The notes beneath the pieces are model-generated. The model searched no databases and was not told the DNA's origin. It saw only the letters and a program-made list of their open reading frames with translations. The position numbers and the translations under genes were made by a program. Shown here piece by piece: positions 1 through 64,000 of a stretch of 64,000 nucleotides of DNA. This DNA is from Variovorax paradoxus NBRC 15149 (GTDB lineage Bacteria; Pseudomonadota; Gammaproteobacteria; Burkholderiales; Burkholderiaceae_C). The DNA is taken from assembly GCF_001591365.1 (NCBI RefSeq), contig NZ_BCUT01000008.1, positions 1 to 64,000 on the forward strand, given 5' to 3'. Each line of letters starts with the position of its first letter. The first letter of the stretch is position 1.

Positions 1-119
1 TCGCCGAAGGCGTGGTGCATCTGGATTCGAAAGAACTCGCGACGCATGCCGTCGAACTGGAACGCCCCGTTGCAGGGCCCGCGAACCGCACCCGCCTGTC
101 CGAAGACACGGCCGCCTGA
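1..119 (+). CDS. C-terminal end of an unidentified protein, probably of nitrate/nitrite assimilation
   Basis: An open frame enters from the left edge (first full codon at base 3) and stops with TGA at 117-119, about 14 nt before the cobA start. The visible 38 residues end in ...RLSEDTAA and are too few and too unspecific to identify the family. Siroheme synthesis (cobA), an FNT-type nitrite/formate channel and a kinase-phosphatase follow on the same strand. That makes a nitrate or nitrite reductase subunit the most likely identity, but this rests on context only. Confidence 0.5.
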   Translation, partial: AEGVVHLDSKELATHAVELERPVAGPANRTRLSEDTAA

Positions 120-133
120 ACCGCGGAGCCATC

Positions 134-958
134 ATGAGCCTCACTCTGACTTCTTCGACGCCTGCGACGCATGTGCGGGCGCCCATGGCGCTCGGCCGCT
201 GCACCCTCGTCGGTGCCGGCCCCGGCGATCCCGAACTGCTCACGCTGAAGGCGCTCAGGGCCATCCAGTCGGCCACCGTGCTGCTCGTCGATGACCTGGT
301 CAGCGACGACATCGTCGCCATGGCAGCGCCGGGCGCGCGCGTGATCCACGTCGGCAAGCGCGGCGGCTGCAAGAGCACGCCGCAAAGCTTCATCGAGCGG
401 CTGATGATCATGGCGGTGCGCGAAGGCGAGCAGGTGGTCCGGCTCAAGGGCGGCGACCCCTTCATCTTCGGCCGCGGCGGCGAAGAGGTCGAGCACCTCG
501 CGCAGGCCGGCATCCATGTGGAGGTGGTGAACGGCATCACCGCCGGCCTGGCCGGGCTGACCTCGCTCGGCGTGCCGCTCACGCACCGTGCGCATGCGCA
601 GGGCGTGGTGTTCATCACCGGCCACGCGAAGCCCGGATCGCCGGGGCCGGACTGGCGCACGCTGGCGGCCACGGCCCATTCGGCGCGCCTCACGCTGGTC
701 ATCTACATGGGCGTATCGAGCGCGGGCTCGATCCAGGACGAACTGCTGAGCGGACTGCCGCCGGCCACGCCTGTCGTGGTGGTGCAGAACGCCAGCCTGC
801 CGTTGCAACGGCACGCCGTCGGCACGCTGGCGACGCTGCAGCGCACGATTGCCGACAACAGCCTTGGCAGCCCCTCGATCATCGTGGTCGGCGATGTCCT
901 GCAAGGGCTCGCGGCCGCAGCTTCCTCCGCACAGCCCGCGCTGGAGAAGGCCGCCTGA
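134..958 (+). CDS. cobA: Uroporphyrinogen-III C-methyltransferase (SUMT)
   Basis: This 274-residue cytosolic enzyme methylates uroporphyrinogen III twice with SAM to give precorrin-2, the entry to siroheme and cobalamin. The N-terminal SAM-binding loop reads LVGAGPGDPELLTLKA (about residues 25-40), followed by KRGG and the family motif GDPFIFGRGGEE. The conserved NGITAGLAG and LTHR segments come after it. It lacks the CysG dehydrogenase/ferrochelatase domain, so it is a stand-alone SUMT. The ATG at 134 is preceded by GGAG. With the FNT channel downstream it probably supplies siroheme for assimilatory nitrite reductase. Confidence 0.95.
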   Translation: MSLTLTSSTPATHVRAPMALGRCTLVGAGPGDPELLTLKALRAIQSATVLLVDDLVSDDIVAMAAPGARVIHVGKRGGCKSTPQSFIERLMIMAVREGEQVVRLKGGDPFIFGRGGEEVEHLAQAGIHVEVVNGITAGLAGLTSLGVPLTHRAHAQGVVFITGHAKPGSPGPDWRTLAATAHSARLTLVIYMGVSSAGSIQDELLSGLPPATPVVVVQNASLPLQRHAVGTLATLQRTIADNSLGSPSIIVVGDVLQGLAAAASSAQPALEKAA

Positions 959-1023
959 GGCGCGGCCCCCTCCTCCCCTTTTTCCGTTCAGCTTCTCACC
1001 CTTCAATTCCAAAGAAAAAATCC

Positions 1024-1836
1024 ATGGCCTACCTGCAGCCTTCCGAATTCGTCACCAAGATGGTGGACGCCGGTGAATCCAAGATCTTCATGTCCACGCG
1101 CGACACGCTCATCCGCGCCTTCATGGCGGGCGCGATCCTCGCGCTGGCGGCGGTGTTCTCCGTCACCATCAATGTGCAGACCGGCTACTCGATCATCGGC
1201 GCGATCCTGTTTCCCGTCGGCTTCTGCATTCTTTACCTGCTTGGCTTCGACCTCCTGACCGGCGTGTTCGTGCTGACGCCGCTCGCGCTGATCGACAAGC
1301 GGCCGGGCGTCACCATTGGCGGCGTGCTGCGCAACTGGGGCCTGGTGTTCGTCGGCAATTTCCTCGGCGCCTTCACCGTGGCCGTGCTGATGGCCATCGT
1401 CTTCACCTTCGGCTTCACCAGCCCGCCCGACAAGGTCGGCCAGGTGATCGCCACGATCGGCGAGGCGCGCACGCTCGGCTACTCCGCCCACGGCGCGGCG
1501 GGCATGCTGACGCTCTTCGTGCGCGGCATGCTGTGCAACTGGATGGTGTCCACCGGCGTGGTGGGTGCGATGATCTCCACTTCGGTGACCGGCAAGGTGC
1601 TGGCCATGTGGATGCCGATCATGGTGTTCTTCTTCATGGTGTTCGAGCACTCGGTGGTCAACATGTTCCTGTTCCCCTCGGCGCTGCTCATGGGCGGCAA
1701 TTTTTCGATCATGGACTACATCATCTGGAACGAGATCCCCACCGTGCTGGGCAACCTCGTCGGCGGCCTGTCGTTCACCGGCCTGACGCTGTACGCGACG
1801 CACGTGCGCACGGCGCCCAAGCGCGTTCCGCGCTGA
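1024..1836 (+). CDS. Formate/nitrite transporter (FNT) family channel
   Basis: The 270-residue inner-membrane protein has about six hydrophobic helices and the FNT layout. An N-terminal amphipathic stretch (AYLQPSEFVTKMVDAG) precedes the first helix, and the GFDLLTGVFVLTP segment corresponds to the FNT signature around the second helix. Re-entrant-loop-like sequence NWMVSTGVVGA lies near residue 178. FNT proteins form pentameric channels for formate, nitrite or related monovalent anions. Position after cobA favours nitrite uptake or export (NirC-like), but substrate cannot be read from sequence. It is followed by the kinase-phosphatase gene after 18 nt, so the two are probably cotranscribed. 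Confidence 0.9.
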   Translation: MAYLQPSEFVTKMVDAGESKIFMSTRDTLIRAFMAGAILALAAVFSVTINVQTGYSIIGAILFPVGFCILYLLGFDLLTGVFVLTPLALIDKRPGVTIGGVLRNWGLVFVGNFLGAFTVAVLMAIVFTFGFTSPPDKVGQVIATIGEARTLGYSAHGAAGMLTLFVRGMLCNWMVSTGVVGAMISTSVTGKVLAMWMPIMVFFFMVFEHSVVNMFLFPSALLMGGNFSIMDYIIWNEIPTVLGNLVGGLSFTGLTLYATHVRTAPKRVPR

Positions 1837-1854
1837 CCTGCGCACCGCCGCCGC

Positions 1855-3594
1855 GTGACGATGCGCTCCGGCCTCGTGGTCTCCATCGGCCAGTACTCCG
1901 ACAAGGGACGCAAGGAGGCCAACCAGGACTTCCACGGCGCCGCCCTGCCGGAGGCGCCGGGCCGCAGCGCCAAGGGCGTGGCCGTTGCGATTGCCGACGG
2001 CATCAGCAGCAGCGACGTGAGCCACGTGGCCAGCGAGTCGGCGGTCAGGAGCTTCCTGACCGACTACTACTGCACCTCCGACGCCTGGAGCGTGAGCCGC
2101 TCGGCGCAGCGCGTGCTCACGGCCGCCAATGCCTGGCTGCACGCGCAGACCCAGAACAGCAGCGGCCGCTTCGACAAGGACCGCGGCTACGTCTGCACCT
2201 TCAGCGCGCTGGTGATCAAGTCGACCACGGCGCACGTCTTCCATGTGGGCGACACGCGCGTCTACCGCTGGCATGCCGGGGCGCTCGAGCAGCTGACCGA
2301 GGACCACCGCGTCTCGGTGGCCGGCGGGCACAGCTACCTGAGCCGCGCGCTGGGCGTGGGCCCGCATGTGGAGATCGACTACCAGGCCCTCGCCATCGAG
2401 AAAGGCGATGTCTTCCTGCTGACCTCCGACGGTGTCCATGAACACGTGGATGCGGCCGCCGTCAGCACCGCGCTCGACGCCCACCCCGGCGACCTGGACG
2501 CCGCGGCAAGAAGCATTGCCGAGGAAGCGTACCGGCGCGGCAGCCCCGACAACCTGACGGTGCAGATCGTGCGCGTCGACGCCCTGCCCGACGGCGAGGT
2601 CAACGAACTGCAGGCGCAGCGCGCGGCACTGCGCCTGCCGCCAGTGCTCGAAGCGCGCATGCAGTTCGACGGCTACACCATCGTGCGCGACCTGCACCGC
2701 AGCAGCCGCAGCCACATCTACCTGGCGGTCGACGACGACACGGGCGAGCGCGTCGTGCTCAAGACGCCGTCCGTCGACCTGCAGAACGACGAGGCCCATC
2801 TCGACCGTTTCCTGCTCGAGGAATGGGTGGCGCGGCGCATCGACAGCGCGCATGTGCTCAAGCCGCATGTGCCGCAACGCAAGCGCAGCTATCTTTATGT
2901 GGCCATGGAGTTCGTCGACGGGCAGACGCTCGCGCAGTGGATGGTCGACAACCCGCGGCCGAGCCTGGAGTCGGTGCGCGGCATCGTGGAGCAGCTGGCC
3001 AAGGGGCTGCAGGCCTTCCATCGCATGGAGATGCTGCACCAGGACCTGCGGCCCGAGAACATCATGATCGACCGCACGGGCACGGTGCGGATCATCGACT
3101 TCGGCTCGGCCTGGGTGGCGGGCCTGGGCGACAGCAAGCTGGCCGACCCGGCCCAGGTGCTGGGCACGGTGCAGTACACGGCGCCCGAGTACTTCGTCGG
3201 CGATGGCGGCTCGGCGCAGTCCGACCTGTTCTCGCTGGCCGTGATCGTCTACCAGATGCTGACCGGCCGCCTGCCGTACGGCGCGCAGGTGGCGCGCATC
3301 CGCACGCGCGCGGACCAGCGCAACCTGCAGTACCGCCCGGCACTCGACGCGCAGCGCGCCATCCCCGCATGGATCGACGAAGTGCTGCGCAAGGCGCTGC
3401 ATCCCAACCCGCTCAAGCGCCATGAAGCGCTGTCGGAATTCGTCGAGGACCTGCGCCAGCCGCATCCCGATTTCCTGAACCGGCGCGGCACGCCGCTCGT
3501 CGACAAGAACCCGATGGTCTTCTGGAAATGCGCCACCTTGCTGCTGGGCATGGCGGTGGTGGTGCTGCTTGGCGTGATTAGCCTGCGCAGCTGA
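1855..3594 (+). CDS. Bifunctional PP2C-type phosphatase / Ser-Thr protein kinase with C-terminal membrane anchor
   Basis: The protein has 579 residues from a GTG start; an ATG two codons later is an alternative. Residues about 10-240 are a PP2C domain: NQDFHG, ADGISSSD, HVGDTRVYRW, LLTSDGVHEHV and SPDNLTVQIV carry the metal-binding aspartates. Residues about 270-540 are a Hanks-type kinase with VVLKTPS (ATP lysine), catalytic loop HQDLRPENIMID and IIDFGSAW (DFG). The usual HRD is HQD, a non-RD form. A single hydrophobic helix at the extreme C-terminus tethers it to the membrane. Such fusions occur beside nitrate/nitrite assimilation genes in related bacteria, so a role in controlling nitrogen assimilation is plausible; substrates are unknown. 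Confidence 0.9.
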   Translation: MTMRSGLVVSIGQYSDKGRKEANQDFHGAALPEAPGRSAKGVAVAIADGISSSDVSHVASESAVRSFLTDYYCTSDAWSVSRSAQRVLTAANAWLHAQTQNSSGRFDKDRGYVCTFSALVIKSTTAHVFHVGDTRVYRWHAGALEQLTEDHRVSVAGGHSYLSRALGVGPHVEIDYQALAIEKGDVFLLTSDGVHEHVDAAAVSTALDAHPGDLDAAARSIAEEAYRRGSPDNLTVQIVRVDALPDGEVNELQAQRAALRLPPVLEARMQFDGYTIVRDLHRSSRSHIYLAVDDDTGERVVLKTPSVDLQNDEAHLDRFLLEEWVARRIDSAHVLKPHVPQRKRSYLYVAMEFVDGQTLAQWMVDNPRPSLESVRGIVEQLAKGLQAFHRMEMLHQDLRPENIMIDRTGTVRIIDFGSAWVAGLGDSKLADPAQVLGTVQYTAPEYFVGDGGSAQSDLFSLAVIVYQMLTGRLPYGAQVARIRTRADQRNLQYRPALDAQRAIPAWIDEVLRKALHPNPLKRHEALSEFVEDLRQPHPDFLNRRGTPLVDKNPMVFWKCATLLLGMAVVVLLGVISLRS

Positions 3595-3603
3595 GGGAGC
3601 GAA

Positions 3604-3620
3604 GGCCGCCCCCTCGGCCG
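3604..3620. terminator. Possible weak hairpin between convergent genes
   Basis: GGCCG and CGGCC arms with a C-rich loop lie between the stop codons of the kinase-phosphatase gene and the convergent autotransporter gene. There is no T-run, so intrinsic termination is doubtful. Confidence 0.25.
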
Positions 3621-3621
3621 C

Positions 3622-6600
3622 TCACCACTTGACGCGCACGCCGAGCGATGCGTTGACCGAGCTTTTCACCTTGGCGTCGCCGCCCGAGGACCAGAGCTTG
3701 CCCACTTCGCCGTACAGGCTGGTGGTGTTGCCCAGCGCCAGCGTGAAGCCGCCCGCCAGCTCGGTGCTGGTGCCGCCGGTCGGCGCCGCGATGTCGGTGC
3801 GCGTGGCGCCGTTCACGAAGCTCGCCACGTCCGCGCCGCTCGAGCTCTTGTAGACGTTGAAGCGGCCGTACGGCTGCAGCGTGCCCAGGCCGGTGGCGAG
3901 CTCGCCCTTCACGCGGATGCCCGCGCGTGCGATCCAGCCGCTGTCGGTCTCGGGCTGGACCACCGCGCCGACGATGGCCGCATTGTTCAGGTCCAGGTGC
4001 TGGTGGATCAATTGCAGCTGCGGCTCCACGCTCCAGCCGCTCGCGCCCAGCGCGAAGGCCTGGCCCACTTCGATCGAGCCCAGCAGGCTGTGGCCCTTGC
4101 CTTCCACGCCGCCGCCGAGGTTCGGCTGCACCGTGTAGCGGTGCCGGCCCGACTGCACCACGGCGTCGGCATACAGGCCGCTGTCGCCGCTGTAGGTGCC
4201 GTAGATGCCTACGTACTGGCTGCGCAGGTCGTTGCGGCCCACGCGCAGGTTCTGCAAGCCGCTGGCAAAGCCGTTGACGCGCGCATCGCCGTCGAGCTGG
4301 CCCACGTAGAGGCCGGCGCGCCAGTTGGGTGCGGCCAGCAGGTCGGTGCCGGCCTGGACGCCGGTCAGGCGCCCCTTGCTGGTGGGCGAGACCGTGCCGC
4401 CCTGCCGGATGTCGATGTCGGCGGAGAGCACGCGTGCCCAGGCGCGGCGCTGCGAACCCGCCGGCGCCGCGGCCGTGCCCTTCACATCGTCGTCGCCCAC
4501 GCGCTTGCGCAGGTCGCCCAGCATCGCGAGGCTGCCCTGGCGCAGCTGGCTCGGCAGCGCCGCGTAGAGCGAGGCCTCGGCGCGGTAGGTGGGCACCACC
4601 ACAGGCGGTGCGGCCGGAGGCGCCACGGGATCGGCCGGCGGGGCCACATTCGTGGTGGAGCGCAGGTACCAGTTCTCCCCTGCCCCACCCGCATCGGCGG
4701 CATGCAGGCGGTACTCGTAGGCGCCCGCATCCACATGGCCGCCCGCCAGCGAGAAGGCGCTCTTCGTCGTCTGCGCGGTGGTGGTGGCGCCGTTGCGTGC
4801 ACTGATCACCTCGATGCCGTTGCCGCTGGTGAGTGCGCCCAGGCCGCTCAGGTTGGTGACCTGCACCGTGGTGCTGCCGCTGGCAATGGCAGTGGGTCCG
4901 TCGAGCACCAACCGGTCGCTCGCGCTGCCATCGGCGCCCAGCGCGGTGCCCAGGCGCAGCACGCCGTTGTTGCCGGTGTAGGGGCCGCTGACGGTCAAGG
5001 TGGTGCCCGGCGCGTTGCCGACCAGCGACACGGTGCCGCTGTTGGCGAGCGAGGCCACCGTCTGGCTGAAGCCCGCGAGGTCCAGCGTGGCGCCGGCCGC
5101 CACGCTGTGCGCGGAGCTCGCGCTGAAGGTGTTGGCCGCGCCGGCGCGCAAGGTGCCCTGGGCCACGTTGGTGGCACCGGTGTAGGTGTTGGCGCCCGCC
5201 AGCGTGAGCGTGCCGCTGCCCTGCTTGGTGATGAAGCCGCCTCCACTGATCGCGCCGCTGAGCGTTTCGCTGAAGGCGCCCGTGTCGATGACGGGATCGT
5301 TGCTGCCGGTCAGCTCGATGGCGTTGGCGATGGTCAGTCCGTTGGCGCTGAAGCCCAGCGTGGTGCCGTCGTCCATGGCCAGCGTGCCGGTGCCCAGCGC
5401 CTGGCTGTGGCCGAGGTCGAGGCGGCCCTGCTTCAGCGCGGTGCCGCCGGTGTAGGTGTTGGCGCCGGAGAGCGTCAGCGTGCCGGTGCCGACCTTCACG
5501 AGCGAGCCGCCGGTGCCGCCGTTCTCGCCGCCATCGGCGATCACGCCGCTGATCGTCGTGTTCGTGCCCAGCGCCCCCACGCTGACGGCCTCGGCGCCAA
5601 GAAGCAGGCGCCCGGCGCCTGACAGCGCACCGATCGAGAGCCCGCCTGTGTGGTACGACGCATCGACACTGCCTCCGGCGCGGTTGTCGATGGTGGCGCT
5701 TTCGGCACTGCTGGTGTTCACGAAATAGGTGATGCCGCCGCTGCGATTGATGATGTTCGCGGAGCCCGCGCTGCTGCTGTCGTAGAAGCGCGCCTGCCCG
5801 CCGCTGTTGTCGATGTTGGCGTTGCCGGCCGTGGCGTTCTGGATGAAGAAGGTGGTGCCCGAGGGGTTCAGGATCGTCGCCTGCTCCGCCGATGCAGTCT
5901 CGCGGAAGTATGTGAAAGCGTAGTCATTGTTGGTGATGCTTGCCGTGCCTGCGCGGCTGTCGCCATAGAAGTCGGTGCCGCTGCCGTTGTTGTTGACGAT
6001 GCTGGCCGTGCCTGCGGTGCTGGTGCCGTTGAATCGGGTGTAGCCGTTCTGGTTGGTGATGGACAGCGATCCCGCATTCACGCCGGTCTCGAACGTGAGC
6101 GACGCGTTGACGATGACGGGTCCGCTGCCCAGGGCTCCGCTGGCTGTCGCGACCAACGACCCGTCGTTGACAAGGGTGCCGCCGCTGTAGTTGTTGGCCG
6201 CGCCGAGCACCAGCGTGCCGGCGCCGGTCTTTTGCAGGCTGCCGCTGCCGGAAAGCACGCCGTTGAGCGTCAGCGCCTGCGCAGGATCAATCTCGAAAGC
6301 CGCACCGCCCGCTCCCACCGTGACATTGCGCGTGCCGGCGGTCGTGCCGGTGGCGCGCAAGGTGCCGCCGTCGAGCGTGAGCGCGCCGGCCGAGCTGCCG
6401 AGGGCGGCGTCGTCGGCAATGGCGAGCGTGCCGCCCAGCACGTGCCAGGGCGTCAGTTCGGTGGTGGTGCCGGTCAGCGTCCAGGTGCTGGCGCCCGTCT
6501 TCTCGTAGCGGTCGAAGCCGCGGTAGGTGGCGGCGCCAAGCGAGGTGGTTCCATCGGTCAGCGCGCCGGCCAGGCGCAGCACATTGCCGATGCCGTTCGC

Positions 6601-7692
6601 AGTCAGCGTCCCGGTGATCACCGAGCCGCCTTGCAGTTCGAGCGAGTTGTCGTTGCCGGTGATGCGCACCGCATCGCCACGCGTAGCGCCGACGCCGGCG
6701 AGGCCCCCGGTCAAGATGCCGGTGTTGACGATGGTGTTCGTGTTGCCGCGGATGCGCAGGCCCGCGCCGCCGATGCCGTTGACTGCGCTGCTTCCGCCGG
6801 CACCGCCCGCACCTCCCACCAGCGCGCCGGTATTGAGCACCGAGTTGCCGCTGGATTCCAGCGCCAGGCCGGCACCGCCTTCGCCGCCGCCGCCCACCAG
6901 GCCGCCGGTGGTGACGGTGCCGCCACTCCCGCCGTTTCCGCCCGCGGCCGTGCCGGTGTTGGTGACAACGGCGCCTCCGCCTTGCAACACGATGCCGTCG
7001 CCGCCGCCGCCACCGCCGCCGGCCCATTGGCCGACGCCGCCGTTGCCCCCATTGCCGCCCGTGACCGTCAGGCTTGAGTTGCTGACCACAGCATTGGCAG
7101 CGACCGCCTGCAGGCCCGCGCCACCGCCACCGCCGCCGCCAGACAGGCGCCCAATGCCTCCATTGCCGCCGTTGCCACCCAGGAGAGTGGTCCCACCCAC
7201 CACGGTGATGGATGTGTCGGAGGTGTACACGGCGGCACCGCCGCCGCCGCCGCCGCCGGCGCCGTAGACGGGGTCTGGGTCGGCGACGCCGTTGGTTCCC
7301 GACGCCCCAGTGGCGGAGCCCGCGGCACTGGTGGCGCCTACCGCGCCGCCCGTACCGCCAGCCCCCGCCGCACCGTTGCCGCCAGCACCGCCGGCTCCGG
7401 CTGTCGGCGCCTGTCCATTGCTGGTGGGGTACTCGCCGACGCTGCCGCCCCCGGCGCCGGCGCCATTTCCCGCGCCGCCGCGGCCGCCGGTGCCTCCCCC
7501 TACCATGGCTGCATCTCCGCCGGCGGCCTGCGCCGAGGCCGTTCCCGGCAGGCTCGCAAGCGCCAGCAGGCACACGGCCGCCGCGGCCGAAGAAGAAACA
7601 GAAGCCCCCCGCGCGCGCCGCCGCGAAAGCTCCGAAACGGCCACCCACGCTCCCAGCGCAGCGTTCCAGACGCTGCAATGAATGTTGTTCAT
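3622..7692 (-). CDS. Type Va autotransporter with ESPR-type signal, glycine-rich passenger and 12-strand barrel
   Basis: The 1356-residue protein opens with an extended signal peptide (NIHCSVWNAALGAWVAVSE, then an Arg-rich stretch and a hydrophobic core ending SAQA near residue 55). This ESPR type is common in large autotransporters. Residues about 58-330 are dominated by GGNGG/GGGGGG tracts alternating with short beta segments. Several passenger-associated repeats of the form LxKxGxGTLxLxGxNxYxGGT follow (near residues 490, 740 and 825). Between them lies a block of about seven 20-21-residue repeats. A Pro-rich linker (PPADPVAPPAAPP) leads to the C-terminal autotransporter barrel (about 1060-1356), which ends in LGVRVKW with an aromatic last residue. 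Likely an adhesin or surface-structure protein; no protease triad was seen. Confidence 0.93.
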   Translation of the reverse strand: MNNIHCSVWNAALGAWVAVSELSRRRARGASVSSSAAAAVCLLALASLPGTASAQAAGGDAAMVGGGTGGRGGAGNGAGAGGGSVGEYPTSNGQAPTAGAGGAGGNGAAGAGGTGGAVGATSAAGSATGASGTNGVADPDPVYGAGGGGGGGAAVYTSDTSITVVGGTTLLGGNGGNGGIGRLSGGGGGGGAGLQAVAANAVVSNSSLTVTGGNGGNGGVGQWAGGGGGGGDGIVLQGGGAVVTNTGTAAGGNGGSGGTVTTGGLVGGGGEGGAGLALESSGNSVLNTGALVGGAGGAGGSSAVNGIGGAGLRIRGNTNTIVNTGILTGGLAGVGATRGDAVRITGNDNSLELQGGSVITGTLTANGIGNVLRLAGALTDGTTSLGAATYRGFDRYEKTGASTWTLTGTTTELTPWHVLGGTLAIADDAALGSSAGALTLDGGTLRATGTTAGTRNVTVGAGGAAFEIDPAQALTLNGVLSGSGSLQKTGAGTLVLGAANNYSGGTLVNDGSLVATASGALGSGPVIVNASLTFETGVNAGSLSITNQNGYTRFNGTSTAGTASIVNNNGSGTDFYGDSRAGTASITNNDYAFTYFRETASAEQATILNPSGTTFFIQNATAGNANIDNSGGQARFYDSSSAGSANIINRSGGITYFVNTSSAESATIDNRAGGSVDASYHTGGLSIGALSGAGRLLLGAEAVSVGALGTNTTISGVIADGGENGGTGGSLVKVGTGTLTLSGANTYTGGTALKQGRLDLGHSQALGTGTLAMDDGTTLGFSANGLTIANAIELTGSNDPVIDTGAFSETLSGAISGGGFITKQGSGTLTLAGANTYTGATNVAQGTLRAGAANTFSASSAHSVAAGATLDLAGFSQTVASLANSGTVSLVGNAPGTTLTVSGPYTGNNGVLRLGTALGADGSASDRLVLDGPTAIASGSTTVQVTNLSGLGALTSGNGIEVISARNGATTTAQTTKSAFSLAGGHVDAGAYEYRLHAADAGGAGENWYLRSTTNVAPPADPVAPPAAPPVVVPTYRAEASLYAALPSQLRQGSLAMLGDLRKRVGDDDVKGTAAAPAGSQRRAWARVLSADIDIRQGGTVSPTSKGRLTGVQAGTDLLAAPNWRAGLYVGQLDGDARVNGFASGLQNLRVGRNDLRSQYVGIYGTYSGDSGLYADAVVQSGRHRYTVQPNLGGGVEGKGHSLLGSIEVGQAFALGASGWSVEPQLQLIHQHLDLNNAAIVGAVVQPETDSGWIARAGIRVKGELATGLGTLQPYGRFNVYKSSSGADVASFVNGATRTDIAAPTGGTSTELAGGFTLALGNTTSLYGEVGKLWSSGGDAKVKSSVNASLGVRVKW

Positions 7693-7785
7693 GCCCTCGA
7701 TCCTCGTGTTGACTGGTATCGGCTATGCGGAACCTGTGGAGGTCGCCGCATGCCAAGCGCCCTGGACGAGCATCGCGATGGAGGC

Positions 7786-7850
7786 TGCCAGGATTATTTT
7801 GAAACGATAGTTAACATGTGAAGACATTTCTTCACAACTCCGGATTTATG
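7786..7850 (-). promoter_or_regulatory. Putative autotransporter promoter with operator-like palindrome
   Basis: An AT-rich patch in otherwise GC-rich DNA lies 100-150 nt upstream of the autotransporter start. It contains a perfect inverted repeat, TGTGAAG-N6-CTTCACA, at 7817-7836. On the minus strand a TTGTGA (-35-like) and TTAACT (-10-like) pair spaced by 17 nt overlaps the palindrome. The layout suggests a repressible promoter, but the regulator is unknown. The rest of the 7693-7944 gap shows no gene. Confidence 0.4.
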
Positions 7851-7944
7851 CCAGAGCGCGTGTCTTCTTTCAACTGCTGGTGTGAGGACGAGAGCCTTGC
7901 CTGCGCACCGGCCTTTCCGGAGGCAGGAGGCTTCGAGGGGGCGT

Positions 7945-8586
7945 CTATGCAGGCCGGCTCAGGAATTCGAAGCGCTCGTGCGGCGCCACGGTTTCGGGCA
8001 GCACGTACACCACGCCGCGGCGGCTGCCGAGCGCGGGCTTGATGTAGGCGTCGTAGAACGCGGCCGGCACATTGATGCAGCCGTACGAAATGCGGTTGTC
8101 GGCCACGCTTGGCGATGCCAGCCGCTCCAGGCGGCGCTCCGACTTGACGGTGGCGCGCACCCGGTGCATGGAAACGGCGGCGTCGTAGTCGATCCAGACG
8201 ATGTCTTCGCCTTGGGCGTTGCGGCCCGGCTCCGTCCTGAAGCGCCCCGCCGGCGTCGTGCGCTCCTCAGGCCGAATCCTGGACATCTCGCGCTCGCCGA
8301 TGCCCGGCACGGAGTCGTCCCCGTGCGCCAGGCCCAGCAGCACGGGCGACGAACCCTGGAGCCGGCCTGCCGCGTCGAAGACGAAGACGCGGGCGTTCTT
8401 CTTGTCGACCACCGCGAACGGGGCCGCCCGATTGTCCGCCGTGGCCACGACGGCCCGCGCGAGCCACTGCGCATCTTCCACCGCGGGCGGCGACGGGGCC
8501 GACGCCGACAGCGACAGAAGCGAAAGCGAAACGAGCACGGCAAGCGCGCGGCTCGCCGCGCCCGGTGCAGCTGTCACGGCATTCAT
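7945..8586 (-). CDS. Exported L,D-transpeptidase-like (YkuD-type) protein
   Basis: The protein has 213 residues. An N-terminal signal-type segment of small and hydrophobic residues (ALAVLVSLSLLSLSASA) directs it to the periplasm. The C-terminal half has the YkuD-like active-site layout: SMHRV near residue 137, then NRISYGCINVP with the catalytic cysteine near residue 172. The usual His before Gly-Cys is Tyr (SYGC rather than SHGC), a variant also seen in relatives described as L,D-transpeptidase-family proteins. Its role is probably peptidoglycan cross-linking or anchoring. A second, different L,D-transpeptidase lies at 18750. Confidence 0.75.
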   Translation of the reverse strand: MNAVTAAPGAASRALAVLVSLSLLSLSASAPSPPAVEDAQWLARAVVATADNRAAPFAVVDKKNARVFVFDAAGRLQGSSPVLLGLAHGDDSVPGIGEREMSRIRPEERTTPAGRFRTEPGRNAQGEDIVWIDYDAAVSMHRVRATVKSERRLERLASPSVADNRISYGCINVPAAFYDAYIKPALGSRRGVVYVLPETVAPHERFEFLSRPA

Positions 8587-8624
8587 GGATCGACCGTGCC
8601 GCGTGGGACCGGAACGGACCGCGC

Positions 8625-8933
8625 TCAGTTGCGGTCGGCGCGTGCACGCCGCATGGCAGGCGTGTCGCCCGACGCGGCCATGGTGCTGCTTGAGCTGCTG
8701 CTGGTGTCAGGCGAGCTTTGGGCCGTGGGCGCGGAGGAGCTTCCCGAGGTGCTGCCGCTCTGCGTGTTCTGCGGCGTCACGCCCGTGCTGCCCATGGGAC
8801 CGCCCGACGGATTCTGCTGGCCTGCCGCGGTGGCCGGATTGGGGGGTGCCGTGGTGGGCGGATTGCCTTGTGCAAAGGCTGCGCCTGCGGCACCCAGGGC
8901 AAGTGCGGCAATGAGTCTGGAAGTGCTGTTCAT
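8625..8933 (-). CDS. Small exported Pro/Ser/Thr-rich hypothetical protein
   Basis: The 102-residue product has a clear signal peptide (LIAALALGAAGAAFAQ) and a low-complexity mature part rich in Pro, Ser, Thr, Gly and Gln, ending in charged ARADRN. No domain is recognised. ATG 8933 is chosen because AGGAG lies eight nt upstream of it. The ATG at 8939 would leave only two nt. Function is unknown. Confidence 0.6.
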   Translation of the reverse strand: MNSTSRLIAALALGAAGAAFAQGNPPTTAPPNPATAAGQQNPSGGPMGSTGVTPQNTQSGSTSGSSSAPTAQSSPDTSSSSSSTMAASGDTPAMRRARADRN

Positions 8934-9067
8934 GGTCATTTCTCCTGAAAAAGAGCCGGCTGTCCCGGCAGATAAGGGCCGTGCCGGACCGGATGCCCGA
9001 CCTTGAAAAAGCTAGGTTCTTGCCGGCTGCGCCGGGTCGGCTCGCAGCGCGGCACGCTGTAGGAGGG

Positions 9068-9310
9068 CTACCTCTTGGCGTCTGCGTCGCGGCCCTGCTG
9101 CTCCGCCTTGTCCTTGTCTTGCGGCGCCTTGGGCAGCTTGACCTTGGTCACCGTGACGGACACCGGGTCGCTCGCGGGAAAGGATTCCTCGACCCCGCTG
9201 TCCAGGGCCTCCTCGCTCGGCGCCTGTTCGGTCGGCTTGGCGGGCTCGACCGGCGGCTTGCCGTGGTTCTTGGAAGTGGGAAAGGGAAAGGCTTTTTCCG
9301 AAGAAGTCAT
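9068..9310 (-). CDS. Small conserved hypothetical protein with a GVEESFPASDPVSVT segment
   Basis: This is an 80-residue, hydrophilic, Pro/Lys-rich protein without signal or membrane segment. The only conserved-looking piece is LDSGVEESFPASDPVSVT near the centre. That motif recurs in short proteins of unknown function in many proteobacteria (recollection of the family, not checked here). GAGGAG seven nt before the ATG supports the start. The next small gene lies just upstream on the same strand, so the two may be cotranscribed. Confidence 0.65.
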   Translation of the reverse strand: MTSSEKAFPFPTSKNHGKPPVEPAKPTEQAPSEEALDSGVEESFPASDPVSVTVTKVKLPKAPQDKDKAEQQGRDADAKR

Positions 9311-9337
9311 CTTGGGCTCCTCAGGCCATCCAAGCGC

Positions 9338-9598
9338 TCAGGGCTTGGACGGCTCCTGGTTGGTCTTGGGCCGGAGGTCTTCCCGCAGCCCGAAGGGCGC
9401 GGAATCGTCGTGGCGCGAGGCCTCCGCGTTCTTGCGCTTGCGCGCCATGCGCTCGGCCGGCGCCGGTGCCGAGTCCGGCTCGCCGGCGGCCGAGGAACCG
9501 GCCGCGAACTTTTCGCCCGCGCCGATGTTGTCCACGCCGCCGTCGGTGGTGGGCCGCGATCCGTCGCCTGAACCGAGGCTTCCGGGTGCTCTATTCAT
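9338..9598 (-). CDS. Small hydrophilic hypothetical protein
   Basis: The 86-residue product (MNRAPGSLGSGDGSR...) is rich in Gly, Ser, Ala and charged residues and has no signal or membrane helix. The open frame extends farther upstream, but ATG 9598 has a good ribosome-binding site (GAGGAG with about eight nt spacing). It sits 27 nt upstream of the 80-residue gene on the same strand. The family is not recognised. Confidence 0.5.
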   Translation of the reverse strand: MNRAPGSLGSGDGSRPTTDGGVDNIGAGEKFAAGSSAAGEPDSAPAPAERMARKRKNAEASRHDDSAPFGLREDLRPKTNQEPSKP

Positions 9599-9901
9599 GT
9601 CGATCGACTCCTCTCTCTCTGTCCGCTTGGGGTGCCTGGAGAACACCAGAACACCAGTTGGAACGAACCCATTCTGGGAGGTACCCCGGTCCCGCACGTA
9701 GGACGAGGCCAGCGTCCGTCAGTCGGAAGCTTCCTCGCCCCAGGGCCGCCGTTCGGTTGTTGAATGTTGCTGAAGTGTTTCTCCAAAGGCGCAACACCTT
9801 GCCGGCGGCGCTCGAATGGATCAGCATCGAATGCCCCCTATTCACATTTGTATGTGATAAATTCACATAAATAACATTGTGAAACATTGATGGCCAGCTG
9901 A
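9599..9901. promoter_or_regulatory. Divergent intergenic region and pilus-operon leader with TGTGA/TCACA inverted repeats
   Basis: No gene was found in these 303 nt. The last 60 nt before pilE are strongly AT-rich and carry overlapping inverted repeats. TATGTGA-TAAAT-TCACATA spans 9851-9869 (7-bp arms). TTCACA-N10-TGTGAA spans 9862-9883. They look like binding sites for a dimeric regulator. The spacing does not match the classical CRP spacing of six. No clear sigma-54 motif (GG-N10-GC) was seen. Confidence 0.45.
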
Positions 9902-10312
9902 ATGAAAAAGCACTCGTTCCCGCGCAAGCGCAATGGCTTCACATTGATCGAGCTGATGATCACGGTGGCGATCATTGCGATCCTGGCGTCCATCGCGTAT
10001 CCCAGCTACCAGCAGTACATCATCCGGTCCAAGCGCTCGGCGGCCCAGGCGCAGATGATGGACATCGCCAACCGCCAGCAGCAGTTCCTGCTGGCCAACC
10101 GCAGCTACGCCACCAAGGACGCCCTCGCGGCCAGCGGCTACACGCTGCCCGCGGAGGTTGCGGCCAACTACGGCTACACCATCACGCTGCAGGACGCCGG
10201 CACACAGGTGCCCAGTTTTCTCCTGACCTTCAGCCCCACGGGAAGCCAGCAGAGAGATGGCGACCTCACCCTCAACAACCAGGGCGTCAAGACGCCGGCG
10301 GGCAAATGGTGA
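9902..10312 (+). CDS. pilE: Type IV pilin-like protein PilE
   Basis: The 136-residue prepilin has a short basic leader ending in Gly, then [33 protein letters not shown]. That is the class IVa processing site (G/FTLIE) followed by the N-terminal alpha helix. The tail resembles PilE-family minor pilins ([11 protein letters not shown], then LTLNNQG, final KW). There is no cysteine at all, so the usual D-region disulfide is missing. PilD-type peptidase should cleave and methylate it. It is the first gene of the pilE-V-W-X-Y1-fimT operon; its stop overlaps the pilV start by 7 nt. Confidence 0.9.
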
Positions 10313-10905
10313 GGCGCCATTTGTCTGCCGCACCGAACGGCCGAGGGCAGCGCGGCGCCACGCTGCTCGAGGTGCTGGTCACGCTGCTGATCGTCTCGTT
10401 CGGGCTTTTTGGGCTCGTGGGCCTGCAAGCACGCCTCCAGTCGTCGGAGATGGAGTCCTACCAGCGCTCGCAGGCGCTGATCCTGCTCAACGACATGGCC
10501 AGCCGCATCGAGATCAACCGTCGCATGGCCTCCAGCTACGTCACGACTGCGCCGCTGGGCGCCGGAGCCACTTGCCCGACCGCCACCGCCACGCGCTTGC
10601 AGGTCGACGTCAAGGAGTGGTGCAACGCGCTGCAGGGCGCAGCCGAAACCTCCAGCGGCACCAAGCTTGGCGCGATGATCGGTGGCCGCGGCTGCGTGCA
10701 GGACCTGGGCAACAACGAATACCTGATCACGGTCGCCTGGCAAGGCCTGGTGCCCATCGCCGCGCCGCCGGAGGGCGTGCCCTGCGGCAAGGACCTGTAC
10801 GATGCGGCCGCCCCGGCCTCGGCCAGCGAACCGGCGCCGGCCTGTTCCAGCGACAGGTGCCGAAGGACCGTGACGACGCTGGTGCGCATCGGGAATCTCT
10901 CATGA
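10306..10905 (+). CDS. pilV: Type IV pilus minor pilin PilV
   Basis: The 199-residue minor pilin has processing motif [26 protein letters not shown] near the N-terminus. The Gly-Leu-Val-Gly-Leu-Gln stretch after the hydrophobic core is typical of PilV. The mature part contains six scattered cysteines. The ATG lies inside the end of pilE, and the stop overlaps the pilW start in ATGA, which indicates translational coupling. Minor pilins of this set prime pilus assembly and cooperate with PilY1. Confidence 0.9.
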
Positions 10906-12074
10906 GCCAGGCCAGCTTCGCGATCGCGGTTCAGCGCCCTGCCCGGCGGACACGCGCCTCGCTGCGCCAGCACGGCCTCACGCTGATCGAGCTGATGGTG
11001 GCGATCACCATCATGCTGATCGTCGTGGCCGCGCTGCTGGCGCTGTTCCTCAACGTGAACAACACCCAGCGCGAGATGGTCAGGGTCAATCGCCAGATCG
11101 AGAGCGGCCGCCTCAGCATCTTCGTGCTTGAGAACGAGGTCTCGCACGCGGGCTTCTGGGAAAACTACATGCCTGAGTTCGACGACCTCACCGTCAGTGG
11201 CGTGCCCCAGAAGGTACCCACCGGCACGGCGCCCGATCCCTGCCTGGCCTACTCGGCGGCCAACTGGACCGACGACTACAAGCGCAGCCTGCTCGACATG
11301 CCCGTTCAGGCCTACGCCGCGGTGCCCGCCAGTTGCACCGATCTGCTGCCGAATCAGAAAGCCGGCACCGACGTGCTGGTGGTGCGCCATGCCGAGACCT
11401 GCGTGCCAGGCGCGCCCAACTGCGAAGCCGACACGCTGGGCAAGCTCTACTTCCAGTCGTCGTTCTGCGGTACGCAGAAGCCGTCGGACTTCGATCTCAG
11501 CACGGCGGGCTTTGCCACCATGCTGGCCAAGAACTGCACGGCACCGGCGCCCAAGCGCAAGTTCATCTCCGACATCTACTACGTGCGCACCTACGCCGAA
11601 ACCGTGGGCGACGGCATTCCGACCTTGGCCCGCTCGCGCTTCGACCTCTCGGCCACCGGCCTGGCGCAGCAGCCGCCGGTTCCCCTCATCGAGGGCATCG
11701 AAGGCTTCCGCGTGGAGTTGGGCCTGGATACGCTCAGCAAGACCGGCGCGCTCGTGAACTACGCCCAAGCCATTAACTGGGCCGACGTGGCCAACAGGTC
11801 CACGCCCACCAATCGCGGCGACGGAAGCCCCGATGGCGATTTCGTGCACTGCAGCACCGCGCTGCCCTGCACGGCCGACCAGCTGATGAACGTGGCGGCG
11901 GTCAAGCTCTATGTGGTCGCCCGCAGCCTGGAGATTTCTCCCGGCCACACGGATACGCGCACCTACAACATGGGAAGCGGATCGCTCGGCCCCTTCAACG
12001 ACCACTACAAGCGGCATGCGTTCACCACCGCGATCCGCATGACCAACGTGACCGGACGCAGGGAAACGCCGTGA
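10902..12074 (+). CDS. pilW: Type IV pilus minor pilin PilW
   Basis: The 390-residue protein has prepilin motif HGLTLIELMVAITIMLIVVAALLALFLNVNNTQRE near residue 27. Its length and the NRQIESGRLSIFVLENEVSHAGFWE segment fit PilW. ATG 10902 overlaps the pilV stop, and the gene ends overlapping the GTG of pilX. The open frame reaches much farther upstream, but only this start places the leader peptide correctly. Confidence 0.9.
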   Translation: MSQASFAIAVQRPARRTRASLRQHGLTLIELMVAITIMLIVVAALLALFLNVNNTQREMVRVNRQIESGRLSIFVLENEVSHAGFWENYMPEFDDLTVSGVPQKVPTGTAPDPCLAYSAANWTDDYKRSLLDMPVQAYAAVPASCTDLLPNQKAGTDVLVVRHAETCVPGAPNCEADTLGKLYFQSSFCGTQKPSDFDLSTAGFATMLAKNCTAPAPKRKFISDIYYVRTYAETVGDGIPTLARSRFDLSATGLAQQPPVPLIEGIEGFRVELGLDTLSKTGALVNYAQAINWADVANRSTPTNRGDGSPDGDFVHCSTALPCTADQLMNVAAVKLYVVARSLEISPGHTDTRTYNMGSGSLGPFNDHYKRHAFTTAIRMTNVTGRRETP

Positions 12075-12637
12075 AGCCATCGACAACGCACTCCACCATG
12101 CGCCGGCGACAGGACGGCGCGGCGCTGATCGTCGGGCTGATCATGCTGGTGCTCATCACGCTGGCCGTGACGGCGGGGTTCACGCTCAGCAACACCAACC
12201 TCAAGTCGGTCGGCAACATGCAGAGCCGGAACGAAGCCGTGGCCGCTTCCAACCGCGCCATCGAGGAAGTGGCGGCCTCGCTGCTGCTGCCGGGCGTGGA
12301 CGGCTCGCCTTCGCTTGCGGCGCCGCAGCGCACCGTGAGCATGGTGGACATCAACAACGACGGCACGATCGATTACGAAGTCCAGATTGCACCGCCGACC
12401 TGCGTGCGGGCGACCAAGTCGACGGATACCGGCGGCGGCGGCGCGGTGGGACCCGGCGGCATCGGCGGCGGGGCATCCACCGCCGGCTCGGGCCTCAATG
12501 CGCTGCCCGACCAATACAACTCGGTGTGGGACATCAGCACCAGCGTGACCGATGCCGTGAGCGGCACGGTCACCTCGGTTCGCCAGGGCGTGCGCGCGCT
12601 TCTGAGCAAAGAGCAGTTCCTGGCGCTGTGTTCATAG
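12071..12637 (+). CDS. pilX: Type IV pilus assembly protein PilX
   Basis: The 188-residue protein starts at a GTG that overlaps the pilW stop. Its N-terminal hydrophobic segment follows QDGAALIVGLIMLVLITLAVTAGFTLSNTNLKSVGNMQSRNEA. As usual for PilX, the glutamate at position +5 of the mature pilin is absent. A Gly-rich loop (DTGGGGAVGPGGIGGGAS) lies near residue 122. It belongs to the minor-pilin complex. Confidence 0.88.
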   Translation: MKPSTTHSTMRRRQDGAALIVGLIMLVLITLAVTAGFTLSNTNLKSVGNMQSRNEAVAASNRAIEEVAASLLLPGVDGSPSLAAPQRTVSMVDINNDGTIDYEVQIAPPTCVRATKSTDTGGGGAVGPGGIGGGASTAGSGLNALPDQYNSVWDISTSVTDAVSGTVTSVRQGVRALLSKEQFLALCS

Positions 12638-12683
12638 CCATTCCCCTCCTCCCGATGATCACGACGACGAACGGATCGCAATC

Positions 12684-15600
12684 ATGAAAAAGAACTTCTT
12701 CCGGTCGCTCTGCGCCGCTGCGATGCTGATGCTCGGCCTGGGCTCGGCCCAGGCGGAAGACATCGATCTTTTCGTCGGCTACAACCAGACCACCACGGAG
12801 GCGCCGAACGTGCTGTTCGTGGTGGACAACACGGCCAACTGGACCCCGCTCTTCACCGCTGAAATGAACGCGCTGGCGAGCGCCTTCGAAAGCCTGCCCG
12901 TGGGCAAGTTCAAGGTGGGCGTGATGATGTTCACCGAAACGGGCGGAGGCAATTCGAACGTCGATGGTGCTTACCTGCGCGCTGGCGTGCGCTTGCTCGA
13001 TGCTGCCAACAAGACCAACTACGGCGCGCTGATCCGTAGCCTCGATGTGCGGGACGACAAGTCCAACGGCGGCAAGGCCGGCAAGATGATGGCGGAGGTC
13101 TACCGCTACCTGAGCAACGGCGCACCCATGGCTGGCAACAACAAGGCCAAGGCGGACTACGCGGGCAATACCTTTGGAACCGCCGCATCCAAGGCAATCT
13201 ATGCGCTGCCGGGAAACCCCTTGACGGCCGTTGATAGCAACACCTATATCGGTCCGAACACGGCCAACTGCATCGGCACCTACGTCATCTACATCAGCAA
13301 TGGTGCCGCACAGGACAACAACAGCGACACCACGACTTCCACCGATGCCCTGCGCGCCGCGGGCGGCACGACCACCGCCATTACGCTGAACCCGAGCGGC
13401 TCGCAGGACAACGTGGCCGACGAATGGGCCAGATTCCTGCAAAGCAGGATGGGCGTGAAGGTCTATACCGTCGAAGCCGCGACGGCCAGCGGCGGCCAGG
13501 GGCCGGGCTGGACTGCATTGCTCAAGAGCATGTCCAAGCAGAGCAATGGCGAGTACTACGACATTTCCACCAATCCCAACCTGGGCAAGGCGCTGAGCGA
13601 TGCGCTCGACGACATCTTCAGCAAGATCCAGTCGGTCAACAGCGTGTTCTCGTCGGTGAGCCTGCCCGTGAGCGTGAACACGCAGGGCACCTACCTGAAC
13701 CAGGTGTTCGTGGGCATGTTCCGCCCCGACGATTCCGCCTATCCCCGCTGGAACGGCAATCTCAAGCAATACAAGCTGGGCGTGGATGGCAGCAACCAGC
13801 TGATCCTGCAGGACGCCTCGGGCGCCAACGCCATCAACAACCAGACCGGCTTCATTGCACCTTGCGCGCGGAGTTTCTGGACGCCGACCAGTCGCAACAC
13901 CTATTGGAGCTTCAACCCCTCCGGCGATTGCATCAGCAGCGACACAACCATCGACCTTCGCGCTTCGGACAGCCCGGACGGCAACGTGGTCGAGAAAGGC
14001 GCACAAGCCTACATGCTGCGCCAAGTGGCCACCGCCGACCGCAACGTCATGACCTGCGCGCCGGGCGCCTGCTCGGCCTTGACCACCTTCGCCGATGGCA
14101 ATGCGGGCATCACGTCGACGGCCCTCGGGGCGCAAACCACCACCGAACGGACCGCGTTGATCAACTGGCTCCGGGGCCTGGACAACAAGGGCGACGAGCG
14201 CAAGGACACCACCGGAAATCCCCTGACCTCCACCACCGCCATGCGCCCCTCGGTGCACGGCGACGTGGTGCATTCGCGGCCGGTGGCCATCAACTACGGC
14301 AGCGACGACCTGGCGAACGCGCAGGTGGTGGTGTTCTATGGCGCCAACGACGGCGTGCTGCGCGCCGTCAACGGCAATCAGGCCACCTCCATCGGGTCGG
14401 CAGCGCCCGGCAGCGAGCTGTGGTCCTTCGTGCCGCCGGAGTTCTACGGCAGCATCAAGCGGCTGTACGACAACACCACGCGCATCAACTTTCCGGGCAT
14501 TCCGGTCAGCGTGGGCGCCACCGCGCCCAAGCCCTATGGCATGGACGGCCCGATGGCGGCCTACCGGCAGGGCACGTCGGCATGGCTCTATGCGAGCATG
14601 CGCCGCGGCGGCCGGCTGATCTATGCGTTCGACGTGTCCAACCCCGCGACGCCCGTTCTCAAATGGCGCCGCGGCTGCCCCAACCAGGACAACGACACGG
14701 GCTGCGACAGCGGTGCCAACGACATGAGCGGCATCGGCCAGACCTGGTCGGCACCGAAGATCGTGAAGGCCAGCGGCTATGGCGCTGGCAACACGCCCAT
14801 GGTGATGTTCGGCGGCGGCTACGACAAGTGCGAGGACGTCGACACCACCACGCCCGCCAGCGCCTGCGGCTCGGCCACCAAGGGCAAGAAGATCTATGTG
14901 CTCGACGCCAGCACGGGCGACGTCCTCAAGACCTTCGACACCGTCCGCGCGGTCAGCGGCGAGGTCACCATCGTGAACGACAGCACCGGCCTCGCCAAGT
15001 TCGCCTACGCGGCCGACCTGGGCGGCAACGTGTACCGCATCACCATCGGAAGCGGCGCGCCCGCCAGCTGGAGCATGGTCAAGATCGCCTCGCTCGGCTG
15101 CAGCGACACCGTGACCGCCTGCACGCCCAACCGCAAGTTCATGTTCGGTCCCGACGTGGTCGAGGACAACGGCATGTACGTGCTGCTGCTGGGCTCGGGC
15201 GACCGCGAGAAGCCGCTGCGCTCCTACTCCGCCGCGCTCAGCGTTTCCAACCGCTTCTACATGCTGGTCGACAAGCCCTCCGACACCGCCTGGCTCACCG
15301 CGGAGGCCAGCCACTGCGACGGCAACTCGCTGCTGTGCCATAACTCGCTCTTTGCCATCACGGGCACCACGGCGCCGTCCGCGACCGAGCTCGCGGCCAA
15401 GAAGGGCTGGTACCTCGCGCTTGCGGCCGGCGAGCAGGTGGTGACCTCGTCGGTCACGGCCTATGGCAACACGACCTTCAACACCCACACGCCCACCGAC
15501 CCGGCCGTGAGCCAGTCGTGCCGCTCCAACCTGGGCACCGCCAACGTCTACAACCTGTCGTACCTGGACGCCACGGGGCAGAACGGCGCGCGCTTCCAGA

Positions 15601-15779
15601 ACGTGATTGGCGGCGGCCTCGCGCCATCGCCCGTGGTCGGCCGGGTCATGGTGGGCGACACCTTGCGCGACGTGGTGATCGGCGCCAATCCCGACTCGTT
15701 CCTGAGCCCGAAGGGCGCCACGGTCAAGGCCGCCTTCAAGCAGCCCAAGGGCCGCGTCTACTGGTTTATCCAGAAGTAA
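12684..15779 (+). CDS. pilY1: Type IV pilus tip adhesin / assembly protein PilY1
   Basis: The 1031-residue exported protein has a signal peptide cut after AQA (about residue 25). An N-terminal von Willebrand A-like region starts at EAPNVLFVVDNTANW; the MIDAS-like motif is DNTAN instead of DxSxS. The C-terminal half is the PilY1 beta-propeller with RPSVHGDVVHSRPVAINYG, VVFYGANDGVLRAVN, SELWSFVPPEF and SGIGQTWSAPKI. PilY1 sits at the pilus tip with the minor pilins and promotes extension, adhesion and surface sensing. It begins 46 nt after pilX. Confidence 0.94.
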   Translation: MKKNFFRSLCAAAMLMLGLGSAQAEDIDLFVGYNQTTTEAPNVLFVVDNTANWTPLFTAEMNALASAFESLPVGKFKVGVMMFTETGGGNSNVDGAYLRAGVRLLDAANKTNYGALIRSLDVRDDKSNGGKAGKMMAEVYRYLSNGAPMAGNNKAKADYAGNTFGTAASKAIYALPGNPLTAVDSNTYIGPNTANCIGTYVIYISNGAAQDNNSDTTTSTDALRAAGGTTTAITLNPSGSQDNVADEWARFLQSRMGVKVYTVEAATASGGQGPGWTALLKSMSKQSNGEYYDISTNPNLGKALSDALDDIFSKIQSVNSVFSSVSLPVSVNTQGTYLNQVFVGMFRPDDSAYPRWNGNLKQYKLGVDGSNQLILQDASGANAINNQTGFIAPCARSFWTPTSRNTYWSFNPSGDCISSDTTIDLRASDSPDGNVVEKGAQAYMLRQVATADRNVMTCAPGACSALTTFADGNAGITSTALGAQTTTERTALINWLRGLDNKGDERKDTTGNPLTSTTAMRPSVHGDVVHSRPVAINYGSDDLANAQVVVFYGANDGVLRAVNGNQATSIGSAAPGSELWSFVPPEFYGSIKRLYDNTTRINFPGIPVSVGATAPKPYGMDGPMAAYRQGTSAWLYASMRRGGRLIYAFDVSNPATPVLKWRRGCPNQDNDTGCDSGANDMSGIGQTWSAPKIVKASGYGAGNTPMVMFGGGYDKCEDVDTTTPASACGSATKGKKIYVLDASTGDVLKTFDTVRAVSGEVTIVNDSTGLAKFAYAADLGGNVYRITIGSGAPASWSMVKIASLGCSDTVTACTPNRKFMFGPDVVEDNGMYVLLLGSGDREKPLRSYSAALSVSNRFYMLVDKPSDTAWLTAEASHCDGNSLLCHNSLFAITGTTAPSATELAAKKGWYLALAAGEQVVTSSVTAYGNTTFNTHTPTDPAVSQSCRSNLGTANVYNLSYLDATGQNGARFQNVIGGGLAPSPVVGRVMVGDTLRDVVIGANPDSFLSPKGATVKAAFKQPKGRVYWFIQK

Positions 15780-15792
15780 AAGGAAAAAAGGG

Positions 15793-16308
15793 ATGGCCAT
15801 GGCCGGCACGCGCGCTCGCGGTTTCACGCTCATCGAACTGATGGTCACCCTCGTGGTGCTGATCGTGCTGGTGTCGGTGGCGGTTCCCTCCTTCGACTAC
15901 ATAAGGCTTTCGACCCGGCTGAATTCCTACGCGACCGATCTCGTTGCCGGCAGCCAGCTCGCGCGCAGCGAGGCCATCAAGCGCAACGCGCCCGTCACGC
16001 TGTGCGCCTCGTCCAACGGCACCAGTTGCGCCACCGACGGTCAATGGGAGGCCGGCTGGATCATCATCAGCAGCGGTGCGACACCCACGGTCATCCAGAA
16101 GCAGCCCGCGGCCGCCAGCGGCTACCGCATCCGCGACAGCGGCGGCCTCAGCGCGCTCGCCTTCGAAGGGACCGGCGTCGGCGCCACCGCGGCCAACTTC
16201 ACGATCTGCCGGGCTACCCCGCTGGGTACCCCGAAGCGGCTGGTCAAGATCAGCGCCACCGGCCGTTCCTCTGTCACGCGGACCGATGCAGGAAGCTGCG
16301 CCGCATGA
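15793..16308 (+). CDS. fimT: FimT/GspH-type pseudopilin
   Basis: The 171-residue protein has processing site [42 protein letters not shown]. The following SQLARSEAIKRNAPVTLCASSNG is typical of the FimT/GspH family, including the conserved LARSEAIKR segment. It lies 13 nt after pilY1, as last gene of the operon. FimT-type minor pilins have been linked to DNA binding and uptake in competence pili; that role here is inference. Confidence 0.88.
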   Translation: MAMAGTRARGFTLIELMVTLVVLIVLVSVAVPSFDYIRLSTRLNSYATDLVAGSQLARSEAIKRNAPVTLCASSNGTSCATDGQWEAGWIIISSGATPTVIQKQPAAASGYRIRDSGGLSALAFEGTGVGATAANFTICRATPLGTPKRLVKISATGRSSVTRTDAGSCAA

Positions 16309-16320
16309 ATGAGGCCTTTT

Positions 16321-16348
16321 TTGTGCGATCCTCGGCGACGCGGACAAT
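16321..16348 (+). promoter_or_regulatory. Putative sigma-70-like promoter for the DUF6502/DUF5666 pair
   Basis: TTGTGC (16321-16326) and GACAAT (16343-16348) are spaced by 16 nt, about 80 nt upstream of the ATG at 16428. The preceding T-run (CCTTTTTTG) follows the fimT stop but no convincing stem, so a terminator is not called. Confidence 0.35.
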
Positions 16349-16427
16349 AGTGCACTGATCGACGGCCCGGGGGCCCTTCAGTCCCGGCGGCCGCACCGCA
16401 ATCGCATCAGAAGAAACGCCTCATTTC

Positions 16428-17270
16428 ATGGAACACCAGCTCGACTGGGCACTGGCCGCCTGCGCCCGCATCCTGCGGCCGGTGGTCAGGCTCGCCCTGG
16501 CGATGGGGGTCAAGCACCCGCACCTGGAAGTCCTGCTGCGCGACCTGCTGCTCGAGGAGGCCAAGCGCTCCTGGCGCCAGCAGGGGGTGGCAAAGCCCAA
16601 TATCAGCCAGCTGTCCGTCACCACCGGGCTCAACCGCAAGGCCGTGACGGCCAAGGTGCGCGACACCGTGGACGCCCTGCCCCACACCGAAATCTCGGCC
16701 GCGGCCAAGACTTTCACGCTGTGGCTGCAGATGGTGTCGCAGAACCAGTCCTTCCAGCGCTTGCCGATCACCTCCGAGGGCGACGATGCGCCCTCCTTCG
16801 AGACCGTGGCCAGGCTCGGCAGCCGCGGCAACGTGCATCATCGAACCATCCTGGACGAGCTGGTGCGCCTGAACATGGTGGCCGAGCAGGACGGCTATGC
16901 CGAGCTCAAGGCCAACGGCTTCGTACCGGTGGACGACCTGCAGTCGATGCTGGCGTTCCTTGGCGACAACGGCCGCGACCACTTGCTGGCGGCGGTGTCC
17001 AACACGCTCGGCGAAGAGCCCCGCATGCTCGAACGCTCGGTGTATGCGCGCGGCCTTTCCCTTCAGGATTGTGAAAATATCCACCAGATGGTGCGCGAGC
17101 GCTGGGCAGCCCTGCACCTGGAATTGGCGGGCGAGATGAACCGCGCGGTCGACCGGGCGCCAGAGGGCGCCAAGGGGCGCATGCGCGTCGGGATCTACAC
17201 CTACTATGAAGACGAGGCGGCGCCCGGCGCGCCTCCCGTCCCCGCCCCGCGGGACAAAGGAACACGATGA
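16428..17270 (+). CDS. DUF6502-family protein
   Basis: The 280-residue cytosolic protein has no signal or membrane helix. The opening ACARILRPVVRLALAMGVKHPHLEVLLRDLLLEEAKR matches my recollection of the DUF6502 family. An HTH-like stretch follows (NISQLSVTTGLNRKAVTAKV, residues about 60-80), and a second winged-helix-like segment includes RTILDELVRLNMVAEQDGYAEL. The pattern suggests a DNA-binding regulator, which is inference. The stop overlaps the ATG of the DUF5666 lipoprotein gene (ATGA), a pairing I recall from other Burkholderiales. Confidence 0.75.
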   Translation: MEHQLDWALAACARILRPVVRLALAMGVKHPHLEVLLRDLLLEEAKRSWRQQGVAKPNISQLSVTTGLNRKAVTAKVRDTVDALPHTEISAAAKTFTLWLQMVSQNQSFQRLPITSEGDDAPSFETVARLGSRGNVHHRTILDELVRLNMVAEQDGYAELKANGFVPVDDLQSMLAFLGDNGRDHLLAAVSNTLGEEPRMLERSVYARGLSLQDCENIHQMVRERWAALHLELAGEMNRAVDRAPEGAKGRMRVGIYTYYEDEAAPGAPPVPAPRDKGTR

Positions 17271-18658
17271 TGATGAAGAACCACCACCTCCGATGGATGC
17301 GCGGCATCCTCTTTGCCGGAGCCATGGCCTTGCTGCTCTCGTGCGGCGGTGGTGGTGGCGGCGGAGGTTCGGCAGGCAGCCTGGCCGGCATTGCCGGGAG
17401 TGGCGCGACGGGCTCTGGAAGCGATGGCGCGGGCACGGGAGGTGGCGGGACCGATGGCACCGGCGGTACGGGTGGCACGGGCAGCACCGGCGGCACGGGT
17501 ACCGCGGGCGGCTCCGACGGCACGAGCACTGCCGGCAACGGCAGCGGCGATGGCTCCGGCGTGGGCTCGGGCGGCACCGGCGTGAGCACCGCCGACGCCA
17601 CCGGCATCGGCTCCGTCGGCGGGCTGGGCAGCATCATCCTGAACGGCGTGCGCTACAACACGGATACCGCCAGCATCAGCCTGGAGGACGCCACCGAACT
17701 GCAGATCGGCATGAGCGTGCGCATTGCCGGCAAGATCGACAGCGACTTCACCGCGGCCACGGCGCAGCAGGTCGATTCGGCTGCCGAGCTGCGCGGTGCC
17801 GTCTCGGCCATCGATGCCGTCGGCGGCAGCTTCGCCGTGATGGGCACCACGGTCACCGTCGACAACGCCACGGTCTGGAGCGGCGCGAACAGCCTGGCCG
17901 GGCTCACGATCGGCGGCGTGGTGCAGGTCTGGGGCCTGCCCTCGGCGCCGGGCAGCTTGCGTGCCACGCGGGTTGAACTCAAGCCGGCTTCGGCTGAGCC
18001 GCTGGTGACCGGCGCGGTGCAAAACCTGGACCGGCTGGCCCAGCAATTCACGCTGGGCCAGCTCACGGTGCGCTACGGCAGCGCCACGTTCCCGGGCGGC
18101 ATCGACGCCTCCACGCTGGCCGAGGGCGCCATCGTCCGCGTGCGCGGCAGCGCTGCGCCGGTGCTGGGCACGTTCACTGCAAGCAAGGTGCAGGGCTGGT
18201 ACGCGGTGCCCAAGCAGAACGCGGCCGCGGTGCAGCTGGCGGGTGTCATCACCAGCTATAACGGGATCGGTGACTTCAAGGTGCTCGGTACAGCAATCAA
18301 TGCCTCCGATGCGCAGATTCCGGTCGGCCAGTCGAATTCGATCGGCAACGGCGTCAAGGTGGAACTCGACGGCTTCATGAGCAACGGCGTGCTGGTGGTC
18401 AAGAAGCTGCGAATTCGCAACATTCCGGGAACTGGGGGGCCGGTCGCGTTCACGGTGATCGGCGCCATCGGCAACTACTTGTCGCCCTCGAGTTTCGTGG
18501 TGAAGGGCCAGCAGGTGGACGCGAGTGGCCTTACCAGTGACGATTTCAAGAACGGCAGCGCCGCCGATCTGGCTAACGGCCGCCGTGTCACGGTGGTCGG
18601 CAATGCGGTGGTGGATGGCGTGCTGACCGCGCAGACCGTCACATTCCTGACACCCTGA
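17267..18658 (+). CDS. DUF5666-domain lipoprotein with Gly-rich linker
   Basis: The 463-residue protein starts with a lipoprotein signal (ILFAGAMALLLSC, with the lipobox cysteine followed by eight Gly). A linker of about 100 residues made almost only of Gly, Ser, Thr, Ala and Asp follows (about 25-120). Then come several repeats of a small beta domain with GTxVxVDNxTVWSG-, LxxGxxVxVxG- and GxIxAxxVxL-like patterns, as in DUF5666 proteins. It is probably anchored in the outer membrane and displayed outward by the flexible linker. Function is unknown; it is translationally coupled to the DUF6502 gene. Confidence 0.78.
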   Translation: MMMKNHHLRWMRGILFAGAMALLLSCGGGGGGGGSAGSLAGIAGSGATGSGSDGAGTGGGGTDGTGGTGGTGSTGGTGTAGGSDGTSTAGNGSGDGSGVGSGGTGVSTADATGIGSVGGLGSIILNGVRYNTDTASISLEDATELQIGMSVRIAGKIDSDFTAATAQQVDSAAELRGAVSAIDAVGGSFAVMGTTVTVDNATVWSGANSLAGLTIGGVVQVWGLPSAPGSLRATRVELKPASAEPLVTGAVQNLDRLAQQFTLGQLTVRYGSATFPGGIDASTLAEGAIVRVRGSAAPVLGTFTASKVQGWYAVPKQNAAAVQLAGVITSYNGIGDFKVLGTAINASDAQIPVGQSNSIGNGVKVELDGFMSNGVLVVKKLRIRNIPGTGGPVAFTVIGAIGNYLSPSSFVVKGQQVDASGLTSDDFKNGSAADLANGRRVTVVGNAVVDGVLTAQTVTFLTP

Positions 18659-18733
18659 ACAGGCCGGCCGGGCCGCACCCCGGGAACTCGCGCAGGCCTG
18701 CGGGGTACCAACCCGCCAGGGCCGGCGCAACTC

Positions 18734-18749
18734 GCCTGCCCTGGCAGGC
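18734..18749. repeat. Perfect GC-rich inverted repeat abutting a start codon
   Basis: GCCTGCC-CT-GGCAGGC lies directly before the ATG at 18750. The two-nt loop makes a stable RNA hairpin unlikely without fraying. It could hinder initiation at 18750 and favour the ATG at 18780. Confidence 0.4.
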
Positions 18750-19619
18750 ATGAAGGAAACGGGAGCACAAGAGAAGAACATGGGCGCGGCCGTTCCCGGC
18801 AGGCTGCGCCGTGCCGCCCGGGCGCTCGTCTTTGCAGCGCTTGCAGGCGCGCTGGCCACCTGCTGGGCCGACCCAATGGGCCTGCGCCAGGCTTTCATGG
18901 AACAGGTCGATCGCCGGCTCGATCCGCCACCCGACGAAGTGCAGCGCTACGGCGACCTCGCGCGCGATGAACTCAGGCGCGCGGGCATCGCCGAGGAGCC
19001 GCCCCAGTACGCGCTGCTGGTGGACCGCAGCGCCTCGGTCCAGGCCCTCTTCGTCTTCTGGCTGCCGGCCGGCGCCGCGCCCGTGCTGATCGGGGCAGCG
19101 CCGGTATCGACCGGGCGCCGCGGCGGGTTCGAGTACTTCGAGACGCCGCTGGGCGTGTTCGACCACTCGGTGGCAAACCCCGATTTCCGCGCGGAGGGCA
19201 CGCGCAACGAATTCGGCATTCGGGGCTATGGCGAAAAGGGAATGCGCGTGTTCGATTTCGGCTGGCAGCAGGCGCGGCGCCTGTGGGGCCGGGGCGGCAC
19301 GAGCACGATGCGGCTGCAGATGCACGCCACCGATCCCGACCGGCTCGAGGCGCGGCTGGGCAGCGTGCAATCGAAGGGCTGCATCCGCATTGCGGCCAGC
19401 CTGAACCGCTTCCTCGACCGCCTGGGCGTGCTCGATGCCGACTACCTCAGGGCCAAGGCCGAGGGCAGCGCGCCGTGGGTGCTGCCGCCGGACCAGGCGC
19501 CGGTCGAAGGCGCGGGGCGCTATCTCATCGTCGTCGACACCGGCCGCTCCGAACGGCCCGCCTGGTCGCCGCCGCCGAAGTCCGGCCCGTTGCCCACGGG
19601 CGCCGACTCCGCGCCCTAA
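18750..19619 (+). CDS. Exported murein L,D-transpeptidase-like protein
   Basis: The ORF has 289 residues. ATG 18780 (ten codons in) may be the true start because it has AGAGAAG upstream and gives a normal signal peptide (RRAARALVFAALAGALATCWA). The catalytic region is YkuD-like: RLQMHATDPDRLE (about residue 190), then SVQSKGCIRIAASLNRFLD with the active cysteine near residue 211. GVFDHSVANPDFR and GIRGYGEKGMRVFDFGW are substrate-cleft segments seen in the larger members. It should act on peptidoglycan tetrapeptides in the periplasm. Its stop codon shares bases with that of the convergent hemerythrin gene. Confidence 0.8.
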   Translation: MKETGAQEKNMGAAVPGRLRRAARALVFAALAGALATCWADPMGLRQAFMEQVDRRLDPPPDEVQRYGDLARDELRRAGIAEEPPQYALLVDRSASVQALFVFWLPAGAAPVLIGAAPVSTGRRGGFEYFETPLGVFDHSVANPDFRAEGTRNEFGIRGYGEKGMRVFDFGWQQARRLWGRGGTSTMRLQMHATDPDRLEARLGSVQSKGCIRIAASLNRFLDRLGVLDADYLRAKAEGSAPWVLPPDQAPVEGAGRYLIVVDTGRSERPAWSPPPKSGPLPTGADSAP

Positions 19620-20200
19620 GCCGCAGGGCCCAGCCCGATCGGCGCAGGCACGATGTTCACGATGCGGGTGAAGAGCGCTTCGTACTCCCGCTCCGGCCGG
19701 TAGCCGGTGAGCGGATCGCGGTTGCGTCCGAACGCCTCGTCCAGGTCGCGCCAGTCCTCGGCAGTCAGCACCTTCTCGGCGAGCGGCAGGATCTCGCGCT
19801 CCTCGATCGCCATGTGGTCCAGGTAGAAGTCGACGTACTGCCCCATCGCGCTTTCGAAGGCGGCCCGCCGCGAGTCGCCCAGCATCTCGAAGGCCAGCAT
19901 CGCGTGCTCCACGTTGCGGATCTTCCGCTCGCCCCAGGCATGGTCGTTGTCGAGCCGGTCCATCAGCTCGCGCGAGATCGGCGTGCGGGCGCGCAGCTTG
20001 GGAAACAGCAGCTCGCTCTCCTTGCGGTGGTGGCGCTTTTCCGGGAATTCGTCGACGTAGAACAGCATGGCGCGCAAGGCCGCGAAGTCGGGCGGGGTTC
20101 CCTTGCGGCGGTGCTGTTCGAGCAGCATGATGATGGAGCGCAGCATGGCGGCAAGCGCCGCATGCTCCTGGCGAATGATGCGAACGGTGGCGTGGGTCAT
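19616..20200 (-). CDS. Hemerythrin HHE-domain protein
   Basis: The 194-residue cytosolic four-helix protein has the di-iron ligand pattern of the HHE cation-binding domain: IIRQEHAAL (His), RHHRKESELLFP (His, Glu), NDHAWGERKI (His) and YLDHMAIEEREILP (His and Glu). Such proteins bind O2 or NO or act in iron-sulfur repair. It is divergent from a universal stress gene. A degenerate FNR-like box (TTGCT-N4-ATCAA) lies 51 nt upstream, fitting a role in low-oxygen or nitrosative stress. The gene ends in a TAG that overlaps the TAA of the transpeptidase gene. Confidence 0.88.
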   Translation of the reverse strand: MTHATVRIIRQEHAALAAMLRSIIMLLEQHRRKGTPPDFAALRAMLFYVDEFPEKRHHRKESELLFPKLRARTPISRELMDRLDNDHAWGERKIRNVEHAMLAFEMLGDSRRAAFESAMGQYVDFYLDHMAIEEREILPLAEKVLTAEDWRDLDEAFGRNRDPLTGYRPEREYEALFTRIVNIVPAPIGLGPAA

Positions 20201-20250
20201 GGATGGCTCCTGTGCGTACCCGAGGATCGCGGGTCCGGGCCTGCACAGGC

Positions 20251-20264
20251 TTGCTGCAGATCAA
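20251..20264 (-). promoter_or_regulatory. Degenerate FNR/Anr-like box upstream of the hemerythrin gene
   Basis: TTGCTGCAGATCAA differs from TTGAT-N4-ATCAA by one base. A weak GATCCT lies 22 nt downstream on the minus strand, in the -10 position of a class II FNR promoter. Confidence 0.45.
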
Positions 20265-20312
20265 ACGCGATGCATCCCGTGCGGACCTTTTCGCCCGCGA
20301 GAACGCCTTCGC

Positions 20313-20353
20313 TTGATCCGCATCAAGCCGCGCCTCGCACCGGCCCGGACACT
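20313..20353 (+). promoter_or_regulatory. FNR/Anr-type promoter of the universal stress gene
   Basis: A perfect box TTGATCCGCATCAA occupies 20313-20326. GACACT follows after 21 nt (20348-20353), as expected when the activator is centred near -41.5. Transcription would start near 20360, about 30 nt before the ATG. The same GACACT hexamer follows the ccoN box. Confidence 0.8.
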
Positions 20354-20389
20354 GGCCGCATACCCACCTCAAAGCAAAGCGAGGACACC

Positions 20390-20899
20390 ATGTACCAGCG
20401 AATTCTTGTTCCTGTCGATGGAAGTTCGACATCCAGCCATGGCCTGGGCGAAGCGATTCGCCTTGCCAAGGTCACCGCAGGGCGCCTGCGCCTGATCCAC
20501 GTCATCGACGAGCTCTCCTTCGCCCTGGCAATGGACGCCTATTCGGGCCGCACGGGCGACTGGCTCGATGAACTGCGCGCCGCCGCCGCCAGGCTGCTCG
20601 AGGAAGGCGAGGCAAGGGCCGCCGCCGAAGGGGTCCAGGCCGACTCGGTGCTGTGCGACAACTTCAGGGGGGCCGTTCCCGACCGGGTCACGGCCGAGGC
20701 GGCTTCCTGGCCCGCGGACCTGATCGTGCTGGGAACGCACGGCCGGCGCGGCCTCGGCCGCATGGTGATGGGCAGCAGCGCGGAACAGATCCTGCGCAGC
20801 GCGAGTGTTCCGGTGCTGCTGGTGCGCGCGCCCGAATCGCATGCCAAGGCGGAAGCGGCGCGCTTCACCATGCCGGGCGGCGCGGTGGCGAGCCAGTAG
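20390..20899 (+). CDS. Universal stress protein (UspA family)
   Basis: The 169-residue single-domain Usp begins YQRILVPVDGS, with the first beta strand and the nucleotide-contacting Asp. It ends with GTHGRRGLGRMVMGSSAEQ and VPVLLVR, the ATP-binding G-x2-G-x9-G-S motif. A 20-residue tail follows. The open frame runs farther upstream, but ATG 20390 is the family start and follows a perfect FNR box. Expected to act in survival under oxygen limitation. Confidence 0.92.
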   Translation: MYQRILVPVDGSSTSSHGLGEAIRLAKVTAGRLRLIHVIDELSFALAMDAYSGRTGDWLDELRAAAARLLEEGEARAAAEGVQADSVLCDNFRGAVPDRVTAEAASWPADLIVLGTHGRRGLGRMVMGSSAEQILRSASVPVLLVRAPESHAKAEAARFTMPGGAVASQ

Positions 20900-20916
20900 G
20901 CAGGCCGGCCGGGTGT

Positions 20917-21138
20917 CTATCCGTCCAGCGGCACGCCGCCGCCGAAACGGCTGGTCCACTGGTCCAGCAGTTCCTGCTGGACGGCCTTGGCCGACTGCTG
21001 CCAGGCAGCCAGCATTCCCCACTGGACCTGCTGCGCCCGCAGCACGCTCGCGCCGCAGGCCGCCTGCCAGTCGAGCAGGGAGCGAAAGTAGGCATCGGTC
21101 CATGCCGATGCGGGTGTTGCGGGAACGTTGCTGTCCAT
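20917..21138 (-). CDS. Small hypothetical protein with an amphipathic helical segment
   Basis: The 73-residue product has many Gln, Ala and Trp (LRAQQVQWGMLAAWQQSAKAVQQELLDQW). This suggests amphipathic helices, vaguely like phasin-type proteins. AGGAG six nt before ATG 21138 supports translation. It is convergent with the universal stress gene. The family is not recognised. Confidence 0.6.
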   Translation of the reverse strand: MDSNVPATPASAWTDAYFRSLLDWQAACGASVLRAQQVQWGMLAAWQQSAKAVQQELLDQWTSRFGGGVPLDG

Positions 21139-21385
21139 GCTGTTCTCCTGGGTTGTCCGGAAATGGAATCATGTGGGGCGAGCCGGGTCGGGCGCCGCGA
21201 TGCAGCCGCGTCGAGCACATCCTATCGAGCGGGCGCGGTCCGCGCAAAAGCCGGCGCGAACTCAAAAAAGACCCGCAGGCCACATCGGAATTGCGCCGCG
21301 ACGGCAAGGTGCGAAGCGTGTGCACCGATAGTGGAAGCCGCTCCTCTTTGTTTTTCTCTGTCTTTTCTTCTTCGAAAGGTTTGAG
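21139..21385. other. Intergenic region upstream of the BON-phosphoketolase operon
   Basis: No gene and no FNR-type box were found here, unlike the other leader regions of this island. The last 45 nt form a pyrimidine-rich tract (CTCTTTGTTTTTCTCTGTC then TTTTCTTCTTCG) just before the AAGG ribosome-binding site of the BON gene. Confidence 0.5.
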
Positions 21386-21616
21386 ATGAACCCCGATATT
21401 CAACTCAGGCACGAGGTCTTCGCCCAGCTGAACTGGGACCCGGCGGTGTGCAGCTGCGATGTCGACGTGCGCGTGGCCGACGGCGTGGTCACCTTGCATG
21501 GCCAGCTGGCCAGCGAGGACCTGAAGAGCGCCGTCGAGCGCGCCGTGCGCCGGGCCGAAGGCGTCACGCTGATCGTCAACCGGCTGACCACCGCGGAATG
21601 CGCGAACAATGACTGA
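21386..21616 (+). CDS. BON-domain protein
   Basis: The 76-residue protein consists of one BON domain: [13 protein letters not shown], then [40 protein letters not shown], with the conserved Gly in VxLxG. It has no signal peptide, so it is probably cytoplasmic, unlike OsmY. Its stop overlaps the ATG of the phosphoketolase gene, indicating coupled translation. Short cytosolic BON proteins near stress genes are common; binding partner unknown. Confidence 0.85.
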
Positions 21617-23960
21617 GCACGACGACTTCGCGCTGCTGGACGCCTGGTGGCGCGCGGCCAACTACCTGTCCGTGGGCCAGATCTACCTGATGGACAACCC
21701 GCTGCTGCGCGAGAAGCTGAGCCTTTCGCACATCAAGCCGCGGCTCTTGGGCCACTGGGGCACGACGCCGGGCCTCAATTTCGTCTATGCGCACATGAAC
21801 CGCGCCATCGCGGCGCGCGAGCTCGACGCCATCTTCGTCGCCGGCCCCGGCCACGGCGGCCCGGGCGTGGTTGCCAACACCTATCTCGAGGGCACCTACA
21901 GCGAGGTCTACCCCGCCATCGGCCAGGATGCCGATGGCATGAAGCGGCTCTTCACGCAGTTCTCGTTCCCGGGCGGCATTCCGAGCCACGTGGCGCCCGA
22001 AACGCCGGGCTCGATCCATGAAGGCGGCGAGCTCGGCTATTCGCTGCTGCATGCCTACGGCGCGGTGTTCGACAACCCCGGCCTGCTCGCCTGCTGCGTG
22101 ATCGGCGATGGCGAGGCCGAAACCGGTGCGCTCGCGGCAAGCTGGCACTCCAACAAGTTCCTGAACCCCGAGAGCGACGGCGCCGTGCTGCCGATCCTGC
22201 ACCTGAACGGCTACAAGATCGCCGGCCCCACGGTGCTCGCGCGCATTCCGGACGAAGAGCTGGCGCAGCTGCTGCGGGGCTACGGACACGAGCCGTACTT
22301 CGTTGCCGGCCACGAGCCCGCGCAGATGCACCGGCTGATGGCGGCCGCGCTCGACAAGGCGCTCGACGGCATCGACGCCATCCAGGCCGATGCCCGGAAG
22401 AACGGCTTCCGCGAGCGGCCGCGCTGGCCGATGATCGTGCTGCGTTCGCCCAAGGGCTGGACCGGGCCGCGGCAGGTGGACGGCGTGCCGGTCGAGGGCA
22501 CCTTCCGCGCGCACCAGGTGCCGCTCACCGGCTTTGCCGCCAAGCCGGAGCATGTGGGCCTGCTCGAAGACTGGATGCGCAGCTACCGGCCCGAGGAATT
22601 GTTCGACGAAGGCGGCGCGTTGCGCCCCGAGATCGCGGCGCTGGCGCCCAAGGGAGCGAGGCGCATGAGCGCCAATCCGCACACCAACGGCGGCCTGCTG
22701 CTCCGGGACCTGGCCATGCCGCCCTTCCGCGAGCATGCGGTGGCGGTGGCCACGCCCGGCGCCGCGGATGCGGAGGCCACGCGCGTGGCGGGCCAGTTCC
22801 TGCGCGAGGTGATGCGCCGCAACGAGGCAGCGCGCAACTTCCGCGTCATGGGGCCGGACGAAACCACGTCGAACCGGCTGGGCGCGCTGTTCGAGGTCAC
22901 GGCGCGGACTTCCACCGCCGAGATCCTCCCCGGCGACGACCATGTGTCGCCCGAAGGCCGCGTGATGGAGGTGCTGAGCGAGCACCTGTGCCAGGGCTGG
23001 CTCGAAGGCTACCTGCTCACCGGGCGCCATGGCTTCTTCTCGTGCTACGAGGCCTTCATCCACATCGTCGATTCGATGTTCAACCAGCATGCCAAGTGGC
23101 TCAAGGTGACGCGCGGCATCGGCTGGCGCCCTCCGATCGCCTCGCTCAACTACCTGCTCACCAGCCATGTCTGGCGGCAGGACCACAACGGCTTCAGCCA
23201 CCAGGACCCTGGCTTTCTCGACCACGTGGTGAACAAGAAGGCCGAGGTGGTGCGCGTGTACCTGCCGCCCGATGCCAACACGCTGCTGTCGGTGGCCGAC
23301 CATTGCCTGCGGAGCCGCAACTACGTGAACGTGATCGTCGCGGGCAAGCAGCCGGGGCCGCAGTGGCTGGACATCGAATCGGCGGTGCGCCACTGCACCG
23401 TGGGCCTGGGCATCTGGACCTGGGCCAGCAACGACCAGGATGCCGCACCCGACGTGGTGATGGCCTGCGCCGGCGACGTGCCCACGCTCGAGACGCTGGC
23501 GGCCGTCGACCTGCTGCGCAGGATGCTGCCGGAACTGAAGGTGCGCGTGGTGAACGTGGTCGACCTGATGGCGCTGCAGGCGCCCGATGCGCATCCGCAC
23601 GGCCTGCCGCATGCAGAGTTCGACGCCATCTTCACCACCGACTGCCCGGTGGTCTTCGCGTTCCACGGCTATCCCTCGCTGGTCCACCGGCTCACCTACA
23701 AGCGCACCAACCACGACAACTTCCATGTCCACGGCTACTGCGAGGAAGGCACCACCACCACGCCGTTCGACATGACCGTACTCAACCGGCTCGACCGCTT
23801 CCACCTGGCGGCCGACGCCATTGCGCGCGTCGAGCGCTTTCGCGACAGCGCGGGCCATGTGCAGCAGCATCTGCGCGACAAGTTGCTGGAGCACCGCGCC
23901 TACGTCACCGTGCACGGCAAGGACATGCCGGAGATCGAGGACTGGCGCTGGGCGGGCTGA
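21609..23960 (+). CDS. Phosphoketolase (D-xylulose/D-fructose 5/6-phosphate)
   Basis: The 783-residue thiamine-diphosphate enzyme cleaves xylulose 5-phosphate (and perhaps fructose 6-phosphate) with phosphate to acetyl phosphate. Signatures are [54 protein letters not shown] and the TPP motif [19 protein letters not shown]. The C-terminal part has [18 protein letters not shown] and [13 protein letters not shown]. Length matches the family (about 790). Cotranscribed with the BON gene inside an oxygen-limitation island, it may supply acetyl phosphate/ATP when respiration is limited (inference). Confidence 0.96.
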
Positions 23961-23973
23961 GCCGGCGCGCCGC

Positions 23974-24672
23974 TCAGCGGCACCAGTCGGCGATCCGGTG
24001 GCCGAGGTCCGACCAGAGCGCCTGCAGCGCCACCGCCGCCAGCAGCACGCCCGCCAGGCGCGCGCCCCAGGCCTGGAGCCGGCCGGTGCCGCCCCAGCGC
24101 AGCCGCTGCCAGAGCCATGGCGCCAGCACCAGCGACAGTCCGCTGCCGATGGCGAACGACATCATCGCGAGGCCGCCCTGCAGCGGCCCGTTGCCCAGGC
24201 TGGCCAGCAGCAGCGCCGAGTAGAGCAGCCCGCAAGGCATGGCCACCCAGAGTGCGCCGGCGGCCAGCAGGCCCAGCGGCGTGCCGCCGGCCAGCGGGCG
24301 AAGGCGCGCTTCGAGCGTTCGGCCGACGCGCTGCGCCCATACCGGCTGCCGGCCTGCGACGGCCAGCATGGCGCCCCATGCGAACACGAACACATGCAGC
24401 AGCATCCACAGCGGCCTGAGCGCGGCGACCTGCGCGCTGGCCTGGGCCAGGCTGTCCACGCTTGCGGCCGCAATGGCGCCCGCGGCGGCGTAGCTTGCGA
24501 TGCGGCCCACATGAAAGGCCGCCGGCGCCGCGAAGGCAGTGTTGGCATGGCCGCCCGCCGCCGCCGGCACGATGCGGATCACCGCGGCCGAGGCCGCGCC
24601 GCACATGGCCACGCAGTGCGGGCCGCCTGCCAGGCCCATCAGCAAGGCGGCGCCGGCCCATGCGGTCTGCAT
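23974..24672 (-). CDS. TauE/SafE (UreH-like) membrane protein of the cbb3 cluster
   Basis: The 232-residue protein has about six membrane helices. It opens LLMGLAGGPHCVAMCGA, the GPHCxxMCG motif typical of the UreH-like/SafE proteins found beside cco genes, where Cys/His may handle copper. LLAAGALWVAMPCGLLYSALLLAS repeats a Pro-Cys-Gly motif in the middle. The start is two nt after the hemN stop on the same strand. It probably assists copper handling or assembly of the oxidase (inference). Confidence 0.82.
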   Translation of the reverse strand: MQTAWAGAALLMGLAGGPHCVAMCGAASAAVIRIVPAAAGGHANTAFAAPAAFHVGRIASYAAAGAIAAASVDSLAQASAQVAALRPLWMLLHVFVFAWGAMLAVAGRQPVWAQRVGRTLEARLRPLAGGTPLGLLAAGALWVAMPCGLLYSALLLASLGNGPLQGGLAMMSFAIGSGLSLVLAPWLWQRLRWGGTGRLQAWGARLAGVLLAAVALQALWSDLGHRIADWCR

Positions 24673-24674
24673 GC

Positions 24675-26087
24675 TCAGACCACGCGCGAAAAGCGCGTGC
24701 GGTTCTCGCGGCAATAGCGGTCGAACACCATGGCGATGGCGCGCACCACGAACCAGCCCTCGGCCGTGACCTCGATGTCGTGGTCGCTGACCCGCACCAG
24801 CCCCTGGGCCACAAGCGGCCCGAGCGCCGCGAACTCGGCCGCGAAGTAGTGCCGGAAGTCGATGCGGTGCGCCTCGCCGATGGCGTCGAACACCACCCGC
24901 CCCCTGCACATCACCGCCATGATGACCGCGCGCCGCAGCACGTCGTCGCGCGACAGCGCAAGCCCGCGGACCACGGGCAGGCGGCCCTGGCCGAGCAGGT
25001 CGTAGTAGGTGTCCAGCGTCTTGGCGTTCTGGCTGTAGGTGGCGCCGATGCGGCCGATGGCGGAAACGCCGAGCGCCACCAGGTCGCCCTCCGGCTGCGT
25101 GCTGTAGCCCTGGAAATCGCGCTGCAGCCGCCCCTGCCGCTTGGCCACCGCCAGCGGATCGTCCGGCAGCGCGAAGTGGTCCATGCCGATGTAGACGTAG
25201 CCGGCATCGCTGAGCGTGGCAATGGCGCGCGAGAGCATTCGCACCCGCGCGGCGGCGTCGGGCAGTTCGTCCGCGGCAATGCGCCGCTGCGGCTTGAAGC
25301 GTTCGGGCAGGTGCGCATAGGCGTAGAGCGCGATGCGGTCGGGCCGAAGCTCGCAGACCTGGGCCATGGTGCGCTCGAAGGACCTGTCGTTCTGGCGCGG
25401 CAGCCCGTAGATCAGGTCGGCGTTGATCGACTTGAATCCCAGCGCGCGCGCATCGGCCATCAAGCCGAACACCTGGTGCGCGGGCTGGATGCGGTGCACG
25501 GCCTTCTGCACCTCGGGGTCGAAGTCCTGCACGCCGAAGCTCAGCCGGTTGAAACCCAGCGTCGCCAGGCTGGCGAGCCGCGCGGCATCGACGGTGCGCG
25601 GATCGATCTCGATGGACCATTCGCCGCCGGGGACGAAGTCGAAGGATTCGCGCAGCATGGCCAGCAGTTCGCCCAGCTCCGCGTCGCTCAGGAAGGTGGG
25701 CGTGCCGCCGCCCAGGTGCAACTGGCTCACGGCGGCGCGGCGGCCCAGCTGCGCGGCCTGGAGCCGGGTCTCGCGCGCCAGGTAGGCCAGGTACTGGGTG
25801 GCCCGCTCGTGGTGCCGCGTCACCACCTTGTTGCATGCGCAGTAGTAGCACAGCGATTCGCAGAACGGAATGTGCACGTAGAGCGACAGCGGCGCCGCCG
25901 AAGCGCCCGCATCGCGCCGCTCGCGCAGCGCCGCCGCGTACTCGTCCGCACCGAAGGCTTCGATGAACCGGTCGGCCGTGGGATACGAGGTGTAGCGCGG
26001 GCCCGCAACGTCGAACTGCCGCAGCACGGCAGCCGACAAGGGGGCGGCATCTGGAAGCCCCGTGGAGGCGGTGCAAGGCTGTGTCAT
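24675..26087 (-). CDS. hemN: Oxygen-independent coproporphyrinogen III oxidase
   Basis: The 470-residue radical-SAM enzyme converts coproporphyrinogen III to protoporphyrinogen IX without O2. It has YTSYPTADRF near the N-terminus, then VHIPFCESLCYYCACNK with the CxxxCxxC cluster ligands and the fourth conserved Cys. LHLGGGTPTFLS, the GG SAM motif, follows, with LSFGVQDFDPEVQKAVHR and YIGMDHFALP. The frame is open far upstream; ATG 26087 is chosen because it overlaps the ccoH-like stop by 4 nt. It supplies heme for the cbb3 oxidase at low oxygen. Confidence 0.95.
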   Translation of the reverse strand: MTQPCTASTGLPDAAPLSAAVLRQFDVAGPRYTSYPTADRFIEAFGADEYAAALRERRDAGASAAPLSLYVHIPFCESLCYYCACNKVVTRHHERATQYLAYLARETRLQAAQLGRRAAVSQLHLGGGTPTFLSDAELGELLAMLRESFDFVPGGEWSIEIDPRTVDAARLASLATLGFNRLSFGVQDFDPEVQKAVHRIQPAHQVFGLMADARALGFKSINADLIYGLPRQNDRSFERTMAQVCELRPDRIALYAYAHLPERFKPQRRIAADELPDAAARVRMLSRAIATLSDAGYVYIGMDHFALPDDPLAVAKRQGRLQRDFQGYSTQPEGDLVALGVSAIGRIGATYSQNAKTLDTYYDLLGQGRLPVVRGLALSRDDVLRRAVIMAVMCRGRVVFDAIGEAHRIDFRHYFAAEFAALGPLVAQGLVRVSDHDIEVTAEGWFVVRAIAMVFDRYCRENRTRFSRVV

Positions 26088-26380
26088 TGCGAACGCTCGG
26101 GAAGATTGCGGGGCAGCGGCACGGCCTCGGCCGGTGTCGCCGCGTGGTTCCTGCCGTTGACGGCGGGCATCAGTGTCTTGTCCGCCAGGGCCTTGTTGAT
26201 TTCGACGCCGCGGCGGTAATAGTCTTCCGACACCAGCGGGTCGGCGCTGCCCCAGGCAACCCAGAAGGTCACGAAGCTTGCGACCACCACCAGCGCCGGG
26301 CCGGCAATCACCATCCACAGCAGCGGGTGGCGCCACCATGCATCGCCGGCAGCCGGCGGATCGTTCGTCGTTGCATTCAT
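26084..26380 (-). CDS. FixH/CcoH-like membrane protein
   Basis: The 98-residue protein has one membrane helix (LLWMVIAGPALVVVASFVTFWVAWG) followed by DPLVSEDYYRRGVEINKALADK, the DYYRRG segment characteristic of FixH/CcoH. It is shorter than typical FixH (about 150-170 residues). It lies 12 nt after ccoG and overlaps hemN, so it is part of the cco operon. CcoH acts in assembly and stability of the cbb3 oxidase. Confidence 0.8.
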   Translation of the reverse strand: MNATTNDPPAAGDAWWRHPLLWMVIAGPALVVVASFVTFWVAWGSADPLVSEDYYRRGVEINKALADKTLMPAVNGRNHAATPAEAVPLPRNLPERSQ

Positions 26381-26392
26381 CTTTCGTCTCCT

Positions 26393-27853
26393 TCAGCGCG
26401 GCACCAGGAAGACCGCTTTCTCCGACACCTGAAAACCGCCGCGTTCGTCCCGGATGTCGAAGTGCACCGTGTGCGAACCGGCGGGCACCGCGCCATAGGG
26501 CACCTGCAGCCGCACCGCGACCCAGCGCGACTGCGCCGCACCCACCGCGACCGCCGCGCCGGGCGAGACGGTCAGGCCCTCGATGCCGTGGGCGGCAATG
26601 CGGTAGTCGCGCGGCTCCTCGGTGGCGTTCATGATCTGCAGCCGGTACACGTTCTCGAGCCGGCCGTCCTCGACGATGCGGGCCAGCGAGGCGCGGTCGC
26701 GCACCACGTCCACCTTCAGCGGCGTGCGCGCCACGAGGCTCGCGAGCAGCCCGAGGACCAGCAGCGACAGGATGGCGCTGTAGACCAGCACGCGCGGACG
26801 CAGCACGCGGCGCAGCAGCTGGCGGCGCGACCATCCGGCCTCCATGCCGTTCTGCGTGTCGTAGCGGATCAGCCGCGGCGCATAGGCCATCTTCTGCATC
26901 ACCGTGTCGCAGGCATCCACGCACAGGCCGCAGCCGATGCATTCGTGCTGCAGCCCCTGGCGGATGTCGATGCCGGTCGGGCACACCTGCACGCACAGCC
27001 CGCAGTCGATGCAGTCGCCCAGCGCCATGCTGCGCGGGTCGATGCCCTTGCGCCGGGGCGCGCGCGGCTCGCCGCGCTTGGGGTCGTAGCTGACGATGAG
27101 CGTGTCGCGGTCGAACATGGCGCTCTGGAAGCGCGCATAGGGGCACATGTACTTGCACACCTGCTCGCGCATGAAGCCCGCGTTGCCATAGGTCGCAAAG
27201 CCGTAGAAGAACACCCAGAACACTTCCCACGAGCCCATCCGGGTCTGCAGGAAGGCCATGCCCAGCTCGCGGATCGGCGTGAAGTAGCCCACGAAGCTGA
27301 AGCCCGTCCACATGGCGATGCCGATCCACACCAGGTGCTTGAACCACTTCTTCACCAGCTTCTCGAGCGACATCGATTCCCCGTCCAGCCGCATGCGCGC
27401 GGTGCGGTTGCCCTCGATCCGGTGCTCCACCCACATGAAGATCTCGGTGTAGACGGTCTGCGGGCAGGCATAGCCGCACCACAGCCGCCCGGCCACGGCG
27501 GTGAAGAGAAAGAGCGCCAGCGCGCTCACCACCAGCAGGCCCGAGAGGTAGATCAGGTCCTGCGGATACAGCACCAGGCCGAAGACGTAGAAGCGCCGCG
27601 CGGCCAGGTCGAACAGCAGCAGCTGCCGTTCGCCCCACTGCGCCCACGGCAGGCCGTAGAACAGCAGCTGGGTCAGGAAGACCATGCCCCAGCGCCAGCG
27701 CGCGAACATGCCGCGCACGGTGCGCGGATAGATCTTCTTGGAGGCCTCGTACAGGCCCACCGACTCGCTCTCGGCCGGCGCAATCGGAATGATCTTGCGC
27801 GTGCCGGGGCCGGCCTGGGCCGATGCGGCGGAAACGGGAGCGGATGGATCCAT
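26393..27853 (-). CDS. ccoG: cbb3 oxidase accessory protein CcoG (FixG/RdxA), polyferredoxin
   Basis: The 486-residue membrane protein has two ferredoxin motifs, CIDCGLCVQVCPTGIDI and CIGCGLCVDACDTVM. An upstream CGYACPQTVYTE and KYMCPYARFQ complete the CcoG pattern. About five membrane helices (FLTQLLFYGLPW, VVSALALFLFTAV, LVWIGIAMWTGFSFVGYF and others) surround them. The C-terminal region is an Ig-like periplasmic domain of about 130 residues. CcoG reduces Cu(II) for CuB-site assembly of cbb3 oxidase. It follows ccoP by 18 nt. Confidence 0.95.
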   Translation of the reverse strand: MDPSAPVSAASAQAGPGTRKIIPIAPAESESVGLYEASKKIYPRTVRGMFARWRWGMVFLTQLLFYGLPWAQWGERQLLLFDLAARRFYVFGLVLYPQDLIYLSGLLVVSALALFLFTAVAGRLWCGYACPQTVYTEIFMWVEHRIEGNRTARMRLDGESMSLEKLVKKWFKHLVWIGIAMWTGFSFVGYFTPIRELGMAFLQTRMGSWEVFWVFFYGFATYGNAGFMREQVCKYMCPYARFQSAMFDRDTLIVSYDPKRGEPRAPRRKGIDPRSMALGDCIDCGLCVQVCPTGIDIRQGLQHECIGCGLCVDACDTVMQKMAYAPRLIRYDTQNGMEAGWSRRQLLRRVLRPRVLVYSAILSLLVLGLLASLVARTPLKVDVVRDRASLARIVEDGRLENVYRLQIMNATEEPRDYRIAAHGIEGLTVSPGAAVAVGAAQSRWVAVRLQVPYGAVPAGSHTVHFDIRDERGGFQVSEKAVFLVPR

Positions 27854-27871
27854 GGTGATGGCCTGGCGGCG

Positions 27872-28783
27872 TCAGGGCCCCGTGGCAGGGTTGGAAAGTC
27901 CCCACACATAGGACGCGAGCAGCTTGATCTGCGCCTCGGTGAGCCGGCCTTCCTGCGCGGGCATCTCGCTGTGCTTGCCGGCATTGACCATCTGCACGAT
28001 GGCCGCCTCGCCGTAGCCATGCAGCCAGGTCTTGTCGCTCAGGTTGGGCGCGCCCACCGCCTGGTTGCCCACGCCGCCGATGCCGTGGCAGGCGGCGCAC
28101 ACCGTGAACTTTGACTTGCCGAGGCCGGCGCGCACCGAATCGTGCGGCGCGCCCGACAGGCTCAGCACGTAGTTCGCCACGTTCTTCACGTCGTCCTGCG
28201 TGCCCACCGCCGCGGCCATTGGCGGCATCGTGCCGATGCGGCCCTTGGTGATGGTCTCGGCGATCTTCTCGGGCGTGCCGCCGTGCAGCCAGTCCTTGTC
28301 GGTCAGGTTGGGAAAGCCCTTGCTGCCGCGCGCATCGGAGCCGTGGCACTGGGAGCAGTTGTTCATGAACAGGCGCTCGCCGATGGCCATGGCCTTGGGT
28401 TCGCGCGCGATGTCTTCCATGGTCATGCCGGCGTAGCTCGCGTAGACGGGCGCCAGCGCCGCGTTGGCCTTGGCCACGTCCTCTTCGTACTCGCTCCGGG
28501 TGCTCCAGTTCGCCTGGCCGCTGAAGCTGCCCAGCCCCGGAAAGACCACCAGGTAGCCCACCGCGAAGAAGATGGTCAGCACGAAAAGGCCGATCCACCA
28601 CATGGGCAGCGGATTGTTGGACTCGCGCAGGTCCTCGTCCCAGACGTGGCCGGTGGTGTTGTCCGCATCGGAAGGCACGCGCTTGCGGGCCGTGAGCCAC
28701 AGCAGCAGCATGCATCCGAGGATGCTCAGCACCGCGCCCGCGGCAACGTAGTTGGACCAGAAGTTATTGACGAAATCGCTCAT
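27872..28783 (-). CDS. ccoP: cbb3 cytochrome c oxidase diheme subunit CcoP
   Basis: The 303-residue protein has an N-terminal membrane helix (YVAAGAVLSILGCMLLLWLTA), the segment GHVWDEDLRESNNPLPMWW typical of CcoP, and a second helix. Two c-type heme sites follow, CSQCH and CAACH, with downstream methionines in GTMPPMAA and SEMPAQ. It transfers electrons to CcoO/CcoN. ATG 28783 is chosen over the longer open frame because AAGGGG precedes it and the helix is placed correctly. Confidence 0.95.
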   Translation of the reverse strand: MSDFVNNFWSNYVAAGAVLSILGCMLLLWLTARKRVPSDADNTTGHVWDEDLRESNNPLPMWWIGLFVLTIFFAVGYLVVFPGLGSFSGQANWSTRSEYEEDVAKANAALAPVYASYAGMTMEDIAREPKAMAIGERLFMNNCSQCHGSDARGSKGFPNLTDKDWLHGGTPEKIAETITKGRIGTMPPMAAAVGTQDDVKNVANYVLSLSGAPHDSVRAGLGKSKFTVCAACHGIGGVGNQAVGAPNLSDKTWLHGYGEAAIVQMVNAGKHSEMPAQEGRLTEAQIKLLASYVWGLSNPATGP

Positions 28784-28802
28784 CGTGGGCCCCTTTTGTT
28801 CT

Positions 28803-28943
28803 TCAGTCCTGCTCGAACGGCAGCTGCGCGGCTTCCTCGAAGCGCGGCGCGTTGCGGCGGGCATAGGCCCAGGCCACGATGCCGAGGAAAAGCACAAAGC
28901 AGGAAACGGTGGCGGCAACGCGCAAGGTGGTGATGTCGATCAT
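28803..28943 (-). CDS. ccoQ: cbb3 oxidase subunit CcoQ (FixQ-like)
   Basis: The 46-residue protein has one membrane helix (VAATVSCFVLFLGIVAWAYARRN) and an acidic tail (FEEAAQLPFEQD), the typical CcoQ form. It lies between ccoO and ccoP as in other cco operons. It stabilises the complex. Confidence 0.88.
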   Translation of the reverse strand: MIDITTLRVAATVSCFVLFLGIVAWAYARRNAPRFEEAAQLPFEQD

Positions 28944-28956
28944 GGTTCGGTGCTCC

Positions 28957-29586
28957 CTACTTGAGCGCGAGGCCCAGCGATTGCAGGTACGCCACGGTGG
29001 CGTCCATCTCGGTCTTGCCGCGCACGTCGTCGGCGGCACGGGCGATCTCCTCGTCCGTGTAGGGCACGCCGACCTGGCGCAGCGCACGCATGTGGCGCGG
29101 AACGGCATCGGCATCGACCTGGGTCTTGTCCAGCCAGGCATAGGCCGGCATGTTCGATTCGGGCACCAGGTCGCGCGGGTTGTTCAGGTGGATGCGGTGC
29201 CATTCGTCGCTGTACTTGCCGCCCACGCGGTGCAGGTCCGGGCCGGTGCGCTTGCTGCCCCACTGGAACGGATGGTCGTAGACGAACTCGCCGGCCACCG
29301 AGTAGTGGCCGTAGCGCAGCGTTTCCGAGCGGAACGGGCGGATCATCTGCGAGTGGCAGTTGTAGCAGCCCTCGCGCAGGTAGACGTCGCGGCCGGCCAG
29401 CTGCAGCGCGGTGTTCGGCTTCAGGCCCTGGATCGGCTCGGTGGTCGACTTCTGGAAGAACAGCGGCACGATCTCGACCAGGCCGCCGATGGCGATGACC
29501 ACGAGGATCAGCACGATCATCAGCAGGTTGTTGGTCTCCACCTTCTCATGGGTGAAGCCGGTGCTGGAGGGGGTCTTTTGCGTCAT
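28957..29586 (-). CDS. ccoO: cbb3 cytochrome c oxidase monoheme subunit CcoO
   Basis: The 209-residue protein has an N-terminal membrane anchor ([24 protein letters not shown]). The mono-heme site is [18 protein letters not shown], and the [26 protein letters not shown] motif of CcoO follows. The heme methionine lies in [10 protein letters not shown]. It starts nine nt after the ccoN stop. Confidence 0.96.
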
Positions 29587-29595
29587 GGCGCTTCC

Positions 29596-31035
29596 TCAGG
29601 CGTGGGCAATGGCAACGGGGGGAATGGCGGCCTGCATGGAGCGCCCGGAGATGACGGTCATCCACACGTTCCATGCCATCACCAGCATTCCGGCCAGATA
29701 CAGCAGGCCGCCGGCCAGCCGCACCACGTAGAACGGGAAGGTGGCCTTCACGCTCTCCACGAAGGTGTAGGTGAGCGTGCCGTCGGGATTGATGGCGCGC
29801 CACATCAGGCCCTGCATCACGCCGGCGATCCACATGGCGGCGATGTACAGCACGATGCCGATGGTGGCCATCCAGAAATGCGCCTCGATGGCCTTCACGC
29901 TGAACATGGCGGTGCGGCCGTACATGCGCGGGATCAGGTAGTACAGCGAGCCCATCGTGATGAAGCCCACCCAGCCCAGCGCGCCGGAGTGCACGTGGCC
30001 AATGGTCCAGTCGGTGTAGTGGCTCAGGGCGTTGACGGTCTTGATCGACATCATCGGACCCTCGAAGGTCGACATGCCGTAGAACGACAGCGCCACGATC
30101 AGGAAGCGCAGGATCGGGTCGGTGCGCAGCTTGTGCCAGGCGCCCGAGAGCGTCATGACCCCGTTGATCATGCCGCCCCAGCTCGGCGCGAGCAGGATCA
30201 GCGAGAACACCATGCCCAGCGACTGCGTCCAGTCCGGCAGCGCCGTGTAGTGCAGGTGGTGCGGGCCGGCCCACATGTAGGTGAAGATCAGCGCCCAGAA
30301 GTGGACGATGGAGAGCCGGTACGAATACACCGGCCGGCCGGCCTGCTTGGGGATGTAGTAGTACATCATCCCGAGGAAGCCCGCAGTGAGGAAGAAGCCC
30401 ACCGCGTTGTGGCCGTACCACCACTGCACCATCGCGTCCTGCACGCCGGCATAGGCCGAGTAGCTCTTCATCCAGCCCGCCGGAATCTCGGCGCTGTTGA
30501 CGATGTGCAGCAGCGCCACCGCGATGATGAAGGCGCCGTAGAACCAGTTGGCCACGTAGATGTGGCGCACGCGACGCATGCCGATGGTGCCGAAGAACAC
30601 CACCGCATAGGCCACCCACACCACCGCGATCAGGATGTCGATCGGCCATTCGAGCTCGGCGTATTCCTTGCCCGTGGTGTAGCCCAGCGGCAGGCTGATG
30701 GCGGCGGCCACGATCACCGCCTGCCAGCCCCAGACCACGAACGACGCGAGCGCCGGCGCGAACAGCCGGACCTGGCAGGTGCGCTGCACCACGTGGAAGC
30801 TGGTGGCCATGAGCGCGCAGCCGCCGAACGCGAAGATCACCGCGTTGGTGTGCAGCGGCCGCAGCCGCCCGTAGCTGAGCCACGGGATGCCGAGGCTGAA
30901 TTCGGGCCAGGCGAGCTCGGTGGCGATGATCACGCCGACCAGCATGCCGACCACGCCCCAGACCACGGACATGAGGGCGAGCTGCCGTACGGCGGTGTCG
31001 TCGTAGACCGCTGCGGGAGGATGGGGTTCTTGCAT
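29596..31035 (-). CDS. ccoN: cbb3 cytochrome c oxidase catalytic subunit CcoN
   Basis: The 479-residue heme-copper oxidase subunit I has 12 helices. Metal ligands are visible in [14 protein letters not shown] (low-spin heme b), [16 protein letters not shown] (CuB His), [19 protein letters not shown] (CuB His pair) and [16 protein letters not shown] (heme b3 and b). The C-type oxidase signature is complete. ATG 31035 is preceded by AGAGG and lies about 20 nt from the predicted start of transcription driven by the FNR box at 31091. High-affinity oxygen reduction is expected. Confidence 0.97.
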
Positions 31036-31062
31036 CGTGGTGCCTCTTGATGGACTGCGGGC

Positions 31063-31104
31063 AGTGTCCCCGCGCCCCCCTCCCGAGGGTTTGATGCAGA
31101 TCAA
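31063..31104 (-). promoter_or_regulatory. FNR/Anr-type promoter of the cco operon
   Basis: The perfect box TTGATGCAGATCAA occupies 31091-31104. On the minus strand GACACT (31068-31063) follows after 22 nt, which is class II spacing. Predicted transcription start is near 31056, 21 nt before the ccoN ATG. The box overlaps the stop codon of ccoS. Confidence 0.85.
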
Positions 31105-31238
31105 TCGCCGCGCAGGATGCGGTCGCCCTCGATCTCGATGTCTTCGAACTGCCCGCGCTCGATGGCCCACCACAGCCCGCCGAGGATGGCGAGCACCAGC
31201 ACGACCGACAGCGGGATCAGCAGGAAGAGGATGTCCAT
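31101..31238 (-). CDS. ccoS: cbb3 oxidase assembly protein CcoS
   Basis: The 45-residue protein has one helix ([24 protein letters not shown]) then [15 protein letters not shown], the CcoS signature (GQFDD.E..). Its ATG overlaps the ccoI stop by one base. CcoS is required for cofactor insertion into CcoN. The gene stop lies inside the FNR box of the ccoN promoter. Confidence 0.9.
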
Positions 31239-33580
31239 CAGCGCACCGCCCTGGCCGCGGCGGCCTCGGAAGCCGCGGGGGCCGCGAGCCGCGCCGCATT
31301 GAGCACCACCACCAGCGAACTCGCCGCCATGCCCAGCCCGGCCAGCCACGCGGGCAGCCAGCCCATGACGGCCAGCGGCACGCACAGCGCGTTGTAGCCG
31401 GCCGCCCATGCCAGGTTCTGCCGCACCACGCGCAGTGTTCGCCGCGCCTGCGCAATGGTGCTCGGAATGGCCGCGAGCGCATCGCCCGGCACCACGAAGT
31501 CGGCCCGCGCGCGCGCGAGCGGCACGGCGCGCCCGAAAGCGAAGGAGGCATTCGCGCGCGCCAGCGAAGGCCCGTCGTTCAGGCCGTCGCCCACCATCGC
31601 CACCTGCCGGCCTTCGGCCTGCAGCCGCCACAGGACCGCGAGCTTGTCCTCGGGCGTGCAGCCGCCCTGCGCGAATTCGATGCCGGCGCGCGCGGCGATC
31701 TCCCGCGCGGCGCTGTCGCGGTCGCCCGACAGCAGGCGCACCGTGACGCCTTCGGCCTGCAGCGCCGCCACCGCGGCGGCCGCATCCGGGCGCAGCTCCT
31801 CGGCCAGCACGAAGCTCGCGATCCAGCCCTGCTCGTCGCGGAGGTGCACCTGCGGCGCTTCCACCTGCAGCGGCGCCACGTTGCAATGGTTCGCCGAGCC
31901 CAGCCGCACGCGCCGCGCCGGGCCGCCGGCATCGCCGCTTCGGCGCAGCAGGCCCTCGAGCCCGAGGCCGGCCAGTTCAGTCGGTTGCGTCACCTCCCAG
32001 CCGGGCGGCGAGCGGAACTGCGCATTCCATGCATTCACCAGTGCACGCGCGCCCGGATGCAGCGAGTGCGCGCCGAGCGCGGCGCCGATCTCCAGCGCAT
32101 CGCCAGGGCGCAAACCCTGGCGGCAGTAGACCCGTTCGAGCCGCGGCGTGTCGCCGGTCAGCGTGCCCGTCTTGTCGAAGATCACCGTATCGACCGAGGC
32201 CAGCGCCTCCAACGCCTGCAGGTTGGAGGTCAGCACGCCGCCGCGCGCCAGCGCGCCCGCGCTCGCAAGCATGGCGGCCGGCGTGGCGAGCGAGAGCGCG
32301 CACGGGCAGGTCACGATCAGCACCGCCACCGCCACCATCAGCGCGCGGCCCGGGTCGGCATGCCACCAGAAGGCCGCGGCGCCGGCAGCCGACACCAGCA
32401 CCAGCACGAGAAACGGCCGCGCGATGCGGTCGGCCAGTTGGGCCAGGCGCGGCTTGCCGAGCGCGGCGCTTTCCATCAGCCGCACGATCTGCGCGAAGCG
32501 CGTGCCCTCGCCCACCGATTCGATGCGCAGCTGCACCGTCGCCGACAGGTTGTGGCTGCCCGCCAGCACGCGCTCGCCGCGCGCCCGCGCCACGGGGCGG
32601 GATTCGCCGGTCAGCAGCGCTTCGTCGGTGCTGGTGCCGCCGTCGATCAGCACGCCGTCGGCTGGAAAGGCCTCGCCCGGGCGCACCCGCACCACGTCGC
32701 CCACGGCCAGGCGCCGCACCGCCACGCGCTGCCAGCCGCCATCGGCCCCGAGCCGCTCGACGCCATCGGGCAGGCGGTTCATCACGGCCTCGAGCGAGCC
32801 GGCCGTGCGGTCGCGCAGCCGCGCCTCGAGCCAGCGGCCCGTGAGCAGGAAGAAGACGAACATGGTCAGCGAGTCAAAATAGACCTCGTGTCCCAATGCG
32901 CCCGCGCCGTCGAAGGTGGCCGCGGTGCTGACCGCGAACGCAATGGCGATGCCGAAGGCGACCGGCACGTCCATGCCGATGCGCGCATGGCGAAAGTCGC
33001 GCCACGCGCTGCGAAAGAACGGCCCGCAGGAAAAGAACAGCACCGGCAGCGTCAGCACCCAGGAGGCCCAGCGAAGCAGCTGCGCGGCGTCCGGCGTCAT
33101 TTCCCCGGGCTGCGCGATGTAGGCCGGGTAGGCGTACATCATCACCTGCATCATGCAAAAGCCCGACACCAGCCAGCGCCAGAGCGCGAGCCGCAACTCG
33201 CGCGAACGGCGCTCGCGTGCGGAGCCGTCGGCGGCGGGCACCAGCCGGTAACCGGCAGCCTCGCAGGCCTCGAACCAGCGCGAAGGCCGCGTCTGCGCGG
33301 CAGACCACAGCACGCGGGCACGCTGGCTCGCGGCGTTCACCTGCACCTCGAGCACGCCCGCCACGCGCAGCAGCGCGGCCTCCACGGCGAGGCCGCAGCC
33401 CGCGCAGTGCATGCCTTCCACCGCCACCTGCGATTCCCAGCGCGCCGCGGCGGCATCGCCGCCATCGAGCGCATGGCCGAACGCGGGCCATTCGGCGGGA
33501 TCGTCGAGCACCTGCCACGCCTCACGGGGTGCCCGTGGGAGCGCGGCGGCCGGGGAAAAGGAGGCGAGCGCGGCTTGCAT
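31238..33580 (-). CDS. ccoI: Copper-exporting P1B-type ATPase CcoI (cbb3 maturation)
   Basis: The 780-residue ATPase has an N-terminal heavy-metal domain with GMHCAGC (about residue 56). The membrane metal site is TCPCALS. The phosphorylation site is DKTGTLTGD, with the nucleotide domain SLHP motif and [11 protein letters not shown]. Eight helices fit the P1B family; CcoI/FixI-type ATPases deliver Cu for the CuB site. ATG 33580 coincides with the predicted start of transcription from the shared FNR promoter, so the mRNA may be leaderless. A GTG at 33511 preceded by GAGG is an alternative start. Confidence 0.94.
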
Positions 33581-33586
33581 CGGGCA

Positions 33587-33656
33587 AGGCTAAGGGCCGG
33601 CCAGGCGCGCGCATTTGATCTGCATCAAGCGGCGCGGGTGGCTGCCTGCCTAAGCT
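33587..33656. promoter_or_regulatory. Bidirectional FNR/Anr promoter between ccoI and a universal stress gene
   Basis: One perfect box, TTGATCTGCATCAA (33615-33628), lies in the divergent gap. A TAnnnT hexamer lies exactly 22 nt away on each side: TAGCCT on the minus strand (33592-33587) and TAAGCT on the plus strand (33651-33656). A single bound dimer could therefore serve both genes in class II geometry. Confidence 0.75.
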
Positions 33657-33685
33657 CGCGGCACACGTCTCCGGAAAGAAAAACC

Positions 33686-34129
33686 ATGTACAAGCGCATC
33701 CTCGTGGCCACCGACGGCTCCACGCTCTCGAAGAAGGCGGTCACGAGCGCGATCGCCCTCGCGAGCCGGCACGATGCCGACCTCGTCGCGCTCACCGTGG
33801 TGCCGCGCTACCCCAAGAGCTACTTCGACGGCGCGATGTCCTTCTCGCCCGACGAGATCGCCCGGGTGGAGAAGCAGTGGGCCGACAAGGCGCAGGACAT
33901 GCTCGACGCCGTGGCCGCGCGCGCGGTGGCGAGCGGCGTGCAGCTGAAGACCGCCATCGCCAACTCGGACCTGGTGGCTGAATCGATCGTCGCCGCCGCA
34001 AAGAAGCACAAGTGCGACCTGATCGTGATGGCCTCGCACGGCCGCAAGGGCATCAAGCGGCTGCTGCTGGGCAGCGAGACGCAGCACGTGCTGACGCACT
34101 CCACGCTGCCCGTGCTGGTGCTGCGCTGA
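33686..34129 (+). CDS. Universal stress protein (UspA family)
   Basis: The 147-residue Usp begins YKRILVATDGSTLSKKAV and has the ATP-binding motif ASHGRKGIKRLLLGSETQ, then LPVLVLR at the C-terminus. It is divergent from ccoI and shares its FNR-type promoter; the predicted leader is about 23 nt with GGAAAG as ribosome-binding site. It is clearly different from the Usp at 20390 and likely part of the same low-oxygen response. Confidence 0.93.
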   Translation: MYKRILVATDGSTLSKKAVTSAIALASRHDADLVALTVVPRYPKSYFDGAMSFSPDEIARVEKQWADKAQDMLDAVAARAVASGVQLKTAIANSDLVAESIVAAAKKHKCDLIVMASHGRKGIKRLLLGSETQHVLTHSTLPVLVLR

Positions 34130-34149
34130 CCGCGCGGCGGGCCTCAGCT

Positions 34150-35142
34150 TCAGGCGGCCTGCATCGAGCCCGCGCCGAGCGCGTCGTTCTCGGCGTCGCT
34201 GAGCCAGCGGCGCTTGTCGCGCAGCGGCGGCGCGCCGAACATGCGGCTGTACTCGCGCGCGAACTGCGACGGGCTCTCGTAGCCCACGCTGTGCGCCGCG
34301 CTCGACACGTCGGCGCCGGCCATCAGCATCTGGCGGCGCGCTTCCTGCAGGCGCAGCTGCTTCTGGTACTGCAGCGGGCTCATGGCCGTCACGGCCTTGA
34401 AGTGATGGTGGAACGACGACACGCTCATGTGCACCGCGCGCGCCATGTCCTCGATCCGCAGCGACTGCGAATAGTTGATGCGCAGCGCGCTGATCGCCTT
34501 GGCGATGCGCTGGGTGTGGCTGTCCTGCAGCGCGATCTGCCGCAGCCGCGCGCCCTCGCCGTTCACCAGCAGGCGGTACATGATCTCGCGCTTGATGAGC
34601 GGCGCCATGATCGGCACGTCCTCGGGCGACTCGACCAGCCGCAGCAGCCGCAGCACCGGCTCCAGCACCGGCATGCCGATGCGGTTGACGTACATGCCGC
34701 GGGAGGCAGGCGCATTGGCCTTCGCGGGCAGCTTCTCGTCGCCGATGAGCTTGCCGATCTCGTCGATTGCCAGCTCCAGCCGCACGCCCAGGTACGGCTC
34801 GTTGTCGCTCGTCAGGCGCACCTGGCCACACACCGGCAGGTCGACCGAGGTCACCAGGTAGTGCATCGGGTCGTACACATAGATGTCGTCGCCCACGATG
34901 ATCCGCTTGGAGCCCTGCGCGATCAGCCCGAGCGCCGGCGTTGCGAAGGCATGCTTGGGGCCGTCGGGCTTGCTGATGCAGAACACCTGCAGGCCGGCCA
35001 CCGGCGTTTCCACGGTGCCGTCCTGGCCGCGCGTGATGCGGTTGATCAGCGCGACCAGTTCCTTCCTGGCTTCGTCGAGTTCGGGCTCCAGCGGCATCGG
35101 CTGGGCAATGGCGGCAGCGATTTCGGGTGTGTCTTGGGGCAT
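34150..35142 (-). CDS. AraC-family transcriptional regulator (AraC_N type)
   Basis: The 330-residue protein has an N-terminal ligand-like domain of the AraC_N type (GLQVFCISKPDGPKHAFATPALGLIAQGSKRI, then YLVTSVDLPVCGQV). Two C-terminal HTHs follow: IEDMARAVHMSVSSFHHHFKAVT and DVSSAAHSVGYESPSQFAREYSRMFG (about residues 230-310). E. coli YqhC, of this type, activates adjacent aldehyde reductase genes. Here the gene is divergent from an aldo/keto reductase, so it is probably that gene's regulator. Confidence 0.9.
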   Translation of the reverse strand: MPQDTPEIAAAIAQPMPLEPELDEARKELVALINRITRGQDGTVETPVAGLQVFCISKPDGPKHAFATPALGLIAQGSKRIIVGDDIYVYDPMHYLVTSVDLPVCGQVRLTSDNEPYLGVRLELAIDEIGKLIGDEKLPAKANAPASRGMYVNRIGMPVLEPVLRLLRLVESPEDVPIMAPLIKREIMYRLLVNGEGARLRQIALQDSHTQRIAKAISALRINYSQSLRIEDMARAVHMSVSSFHHHFKAVTAMSPLQYQKQLRLQEARRQMLMAGADVSSAAHSVGYESPSQFAREYSRMFGAPPLRDKRRWLSDAENDALGAGSMQAA

Positions 35143-35379
35143 GTTCGGGGGGCCTTGTCACGGATGGGGCCGCGGTGGCGGCCGGCGTGGAGGATCGGGT
35201 GGTTCAAAGCTTAGCGCCACGCCAACGAATCTGCAGGGCCCGCGCAGGAGGTCTGGAGAAATAGGCAAGGACTTTGCAGGAACGCACTCGCCATGCCCGG
35301 CGCCGCGGCCGGATACTTTTGCGGACGGCGGGGGCTTTCCGGCCTCCTTCTTGCGCCACCCATCCAAAGGACATCTCTC

Positions 35380-36429
35380 ATGCAGTACCGCAAATTCGGC
35401 CGCACCGGCCTGTTCGTTTCCGAACTCTGCCTCGGCACCATGACCTTCGGCGGCGCGAGCGGCATCTGGGGCCAGATCGGCAACCTCCAGCAGTCCGAGG
35501 CGGAAAGCCTGGTCGGCCGCGCGCTCGACGCCGGCATCAACTTCATCGACACCGCGGACGTGTACTCCGAAGGGTTGTCGGAAACCATCACCGGCCAGGC
35601 GCTGAAGAACCTCAAGGTGCCGCGCGAGAACGTGGTGGTCGCCACCAAGGTGTTCGGCGAGACCGGCAAGACCGCCAACGCGGCCGGCGCCTCGCGCTAC
35701 CACATCATGGACGGCGTGAAGGCCAGCCTCAGGCGCCTGCAGCTGGACCACATCGACCTCTACCAGATCCACGGCTTCGACCCTGTCACGCCCATCGAGG
35801 AAACCGTGCGCGCGCTGGACAACCTGGTGCAGCAGGGCCACGTGCGCTACGTGGGCGTTTCCAACTGGGCGGCCTGGCAGATCATGAAGGCGCTGGGCAT
35901 TGCCGAGCGCCAGGGGCTCGCGCGCTTCGAATCGCTGCAGGCCTACTACACCATCGCGGGCCGCGACCTGGAGCGCGAACTGGCGCCGATGCTGCAGAGC
36001 GAAAACCTCGGCCTGATGGTCTGGAGCCCGCTCGCGGGCGGCCTGCTGAGCGGCAAGTACGGGCGTGGCACCGAAGCCGAAGAAGGCAGCCGCCGCACCA
36101 GCTTCGACTTTCCGCCCGTGAACGTCGAGCGCGCCTACGACTGCATCGACGTGATGCGCCAGCTGGCCGAAGCGCGCAAGGTGTCGGTGGCGCAGATCGC
36201 GCTCGCGTGGCTGTTGCACCAGCCGGTGGTGACCAGCGTGATCGTCGGCGCCAAGCGCGTCGCACAGCTGGACGACAACATTGCCGCCACCGCGATCCGG
36301 CTCTCCGCCGACGAGCTGGCCGAACTCGGCAAGGTGAGCGCCCTGCCCTCCGAGTACCCGGGCTGGATGCTCGAGCGCCAGGGCGGCGCGCGGGCGAAGC
36401 GGCTGGCTGAATCAGGCCAGCGCGGCTGA
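35380..36429 (+). CDS. Aldo/keto reductase
   Basis: The 349-residue (beta/alpha)8 NADPH-dependent carbonyl reductase begins YRKFGRTGLFVSELCLGTM. The catalytic tetrad is visible as FIDTADVYSEG (Asp, Tyr), VATKVFGE (Lys) and LYQIHGFDP (His). The C-terminal coenzyme motif is TSVIVGAKRVAQLDDN. ATG 35380 is the family start, although the frame is open farther upstream. Likely detoxifies aldehydes under control of the divergent AraC regulator. The 3' end overlaps that of convergent bioD by 18 bp. Confidence 0.92.
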   Translation: MQYRKFGRTGLFVSELCLGTMTFGGASGIWGQIGNLQQSEAESLVGRALDAGINFIDTADVYSEGLSETITGQALKNLKVPRENVVVATKVFGETGKTANAAGASRYHIMDGVKASLRRLQLDHIDLYQIHGFDPVTPIEETVRALDNLVQQGHVRYVGVSNWAAWQIMKALGIAERQGLARFESLQAYYTIAGRDLERELAPMLQSENLGLMVWSPLAGGLLSGKYGRGTEAEEGSRRTSFDFPPVNVERAYDCIDVMRQLAEARKVSVAQIALAWLLHQPVVTSVIVGAKRVAQLDDNIAATAIRLSADELAELGKVSALPSEYPGWMLERQGGARAKRLAESGQRG

Positions 36430-37212
36430 GCGGCCGAGCTCGGCCGGCACCGCCGAGTGGCTGAGCTCGGCCAGCTCCGCTGACCGGCGCGCCGCGTAGG
36501 CCGCCGTGGCGCGCAATGCGCGCAGGTCGAGGTGCCGCGCGGCGCTGGCCGCCGAGGGTTCGGCCAGGTGCGGCACCACACCGAGCAGCGGCGCACCGAG
36601 CCGGCCGCGCAGCGTCTGCAGATTGGCTTCGGGCGCGAGCATCCCCGGCTCGATGGTGCTCGCGATCCATCCCGCCAGCATGAGCCCGCGCGCGCGGATC
36701 GCCTCCGCCGTGAGCAGCGCGTGGTTCAGGCAGCCCAGGCGCAGCCCGACCACCAGGATCACCGGCAGTCCCAGCGCCACGGCCAGCTCGGCGCTGTCGA
36801 GGTCGTCGCCGAACGGCACGCAGAAGCCGCCCACGCCTTCGACCACCACCGCGTCGGCGCACTGCGACAACGCCGCGAAGGCCGACAGCAGCGGCGGCAA
36901 TTCGATGCGCACGCCCTCCTCCCTTGCCGCCAGATGCGGCGACATCGGCGCGCGCAGCAGGTACGGGCAGCGCAGGGCCAGCGGCGCATCGACATTGCCG
37001 GCCGCGCGCAGCTGCTCGACGTCATCGTTGCGCCAGGCGCCATCGACGAGCTCCAGTCCCGCGGCCACCGGCTTCATGCCGACCGCCCGCAGGCCCGAGG
37101 CGGCCAGCAGGCTCAGCATCGCGCTGCTGGCCAGCGTCTTGCCGACGCCCGTGTCGGTGCCCGTGACGAACCAGCGGCGGTGTGTCATCGGCGCACCCGG
37201 CGCGGCGCTCAT
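36412..37212 (-). CDS. bioD: Dethiobiotin synthetase
   Basis: The 266-residue ATP-dependent enzyme closes the ureido ring of dethiobiotin from DAPA and CO2. It has [19 protein letters not shown] (P-loop), [10 protein letters not shown] and [15 protein letters not shown]. It is about 40 residues longer than E. coli BioD, mostly an Ala/Glu/Leu-rich C-terminal tail that overlaps the aldo/keto reductase gene on the other strand. ATG 37212 overlaps the bioF stop (ATGA) and is preferred to the ATGs at 37227 and 37188. Confidence 0.93.
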
Positions 37213-38441
37213 GCGGCCTCTTTCCACGGCCGCGCCAACGCATCGCCCAAGGCGTCCAGCAGCCGCGCCACATCGTCCTCCGAGTGGCTGGCCGACAGCG
37301 TGATCCGCAGCCGCGCGGTGCCGGCGGGCACGGTCGGCGGGCGGATCGCGCCGACGCGCAAACCGCGGGCATCGAGCTGCGCCATCGCCTGCATCGCGCG
37401 CGCGTTGTCCCCGACGACCAGCGGCTGGATCGCAGTCGGCGATTCGGGCAGCCAGGCGCTGCCGTCCGCCGGCAGGATCGCCTCGAGGCCGCGGCGCAGC
37501 TGGGCGATGCGCGCCTGCAAGCGGGCGCGGCGCAGGTCGCCTTCTTCGCCTTCGATCAGCGCAAGGCTCGCGAGCAGCGCGTGCGCAATGGCCGGCGGCG
37601 CGGCCGTGGTGAAGATGTACGGCCGCGCGCGCTGCACCAGGTAGTCGATGACCGTGCGGTGCGCCGCCACGAACGCGCCCGACACCCCGGCCGCCTTGCC
37701 GAGCGTGCCGATGAGCACCAGCCGCTCCGAGCGCAGCCCCATGGCCTGCAGCACGCCCCGGCCCGTGGCGCCGAGCACGCCAAAGCCGTGCGCATCGTCC
37801 AGCACCAGCCAGGCGTCGTGGCGTTCGGCCAGCGCGAGCAGCTCGGCCACGGGCGCGATGTTGCCGTCCATGCTGAAGACCGCATCGCTCACGATCAGCT
37901 TGACCGGCGCATCGCAGGCGCCGAGCTGCGCATCGAGCGCGGCCACGCCGCAGTGCGGATAGCGCTCGACCCGCGCCTTGGCCAGCCGCGCCCCGTCGAT
38001 CAGCGATGCGTGGTTGAGCGACTCCGAAAAGATCACCGCCTCCGCGCCGCCGAGCGCCGACAGCACCGCGAGGTTGGCCATGTAGCCCGTGCAGAAAAAG
38101 AGGCTTTGCGCCTCCGGGATGAACGGCGCCATCCAGCCGGCCAGCCGCTCCTCGAGCTCGGCATGCGCGCGCGAGTGGCCGAGGATCAGGTGCGACCCGC
38201 CGCTGCCCGTGCCGTAGCGCGCCGCGCCCTCGGCCAGTGCGGCGGCCAGCGCCGGATGCGCGGCCAGGCCGAGGTAGTCGTTGCTGCTGAAGCCGAGCAT
38301 GGTGCGCGGCGCGCCCGCGCCGGCCAGCGTCAGCGATTGCCCGGGTGCGCAGGCGGTTTCGGCGATCTGCCGGCGGCGCCGCAGCGATTGCGCGTCGAGC
38401 GCCGTGATCTCGTCCTGCAGGCGTTCAAGCAAGCGCGGCAT
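37209..38441 (-). CDS. bioF: 8-amino-7-oxononanoate synthase
   Basis: The 410-residue PLP enzyme condenses pimeloyl-thioester and alanine. Motifs are [52 protein letters not shown] and [15 protein letters not shown]. The Schiff-base lysine is in [17 protein letters not shown] 38441 has a strong AGGAGG. It overlaps the bioA stop by 17 nt, so the bioA-F-D genes form one transcript. Confidence 0.95.
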
Positions 38442-39822
38442 CGCGGCCTCCTTCCTCTGCGTGGGCGGAAACGGCCACCGCTTCCAGCGTGGCGAGGGTG
38501 CCGTCGACCAGCCGGTCGATGTCGTCGTCGCCGATCGCATAGGGCGGCATGAGATAGACGGTCGGGCCGATCGGGCGCATCAGCAGTCCGTTGGCCCGCG
38601 CGGCAAGGTGAAAGCGCTCTGCGAACCGGGCGCCGGGCTCGCGCACGTCGAAGGCCGTGATCATTCCGCGCTGGCGCAGGTGATCGACGGACATGCCGTG
38701 CAGCCCCTTGCGCAAGCGGCCGATCAAGCGCTCGGCGCGGGCGCGGTTGCGGCGCAGCGCGTCCTCGTGCTCGAACAGGTCGAGCGTGGCCAGCGCCGCG
38801 CGGCAGGCCAGCGCGTTGCCGGTGTAGGAATGGGAATGCAGGAAGCTGCGCGCCACGTCGTCGTCCACGAAGCCCTGGTAGATCTCATCGCGCGTCATCA
38901 CCAGCGCCAGCGGCAGGTAGCCGCCGCTGATGCCCTTCGACAGGCACAGGAAATCGGGCCAGATGCCGGCCTGCTCGCAGGCGAAGAAGCTGCCGGTGCG
39001 CCCGCAGCCCACCGCAATCTCGTCGGCGATGAGGTGCACGCCGTAGCGGTCGCACAGTGCCCGCACGAGGCGCAGGTAGTCGGGGTCGTGCATCGCCATG
39101 CCGGTGGCGCATTGCACCAGCGGCTCGACGATCACGGCGGCGATCGATGCATGCCGCTCGGCCAGCAGCGCTTCGAGTTCGGCCGCGCCGCGCCGCGCCA
39201 CCGCGGCGGCGTCCTCGCCCGGCCGTGCGGCCCGGGCGTCGGGCGATGCCACGAGGTGCGCATTCGCGAGCAGCGGCGCGTACGCGTCGCGGAACACCGG
39301 CACGTCGGTCACATGCAGCGCGCCCAGCGTTTCGCCGTGGTAGCCCTGCCGCAGCGCGACGAAGTTCTGCTTGCCGCTGCGGCCCGCATTGCGCCACGTA
39401 TGAAAGCTCATCTTCAACGCGATCTCCACCGCCGAGGCGCCGTCCGAGGCATAGAAGCAGTGGCCCAGCGCATGGCCGGTCAGCGCGGCGAGCCGCTCGG
39501 CCAGCTCGACGGCCGGCGCGTGCGTGCAGCCCGCGAGCATCACGTGCGAGAGCGTGTCGAGCTGGTCCTTGAGCGCGGCGTTGATGGCCGGGTGCGCATG
39601 GCCGAAGAGATTGACCCACCACGAGCTCGTTGCGTCGAGGTAGCGGCGTCCGTCGTGGTCGAACAGCCAGACGCCCTCGCCCCGCGCGATCGGCAGCGGC
39701 GGCACCGCCTCGAGCCGGATGCTCTGCGTGCACGGATGCCAGACGTGGCGCCGGCTGCGCTGCTGCCAGCCGGCGTTTTTCGATGCGGCGGGCATCGAGG
39801 GAGAAGCAATCGTTGGCGGCAT
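38425..39822 (-). CDS. bioA: Adenosylmethionine-8-amino-7-oxononanoate aminotransferase
   Basis: The 465-residue class III aminotransferase makes DAPA using SAM as amino donor. It has [29 protein letters not shown], the [16 protein letters not shown] segment, [18 protein letters not shown] and the PLP lysine in [17 protein letters not shown] 39822 is chosen because AAGGAA precedes it; the frame is open farther upstream. bioB is not in the window. Confidence 0.95.
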
Positions 39823-40249
39823 CCGCGCATTCCTTTGGGGCAAGGCGCGGGATCGTATCGGCGCCCATGCGGCGCGGCAAACCGCCGGGGCGGGCATCGG
39901 AATGCGGGCACTTGAACGACGTTGGCCGGGGTAGCACGCCCGTTCGGACCAAGGCCGCGCAACAGGGCGGCATCGTGTACGGAGGCGGGTCCGCAAGGCC
40001 AATGCAAGTTGTCTTGGGGGCGACAAAGATTTTTGCGGAGTATCGAGTTCTTACCCTGATCGAGGGGGCGGTTGGCGTGATCGGACAGCCTGATGGCAGA
40101 TATCGGCTATCGGCAGATTCCGCGCCCCGCCGTGCCTGCGCATGAGGCTTGGACGACGCCCGCGGTGGGCCAATTCCGACACCGGCGGGCAGGCGCCGCG
40201 CGGACAAATGAATGTCCATCCATTCATCATTCATTCGAAGGAGCAGCCC
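39823..40249. other. Intergenic region between bioA and a small plus-strand gene
   Basis: No gene can be supported in these 427 nt. Base composition falls towards AT near 40000-40060, but no convincing -35/-10 pair or BirA-type operator was recognised on either strand. Directly before the downstream ribosome-binding site lies the inverted repeat AATGAATG (40207-40214) / CATTCATT (40228-40235). Confidence 0.5.
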
Positions 40250-40447
40250 ATGTCCAAGACGAACCCCAACACGCCCGACGAGCGTGGTTCGTTGCCTCCC
40301 CAGCACAACAAGGCCGGCCACCAGAGCCCGACACCGCGCAACGAGCCGCGCCGCACCACCGAGAGCCGCCACGACCGCGAAAGCCACGTCGGCGGCAGCA
40401 ACCAGAGCCAATCGCGGCGTGGCGGCGGCGGCGGTTCCACGCATTGA
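40250..40447 (+). CDS. Small basic hydrophilic hypothetical protein
   Basis: The 65-residue product is rich in Arg, Ser, Gly, Asn, Gln and His (ending SQSRRGGGGGSTH) and probably disordered. GAAGGAG with eight nt spacing supports ATG 40250. A 13-nt-loop inverted repeat adjoins the ribosome-binding site, and a 7-bp hairpin follows the stop. Function is unknown; its charge might suit nucleic-acid binding, which is speculation. Confidence 0.55.
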   Translation: MSKTNPNTPDERGSLPPQHNKAGHQSPTPRNEPRRTTESRHDRESHVGGSNQSQSRRGGGGGSTH

Positions 40448-40449
40448 GG

Positions 40450-40472
40450 ACGGTGGCCGCCTGAACGCCACC
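40450..40472 (+). terminator. Hairpin after the small basic gene
   Basis: CGGTGGC (40450-40456) and GCCACCG (40466-40472) form a perfect 7-bp stem with a 9-nt loop two nt after the stop codon. There is no T-run, so it may be an mRNA-stabilising or weak terminator element before udgX. Confidence 0.35.
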
Positions 40473-40492
40473 GGACCGCCGGAGCCGGCAAC

Positions 40493-41215
40493 ATGTCCCA
40501 TCGCAACGAAGCCACGGCCGCGCTGAAGGCGCTCAGCGTGGCGACCGATGCCTGCCGCGAATGCCCGCTGGGCGCGCATGCCACCCAGTCGGTGTTCGGC
40601 GAAGGCCCGGTCGGCGCGGCGCTGATGGTGGTCGGCGAGCAGCCCGGCGACAAGGAAGACCTGGTCGGCCGTCCCTTCGTGGGCCCGGCCGGCAAGCTGT
40701 TCGACCGCGCGGTGGCCGAGCTCGGCTGGTCGCGCGAGAAGCTCTACGTGACCAATGCGGTGAAGCATTTCAAGTACGAGCCGCGCGGCAAGCGCCGCAT
40801 GCACAAGACCCCGGGCCAGCGCGAAGTGGATGCCTGCCACCACTGGCTCGAAAGCGAGATGGAGCTCGTGCAGCCGCGCGCCTGCATCGCGCTCGGCGGC
40901 ACGGCTGCGCGCTCACTGCTCGGCCGGCCGGTCGCGGTGATGACGGAGCGCGGCCAGTGGGTCGAGGATGCCGCAACAGGCCGCCGCGTGCTGGTCACGC
41001 TGCATCCCTCCGCCCTGCTGCGCGGCGATCCGCTGCAGCGCGAAGCGGCCTGGGAAGCCTGGCTCAAGGACCTGTCGATGGCTTCGGAGCTGATGAAGAA
41101 AGCCGGGGCCAGGCGGCCGGCCGAAAAACAGCCCGCCGCCGAAAAGCCCGAAAAGCCCGCGGCCAGGCCCGCCGCAAATCATGCGCGGCGCCGCGTGCGC
41201 ATGGTGATGGAATAG
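40493..41215 (+). CDS. udgX: UdgX-type uracil-DNA glycosylase (family 4-like, Fe-S)
   Basis: The 240-residue protein has the UDG motif GEQPGDKEDLVGRPFVGPAG (residues 48-67) and LVTLHPSALLRGDP as the second active-site motif. Cysteines C21, C24, C115 and C131 can bind the [4Fe-4S] cluster. The KRRMH sequence (residues 100-104) corresponds to the KRRIH loop that defines UdgX, whose His forms a covalent bond to the abasic site after uracil removal. Here Ile is Met but His104 remains. A Lys/Pro/Ala-rich tail of about 40 residues follows and overlaps the 3' end of the convergent AlkB-type gene by 37 bp. Confidence 0.88.
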   Translation: MSHRNEATAALKALSVATDACRECPLGAHATQSVFGEGPVGAALMVVGEQPGDKEDLVGRPFVGPAGKLFDRAVAELGWSREKLYVTNAVKHFKYEPRGKRRMHKTPGQREVDACHHWLESEMELVQPRACIALGGTAARSLLGRPVAVMTERGQWVEDAATGRRVLVTLHPSALLRGDPLQREAAWEAWLKDLSMASELMKKAGARRPAEKQPAAEKPEKPAARPAANHARRRVRMVME

Positions 41216-41787
41216 CGCAGCGCCTCGGTCGGCGCGATGCTGTGCTGCCAGGCCCAGCGCGCTTCGCCGCGCAGCATGTAGATGGAGCGCGGCTCGATCA
41301 GCAGCTGCAGGCTCGCAGGTGCGCTGGCGCTGGCCGGCGGATAGGGCCGCAGTTGCATCACTGCGTCGCCCTGCAGCGAAACGCCCACGATGTCCTCGAA
41401 GTCCGGCACGTCGCGGTGCCAGCCGAGCGGCGTGCCGGGCCGGTATTCGGAGATCAGCATGTGGGCGAAATCCTCGGGCGCCATGCCCATCCACGCGGCC
41501 ACCCGCGCACGCAACGGATGAAGCGCGGGCGGCATGGCCGCGCCGGGGCGCAGCCGCTTCTTGTCGAAGTCGTAGCTGCCGCCAAAGCTGATGCCGCGGC
41601 GGCGCGCGGTGTATTCCTTGTAGCGCATCTCGCGCAGCTCGAAGCCCTGCACGAGCCGCAGCAGCTCGGCTTCCTCGGCGCGCGTGAGGAATTCGCGCTC
41701 GTAGCGCAGGCCATCGATGGCGGCCGCGGGCGCCTCGCCGAACAGGTCGGGCTCGTCAGCGAACTGGATGTGCCTGGTTGAGCGCAT
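41179..41787 (-). CDS. AlkB-type 2-oxoglutarate/Fe(II) dioxygenase
   Basis: The 202-residue protein has the Fe ligands H124 and D126 in GWHRDVPDFEDIVGVSL and H182 in WQHSIAP. The 2-oxoglutarate arginines are in RYSITMRTRR (R191, R197). ISEYRPGTPLGWH is typical of the ALKBH/AlkB fold. It should demethylate alkylated DNA or another substrate. ATG 41787 lies within the last 32 bases of the helicase gene upstream, so it is probably cotranscribed with that gene and under the same SOS-type control. Confidence 0.87.
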   Translation of the reverse strand: MRSTRHIQFADEPDLFGEAPAAAIDGLRYEREFLTRAEEAELLRLVQGFELREMRYKEYTARRRGISFGGSYDFDKKRLRPGAAMPPALHPLRARVAAWMGMAPEDFAHMLISEYRPGTPLGWHRDVPDFEDIVGVSLQGDAVMQLRPYPPASASAPASLQLLIEPRSIYMLRGEARWAWQHSIAPTEALRYSITMRTRRRA

Positions 41788-44113
41788 CGATGCTCTCTCC
41801 TTCGCCCGCGCGCGGCGGCCCGCCCAGGCGCAGCTCCCACCAGGGCGGCAGCAGCTGCCGGATCTCGGCGCGCGCAAAGCGGTCGTCCAGCAGGTGCAGC
41901 ACGCCGCTGTCCTGCTCGGTGCGGATGACGCGGCCGGCCGCCTGCACCACCTTTTGCAGGCCGGGATAAAGGTAGGTGTATTCGTAGCCCTTGCCGAAGC
42001 GCGCCTGCATGCGCTCGCGCGTGATCTCGTTGAGCGCGTTGTGCTGCGGCAGGCCCAGGCTCGCCACGAAGGCGCCGATCAGCCGGCTGCCGGGCAGGTC
42101 GATGCCTTCGCCGAACGCACCGCCGAGCACGGCAAAGCCGATGCCCCGGCCGCCCTCCTCGAAGCGCGCGAGAAAGCCGTGGCGATCGGCCTCGGCCATG
42201 CCGCGCGTCTGGGCCCACACGGGCACGCCGGGGTGCCTGGCCAGGAAGGCCGCGCAGGCTTTTTCGAGGTAGTCGAAGCTGCTGAAGAACGCGAGGTAGT
42301 TGCCCGGCATGCGCTCGAACTGCTCGCCGATGATCCCGGCCACGCGAGCGAGCGAGCCCGCGCGGTCGCGAAAGCGGGTCGACACGTTCATGGCCACTTC
42401 CACGCGCAGCTGCTGGCTGCGGAATGGCGAGGCCACGTCGAGCAGCATCGTTTCCGGCGGCAAGCCGAGCGCGTCGCGGTAGAACTCGAACGGCGACAAG
42501 GTGCCCGAGAAGCAGGTGACCGATGCGGCGTCCGCGAAGCGCGGCTCGAGGAACGGCGCCGGCACCAGGTTGCGGATCGCGAGGCTGCGCTGCTGCTGGT
42601 CGTGCGCGGGGCCCAGCGTGCGCTCGAAGACCGAATGGTCGTCGAAGGCGTCGGCCAGCCGGGCGAACTGCAGCGCATCGAAGAAGAAGCGCTGCAGCGG
42701 GCCCTGCGCCGCATCGGGCGTGGCCGCAAAGTACTCGCCCATGGCCGTGTTGGCGGCCTGCAGCGTGCGCGCGAAGCGCTCGGGAATCTCGTCGGCGGTG
42801 TCGTAGGGCTCGGCCTGCGCCTGCTGCACCGTGTCCCATTCGCGGTACAGCCGGCCCAGCGCGCCGCGCACCGAGGCCGGCGCCACGCGGTGGGCCTCTT
42901 CGAGCGCGAGGCCGTCGAGCCGCGCCGTGTACATGCCGCGCGCGCGCTCCAGCAGGTTGTGCGCCTCGTCCACCAGCACCGCCGCGCGCCATTCGGCATC
43001 CTTCATGGTGGCGTAGAGAAAGGCGCTGCCGTCGAAGTAGTAGTTGTAGTCGCCCACGATCAGGTCGCACCAGTGCGCCATTTCCTGCGCAAGGAAATAG
43101 GGGCACACGGTGTGCGCCAGCGCAATTCTTCGCAGCGCCGGCCGGTCGAGCCGGGCGGCCTGCGCGGCTTCCTCGCGCGCGGCGGGCAGGCGGTCGTAGA
43201 AGCCCTTGGCCAGCGGGCAGGCATCGCCGTTGCAGGCGCGGTCGGGGTATTCGCAGACCTTTTCGCGCGCGGTGAGTTCGAGCACCCGCAGCTGCGCGCA
43301 GTTCTTGCCCAGCACGCCGACGGCCTCCAGCGCCACGGCCCGGCCCGAGGTCTTGGCGGTGAGAAAGAAGATCTTGTCGATCTTGCGCGCGGCCCGCGAC
43401 TTCAGCAGCGGAAAGATGGTGGCCAGCGTCTTGCCGATGCCGGTGGGTGCCTGCGCCATCAGGCAGCGCGCGTTCACGGCGGCGCGGTAGACGGCCTCGG
43501 CCAGTTCGCGCTGGCCGGGCCGGAACGAGCCGTGCGGAAATTCAAGCCGGCCGAGCGCATGGCCGAGCGCCGCATGGTGCGCGGCCTCGCTCTGCGCCCA
43601 GGCGCTGTAGCGCTCGCACAGCAGTTCGAAATGCGCCTGCAGCGCGGCCCGCGTGTGCTGCTCTTCCAGCACGGTTTCGTCGCCGGTGCCGAGGTCCAGG
43701 TAGACCAGCGCCACGTTGATGTGCTCGTAGCCGTGCACCTCGCAGAGCATCCAGCCGTAGCAGCGGGCCTGGGCCCAGTGCAGCGCCCGGTGGTTGCCGC
43801 GGATGGCGTCGAAGTCGCCGCGGAAGGTCTTGATCTCCTCGACGCGGGGTTCGCGCGGGTCGTGCCCGTCGGCACGGCCGCGCACCTGGAGCGCGCCGCA
43901 GCGGGAGACCAGCGGCACCTCGCTTTCATAGCCGTCGCCGCGCCGGCCCTGCACCAGCGCATGGCCGGCCATGCCTTCGAGCGCGCTGGGTGCAGGCACG
44001 AAGCGCAGGTCGAGGTCGCCGGCCTTGGCACCGAAGGCGCACAGGGCCTTGACGGAGACGGCGCGGGCATCGGGCGCGTCTTCGGTCGGCGGGGTGGAAA
44101 GGTCCGTGGTCAC
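41756..44113 (-). CDS. SF2 helicase of the XPD/DinG type fused to an N-terminal PD-(D/E)XK nuclease domain
   Basis: The product has 785 residues from GTG 44113; a TTG at 44134 lies inside the SOS box and is unlikely. Numbered from that TTG, residues about 27-200 form a RecB/Cas4-like nuclease with D89, E100-I-K102 and Q122...Y126. The helicase starts near 205: Walker A APTGIGKT (229-236) and DEAH (389-392). Four cysteines (C294, C301, C306, C344) are placed as in the XPD Fe-S domain. C-terminal motifs are FSGTLSP, GIGFAVLGGAFGEGIDLPG and QAAGRVIRTEQD. It probably unwinds and cuts damaged or branched DNA. The AlkB-type gene overlaps its 3' end. Confidence 0.88.
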   Translation of the reverse strand: MTTDLSTPPTEDAPDARAVSVKALCAFGAKAGDLDLRFVPAPSALEGMAGHALVQGRRGDGYESEVPLVSRCGALQVRGRADGHDPREPRVEEIKTFRGDFDAIRGNHRALHWAQARCYGWMLCEVHGYEHINVALVYLDLGTGDETVLEEQHTRAALQAHFELLCERYSAWAQSEAAHHAALGHALGRLEFPHGSFRPGQRELAEAVYRAAVNARCLMAQAPTGIGKTLATIFPLLKSRAARKIDKIFFLTAKTSGRAVALEAVGVLGKNCAQLRVLELTAREKVCEYPDRACNGDACPLAKGFYDRLPAAREEAAQAARLDRPALRRIALAHTVCPYFLAQEMAHWCDLIVGDYNYYFDGSAFLYATMKDAEWRAAVLVDEAHNLLERARGMYTARLDGLALEEAHRVAPASVRGALGRLYREWDTVQQAQAEPYDTADEIPERFARTLQAANTAMGEYFAATPDAAQGPLQRFFFDALQFARLADAFDDHSVFERTLGPAHDQQQRSLAIRNLVPAPFLEPRFADAASVTCFSGTLSPFEFYRDALGLPPETMLLDVASPFRSQQLRVEVAMNVSTRFRDRAGSLARVAGIIGEQFERMPGNYLAFFSSFDYLEKACAAFLARHPGVPVWAQTRGMAEADRHGFLARFEEGGRGIGFAVLGGAFGEGIDLPGSRLIGAFVASLGLPQHNALNEITRERMQARFGKGYEYTYLYPGLQKVVQAAGRVIRTEQDSGVLHLLDDRFARAEIRQLLPPWWELRLGGPPRAGEGESIDALNQAHPVR

Positions 44114-44120
44114 GGCTGAT

Positions 44121-44140
44121 GCTGTATAAAACAACAGTAT
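44121..44140 (-). promoter_or_regulatory. LexA-type SOS box
   Basis: The core CTGT-N8-ACAG occupies 44122-44137. Read on the minus strand, the 20-nt element ATACTGTTGTTTTATACAGC is close to the TACTG-(TA)5-CAGTA consensus. A TATACT (44140-44135) could serve as -10, so LexA would block the promoter. The element lies eight nt before the likely GTG start of the helicase gene. Confidence 0.85.
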
Positions 44141-44210
44141 AACGAGACCACCGCACCGGGGGCAAAGGCGGTATCGGGCTTTTCTCCGACACCCGGCGCT
44201 CCAGAATTCG

Positions 44211-44231
44211 GCAAAACTTCAAAAGTTTTGC
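44211..44231. promoter_or_regulatory. Operator-like palindrome in front of the hybrid-kinase operon
   Basis: GCAAAACTT (44211-44219) and AAGTTTTGC (44223-44231) form perfect 9-bp arms with a 3-nt spacer. It ends 17 nt before the ATG at 44249. It could be a repressor site or a short hairpin near the ribosome-binding site. Confidence 0.5.
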
Positions 44232-44248
44232 TTACAAATCCTGTTCGA

Positions 44249-47754
<3,506 letters not shown>

Positions 47755-47758
<4 letters not shown>

Positions 47759-48609
47759 ACCCCAATGCCGCATCCCTGCCCCTGCCATCCGCGTTGAGCA
47801 ACACGGAGATCGAGCTGCGGCTGCTCATGGAAGCCATCTACCTGCGCTACAGCTACGACTTCCGCAACTACACCGTGGCTTCGCAGAAGCGCCGCGTGCT
47901 GCACGCGCTCGCGCAGCTCGGGCTGCCGAGCATCTCGGCATTGCAGGAGAAGGTGCTGCGCGATCCGCTGCTGTTCGGCCGGCTGCTCGAATTCCTGACG
48001 ATTCCCGTGAGCGAGATGTTCCGCGACCCGGCCTACTTTTTGGCGCTGCGCCGGCACGTGGTGCCGATCCTGCACACCTATGCGTCCCTCAAGGTGTGGG
48101 TGGCAGGCTGCAGCACCGGCGAGGAGGTCTTTTCGCTGGCCATCCTGCTGCGCGAGGAAGGCCTGCTCTCCCGCACGCAGATCTATGCCACCGACATCAA
48201 CCCCGCTTCGCTCGAGAAGGCGCGCCAGGGCATCTTCCCGATCGAATCGATCCGCGGCTACACGGCCAACTACCAGCGCGCCGGCGGGCGCAGTTCGTTC
48301 TCCGACTACTACACCGCGGCCTACGACGCCGCGCGCTTCGATCCGGCGCTGTGCGCCGACGTCATCTTTGCCGACCACAGCCTGGCCACCGACAGCGTCT
48401 TTGCCGAGACGCAGTTCGTGTCGTGCCGCAACGTGCTCATCTATTTCAACCGCGAGCTGCAGGACCGCGCGCTCGGCCTGTTCCACGAGTCGCTCTGCCA
48501 CCGCGGCTTCCTGGGCCTGGGCGCGAAGGAAAGCATCGACTTCTCGAGCTATGCCGGGCGCTTCGACGCCCATTCGCAGCCGGAGCGCATCTACCGGAAG
48601 GCCACATGA
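47755..48609 (+). CDS. CheR-type SAM-dependent protein methyltransferase
   Basis: The 284-residue protein starts at a GTG overlapping the kinase stop. An N-terminal helical domain ([20 protein letters not shown]) precedes the methyltransferase fold with [37 protein letters not shown] and [11 protein letters not shown]. It lacks the TPR repeats of some CheR proteins. Its natural substrate is uncertain because no chemoreceptor gene is nearby; the CHASE3 kinase or a distant receptor is possible. The stop overlaps the CheB start. Confidence 0.93.
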
Positions 48610-49211
48610 AGCCGGATGCCCGCCCCTTCCCTGCGCGGCGCGTCGAGGCCGTGGTGGTCGGCGCGTCAGCGGGCGGCATCGAGGCGCTGCTGGCGCTCCT
48701 GCACGGCATTCCACCGCCGTGGCGGCTTCCGGTGGTGGTGGTCCTGCACCTGCCCGAAGGCCACCAGAGCCACCTGGCCGAGATCTTTGCCGAGCGGCTG
48801 CACATGCCGGTGCACGAGGCCGCCGACAAGATGCCGGTCGCGCCCGACAGCCTGTACTTCGCGCCGCCCGGCTATCACCTGTCGATCGAGCGCGATCGAT
48901 GCTTTTCGCTCAGCTGCGAGCCGCCCGTGCACTTTTCGCGGCCATCGATCGACGTGCTGATGGCCTCGGCCGCCGACGCCTACGGCCCCGCGCTCGCCGG
49001 GTTCCTGCTCACGGGCGCGAACGACGACGGCGCCGAAGGCCTGTTGCGCATTCACATGGCCGGCGGCCTCACCGCCGTCCAGGACCCGGAGGAAGCCCAG
49101 ATTCCCACCATGCCCAGGGCAGCCATTGCCCGCCATTCCCCCGATCACGTGCTTGCCCTGCGCGAGCTTCGCACATTGCTGCTGCAACTGGAGTCCGCCC
49201 ATGCCCATTGA
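48606..49211 (+). CDS. CheB-type protein-glutamate methylesterase without receiver domain
   Basis: The 201-residue protein is the catalytic CheB domain only. The nucleophile is S21 in [13 protein letters not shown], the catalytic His is in [16 protein letters not shown], and the Asp in [12 protein letters not shown]. It has no N-terminal receiver, so it cannot be activated by phosphorylation in the classical way. It overlaps both neighbours (ATGA with cheR, 11 nt with the next gene) and presumably reverses the CheR modification. Confidence 0.92.
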
Positions 49212-50421
49212 CGTCGAAAGCAAGCTGCTGATCGTCGATGACCTGCCCGAAAACCTTCTTGCGCTCGAGGCCCTGATCCGCGGCCCGGGCCGTGCGGTGT
49301 ACCGCGCCTCCTCGGCCGAGGAGGCGCTTGCGCTGCTGCTGGACCACGAATTCGCGCTGGCCATCCTCGACGTGCAGATGCCCGGCATGAACGGCTTCGA
49401 GCTGGCCGAGCTGATGCGCGGCACGGAGCGCACGCGGCACATCCCGATCATCTTCGTGACGGCGGCGGGCCGCGATTCGAACTACGCCTTCCAGGGCTAC
49501 GAAAGCGGCGCGGTCGACTTCCTCTACAAGCCGCTCGATCCGCATGCCGTCACCGGCAAGGTCAACGTGTTCGTCGACCTGCATTGCCACCGCAAGGCGC
49601 TGCGGCACGAGATGAACGCGCTCGCGGTGGCCAACCAGAAGCAGGAAGAACTGGTCCAGCAGCTGCGCCACACGCAGGGCGAACTCGAACGCGCGGTGCG
49701 CATGCGCGACGACTTCATGTCGATGGTCTCGCACGAGCTGCGCACGCCGCTCAACACCCTGTACCTCGAAACGCAATTGCGCCAGGTCCAGGTGTCCAGG
49801 GGCAAGCTGGAGTCCTTTGCCGCGGATCGCCTGCCCGCCATGATCGAACGCGACCAGCGGCAGATCCGCAACATGGTGCGGCTGATCGACGACATGCTCG
49901 ACGTCACGCGCATGCGAAGGGACGCGCTGTCGATCCAGCCCAAGCCGGTCGACCTGGCCGCGCTCGCACGGGCCGTGGTGGAAGGCCTGAAGCAGCAGGC
50001 CGAGGCCGCGGGCTCTGTCATTGCATTGGAAGCGCCGGGCGAACTGCGCGGCGTGTGGGACGAGTTCCGCATCGAGCAGGTGCTGACCAACCTGCTGACC
50101 AATGCACTGCGCTACGGCGGCGGCAAGCCCGTGGAGATGATGCTGTGGGAACGTGACGGCACCGCGCACATCACCATGCGCGACCAGGGCATCGGCATTG
50201 CGCCCGAAGACCAGGAGCGCATCTTCGAGCAGTTCGAACGCACCGACGACAGCCGCAAGCACGCGCCCGGCCTGGGCCTCGGGCTCTACATCACGCGCAA
50301 GATCGTGGGCCTGCACGGCGGACGCATCGAGGTGGAGAGCCGGCCCGGCGAAGGCGCGCTGTTCCATGTCGAACTGCCGCTGCAGGCCGCCGCCAAGACT
50401 GCGACGCAAGTGCGGGCGTAG
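49201..50421 (+). CDS. Soluble receiver-histidine kinase hybrid
   Basis: The 406-residue cytosolic protein has a receiver at about 7-125 (D57 in AILDVQMPGMNGF; FLYKPLDP). A coiled coil leads to HisKA with [17 protein letters not shown] (about residue 180) and an ATPase domain (NLLTNALRYGGG, DQGIGIAPEDQERIFEQF, GLGLGLYITRKIVGLHGG). The receiver-first layout means it can take a phosphate or signal from the upstream hybrid kinase. It starts inside the end of the CheB gene. Confidence 0.92.
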   Translation: MPIDVESKLLIVDDLPENLLALEALIRGPGRAVYRASSAEEALALLLDHEFALAILDVQMPGMNGFELAELMRGTERTRHIPIIFVTAAGRDSNYAFQGYESGAVDFLYKPLDPHAVTGKVNVFVDLHCHRKALRHEMNALAVANQKQEELVQQLRHTQGELERAVRMRDDFMSMVSHELRTPLNTLYLETQLRQVQVSRGKLESFAADRLPAMIERDQRQIRNMVRLIDDMLDVTRMRRDALSIQPKPVDLAALARAVVEGLKQQAEAAGSVIALEAPGELRGVWDEFRIEQVLTNLLTNALRYGGGKPVEMMLWERDGTAHITMRDQGIGIAPEDQERIFEQFERTDDSRKHAPGLGLGLYITRKIVGLHGGRIEVESRPGEGALFHVELPLQAAAKTATQVRA

Positions 50422-50447
50422 GCGCCTTCCTACTGCACGGGAGGCGA

Positions 50448-50858
50448 TTGGCCGAGATACTGGGCGGATACAACTTGCTTGAAAGCCTCCTCCCAGTGAA
50501 CGTGCTGATCGTCGACGACAACGAAGCCGCGGCAGACCTGCTGCAGGAACTCCTGACGCTGCAGGACCATACCGCCCGCTGCACCTACACGGCGCAACAG
50601 GCCATGGATGCGGCGGCCGATGAGCGCTTCGATGCGGCGCTCATCGACCTCACGCTGCCCGACTTTCCCGGCACCGAGGTGGCGCGGCGGCTGCGTTCGG
50701 CCGCCGCGGACCGCAGCCCCCGGCTGCTGGTCGCCATTTCGGGCTTTTCGGAGGAAGAAGCGGCCGGCGGCGCCGCAGCGCAGAACCTGTTCGACCACCA
50801 TCTTCAGAAGCCCATCGACATGGGCGAACTGTCCGCCATCCTGTCCAAGCCGCGCTGA
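50448..50858 (+). CDS. Single-domain response regulator
   Basis: This protein of up to 136 residues consists of a receiver: NVLIVDDNEAAADLL, acceptor Asp in ALIDLTLPDFPG, AISGFSEEE and HLQKPIDMGEL. The start is uncertain. TTG 50448 has GGGAGG only three nt upstream, and GTG 50496 would give 120 residues with the receiver intact. It has no output domain and lies at the end of the signalling operon, so it may act as phosphate shuttle or sink. Confidence 0.85.
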   Translation: MAEILGGYNLLESLLPVNVLIVDDNEAAADLLQELLTLQDHTARCTYTAQQAMDAAADERFDAALIDLTLPDFPGTEVARRLRSAAADRSPRLLVAISGFSEEEAAGGAAAQNLFDHHLQKPIDMGELSAILSKPR

Positions 50859-50877
50859 GCGGGGTCTTGGCGGGCCG

Positions 50878-51237
50878 TCAGTCCCGGTCTTCGTATTCCC
50901 GGTCGTTGTCCCATTCGTCGCCGTTCGGCGGGCGATACGGGTAGCCCGGCCCGTAGTAGATCCGTCCGGGCGGCGGCGCATAGACGGGTGCGGGACGGTA
51001 ATACACGGGCGGCGGCGGACGGTAATAGACCGGCGGGGCCGGCGCGTAGTAGATCGGCGCCGGATAGTAGGCAGGCGGCGGAGGCGCGTAGTACGGCGCC
51101 GGATAGCCGCCCGCCCCGATCTGTACCGACCAGCTTCCGCGCGCGCTGGCCGCGCCCGCGGCGAGCAGCGCACTGGCCGCCATCGCGCCAAGGGCCATCC
51201 ATTTGAAGACGGAAGAACGCTTGTTTTCGAGTTTCAC
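50878..51237 (-). CDS. Exported Pro/Tyr-rich repeat protein
   Basis: The 119-residue product has a signal peptide (FKWMALGAMAASALLAAGAASARG). The mature part is built of PPPxYYxPAP-like repeats (YYAPPPPAYYPAP, VYYRPPPPVYYRPAP) and an acidic tail (DEWDNDREYEDRD). Similar proteins are common in Burkholderiales, without known function. Convergent with the response-regulator gene. Confidence 0.72.
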   Translation of the reverse strand: MKLENKRSSVFKWMALGAMAASALLAAGAASARGSWSVQIGAGGYPAPYYAPPPPAYYPAPIYYAPAPPVYYRPPPPVYYRPAPVYAPPPGRIYYGPGYPYRPPNGDEWDNDREYEDRD

Positions 51238-51357
51238 TGCAGCTCCCTTGAGAAGGTGCCGACGGCCAGCACCGATGTTGCAACGCCCGAGGCCCTGCGC
51301 GAGTGCACCTGCCGCCTTGCCGGATCGTTGCCAAACGTCACTGCGCGGCGCGTGCGC

Positions 51358-52305
51358 TCAGCCCGTGATTTCGCGGCGCGAAAGCTGCACCTCGGCGCCG
51401 GTCGTGTTGAAGGCGATGGTCGGCGCGGTGAAATCGCTCAGCGGCGCGCCCAGGCCGATTTCGCCGCGTCCGTGCAGCACGCATTCCTCGCGCCTGAGCG
51501 CCACTTCCTGGCTCGGTCCGCCATTGCCATGAAACCGGACCCAGGTGCCGTAGGTGCTCAGGTCGGTCAGCACGCAGCTGCCATGCCGCAGCTCGATGCG
51601 CGCATGCAGCCGGGAGACCCGCGGATCGTTGACCACGAACTGCGCATCGCTCACGCGCCCGAGGTGGATCGGCAGTTCTTCGGTGCGGAAGGTGGAACGC
51701 ACGTCCAGCCACGCCAGCTCGATCTGCCCCAGCGATGAATCGGGCAGCCGCAGCGGCGTCAGCGCGGCCGGCAGCGTGAGGAACGAGGTCATCTCCTCCT
51801 GCCAGTCGATGCGGTGGACGGCCGACATCTCGCTGCGCCCGCGAATGGTGATGAGCCCCAGGTCTCGGTGCCGCACAGCCGTCTCGCCCAACTGCGCAAT
51901 GGTTGCATCGGTGGCCCAGATCTGGCCCGGCCCCGCCAAGTCGCTCAGGCGCGACGCCAGGTTGACGGCATCGCCGAAGCAGTCGCCCTCGACCTCGACC
52001 ACCTCGCCGCTTGCCACGCCGATCTGCAGCGCCATGCGCAGCGGCACGGGCCAGGTCATGAGGCGCTTCTGGTGATAGCGCTGCAGTTCGATCACGGCCT
52101 GCATGGCGGTGGCCGCGTTCGAAAAAAGGGCGAACACGCCATCGCCGAGCGACTTCACGACCCTGCCGCCGTGTGCCTGGCAGACGCCGCCGATCCATTG
52201 GGTCAGCCGCGTCACCGTGTCGGTGGCGCGCGCATTTCCCATGGCTTCGAAAACCCTGGAGCTTCCGGTGAGGTCTGCGAATACGACTGTGGAATTGACG
52301 TCCAT
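51358..52305 (-). CDS. Class III adenylate/guanylate cyclase domain fused to an FHA domain
   Basis: This 315-residue soluble protein has a cyclase domain at about 1-165: VVFADLTGSSRVFEAMG (first metal Asp), VVKSLGDGVFALF (second Asp in the GDG loop) and GDCFGDAVNLASRLSDLAGPGQI. An FHA domain lies at about 205-295: IHLGRVSDAQFVVNDPRVSRLHARIEL, and LTDLSTYGTWVRF. FHA binds phospho-threonine proteins, so activity may depend on a Ser/Thr kinase such as the one at 1855 (inference). Nucleotide product is undetermined. Confidence 0.88.
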   Translation of the reverse strand: MDVNSTVVFADLTGSSRVFEAMGNARATDTVTRLTQWIGGVCQAHGGRVVKSLGDGVFALFSNAATAMQAVIELQRYHQKRLMTWPVPLRMALQIGVASGEVVEVEGDCFGDAVNLASRLSDLAGPGQIWATDATIAQLGETAVRHRDLGLITIRGRSEMSAVHRIDWQEEMTSFLTLPAALTPLRLPDSSLGQIELAWLDVRSTFRTEELPIHLGRVSDAQFVVNDPRVSRLHARIELRHGSCVLTDLSTYGTWVRFHGNGGPSQEVALRREECVLHGRGEIGLGAPLSDFTAPTIAFNTTGAEVQLSRREITG

Positions 52306-52481
52306 GCTGTGACAGCGGCCTGCTTATATTGCTTTTGTACTCAAATCACTACAGAGGCTTTAAGTGCAACGTAAAGTGTGTTGTTTACAAACAAGAAACA
52401 GTGTTTCAGAACTTGTGAATCGGCCGTCCGAGGCTTAAGGTAGCGACCGTCCTGGCTCCCGGCAATACGCCTTTAGTCCAC
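52306..52481. promoter_or_regulatory. AT-rich divergent region with adjacent palindromes
   Basis: Two perfect short palindromes adjoin: TTGTTT-AC-AAACAA (52381-52394) and GAAACA-G-TGTTTC (52395-52407). They lie 75-100 nt before the small plus-strand gene and similarly before the divergent cyclase-FHA gene. Composition is clearly AT-richer than around it. No certain -35/-10 pair was found. Confidence 0.45.
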
Positions 52482-52814
52482 ATGCTGCCTCTTCGTCGTT
52501 TTTTCCGCCTTCTCGGAATTCCCGGTATCGGGGCTCCCCGGGTAGGAGAGAACCAGCTGGGACGCATCCGGGCCGCCATGCTGTCGGTGCTGCAGGCGCA
52601 CGGCGGGCACTCGGTCCAGCGCGTGGCGCAGCGCGTGCGCTTTGCGTCCGACGTGGAAGCGCTCTGGTACCTGCGGCAGGACGTGATGGTTGCCCTGAGC
52701 GCCATCGACGGCGAAGCCGCTGCACGCCGCCAGATGAAAGCCATCAACAGCATGTTCAAGGGCGGCCTGCCCGGCTCGATGGGCCCGCGCGCCCATCAGC
52801 GCTTCACCCACTGA
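52482..52814 (+). CDS. Conserved-looking hypothetical protein
   Basis: The 110-residue soluble protein starts LPLRRFFRLLGIPGIGAPRVGE and has a helical middle part (RIRAAMLSVLQAHGGHSVQRVAQRV, then YLRQDVMVALSAIDGEAAARRQM). It has no signal, no Cys and no recognised domain. The ribosome-binding site is weak. Codon use fits a real gene. Convergent with the S66 peptidase gene. Confidence 0.6.
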   Translation: MLPLRRFFRLLGIPGIGAPRVGENQLGRIRAAMLSVLQAHGGHSVQRVAQRVRFASDVEALWYLRQDVMVALSAIDGEAAARRQMKAINSMFKGGLPGSMGPRAHQRFTH

Positions 52815-52836
52815 AGGATAGCGCGGCGCCGCGCGT

Positions 52837-53796
52837 TCAATGCGCATGGCCGTGGCTGTGGTCATGGTCGTGGCCGCCATGCCGGTGGCCCCACACCATG
52901 AAGACGTCGCGCCCTTCGGCCGCCAGCTCGACCTTCGCGCCCACGGGCAGCAGCACCTTGGTCGGCACGTGCCCGAATGGCAGGCCCGTGAGCACGGGCA
53001 CCTTGAGCATGGCGCGCAGCCGGTCGACCACTGCAACGAAGCCGAAACCGCGGTCGTAGCCCGGCACCTTGCGCATGCCCGTGAACTGGCCGAAGACGAT
53101 GGCGCGCTGCCTGGCCAGCACGCCGGCCATGCGCAGCTGGTCGAGCATGCGTTCGATGCGGTAGGGATGCTCGTTGGTGTCTTCGATGAACAGCACGCCC
53201 TTCTCCACTACCGGGAAATAGGGCGTTCCGAGCAGGCTCGCGAGCACGCACAGGTTGCCGCCCCACAAGGTGGCGTCATGCACGGGCTTCACCTTGAGGC
53301 CGGCATCGCGCACCGGCATGCGCCAGCCGGTGCCTTCGCCCTGCCCGCTCGCCAGGTCGTCGAAGCAGGCTTCCATGATGTCGTCCGCGCCGCCTTCGGC
53401 ACCAAAGTCTTCGCCGACCGCGGGGCCGGCCCAGGTCACGGCGCCGGTCTTGGCGAAGAGTGCGCACTGCAGCGCGGTGAAGTCGCTGAGGCCGACGAAT
53501 TCGGTGCCGCGCTGGATCGCCTTGGCCACGGCCTTGTACGGAATGGCGTCGAGGATGCGCGTGAGCCCGTAGCCGCCGCGTGCGATCAGCGCTATGTCGG
53601 CGCCGCTCGCGGCCGCGCGGCCGATGGCAGCGAGGCGCGTTGCGTCGTCGCCCGCAAAGCGCTGGTGCACGGCCAGCGCGGCTTCGTCGATTTCGACCTC
53701 GTAGCCCAGGGCCTTGAGTCTTGCCACGCCGCGCCGGAAGGCGGCCTTGTCGCGAATCGCGCTGGAGGGGGAATAGATGTAGATGTGTTTGCTCAC
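52837..53796 (-). CDS. ldcA: S66-family LD-carboxypeptidase with His-rich tail
   Basis: The 319-residue cytosolic serine peptidase removes the terminal D-Ala from murein tetrapeptides during recycling. The catalytic Ser is in EFVGLSDFTALQCALF, the Glu in FIEDTNEHPYRIERM and the His in GLPFGHVPTK. GGNLCVLASLLGTPYF is the conserved middle segment. The C-terminus carries an unusual HRHGGHDHDHSHGHAH tail. GTG 53796 overlaps the stop of the TadA-hydrolase gene. MccF-like immunity proteins share this fold and remain an alternative. Confidence 0.88.
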   Translation of the reverse strand: MSKHIYIYSPSSAIRDKAAFRRGVARLKALGYEVEIDEAALAVHQRFAGDDATRLAAIGRAAASGADIALIARGGYGLTRILDAIPYKAVAKAIQRGTEFVGLSDFTALQCALFAKTGAVTWAGPAVGEDFGAEGGADDIMEACFDDLASGQGEGTGWRMPVRDAGLKVKPVHDATLWGGNLCVLASLLGTPYFPVVEKGVLFIEDTNEHPYRIERMLDQLRMAGVLARQRAIVFGQFTGMRKVPGYDRGFGFVAVVDRLRAMLKVPVLTGLPFGHVPTKVLLPVGAKVELAAEGRDVFMVWGHRHGGHDHDHSHGHAH

Positions 53797-54902
53797 GGCG
53801 TCGAGTATCCCATTGCGTTGCGCACCGCCTGGGCGAGCAGCGCAGCCTGCTGCGCATTCGGGCCGGACGACGATGCGATGGGGCCGAGCGCGCGCAGCGC
53901 GGCCTGGTAGCCGCGGTCGGGGAACGGCGCGCGCCATGCGTCGCCCACCGGCTCGCCGCCTTCGGGCGCGAGCAGCACGGCTGCAAACAGGCCGCCCTTT
54001 TCGGCATGCAGCCGCGCGGCCAGGCCGGTGGCCGCGGCGCTGTGCACCAGCACCATCGGCGGTGGCTGCAGGCGGTCGAGCCATTCGCCCAGGACCTGGC
54101 AGTGCCATTCGATGCGGTGCGCCGCCTCGCGCTTGGGCTTGTCGCTCTTGCCGAAGCCGATCAGGTCGGGCACCAGCGTGCGCAGCCCGGGTGCGCCGAC
54201 GAGGCGGCGAAAGAAGTAGCCCCATTCGCCCGGACCATGAAGGCAGAGGCACGCGGCGGCCGAGCCGTCCTGCGGCCCTTCGTCGAGGTAGTGCATGCGC
54301 CAGCCCTGCAGGCTGGGCAGGTCATGGACGTAGCGCGGCTCGAAGGCGTAGCCCGCGAGCGCGTCGAAGCGCTCGGGCGGCGTGCGCAGCGCATCGTCGC
54401 GCAGGGGCTGGGCCTGCTCGCGCGCCGCATCGCGGCGCTGCTGGAAGAAGCCTTGCAGCAGTGCGCTGCACTCCGCGGCCAGCACGCCGCCCTGCACCTG
54501 GGTGCGATGGTTGAGCCGGGGTTCGGCAAAGAGGTCGAGCACCGAGCCGGCCGCGCCGGTCTTGGGGTCGGCCGCACCGAACACCACGCGCGCGAGCCGC
54601 GCATGCAGCATGGCGCCCGCGCACATGGCGCAGGGCTCGAGCGTGACGAACAGCTCGCAGCCGTCGAGCCGGTAGTTGCCGAGCGCGGCGGCGCCGGCGC
54701 GCAGTGCGTTGATCTCGGCATGGGCGCTCGGGTCGTGCTGCGCGACCGGCGTGTTGCGCCCGCTGGCCACGAACTGCCCGTTCCTGACCAGCACCGCGCC
54801 GACCGGCACCTCGCCCGCCTCGGCCGCCAGGCGCGCCTCGGCCAGCGCGAGCGCCATCCAGTGCGCATCGTCCATGGGCTTGGCAGCGGGCTCAGTTGTC
54901 AT
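53793..54902 (-). CDS. tadA: tRNA adenosine(34) deaminase TadA fused to a degenerate alpha/beta-hydrolase domain
   Basis: In this 369-residue protein, residues 10-155 are TadA: H61-A-E63 and P90-C91-A-M-C94 bind zinc, and RDAAREQAQPLRDDA links on. It makes inosine at the wobble position of tRNA-Arg(ACG). Residues about 175-369 resemble an alpha/beta hydrolase (CLCLHGPGEWGYFFRRLV, VPDLIGFGKSDKP). The nucleophile elbow is atypical (VHSAAATG), the domain is short, and no C-terminal catalytic His is visible. The second domain may be inactive. The gene overlaps its neighbours on both sides (11 and 4 nt). Confidence 0.9.
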   Translation of the reverse strand: MTTEPAAKPMDDAHWMALALAEARLAAEAGEVPVGAVLVRNGQFVASGRNTPVAQHDPSAHAEINALRAGAAALGNYRLDGCELFVTLEPCAMCAGAMLHARLARVVFGAADPKTGAAGSVLDLFAEPRLNHRTQVQGGVLAAECSALLQGFFQQRRDAAREQAQPLRDDALRTPPERFDALAGYAFEPRYVHDLPSLQGWRMHYLDEGPQDGSAAACLCLHGPGEWGYFFRRLVGAPGLRTLVPDLIGFGKSDKPKREAAHRIEWHCQVLGEWLDRLQPPPMVLVHSAAATGLAARLHAEKGGLFAAVLLAPEGGEPVGDAWRAPFPDRGYQAALRALGPIASSSGPNAQQAALLAQAVRNAMGYSTP

Positions 54903-55095
54903 CCGGCATCTTGCGCGCCTGCGCCGCGGCGTCGAGCGCTTCCTTGACCTGCTTTTGCACCTGCTGGACCTGCGTACGGGGATCGGCGGGCGCCTCGCCG
55001 GACGCGGGCGCGGCAGCGCTGGTGAGCTGCTTCTTCGCGACCACTCCGGCGATCACGAGCGCCAGCAAGAGGCCGAGCAGTCCGAACATGCGCAT
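54892..55095 (-). CDS. Small single-pass membrane hypothetical protein
   Basis: The 67-residue protein has one N-terminal helix (FGLLGLLLALVIAGVVA) and a polar, partly coiled-coil tail (RTQVQQVQKQVKEALDAAAQ). The stop overlaps the tadA start, and the ATG lies one nt after the stop of the PaiB-like gene, so the genes form one transcript. Family not recognised. Confidence 0.65.
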   Translation of the reverse strand: MRMFGLLGLLLALVIAGVVAKKQLTSAAAPASGEAPADPRTQVQQVQKQVKEALDAAAQARKMPDDN

Positions 55096-55096
55096 C

Positions 55097-55741
55097 TCAG
55101 CTTCCTTCCGCCACGGGTGCTTCCGCCGTCATGCCCAGGCGTTCCATCCACACGGCCAGCGCCTTCTCGTCGGGCGTGCCGGCGCTGTAGATGGCATGCA
55201 TCGCAGCGTGCGATTCGCGGCGGTGCTGGTTCAGCTTGACCTTGCATTGCAGTGCGCTCACGCGCAGCTCGAACCCGACGATGCCGGCCAGCATCTTGAG
55301 CTGGAACTCCTCGCCCAGGTCGCGCCATTGCTGCGCGTAGCCGGGCTCGTGCTCGCCGATGAGCTTCTTGAGCAGCGCGTCCTTGGCCGCGGGCTCCTCG
55401 ATCAGCCGGGCTTCGACGGTGCAGTGCACCACCAGGTAGTTCCAGGTCGGCACGCGCGCGAGGTCCGGATAGACCGAGGGCGACAGGTAGGCATGCGGAC
55501 CGAGAAAGGTGGCCACCGCCTGCGGCCGCGCCTGCAGATGGCGCCAGTGCGGATTGGGCTTGGCGCAGTGGCCCAGCAGCACCAGCTGGCCGCCCTCCTG
55601 CTGCTCGGCCACCAGCGGCAGGTGCGTGACGTAGGGCAGGCCCTCGTCGTCGTTCGAGATCAGGCTGGCGAAGGGATGTGCACGCATCAGCTCCAGCGCG
55701 ATGGCCGGGTCCTTGGCGTTGAATTGCGGCGGCATGTACAT
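55097..55741 (-). CDS. PaiB-like FMN-binding protein
   Basis: The 214-residue soluble protein has a split-barrel flavin-binding fold. It opens YMPPQFNAKDPAIALELMRAHPFASLIS, the PaiB opening. THLPLVAEQ, LLGHCAKPNPHWRHL, YLSPSVYPDLARVPTWNYLVVH and LKMLAGIVGFEL are family motifs. PaiB members are described as FMN-binding negative regulators of protease and sporulation genes in Bacillus; here the role is unknown. AGGAAA precedes the ATG. It is the first gene of the minus-strand run to ldcA. Confidence 0.88.
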   Translation of the reverse strand: MYMPPQFNAKDPAIALELMRAHPFASLISNDDEGLPYVTHLPLVAEQQEGGQLVLLGHCAKPNPHWRHLQARPQAVATFLGPHAYLSPSVYPDLARVPTWNYLVVHCTVEARLIEEPAAKDALLKKLIGEHEPGYAQQWRDLGEEFQLKMLAGIVGFELRVSALQCKVKLNQHRRESHAAMHAIYSAGTPDEKALAVWMERLGMTAEAPVAEGS

Positions 55742-55786
55742 GGGGCAATTTCCTCGTGGTGAGGCTCCGATTGTCCCCGAGCCGTC

Positions 55787-56485
55787 CTATCTTGCGCGCG
55801 GCGCTTCCAGCAGCTTCACCAGGGCCGTGTAGCCGCGGGCCCGCGCCAGCTGCAGCGGCGTGTTGCCCTGCCGGTCGGCCAGCGCAAGGTTGGCGCCGGC
55901 GTCGACCAGCGCGGCCAGCGTGCGCTGGTGGCGCGGGCCGCCGTCGCCCAGCACGATCGATTCGATCACCGCCGTCCAGTGCAGGTTGTTGACGTGGTCG
56001 AGCGGCGCGCCGGCCGCGATCAGCTGGCGCACCACTTCGTCATGGCCCAGGTGCGCCGCGGCAATGAGCGCGGTGCCGTCGTAGCGGCTGGTCACCTGCC
56101 CGGCCTTCGCGCCGAGCGACAGCAGCAGCGCGAGCGTCGCGGCATCGTCGGCCACCGCGGCGATGGTGACGGCGTCATAGCGGTCGTCGTCGAGCAGGTC
56201 GAGGTTCGCGCCGGCCTTGGCAAGCAGCTTCACCGCCTCGCGCTGCCGTGCATGGGTGGCGACGTGCAAGGGCGTGCGGCCCCGCGGATCGCGCGCATCC
56301 AGATTGGCGCCCGAGGCGATCAAGCCCTTCAGCTTGACCAGGTCGCCCTGCCAGGCCGCCCGGTGCAGTCCTTCATAGGCCAGCAGCTCGGCAGCCTGCG
56401 GCGGCACCTGGGCCGACACGCCGGCCGATGCGCCCAGTCCAAGCGCAACCGCCAGCAGCCCGGACCCGATGCCGCGCTTCATCAT
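55787..56485 (-). CDS. Exported ankyrin-repeat protein
   Basis: This 232-residue protein has a signal peptide (GSGLLAVALGLGASAGVSAQ) and about five ankyrin repeats (LHRAAWQGDLVKLKGLIASGANLDARD, RTPLHVATHARQREAVKLLAKAGANLDLLD and so on). Its start overlaps the stop of the GlcG/HbpS-type gene (ATGA), so both are probably made together and exported. Protein-binding partner is unknown; a complex with the GlcG/HbpS protein is possible. Confidence 0.88.
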   Translation of the reverse strand: MMKRGIGSGLLAVALGLGASAGVSAQVPPQAAELLAYEGLHRAAWQGDLVKLKGLIASGANLDARDPRGRTPLHVATHARQREAVKLLAKAGANLDLLDDDRYDAVTIAAVADDAATLALLLSLGAKAGQVTSRYDGTALIAAAHLGHDEVVRQLIAAGAPLDHVNNLHWTAVIESIVLGDGGPRHQRTLAALVDAGANLALADRQGNTPLQLARARGYTALVKLLEAPRAR

Positions 56486-56988
56486 CAGCCCAGCTGGCCC
56501 TTGACCTTCTCGATGGCCGCGTTGGCGCACTGGTCGTCCAGGTGGCCGCCCGGCGCACCGCCAACGCCCACGGCGCCGATCACTTCGTTGCCCGACTTCA
56601 CCGGCACGCCGCCGCCCAGCAGCAGGAAGCCCGGCAGGTACACCAGGTTGGCGGCGCCAGGGTTCTTCTGCGCGCCTTCCATCATGGCCTGCGTCGCGCT
56701 CTTGGCCGATGCCGAGGTCCATGCCTTGCGCTCGCTCGAAGCCAGCGTGTGCGGGCCGGCGTTGTCGGCGCGCTGCACGGCGCGCACGGTGCCGGCGCGG
56801 TCGACCACGGTGGCGGCCACGTTGTAGCCGTTGACTGCGCAGGCGGCCACGGCTTCGGCTGCGATCTGGTTGGCCAGTGCGAGCGAGATGTTCTTCTCGG
56901 TGCGCACCGCAGGTGCAGGCGTCTGGGCCTGGACGGCCGATGCGGCAAGCAGGATGGCGAGAGCGCCGAGGCGAAGGTTGGAACGCAT
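56485..56988 (-). CDS. Exported GlcG/HbpS-family heme-binding-like protein
   Basis: The 167-residue protein has a signal peptide (LGALAILLAASAVQA). The GlcG/HbpS domain shows LANQIAAEAVAACAVNGYNVAATVVDRAGTVRAVQRADNAGPHT, SSERKAWTSASAKSAT and GGGVPVKSGNEVIGAVGVGGAPGGHLDDQCANAAIEKV. Family members bind heme or corrinoids or have no known ligand. ATG 56988 follows GGAG. A TACAGT -10-like hexamer without a good -35 and a perfect upstream palindrome suggest activator-dependent transcription. Confidence 0.86.
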   Translation of the reverse strand: MRSNLRLGALAILLAASAVQAQTPAPAVRTEKNISLALANQIAAEAVAACAVNGYNVAATVVDRAGTVRAVQRADNAGPHTLASSERKAWTSASAKSATQAMMEGAQKNPGAANLVYLPGFLLLGGGVPVKSGNEVIGAVGVGGAPGGHLDDQCANAAIEKVKGQLG

Positions 56989-57048
56989 TTTTCGTTTTCT
57001 CCAGTGGATGCAGGGTGATGGCACCGGCTGTCTGCCGGCGGCTGCGCC

Positions 57049-57117
57049 ACTGTAGGAAACACCGTCCGCCGAGGCCATTCGTACGGCTACGCCCGGTGCT
57101 CCGTAGTTCTACGGAGC
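57049..57117 (-). promoter_or_regulatory. Putative FixJ-type operator and activator-dependent promoter of the GlcG-ankyrin operon
   Basis: The perfect palindrome GCTCCGTAG-TT-CTACGGAGC lies at 57098-57117, just after the stop of the FixJ-type regulator gene. TACAGT (57054-57049) is a good -10, with no -35 at 17 nt. The palindrome centre would be near -64, a typical activator position. It has no T-run, so it is not a terminator. Confidence 0.6.
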
Positions 57118-57125
57118 GCCCGCTT

Positions 57126-57767
57126 TCAGTCTTGCCCCGCAACCAGCACCGCGTAGCGCCGGATCAGCTGCGCGAGCGAATCGCAGTCGAGCTTGGCGAA
57201 CAGGTTGGCGCGGTGCGTCTCGACCGTGCGCGGCGACAGCGCGAGCGTGCGCGCGATCTCCTTGTTGGTGAGGCCTTGCACGATGAAGGCAAGCACCTCG
57301 CGCTCGCGCTCCGACAGCTGCGCCACGCGCTCGCGCGCCGCGTTGTCGGCCTGCGAGCGTTCGCGCGAGCGCACATGCTGGCGCACCGCCTGCTGCAGGG
57401 CCTCGAGCAGCTGCTCGTCGTCCACCGGTTTCTCCAGGAACTCGGCCGCGCCGGCCTTGAAGGCGCGGCGGCACATCTCGACCGTCCCGTGGCCGGTGAG
57501 CATGATCACCGGCTGGTCGACGCCCTGCGCCATGAGCCGGTCGAGCACCGTGAGGCCGCTGATGCCGGGCATGCGCACGTCGAGCACGATGGCGCCGACG
57601 CTCGCGCGGTCGAAGCCGTCGATGAAGGCCTGCGGATCGGCCCAGCCCTGCACCCGCAGGCCGACCGTGCCGATCAGGAGCGACAGGCTGTCGCGCACCG
57701 CCTGGTCGTCGTCGATGAGATGGATCAGCGGCGATTGCGGCTGGTGGGTGCCAGAGGCGGTGTTCAT
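57126..57767 (-). CDS. FixJ-type response regulator
   Basis: The 213-residue protein has a receiver domain (HLIDDDQAVRDSLSLLI; Asp in IVLDVRMPGISGL; MLTGHGTVEMCRRAFKAGAAEFLEKPV) and a LuxR/FixJ HTH (LSEREREVLAFIVQGLTNKEIARTLALSPRTVETHRANLFAKL). The family activates transcription when phosphorylated. The gene overlaps the stop of the adjacent sensor kinase (ATGA). A likely target is the GlcG-ankyrin operon downstream. Confidence 0.95.
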   Translation of the reverse strand: MNTASGTHQPQSPLIHLIDDDQAVRDSLSLLIGTVGLRVQGWADPQAFIDGFDRASVGAIVLDVRMPGISGLTVLDRLMAQGVDQPVIMLTGHGTVEMCRRAFKAGAAEFLEKPVDDEQLLEALQQAVRQHVRSRERSQADNAARERVAQLSEREREVLAFIVQGLTNKEIARTLALSPRTVETHRANLFAKLDCDSLAQLIRRYAVLVAGQD

Positions 57768-59263
57768 GCCATGCGCTCCGTGGACGCCGCCACCAGCGGC
57801 AGCAGCAGCGTGAAGCGCGCGCCGCGCGGCGCCGCATTGGCTGCGGTGAGGCTGCCGCCCATGCCGCTCGCCAGCGTTTCGCTGAGGCTCAGGCCAAGGC
57901 CCAGGCCGCCCTCGCGCGTGCTGAAGAAAGGTTCGAAGAGGCGCGGCATGGCCTCGGGCGCAATGCCGCGTCCGTTGTCGGTCACGGTCAGCACGCCCTC
58001 CTGCCCATTGCGGCCGACCGAAACGGAAAGGCGGCGTTCGGACGCGGGCACCAGGTCGAGCGCCTGCAAGGCGTTCATCAGCAGGTTGTGCACGATCTGC
58101 TCGAGCGCCACCGTCTCGGCCTGCACGCGCACCGGCGCCTGCGCGGTGGCGTCGAACTGCGCCGCCACGCCGCGCTGCGCGAACTCGGGTGCGAGCAGGT
58201 GCATGGCGCTGCGCACCACCTCCTGCAGCACCAGCGGCTTCACGTCGCCGCCGGCTTCAGGGCGTTCGATCACACGGCGCAGCCGGCCGACCACGCCGGC
58301 CGCGCGGCGCGCCTGCTCCACGGCCTGGCCCATGGCATTGCGCGCCGTCGCCAGGTCGGGCGGATCCTCGTCGAGCAGCCGGCGCGCGGCCTGCGCATTG
58401 GCCAGCACGGCCGTGAGCGGCTGGTTCAGCTCGTGCGCCAGCCCTGCCGAAAGCTCGCCCAGGGCATTGAGCCGCGCCACCTGCCCGAGCCGCAGCAGAT
58501 CTTCGGCCCGGCGCCGCGCGATGCGCTGGCGCTGCGCGGTCCACAGGCCGGCCAGCAGCAGCGCCGCCGCCACGGCCCAGCCGGCGATGCCGCGCCACGG
58601 CAGTTCACCCCAGCCCACATGGCGCTCGGCCATCAGGTCGAAAGGCTGGCTCGGCGAGGCCAGGGCCTTGGTGAGGCCGAAGCGCCAGCCGCCCGCATCC
58701 GCTTGCGCGGTCCGCCCCGGCTGCAGCACGAACTGCTGCGCGCCGCGCTGCAGGCTCACGCGCACCGGGCTTTGCTTCGGGTCCATCGGCCAGTCGCGCC
58801 ACGGCACCGAGCCGGCCAGGTCGATCTCAAGTGCGTAGCTGACGGGCGTCGCGCCCATCACGAGCTGGTAGCGGCCCTGCGCGAGGTCCAGTCCCGCCAG
58901 TTCGGCGCGGCGCTCGCTGCGCGAACGCGCTTCTGCAGCGGCCAATGCGCCGGCCTGCTTCTCGTCGGGCCAGGCCTGGTCGCGCTCGCGCCGCTGCACG
59001 CGCAGGATCGACGGATAGACCGATGGCAGGCGCTGCTCCGGGCGGTCCGCGCCGTCGCCGGGTTCGAGCAGCGCGAGCGTGGCCAGCACCGCGTCGTACT
59101 GCACCACCTGCTGGCTCATGAGCCGGTGCGCGATGCGCGCGTCGGTCTCGAAATCCTGCTGCAGCTGCGCGAGCTCGGCGCGCGCGAGCCACACCGCGCC
59201 CACGGCCGTGAGGACCAGCCATGCCAGCCACCAGCCACCCTGCGTGCGCAACCACTGTTTCAT
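57764..59263 (-). CDS. Membrane sensor histidine kinase, partner of the FixJ-type regulator
   Basis: The 499-residue kinase has a first helix at about 11-29, a periplasmic sensing region of about 200 residues, and a second helix at about 228-245. The dimerisation domain has GELSAGLAHELNQPLTAVLANAQAARRLL. HATPase motifs are NLLMNALQAL, DNGRGIAPEAMPRLFEPFFSTREGG and LGLGLSLSETLA. The HELNQPL form is typical of FixL/DctB-like kinases. The periplasmic domain is not recognised, so the signal is unknown. ATG 59263 places the first helix at the N-terminus. Confidence 0.93.
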   Translation of the reverse strand: MKQWLRTQGGWWLAWLVLTAVGAVWLARAELAQLQQDFETDARIAHRLMSQQVVQYDAVLATLALLEPGDGADRPEQRLPSVYPSILRVQRRERDQAWPDEKQAGALAAAEARSRSERRAELAGLDLAQGRYQLVMGATPVSYALEIDLAGSVPWRDWPMDPKQSPVRVSLQRGAQQFVLQPGRTAQADAGGWRFGLTKALASPSQPFDLMAERHVGWGELPWRGIAGWAVAAALLLAGLWTAQRQRIARRRAEDLLRLGQVARLNALGELSAGLAHELNQPLTAVLANAQAARRLLDEDPPDLATARNAMGQAVEQARRAAGVVGRLRRVIERPEAGGDVKPLVLQEVVRSAMHLLAPEFAQRGVAAQFDATAQAPVRVQAETVALEQIVHNLLMNALQALDLVPASERRLSVSVGRNGQEGVLTVTDNGRGIAPEAMPRLFEPFFSTREGGLGLGLSLSETLASGMGGSLTAANAAPRGARFTLLLPLVAASTERMA

Positions 59264-59324
59264 GGCGCGGATTGTGCCCGGCGCGGCGCAGCCTCCCGAT
59301 GTTGGCCGAGAATGCGGCCCCAAC

Positions 59325-60404
59325 ATGGCCGATGAAGTGCAGGACTCCCTTTTCCCCGATCTTCCGCGCCCGCCCGAGGCGCCCCCCACCGTGCCGCCGG
59401 AGGCCGAGGCCGAACCGCCCGCGAAGAAGAAGCCGCGCGGCGCCACCGTGGCACCGGCGCCCGCCGACCCGGCACTGGTCGAACTGGCCGCGGCGCTCCC
59501 TCCCGGCCTGCGGCTCGGCACCTCTTCGTGGAGCTATCCCGGCTGGGCCAACCTCGTCTGGGATGGCGAATACGCCGAGGCGGTGCTGTCGAAGAGCGGC
59601 CTCTCCGCCCTCGCCCGGCATCCGCTCTTTCGCACCGTGAGCCTGGACCGCAACTTCTACCGCGCGCTCACCGCCAGCCAGTACGCGCGCTACGCGGCCA
59701 TGGTGCAGGACGATTTCCGCTTCGTGGTGAAGGCGCCGAGCCTCGTGACCGACGCCACCGTGCGCGACGAAAGCGGCCGCGGCACGCAGGCCAACCCGGT
59801 GTTCCTGAACAGCGAGATCGCGATCCAGGAGTTCGTGCAGCCGGCGCTCGAAGGGTTGGGCCACCGCATCGGCGCGCTGGTGTTCCAGCTGAGCCCGATC
59901 CCTGCGCAGCTGCTGGCCGACCAGCCAGCGCTGCTCGCGCGCATCGGCGAAATGCTCGAGGCCTTGCCCGGCCTGAAGCCGACCGCGCCCGATGCCGTGA
60001 TCGCGGTCGAGGTGCGCGACCCGCAACTGCTCTGCCCCGCCTTCGCCGACATGCTGCGCAGCGTGGGCGCCACCTTCTGCATGGGCCTGCACGCCAAGAT
60101 GCCGCCGATCGAAGACCAGCTGCCGATGCTGCGCGCGCTCTGGCCCGGGCCGCTGGTGTGCCGCTGGAACCTGCACCGCCGCCACGGCCGCTTCGGCTAT
60201 GAAGATGCGGAAAAGCTCTACGGTCCGTTCGACAGGATCGTCGATCCCGACCCCGAGACCCGCGAGGCCCTGGCCCGCGTGATCGCGGGCACCACCGGCG
60301 CGGGCCAGCTGGCCTATGTCACAGTGAGCAACAACGCCGAAGGCTGCGCGCCGCTGACGATCGCCTCGCTTGCGCGGGACATCGCCGGGCTGCCAAAGCG
60401 CTAA
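59325..60404 (+). CDS. DUF72-family protein
   Basis: The 359-residue soluble TIM-barrel-like protein has GTSSWSYPGWANLVW, FRTVSLDRNFYRALT, DFRFVVKAPSLVTDATVRD and FQLSPIP, in the DUF72 (YecE-like) order. An N-terminal extension of about 60 residues is rich in Pro and Glu. Function of the family is unknown. It is divergent from the sensor kinase and convergent with a RidA gene, overlapping it by 4 nt. Confidence 0.9.
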   Translation: MADEVQDSLFPDLPRPPEAPPTVPPEAEAEPPAKKKPRGATVAPAPADPALVELAAALPPGLRLGTSSWSYPGWANLVWDGEYAEAVLSKSGLSALARHPLFRTVSLDRNFYRALTASQYARYAAMVQDDFRFVVKAPSLVTDATVRDESGRGTQANPVFLNSEIAIQEFVQPALEGLGHRIGALVFQLSPIPAQLLADQPALLARIGEMLEALPGLKPTAPDAVIAVEVRDPQLLCPAFADMLRSVGATFCMGLHAKMPPIEDQLPMLRALWPGPLVCRWNLHRRHGRFGYEDAEKLYGPFDRIVDPDPETREALARVIAGTTGAGQLAYVTVSNNAEGCAPLTIASLARDIAGLPKR

Positions 60405-60892
60405 CCTGCGTTGTCCTTGGCCGCCACCGTCATCTCCAGCTCCACGCTCGCATTCTTCGGCAGCGCATAGACGCCGACGGCCGTGCGCACATGCACGCCG
60501 GCCTCGCCGAACACGCGGTGCAGCAGCTCGGAGGCCGCATCGGCCACTTCGCTCTGCTGCGTGAATTCGGCCGTGCACTGCACGAAGACGCCAACGCGCA
60601 GCACCTTCTCGATGCCGTCGAGCGAGCCCAGTTCGCGGCGCAGCAGCGCGAGGCAGCGCAAGGCGCAGATCTGCGCGGCCTCGCGGGCCTTGCCGAGCGG
60701 CACCTGGTCGCCCACGCGGCCTGTGACGACCACCGTGGTGCCCACGCGCGGCACCTGGCCGCTGGTGTAGAGCGTGCGGCCGTCACGCACGACGGGGATG
60801 TAGTTGCCGCCGGCGACGAGCTCGCCCTCGAAGCTGTGGCCCAGCTCGGCGGCGATGCGGTCGGCAATCTGGTCTCGGGTCTGCGACGTCAT
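60401..60892 (-). CDS. RidA/YjgF-family protein
   Basis: The 163-residue protein has the trimeric RidA-fold signature: LYTSGQVPRVG, GDQVPLGKAREAAQICALRCLALLRRELGSLDGIEKVLRVGVFVQ and VYALPKNASVELEMTVAA. It belongs to the longer YjgF subgroup, with LPKNASVELE instead of the RidA RxxLPxxxxVE arginine form. True 2-aminoacrylate deaminase activity is therefore not certain. Confidence 0.88.
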   Translation of the reverse strand: MTSQTRDQIADRIAAELGHSFEGELVAGGNYIPVVRDGRTLYTSGQVPRVGTTVVVTGRVGDQVPLGKAREAAQICALRCLALLRRELGSLDGIEKVLRVGVFVQCTAEFTQQSEVADAASELLHRVFGEAGVHVRTAVGVYALPKNASVELEMTVAAKDNAG

Positions 60893-60998
60893 CTTTGTTG
60901 GCTTCCGTTCAGTGAAGCCTCATTGTCGCCAGCCGCTCTTCGAAGAACAGATACAGATCGCACAGGCGCGATGCACAACAGACGATGCGTCACACGCC

Positions 60999-61619
60999 TC
61001 AGGCGGCCCGGTCCGAAGGCCACCGCCCCATCACCTCGTGGATGCCTTCGCCGACGTGGCTTTCGATCAGCGAGAACGAGTCGGCCATCCACCGGACCGG
61101 CTCGACCAGATGCGGCTCGATCTTGCTCGGCGTGTAGGCCAGCGTCATGTGGGGCGTGAAGCCGCGCTCGGGCTTGAAGCCCGCATCCGCCAGCGCCTCG
61201 CCCAGGCGCTGCCTGAATGCCGCAAGCGCCGAGGTGCCGCTGCCGCCGCCGCACAGCACGAAGGCCTTGCTCTGCTCGAAGCGCATGGCCTCGTCGAACA
61301 CCACCTCGAACGACGGCGGCGCCACGGCAGCAGCGGCCTCCAGGGCGGCTTGCACCTTTTCGCGCGGCACTGCCGGAAAATGCCCGAGGTGATGCAGCGT
61401 GACGTGCAGGCGATGCGCCTCGGTCAGCTTGGCTTTGAGCGCGTGCCGGTCCTTCAGGCGCGCCGCCAGCGCGGCAATCGATGCGGCATCTTCAGGGCGC
61501 GGAAAGATCGCGAAGAACAGCGAGCGCGGCAGGCGCTCCTTGGGTGGTACGGTGCGGCGCGGGCGGCGCAACGGCGGCGGCGCGGGATCGATGCCTGGGA
61601 GCAGCAGTTGTTCGGGCAT
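60999..61619 (-). CDS. thpR: RNA 2',3'-cyclic phosphodiesterase (2H family, ThpR)
   Basis: The 206-residue enzyme has the two HxT motifs HVTLHHLG and HMTLAYTP at about residues 73 and 155, and RLPRSLFFAIFPRPEDA at the start of the fold. It hydrolyses 2',3'-cyclic phosphates of RNA and was first described as 2'-5' RNA ligase. ATG 61619 is chosen over the longer open frame because the extension is low-complexity. Confidence 0.9.
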   Translation of the reverse strand: MPEQLLLPGIDPAPPPLRRPRRTVPPKERLPRSLFFAIFPRPEDAASIAALAARLKDRHALKAKLTEAHRLHVTLHHLGHFPAVPREKVQAALEAAAAVAPPSFEVVFDEAMRFEQSKAFVLCGGGSGTSALAAFRQRLGEALADAGFKPERGFTPHMTLAYTPSKIEPHLVEPVRWMADSFSLIESHVGEGIHEVMGRWPSDRAA

Positions 61620-61717
61620 GGGAGATATCGGATTCACCGGTGCATTCAAACACGGCCGGAGACCGTCGGTTGACCCGCACCCGGAACTCGGCGCATGCTG
61701 CACGGCTCTGACCTGCC

Positions 61718-62350
61718 ATGAACGCCCTCTCCGCACCCGGCCTTCCCCGGCGCACCGTCGCCGCGGCGCTCGTTGCCATGCCCGCGCTCTGGCTGGGCGC
61801 CCGCGCACAGCCGGCGGCAAGCCGGCTCGCCACCCCTTCGCAGACCGAGGGACCCTTCTACCCCGTGCGCCTGCCGCAGGATTCCGATGGCGATCTGCTG
61901 CGCAACGGCACGCTGGACTACCGCAGCGGCCAGCCGGCCTGGGTCGACGGCACGGTGACCGATCTGGGCGGCAGGCCGCTGCGCGGTGCGCAGGTCGAAA
62001 TCTGGCAGTGCGATCAGAACGGCCACTACCACCACCCCGGCGACGGCGACCGCGCCGACGCCGCCTTCCAGGGCTTCGGCCGCGTCACGGTCGGCGAAGA
62101 CGGCAGCTACCGCTTTCGCACCATCCGCCCGGTGCCCTACAGCGGCCGCACGCCGCACATCCACGTCAAGGTGAAGCTCGGCACGCGCGAGCTGCTGACC
62201 ACGCAGCTCTACGTGGCCGGTGACCCGGGCAATGCGCGCGACTACCTCTGGCGCAATCTTCCGCTGGCCGCGAGGGAGGCTGTCACAGTGCCTTTCGAGC
62301 GCGGGCCGGACGGCCTGCAGGCGCGCTTTCCGATTGCCGTTGCGGCCTGA
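61718..62350 (+). CDS. Tat-exported intradiol ring-cleavage dioxygenase-like protein
   Basis: The 210-residue protein has an N-terminal Tat-like signal (GLPRRTVAAALVAMPALWLGARA). The mature part is a protocatechuate/catechol 1,2-dioxygenase-type fold with TEGPFYP, VEIWQCDQNGHYHHPGD (iron Tyr) and TIRPVPYSGRTPHIHVKV (Tyr and two His iron ligands). Classical enzymes are cytosolic. Exported, single-domain forms occur in several bacteria, with uncertain substrates. Divergent from thpR. Confidence 0.87.
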   Translation: MNALSAPGLPRRTVAAALVAMPALWLGARAQPAASRLATPSQTEGPFYPVRLPQDSDGDLLRNGTLDYRSGQPAWVDGTVTDLGGRPLRGAQVEIWQCDQNGHYHHPGDGDRADAAFQGFGRVTVGEDGSYRFRTIRPVPYSGRTPHIHVKVKLGTRELLTTQLYVAGDPGNARDYLWRNLPLAAREAVTVPFERGPDGLQARFPIAVAA

Positions 62351-62402
62351 GGGCGCTCAACCACGGACGCGCGGGGATTCAGGTCCGGCCTGCAAGGACG
62401 GC

Positions 62403-63383
<981 letters not shown>

Positions 63384-63423
63384 GGATGACTCTGGGTGAT
63401 GGTTGATCGGGCGCCCGGCAGGC

Positions 63424-64000
63424 TCAGCGCTTGGCCGAGAGCGCCGAGGCAATGGTTGTGGCGTTGTGCGCGAACAGCTTCAGGTAGGTGTCCGCTTCGG
63501 TTCCCGGTGCCGACAGTGCGTCGGAATAAAGCCGGCCGCCGACGACGACCCCGCCCTCGCGTGCAATGCGCTGCACCAGGCGCGGATCGGAAATGTTCTC
63601 GACGAACACCGCGCGCACGTCCTCGCGCCGGATCTGGCCGATCAGGCGCGCGACCGAGGCGGCGGAGGCCTCGCTGTCGGTGTTCATGCCCTGCGGCGCA
63701 AGGAACTCGATGCCGTAGGCCGCGCCGAAATAGCCGAACGCATCGTGCGAACTGATCACGCGGCGATGCTCGCGCGGCATCGCGTCGAAACGTGCGCGAA
63801 TCTCGCGGTCGAGCGCCTGGAGCCGCTCGATGTAGCTCGCGCAGCGCCGGCCGATCTCGGCCGCGAATGCCGGCCGTGCCCGCGCCATCGCATCGCGCAG
63901 GTTCGCGGCATAGCGCTGCGCGTTCGCAAGGTCCTGCCATGCATGCGGATCGGGCGCACGGCCCATGCGGCGCACCGGCACGCCATCGCTGGCCACGGCG
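63424..64000 (-). CDS. ZnuA/MntA-type metal ABC transporter substrate-binding protein (5' part outside the window)
   Basis: About 190 C-terminal residues are visible; the frame runs on beyond the window edge. Metal-site segments DPHAWQDLANAQRYAANL, RRVISSHDAFGYFGAAYGIEF and FVENISDPRLVQRIAREGGV fit cluster A-I binding proteins for Zn or Mn. The C-terminus ends FAHNATTIASALSAKR. It is followed by the CobW GTPase gene, suggesting a zinc-responsive operon. The specific metal cannot be decided. Confidence 0.9.
   Translation of the reverse strand, partial: AVASDGVPVRRMGRAPDPHAWQDLANAQRYAANLRDAMARARPAFAAEIGRRCASYIERLQALDREIRARFDAMPREHRRVISSHDAFGYFGAAYGIEFLAPQGMNTDSEASAASVARLIGQIRREDVRAVFVENISDPRLVQRIAREGGVVVGGRLYSDALSAPGTEADTYLKLFAHNATTIASALSAKR

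Follow-up and report, generated by a model that had tools for sequence, protein, structure and literature searches.

A putative LexA operator before the genes of an EndoDinG helicase-nuclease and a divergent AlkB dioxygenase in Variovorax paradoxus

In the 64,000 nucleotides of the Variovorax paradoxus NBRC 15149 genome analysed here (the window), the stretch between a helicase gene and a divergent CHASE3-GAF hybrid histidine kinase gene contains the palindrome CTGT-N8-ACAG, which is the operator type of beta- and gamma-proteobacterial LexA. The question raised by this locus is whether the palindrome places the helicase gene, and with it the gene of an AlkB-family dioxygenase that overlaps its end, under SOS control. 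The reading favoured from sequence comparison, to which we give a probability of roughly 0.8, is that a LexA operator covers the -10 element and the presumed transcription start of a two-gene EndoDinG-AlkB operon. The features of the locus are listed in Table 1.

Table 1. Features of the helicase-AlkB locus (positions in the window)
Feature	Position	Strand	Basis or remark
AlkB-family Fe(II)/2-oxoglutarate dioxygenase, 202 aa	41179..41787	-	ATG 41787; PF13532; overlaps helicase gene by 32 nt
EndoDinG, 785-aa XPD/DinG-family helicase with N-terminal PD-(D/E)XK nuclease domain	41756..44113	-	GTG start 44113; Pfam, structure match, residues
Shine-Dalgarno-like GGAGAGAG	41793..41800	-	inside helicase gene, before AlkB start; putative function
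Putative LexA operator (SOS box) CTGTTGTTTTATACAG	44122..44137	-	pattern match and conservation in relatives
Predicted sigma-70 promoter TTGCCC-18-TATACT	44136..44165	-	consensus match; all 36 near relatives have TATACT
CHASE3-GAF hybrid histidine kinase	start 44228/44249	+	divergent from helicase

A pattern search of the window and the genome identified CTGT-N8-ACAG at 44122-44137, where the plus strand reads CTGTATAAAACAACAG and the minus strand TATACTGTTGTTTTATACAGCA; on the minus strand the sequence across the box to the gene start is TATACTGTTGTTTTATACAGCATCAGCCGTG, the box running from 44137 down to 44122. The bare pattern has no significance over chance: shuffled windows contained 0.55 copies on average, with at least one copy in 47 of 100 shuffles, and the genome contains 24 sites compared to 12 sites of the backward pattern. 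The 20-base extended motif, with two mismatches or fewer, gave 18 genome matches and was rarer than its backward control (43 matches). The site being unremarkable by number, a case from the motif count alone was dropped, and the weight was put solely on position and conservation. At least six A/T are found in the 8-base core of eight of the 24 genome sites, including the one at 44122-44137, for an expected number of 0.33 at the composition of the window (69% G+C). It is the A/T-rich core, the overlap with a promoter and the conservation that lift the box above chance.

The conservation count comprised 126 distinct loci among 142 usable ones, out of 146 loci with the helicase gene, identical 600-nt stretches and loci with truncated starts being left out. 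The box was scored as the best core match out of 8 between -120 and +75 relative to the start, with four control motifs for comparison. Among the 71 distinct Variovorax loci, 36 scored 8/8 and 25 scored 7/8 (61/71 in all, including at least one locus, L073 at 7/8, in which the box lies inside coding sequence and is probably due to chance), whereas the four control motifs reached 8/8 in none and 7/8 in 0 to 4 of them, the reversed motif being found at 8/8 in 0 and at 7/8 in 4. Against conservation, 10 of the 71 loci score 6/8 or less. Information in the alignment of the 36 near relatives averages 1.65 bits per column within the box, compared to 0.97 in the 16 columns directly before it, 0.18 in the 29 columns further upstream and 0.34 in the 14 columns after it, and the string TATACTG is invariant. 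In the distant Variovorax clade the box is mostly CTGTATATTCATCCAG, at a variable distance from the start. The closest named record among the matches listed is V. beijingensis, with 95% protein identity.

TTGCCC-18-TATACT is the sole sigma-70-like promoter detected within 43900-44400 (shuffle mean 0.0), and its -10 element shares 2 nt with the box, so that transcription would be expected to begin inside the box. The original prediction had placed an SOS box at 44122-44137 and a LexA operator over the helicase promoter. The box is present, the promoter overlap and the conservation both back it, and it is very probably a LexA operator; its place over the promoter likewise finds comparative support. 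The choice of GTG 44113, which opens the 785-codon helicase gene on the minus strand, is also supported comparatively, as the box is followed by its first in-frame start codon at +21 to +29 in 35 of the 36 near relatives (+38 in L030). Of the 61 boxed loci, nine show a stop codon in frame within or downstream of the box, and the in-frame TTG at box position 3 is present in seven. Some in-frame start codon, at differing positions, is found within the box in 24 of the 61, which speaks against the GTG start, and the further claim that the box excludes the TTG at 44134 does not follow from the box alone.

The genome encodes lexA, and the protein contains the segment FKSANAAEEHLQALARKG, which we take to resemble the E. 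coli recognition helix. The sites before lexA (CTGGTTAAAAATACAG and CTGGATATTCAGCCAG, 7/8 and 6/8) and before recA (CTGTTCAAGCATCCAG and CTGTGATTAAAAGCAG, both 7/8) are imperfect, so LexA may accept imperfect half-sites in this organism and the matrix is a loose one. Near CTGT-N8-ACAG sites of the genome and the full-length palindrome at C5:43461 lie, among others, two imuA genes (NF033429), a DprA-like gene and a radical-SAM gene, a set in keeping with a LexA regulon; a Pfam search of three box-neighbour genes (L035, L039 and L057) gave no match. ImuA was confirmed at L055 and L049 (NF033429), and DnaE2 at L056 and L182. The gene behind imuA at L055, L049, L192, L201 and L237 is presumably imuB, by place and likeness; no NCBIfam model matched the five putative imuB genes tested, and no Pfam model the two that were compared to Pfam.

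Several of these sites deserve a description of their own. A full 20-base palindromic LexA-type site lies between the second imuA and a divergent SRAP gene (L049, C5:43461-43480). The imuA gene with a box at C7:342570 is followed further on by the end of an error-prone DNA polymerase gene (dnaE2). At C5:28566 (L048), a LexA-type box is found about 80 nt before the likely start of the DprA-like gene, with a LigD-type ligase gene nearby. The A/T-rich 8/8 box at C7:349390 (L056), flanked by the ends of two genes and followed by no clear gene start, may be due to chance.

The product of the helicase gene carries the Pfam domains Helicase_C_2 and DEAD_2. The Fe-S cysteines C287, C294, C299 and C337, the APTGIGKT motif (222-229) and the DEAH box (382-385) are invariant in 8 sequences, and both the four-cysteine Fe-S domain and the SF2 motifs of EndoDinG are present. 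In the N-terminal 190 residues, H51, E65, D82, E93-x-K95 and Q115-x3-Y119 are invariant in 8 diverse sequences. The EndoDinG type is defined by the PD-(D/E)XK residues H, E, D, E and K (EndoDinG section of the review PMC11981726); H51, E65, D82, E93 and K95 make up this set, in a correspondence assigned in this analysis. The protein matches Finegoldia magna DinG (PDB 9kqh) over its full length (E 4.8e-102), and its AlphaFold model (pLDDT 77, pTM 0.69) superposes on that structure with TM scores of 0.83/0.88, although identity is only 29%. With the Pfam domains, the 9kqh match and the invariant nuclease and helicase residues behind it, the originally predicted helicase-nuclease is by its sequence an EndoDinG, a putative endonuclease-helicase.

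XPD/DinG-family helicases under LexA are known from other bacteria: LexA is established as a regulator of dinG and yoaA in E. coli (PMC11981726), and in P. aeruginosa PA1044-PA1045, of which PA1045 is dinG, are direct LexA targets (PMC12796719). The Variovorax gene resembles these in its putative LexA operator, but differs from the DinG and YoaA types in encoding the nuclease-bearing EndoDinG. PA1044-PA1045 had been considered as a published precedent for the Variovorax helicase; this was dropped, as the FAN1 of P. aeruginosa is PA1865 and PA1045 is most likely an ordinary DinG. LexA control is not mentioned in the EndoDinG section of PMC11981726.

The helicase has homologues in other genera, and the loci analysed there were taken from the best 80 of at least 564 relatives. 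In 33 of 55 such loci, a gene with a VRR-NUC motif (FAN1-type) ends at the helicase start. This gene was recognised by a regular expression on the motif, and the one checked against structures, from a Pseudomonas locus (L154), matched the bacterial FAN1 structures 4r89/5y7g with E about 5e-203. At the FAN1 start of these 33 loci from the best 80 relatives, the box scored 8/8 in 21 and 7/8 in 5 (26/33), and 6/8 or less in 7; the control motifs reached 8/8 in 0 and 7/8 in 1 to 13 of the same loci, the highest count of 13 making the 7/8 class alone weak evidence there. An 8/8 box also precedes EndoDinG without FAN1 in seven Caballeronia/Burkholderia loci (L132, L134, L135, L152, L162, L163 and L169). 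The Variovorax unit is thus like the FAN1-EndoDinG pair of Massilia, Pseudomonas, Paraburkholderia and others in having a homologous helicase and a LexA-type box at its head. Unlike that pair, it has no FAN1: a search of 45 Variovorax genomes with PF08774 gave just two weak matches, in frames of 237 and 272 aa, and no VRR-NUC gene of FAN1 size, and one Variovorax subclade has AlkB instead, downstream. As a like box stands before FAN1-EndoDinG or lone EndoDinG in other genera, and as most loci of the distant Variovorax clade have the box with no AlkB in the examined flank behind the helicase, SOS control of the helicase is probably an older state than the AlkB linkage.

Among the Pseudomonas species, 8/8 LexA-type boxes were observed before FAN1-EndoDinG at six loci (L154, L168, L174, L175, L176 and L178). 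In P. aeruginosa, PA1865 (FAN1) and PA1866 are reported as UV-C responsive and outside the three known damage regulons of this species (PMC12796719), and gene order leads us to guess that PA1866 is EndoDinG. The boxes of the other Pseudomonas species predict direct LexA control of PA1865/PA1866, and FAN1-EndoDinG as a LexA operon, if true, would explain their damage response. No published LexA control of FAN1-EndoDinG was found in the literature considered.

The second gene of the predicted operon encodes a protein with the hallmarks of the AlkB family, namely the HxD...H iron site and the RxxxxxR 2-oxoglutarate motif. The corresponding residues H124, D126, H182, R191 and R197 are invariant in 12 sequences. 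Its AlphaFold model (pLDDT 87) has the double-stranded beta-helix fold, and the 50 matches listed by Foldseek were all AlkB/ALKBH structures or NMAD-1, with TM about 0.7; RNA-acting and DNA-acting AlkB homologues resemble the model to about the same degree. The gene overlap claimed in the original prediction amounts to 32 nt here, between ATG 41787 and the helicase stop at 41756-41758, and to 8 to 32 nt, from projected AlkB starts, in 29/29 adjacent pairs (the start is unsure in L018, where GCG stands as the projected first codon). Owing to this overlap, helicase and AlkB are probably co-transcribed. AlkB lies next to the helicase in 29 of the 66 loci examined, all in the near clade (29/34, the exceptions being L021 and L031-L034). 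In L113 and L114, an open frame intervenes and AlkB is found 1.5-1.7 kb away from the helicase.

On the other side, a UdgX-family uracil-DNA binding protein gene (TIGR03914; 40493-41215, plus strand) converges on alkB, so that the two genes share 37 nt at their 3' ends (41179-41215). Behind alkB, L005-L017, L024 and L093 likewise have a UdgX match, and the overlap is not present in all of them.

Relatives of this AlkB were then considered apart from the helicase. The subfamily was detected at E <=1e-25 in 31 of 399 genomes drawn from the family, and together with Variovorax these gave 37 rows of non-operonic AlkB, representing 36 loci (L197 and L248 are one locus). Left out were partial matches in G043, G006 and G077, a weak second match in G039, and the complete matches of G009, G010 and G016, which in G009 and G016 lie on the helicase contig within about 2 kb. 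Before AlkB the box scored 8/8 in four and 7/8 in two of the 36 loci; the four control motifs gave 8/8 in none and 7/8 in 0 to 6 of the 37 rows, so that the two 7/8 boxes are weak by themselves. In three of the six boxed loci (L192, L201 and L237), AlkB has the box in common with a divergent imuA and the putative imuB. In L182, L184, L244 and L247, a dnaE2 match precedes AlkB on the same strand, and 9 to 41 nt separate its end from the beginning of the AlkB match. Altogether, 10 of the 36 loci have a LexA setting (behind dnaE2, facing imuA, or with an own box) and the other 26 have none. An AlkB tree was built from 11 of the 32 operonic rows and 38 others, with L090 excluded for a stop in frame and L113 and L114 scored as SOS-linked. 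The ten loci with a LexA setting all belong to a clade of 12 (support 100/95), of which L232 and L235 are unlinked, and the EndoDinG-linked AlkB clade (98/94) is separate from this imuA/dnaE2-linked clade. At least three changes between the SOS-linked and unlinked states are needed on the tree, a number that does not distinguish gains from losses. The ties of the AlkB subfamily to SOS thus look repeated, on two separate branches.

From these patterns a wider proposal can be made, which we hold tentatively and at slightly under even odds: the Burkholderiaceae AlkB subfamily would be a repeated SOS recruit, by way of EndoDinG, of the imuA/dnaE2 cassette or of an own box, working with SOS machinery that exposes single-stranded DNA, and FAN1-EndoDinG would be a widespread, unlisted LexA operon. 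Such joint work would be a bacterial counterpart of the human ASCC3-ALKBH3 pairing. In titles and abstract openings, no AlkB-EndoDinG operon, no linkage of AlkB to the imu cassette and no LexA control of EndoDinG were found.

A narrower interpretation of the locus itself is that the box serves the helicase as a LexA operator, while AlkB is a passenger: a constitutive promoter within the helicase gene would drive it, and it would have no functional link to SOS. The 26 of 36 loci outside the clade without LexA box or SOS neighbour, the displaced AlkB of L113 and L114 and the constitutive AlkB of P. putida (PMC3788762) would all agree with it. We nevertheless consider it improbable, since the genes overlap in every adjacent pair and a Shine-Dalgarno-like stretch precedes the AlkB start in the window, adjacency is retained in most of the near clade, and AlkB genes of the other branch, which follow dnaE2 or adjoin imuA boxes, reach an SOS pairing by another route.

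The shared LexA-controlled operon remains the preferred reading, and its AlkB gene had originally been predicted to be under SOS rather than Ada-type control. The first half of this statement agrees with the position of the gene behind the box, but the exclusion of Ada overreaches, as the genome keeps an Ada-AlkA protein (C6:135542, with Ada metal-binding, AraC and AlkA domains) and a second AlkB (C9:34173) elsewhere. No LexA-type site with one mismatch or fewer was found in the 3540-base locus of the latter, and of the genome's AlkB genes only that of the window is under the putative operator at 44122-44137. The single match to the Ada box AAT-N6-GCAA in the window lies at 6845 and there is none near the operon, a weak test given that none is found at the genome's own ada locus either. 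The locus therefore shares an AlkB-family enzyme with the E. coli Ada regulon (ada-alkB), but is not an ada operon: AAT-N6-GCAA is absent nearby and Ada-AlkA and the other AlkB are located elsewhere. In Streptomyces venezuelae, alkB is a direct LexA target by ChIP-seq and RNA-seq (PMC9380542), as AlkB would be in the LexA regulon predicted here. The two cases differ in the actinobacterial LexA motif of S. venezuelae and in the helicase, no such partner being mentioned for alkB in what PMC9380542 says of it.

The operator might also belong mainly to the divergent kinase and not to the helicase, given that the kinase starts about 90-112 nt from the box and adjoins the helicase in 34/34 near-clade loci. 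This is very unlikely, because the flanks examined in the distant Variovorax clade and other genera contained only five weak kinase-like matches (26-40% identity), the box upstream of the helicase or FAN1 is still kept in many of these loci, and the promoter match is oriented toward the helicase. Least credible of all is a chance palindrome in the gap of two divergent genes: nearly half of the shuffled windows hold a match, but the box columns are far better conserved than most of the gap, the box is retained although its distance to the start varies, and control motifs are much scarcer.

For the EndoDinG-AlkB operon, the following course of events is proposed. In undamaged cells, a LexA dimer on the box would exclude RNA polymerase. 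Upon DNA damage, RecA filaments would induce the self-cleavage of LexA, and the operon would be transcribed. The EndoDinG helicase-nuclease would be translated first, followed by the divergent AlkB dioxygenase from a start codon within the helicase gene. EndoDinG could then open and nick DNA at stalled forks or crosslinks, and AlkB could reverse N-alkyl lesions in the single strands thereby exposed, so that the two enzymes may cooperate.

If this model is correct, both genes should switch on together upon chromosome damage. DinG-type helicases under LexA are known, whereas EndoDinG and its frequent partner FAN1 are not described as SOS genes in the EndoDinG section of PMC11981726, and the box pattern across genera makes their SOS control directly testable. 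Beside the predicted SOS operon of EndoDinG and a divergent AlkB, the apparently repeated SOS tie of the AlkB subfamily is the least expected part of these results. On two separate branches, judging from this linkage, the SOS programme seems to have acquired direct reversal of base damage, which is relevant to the question of why lesion reversal is paired with translesion synthesis and fork repair in cells.
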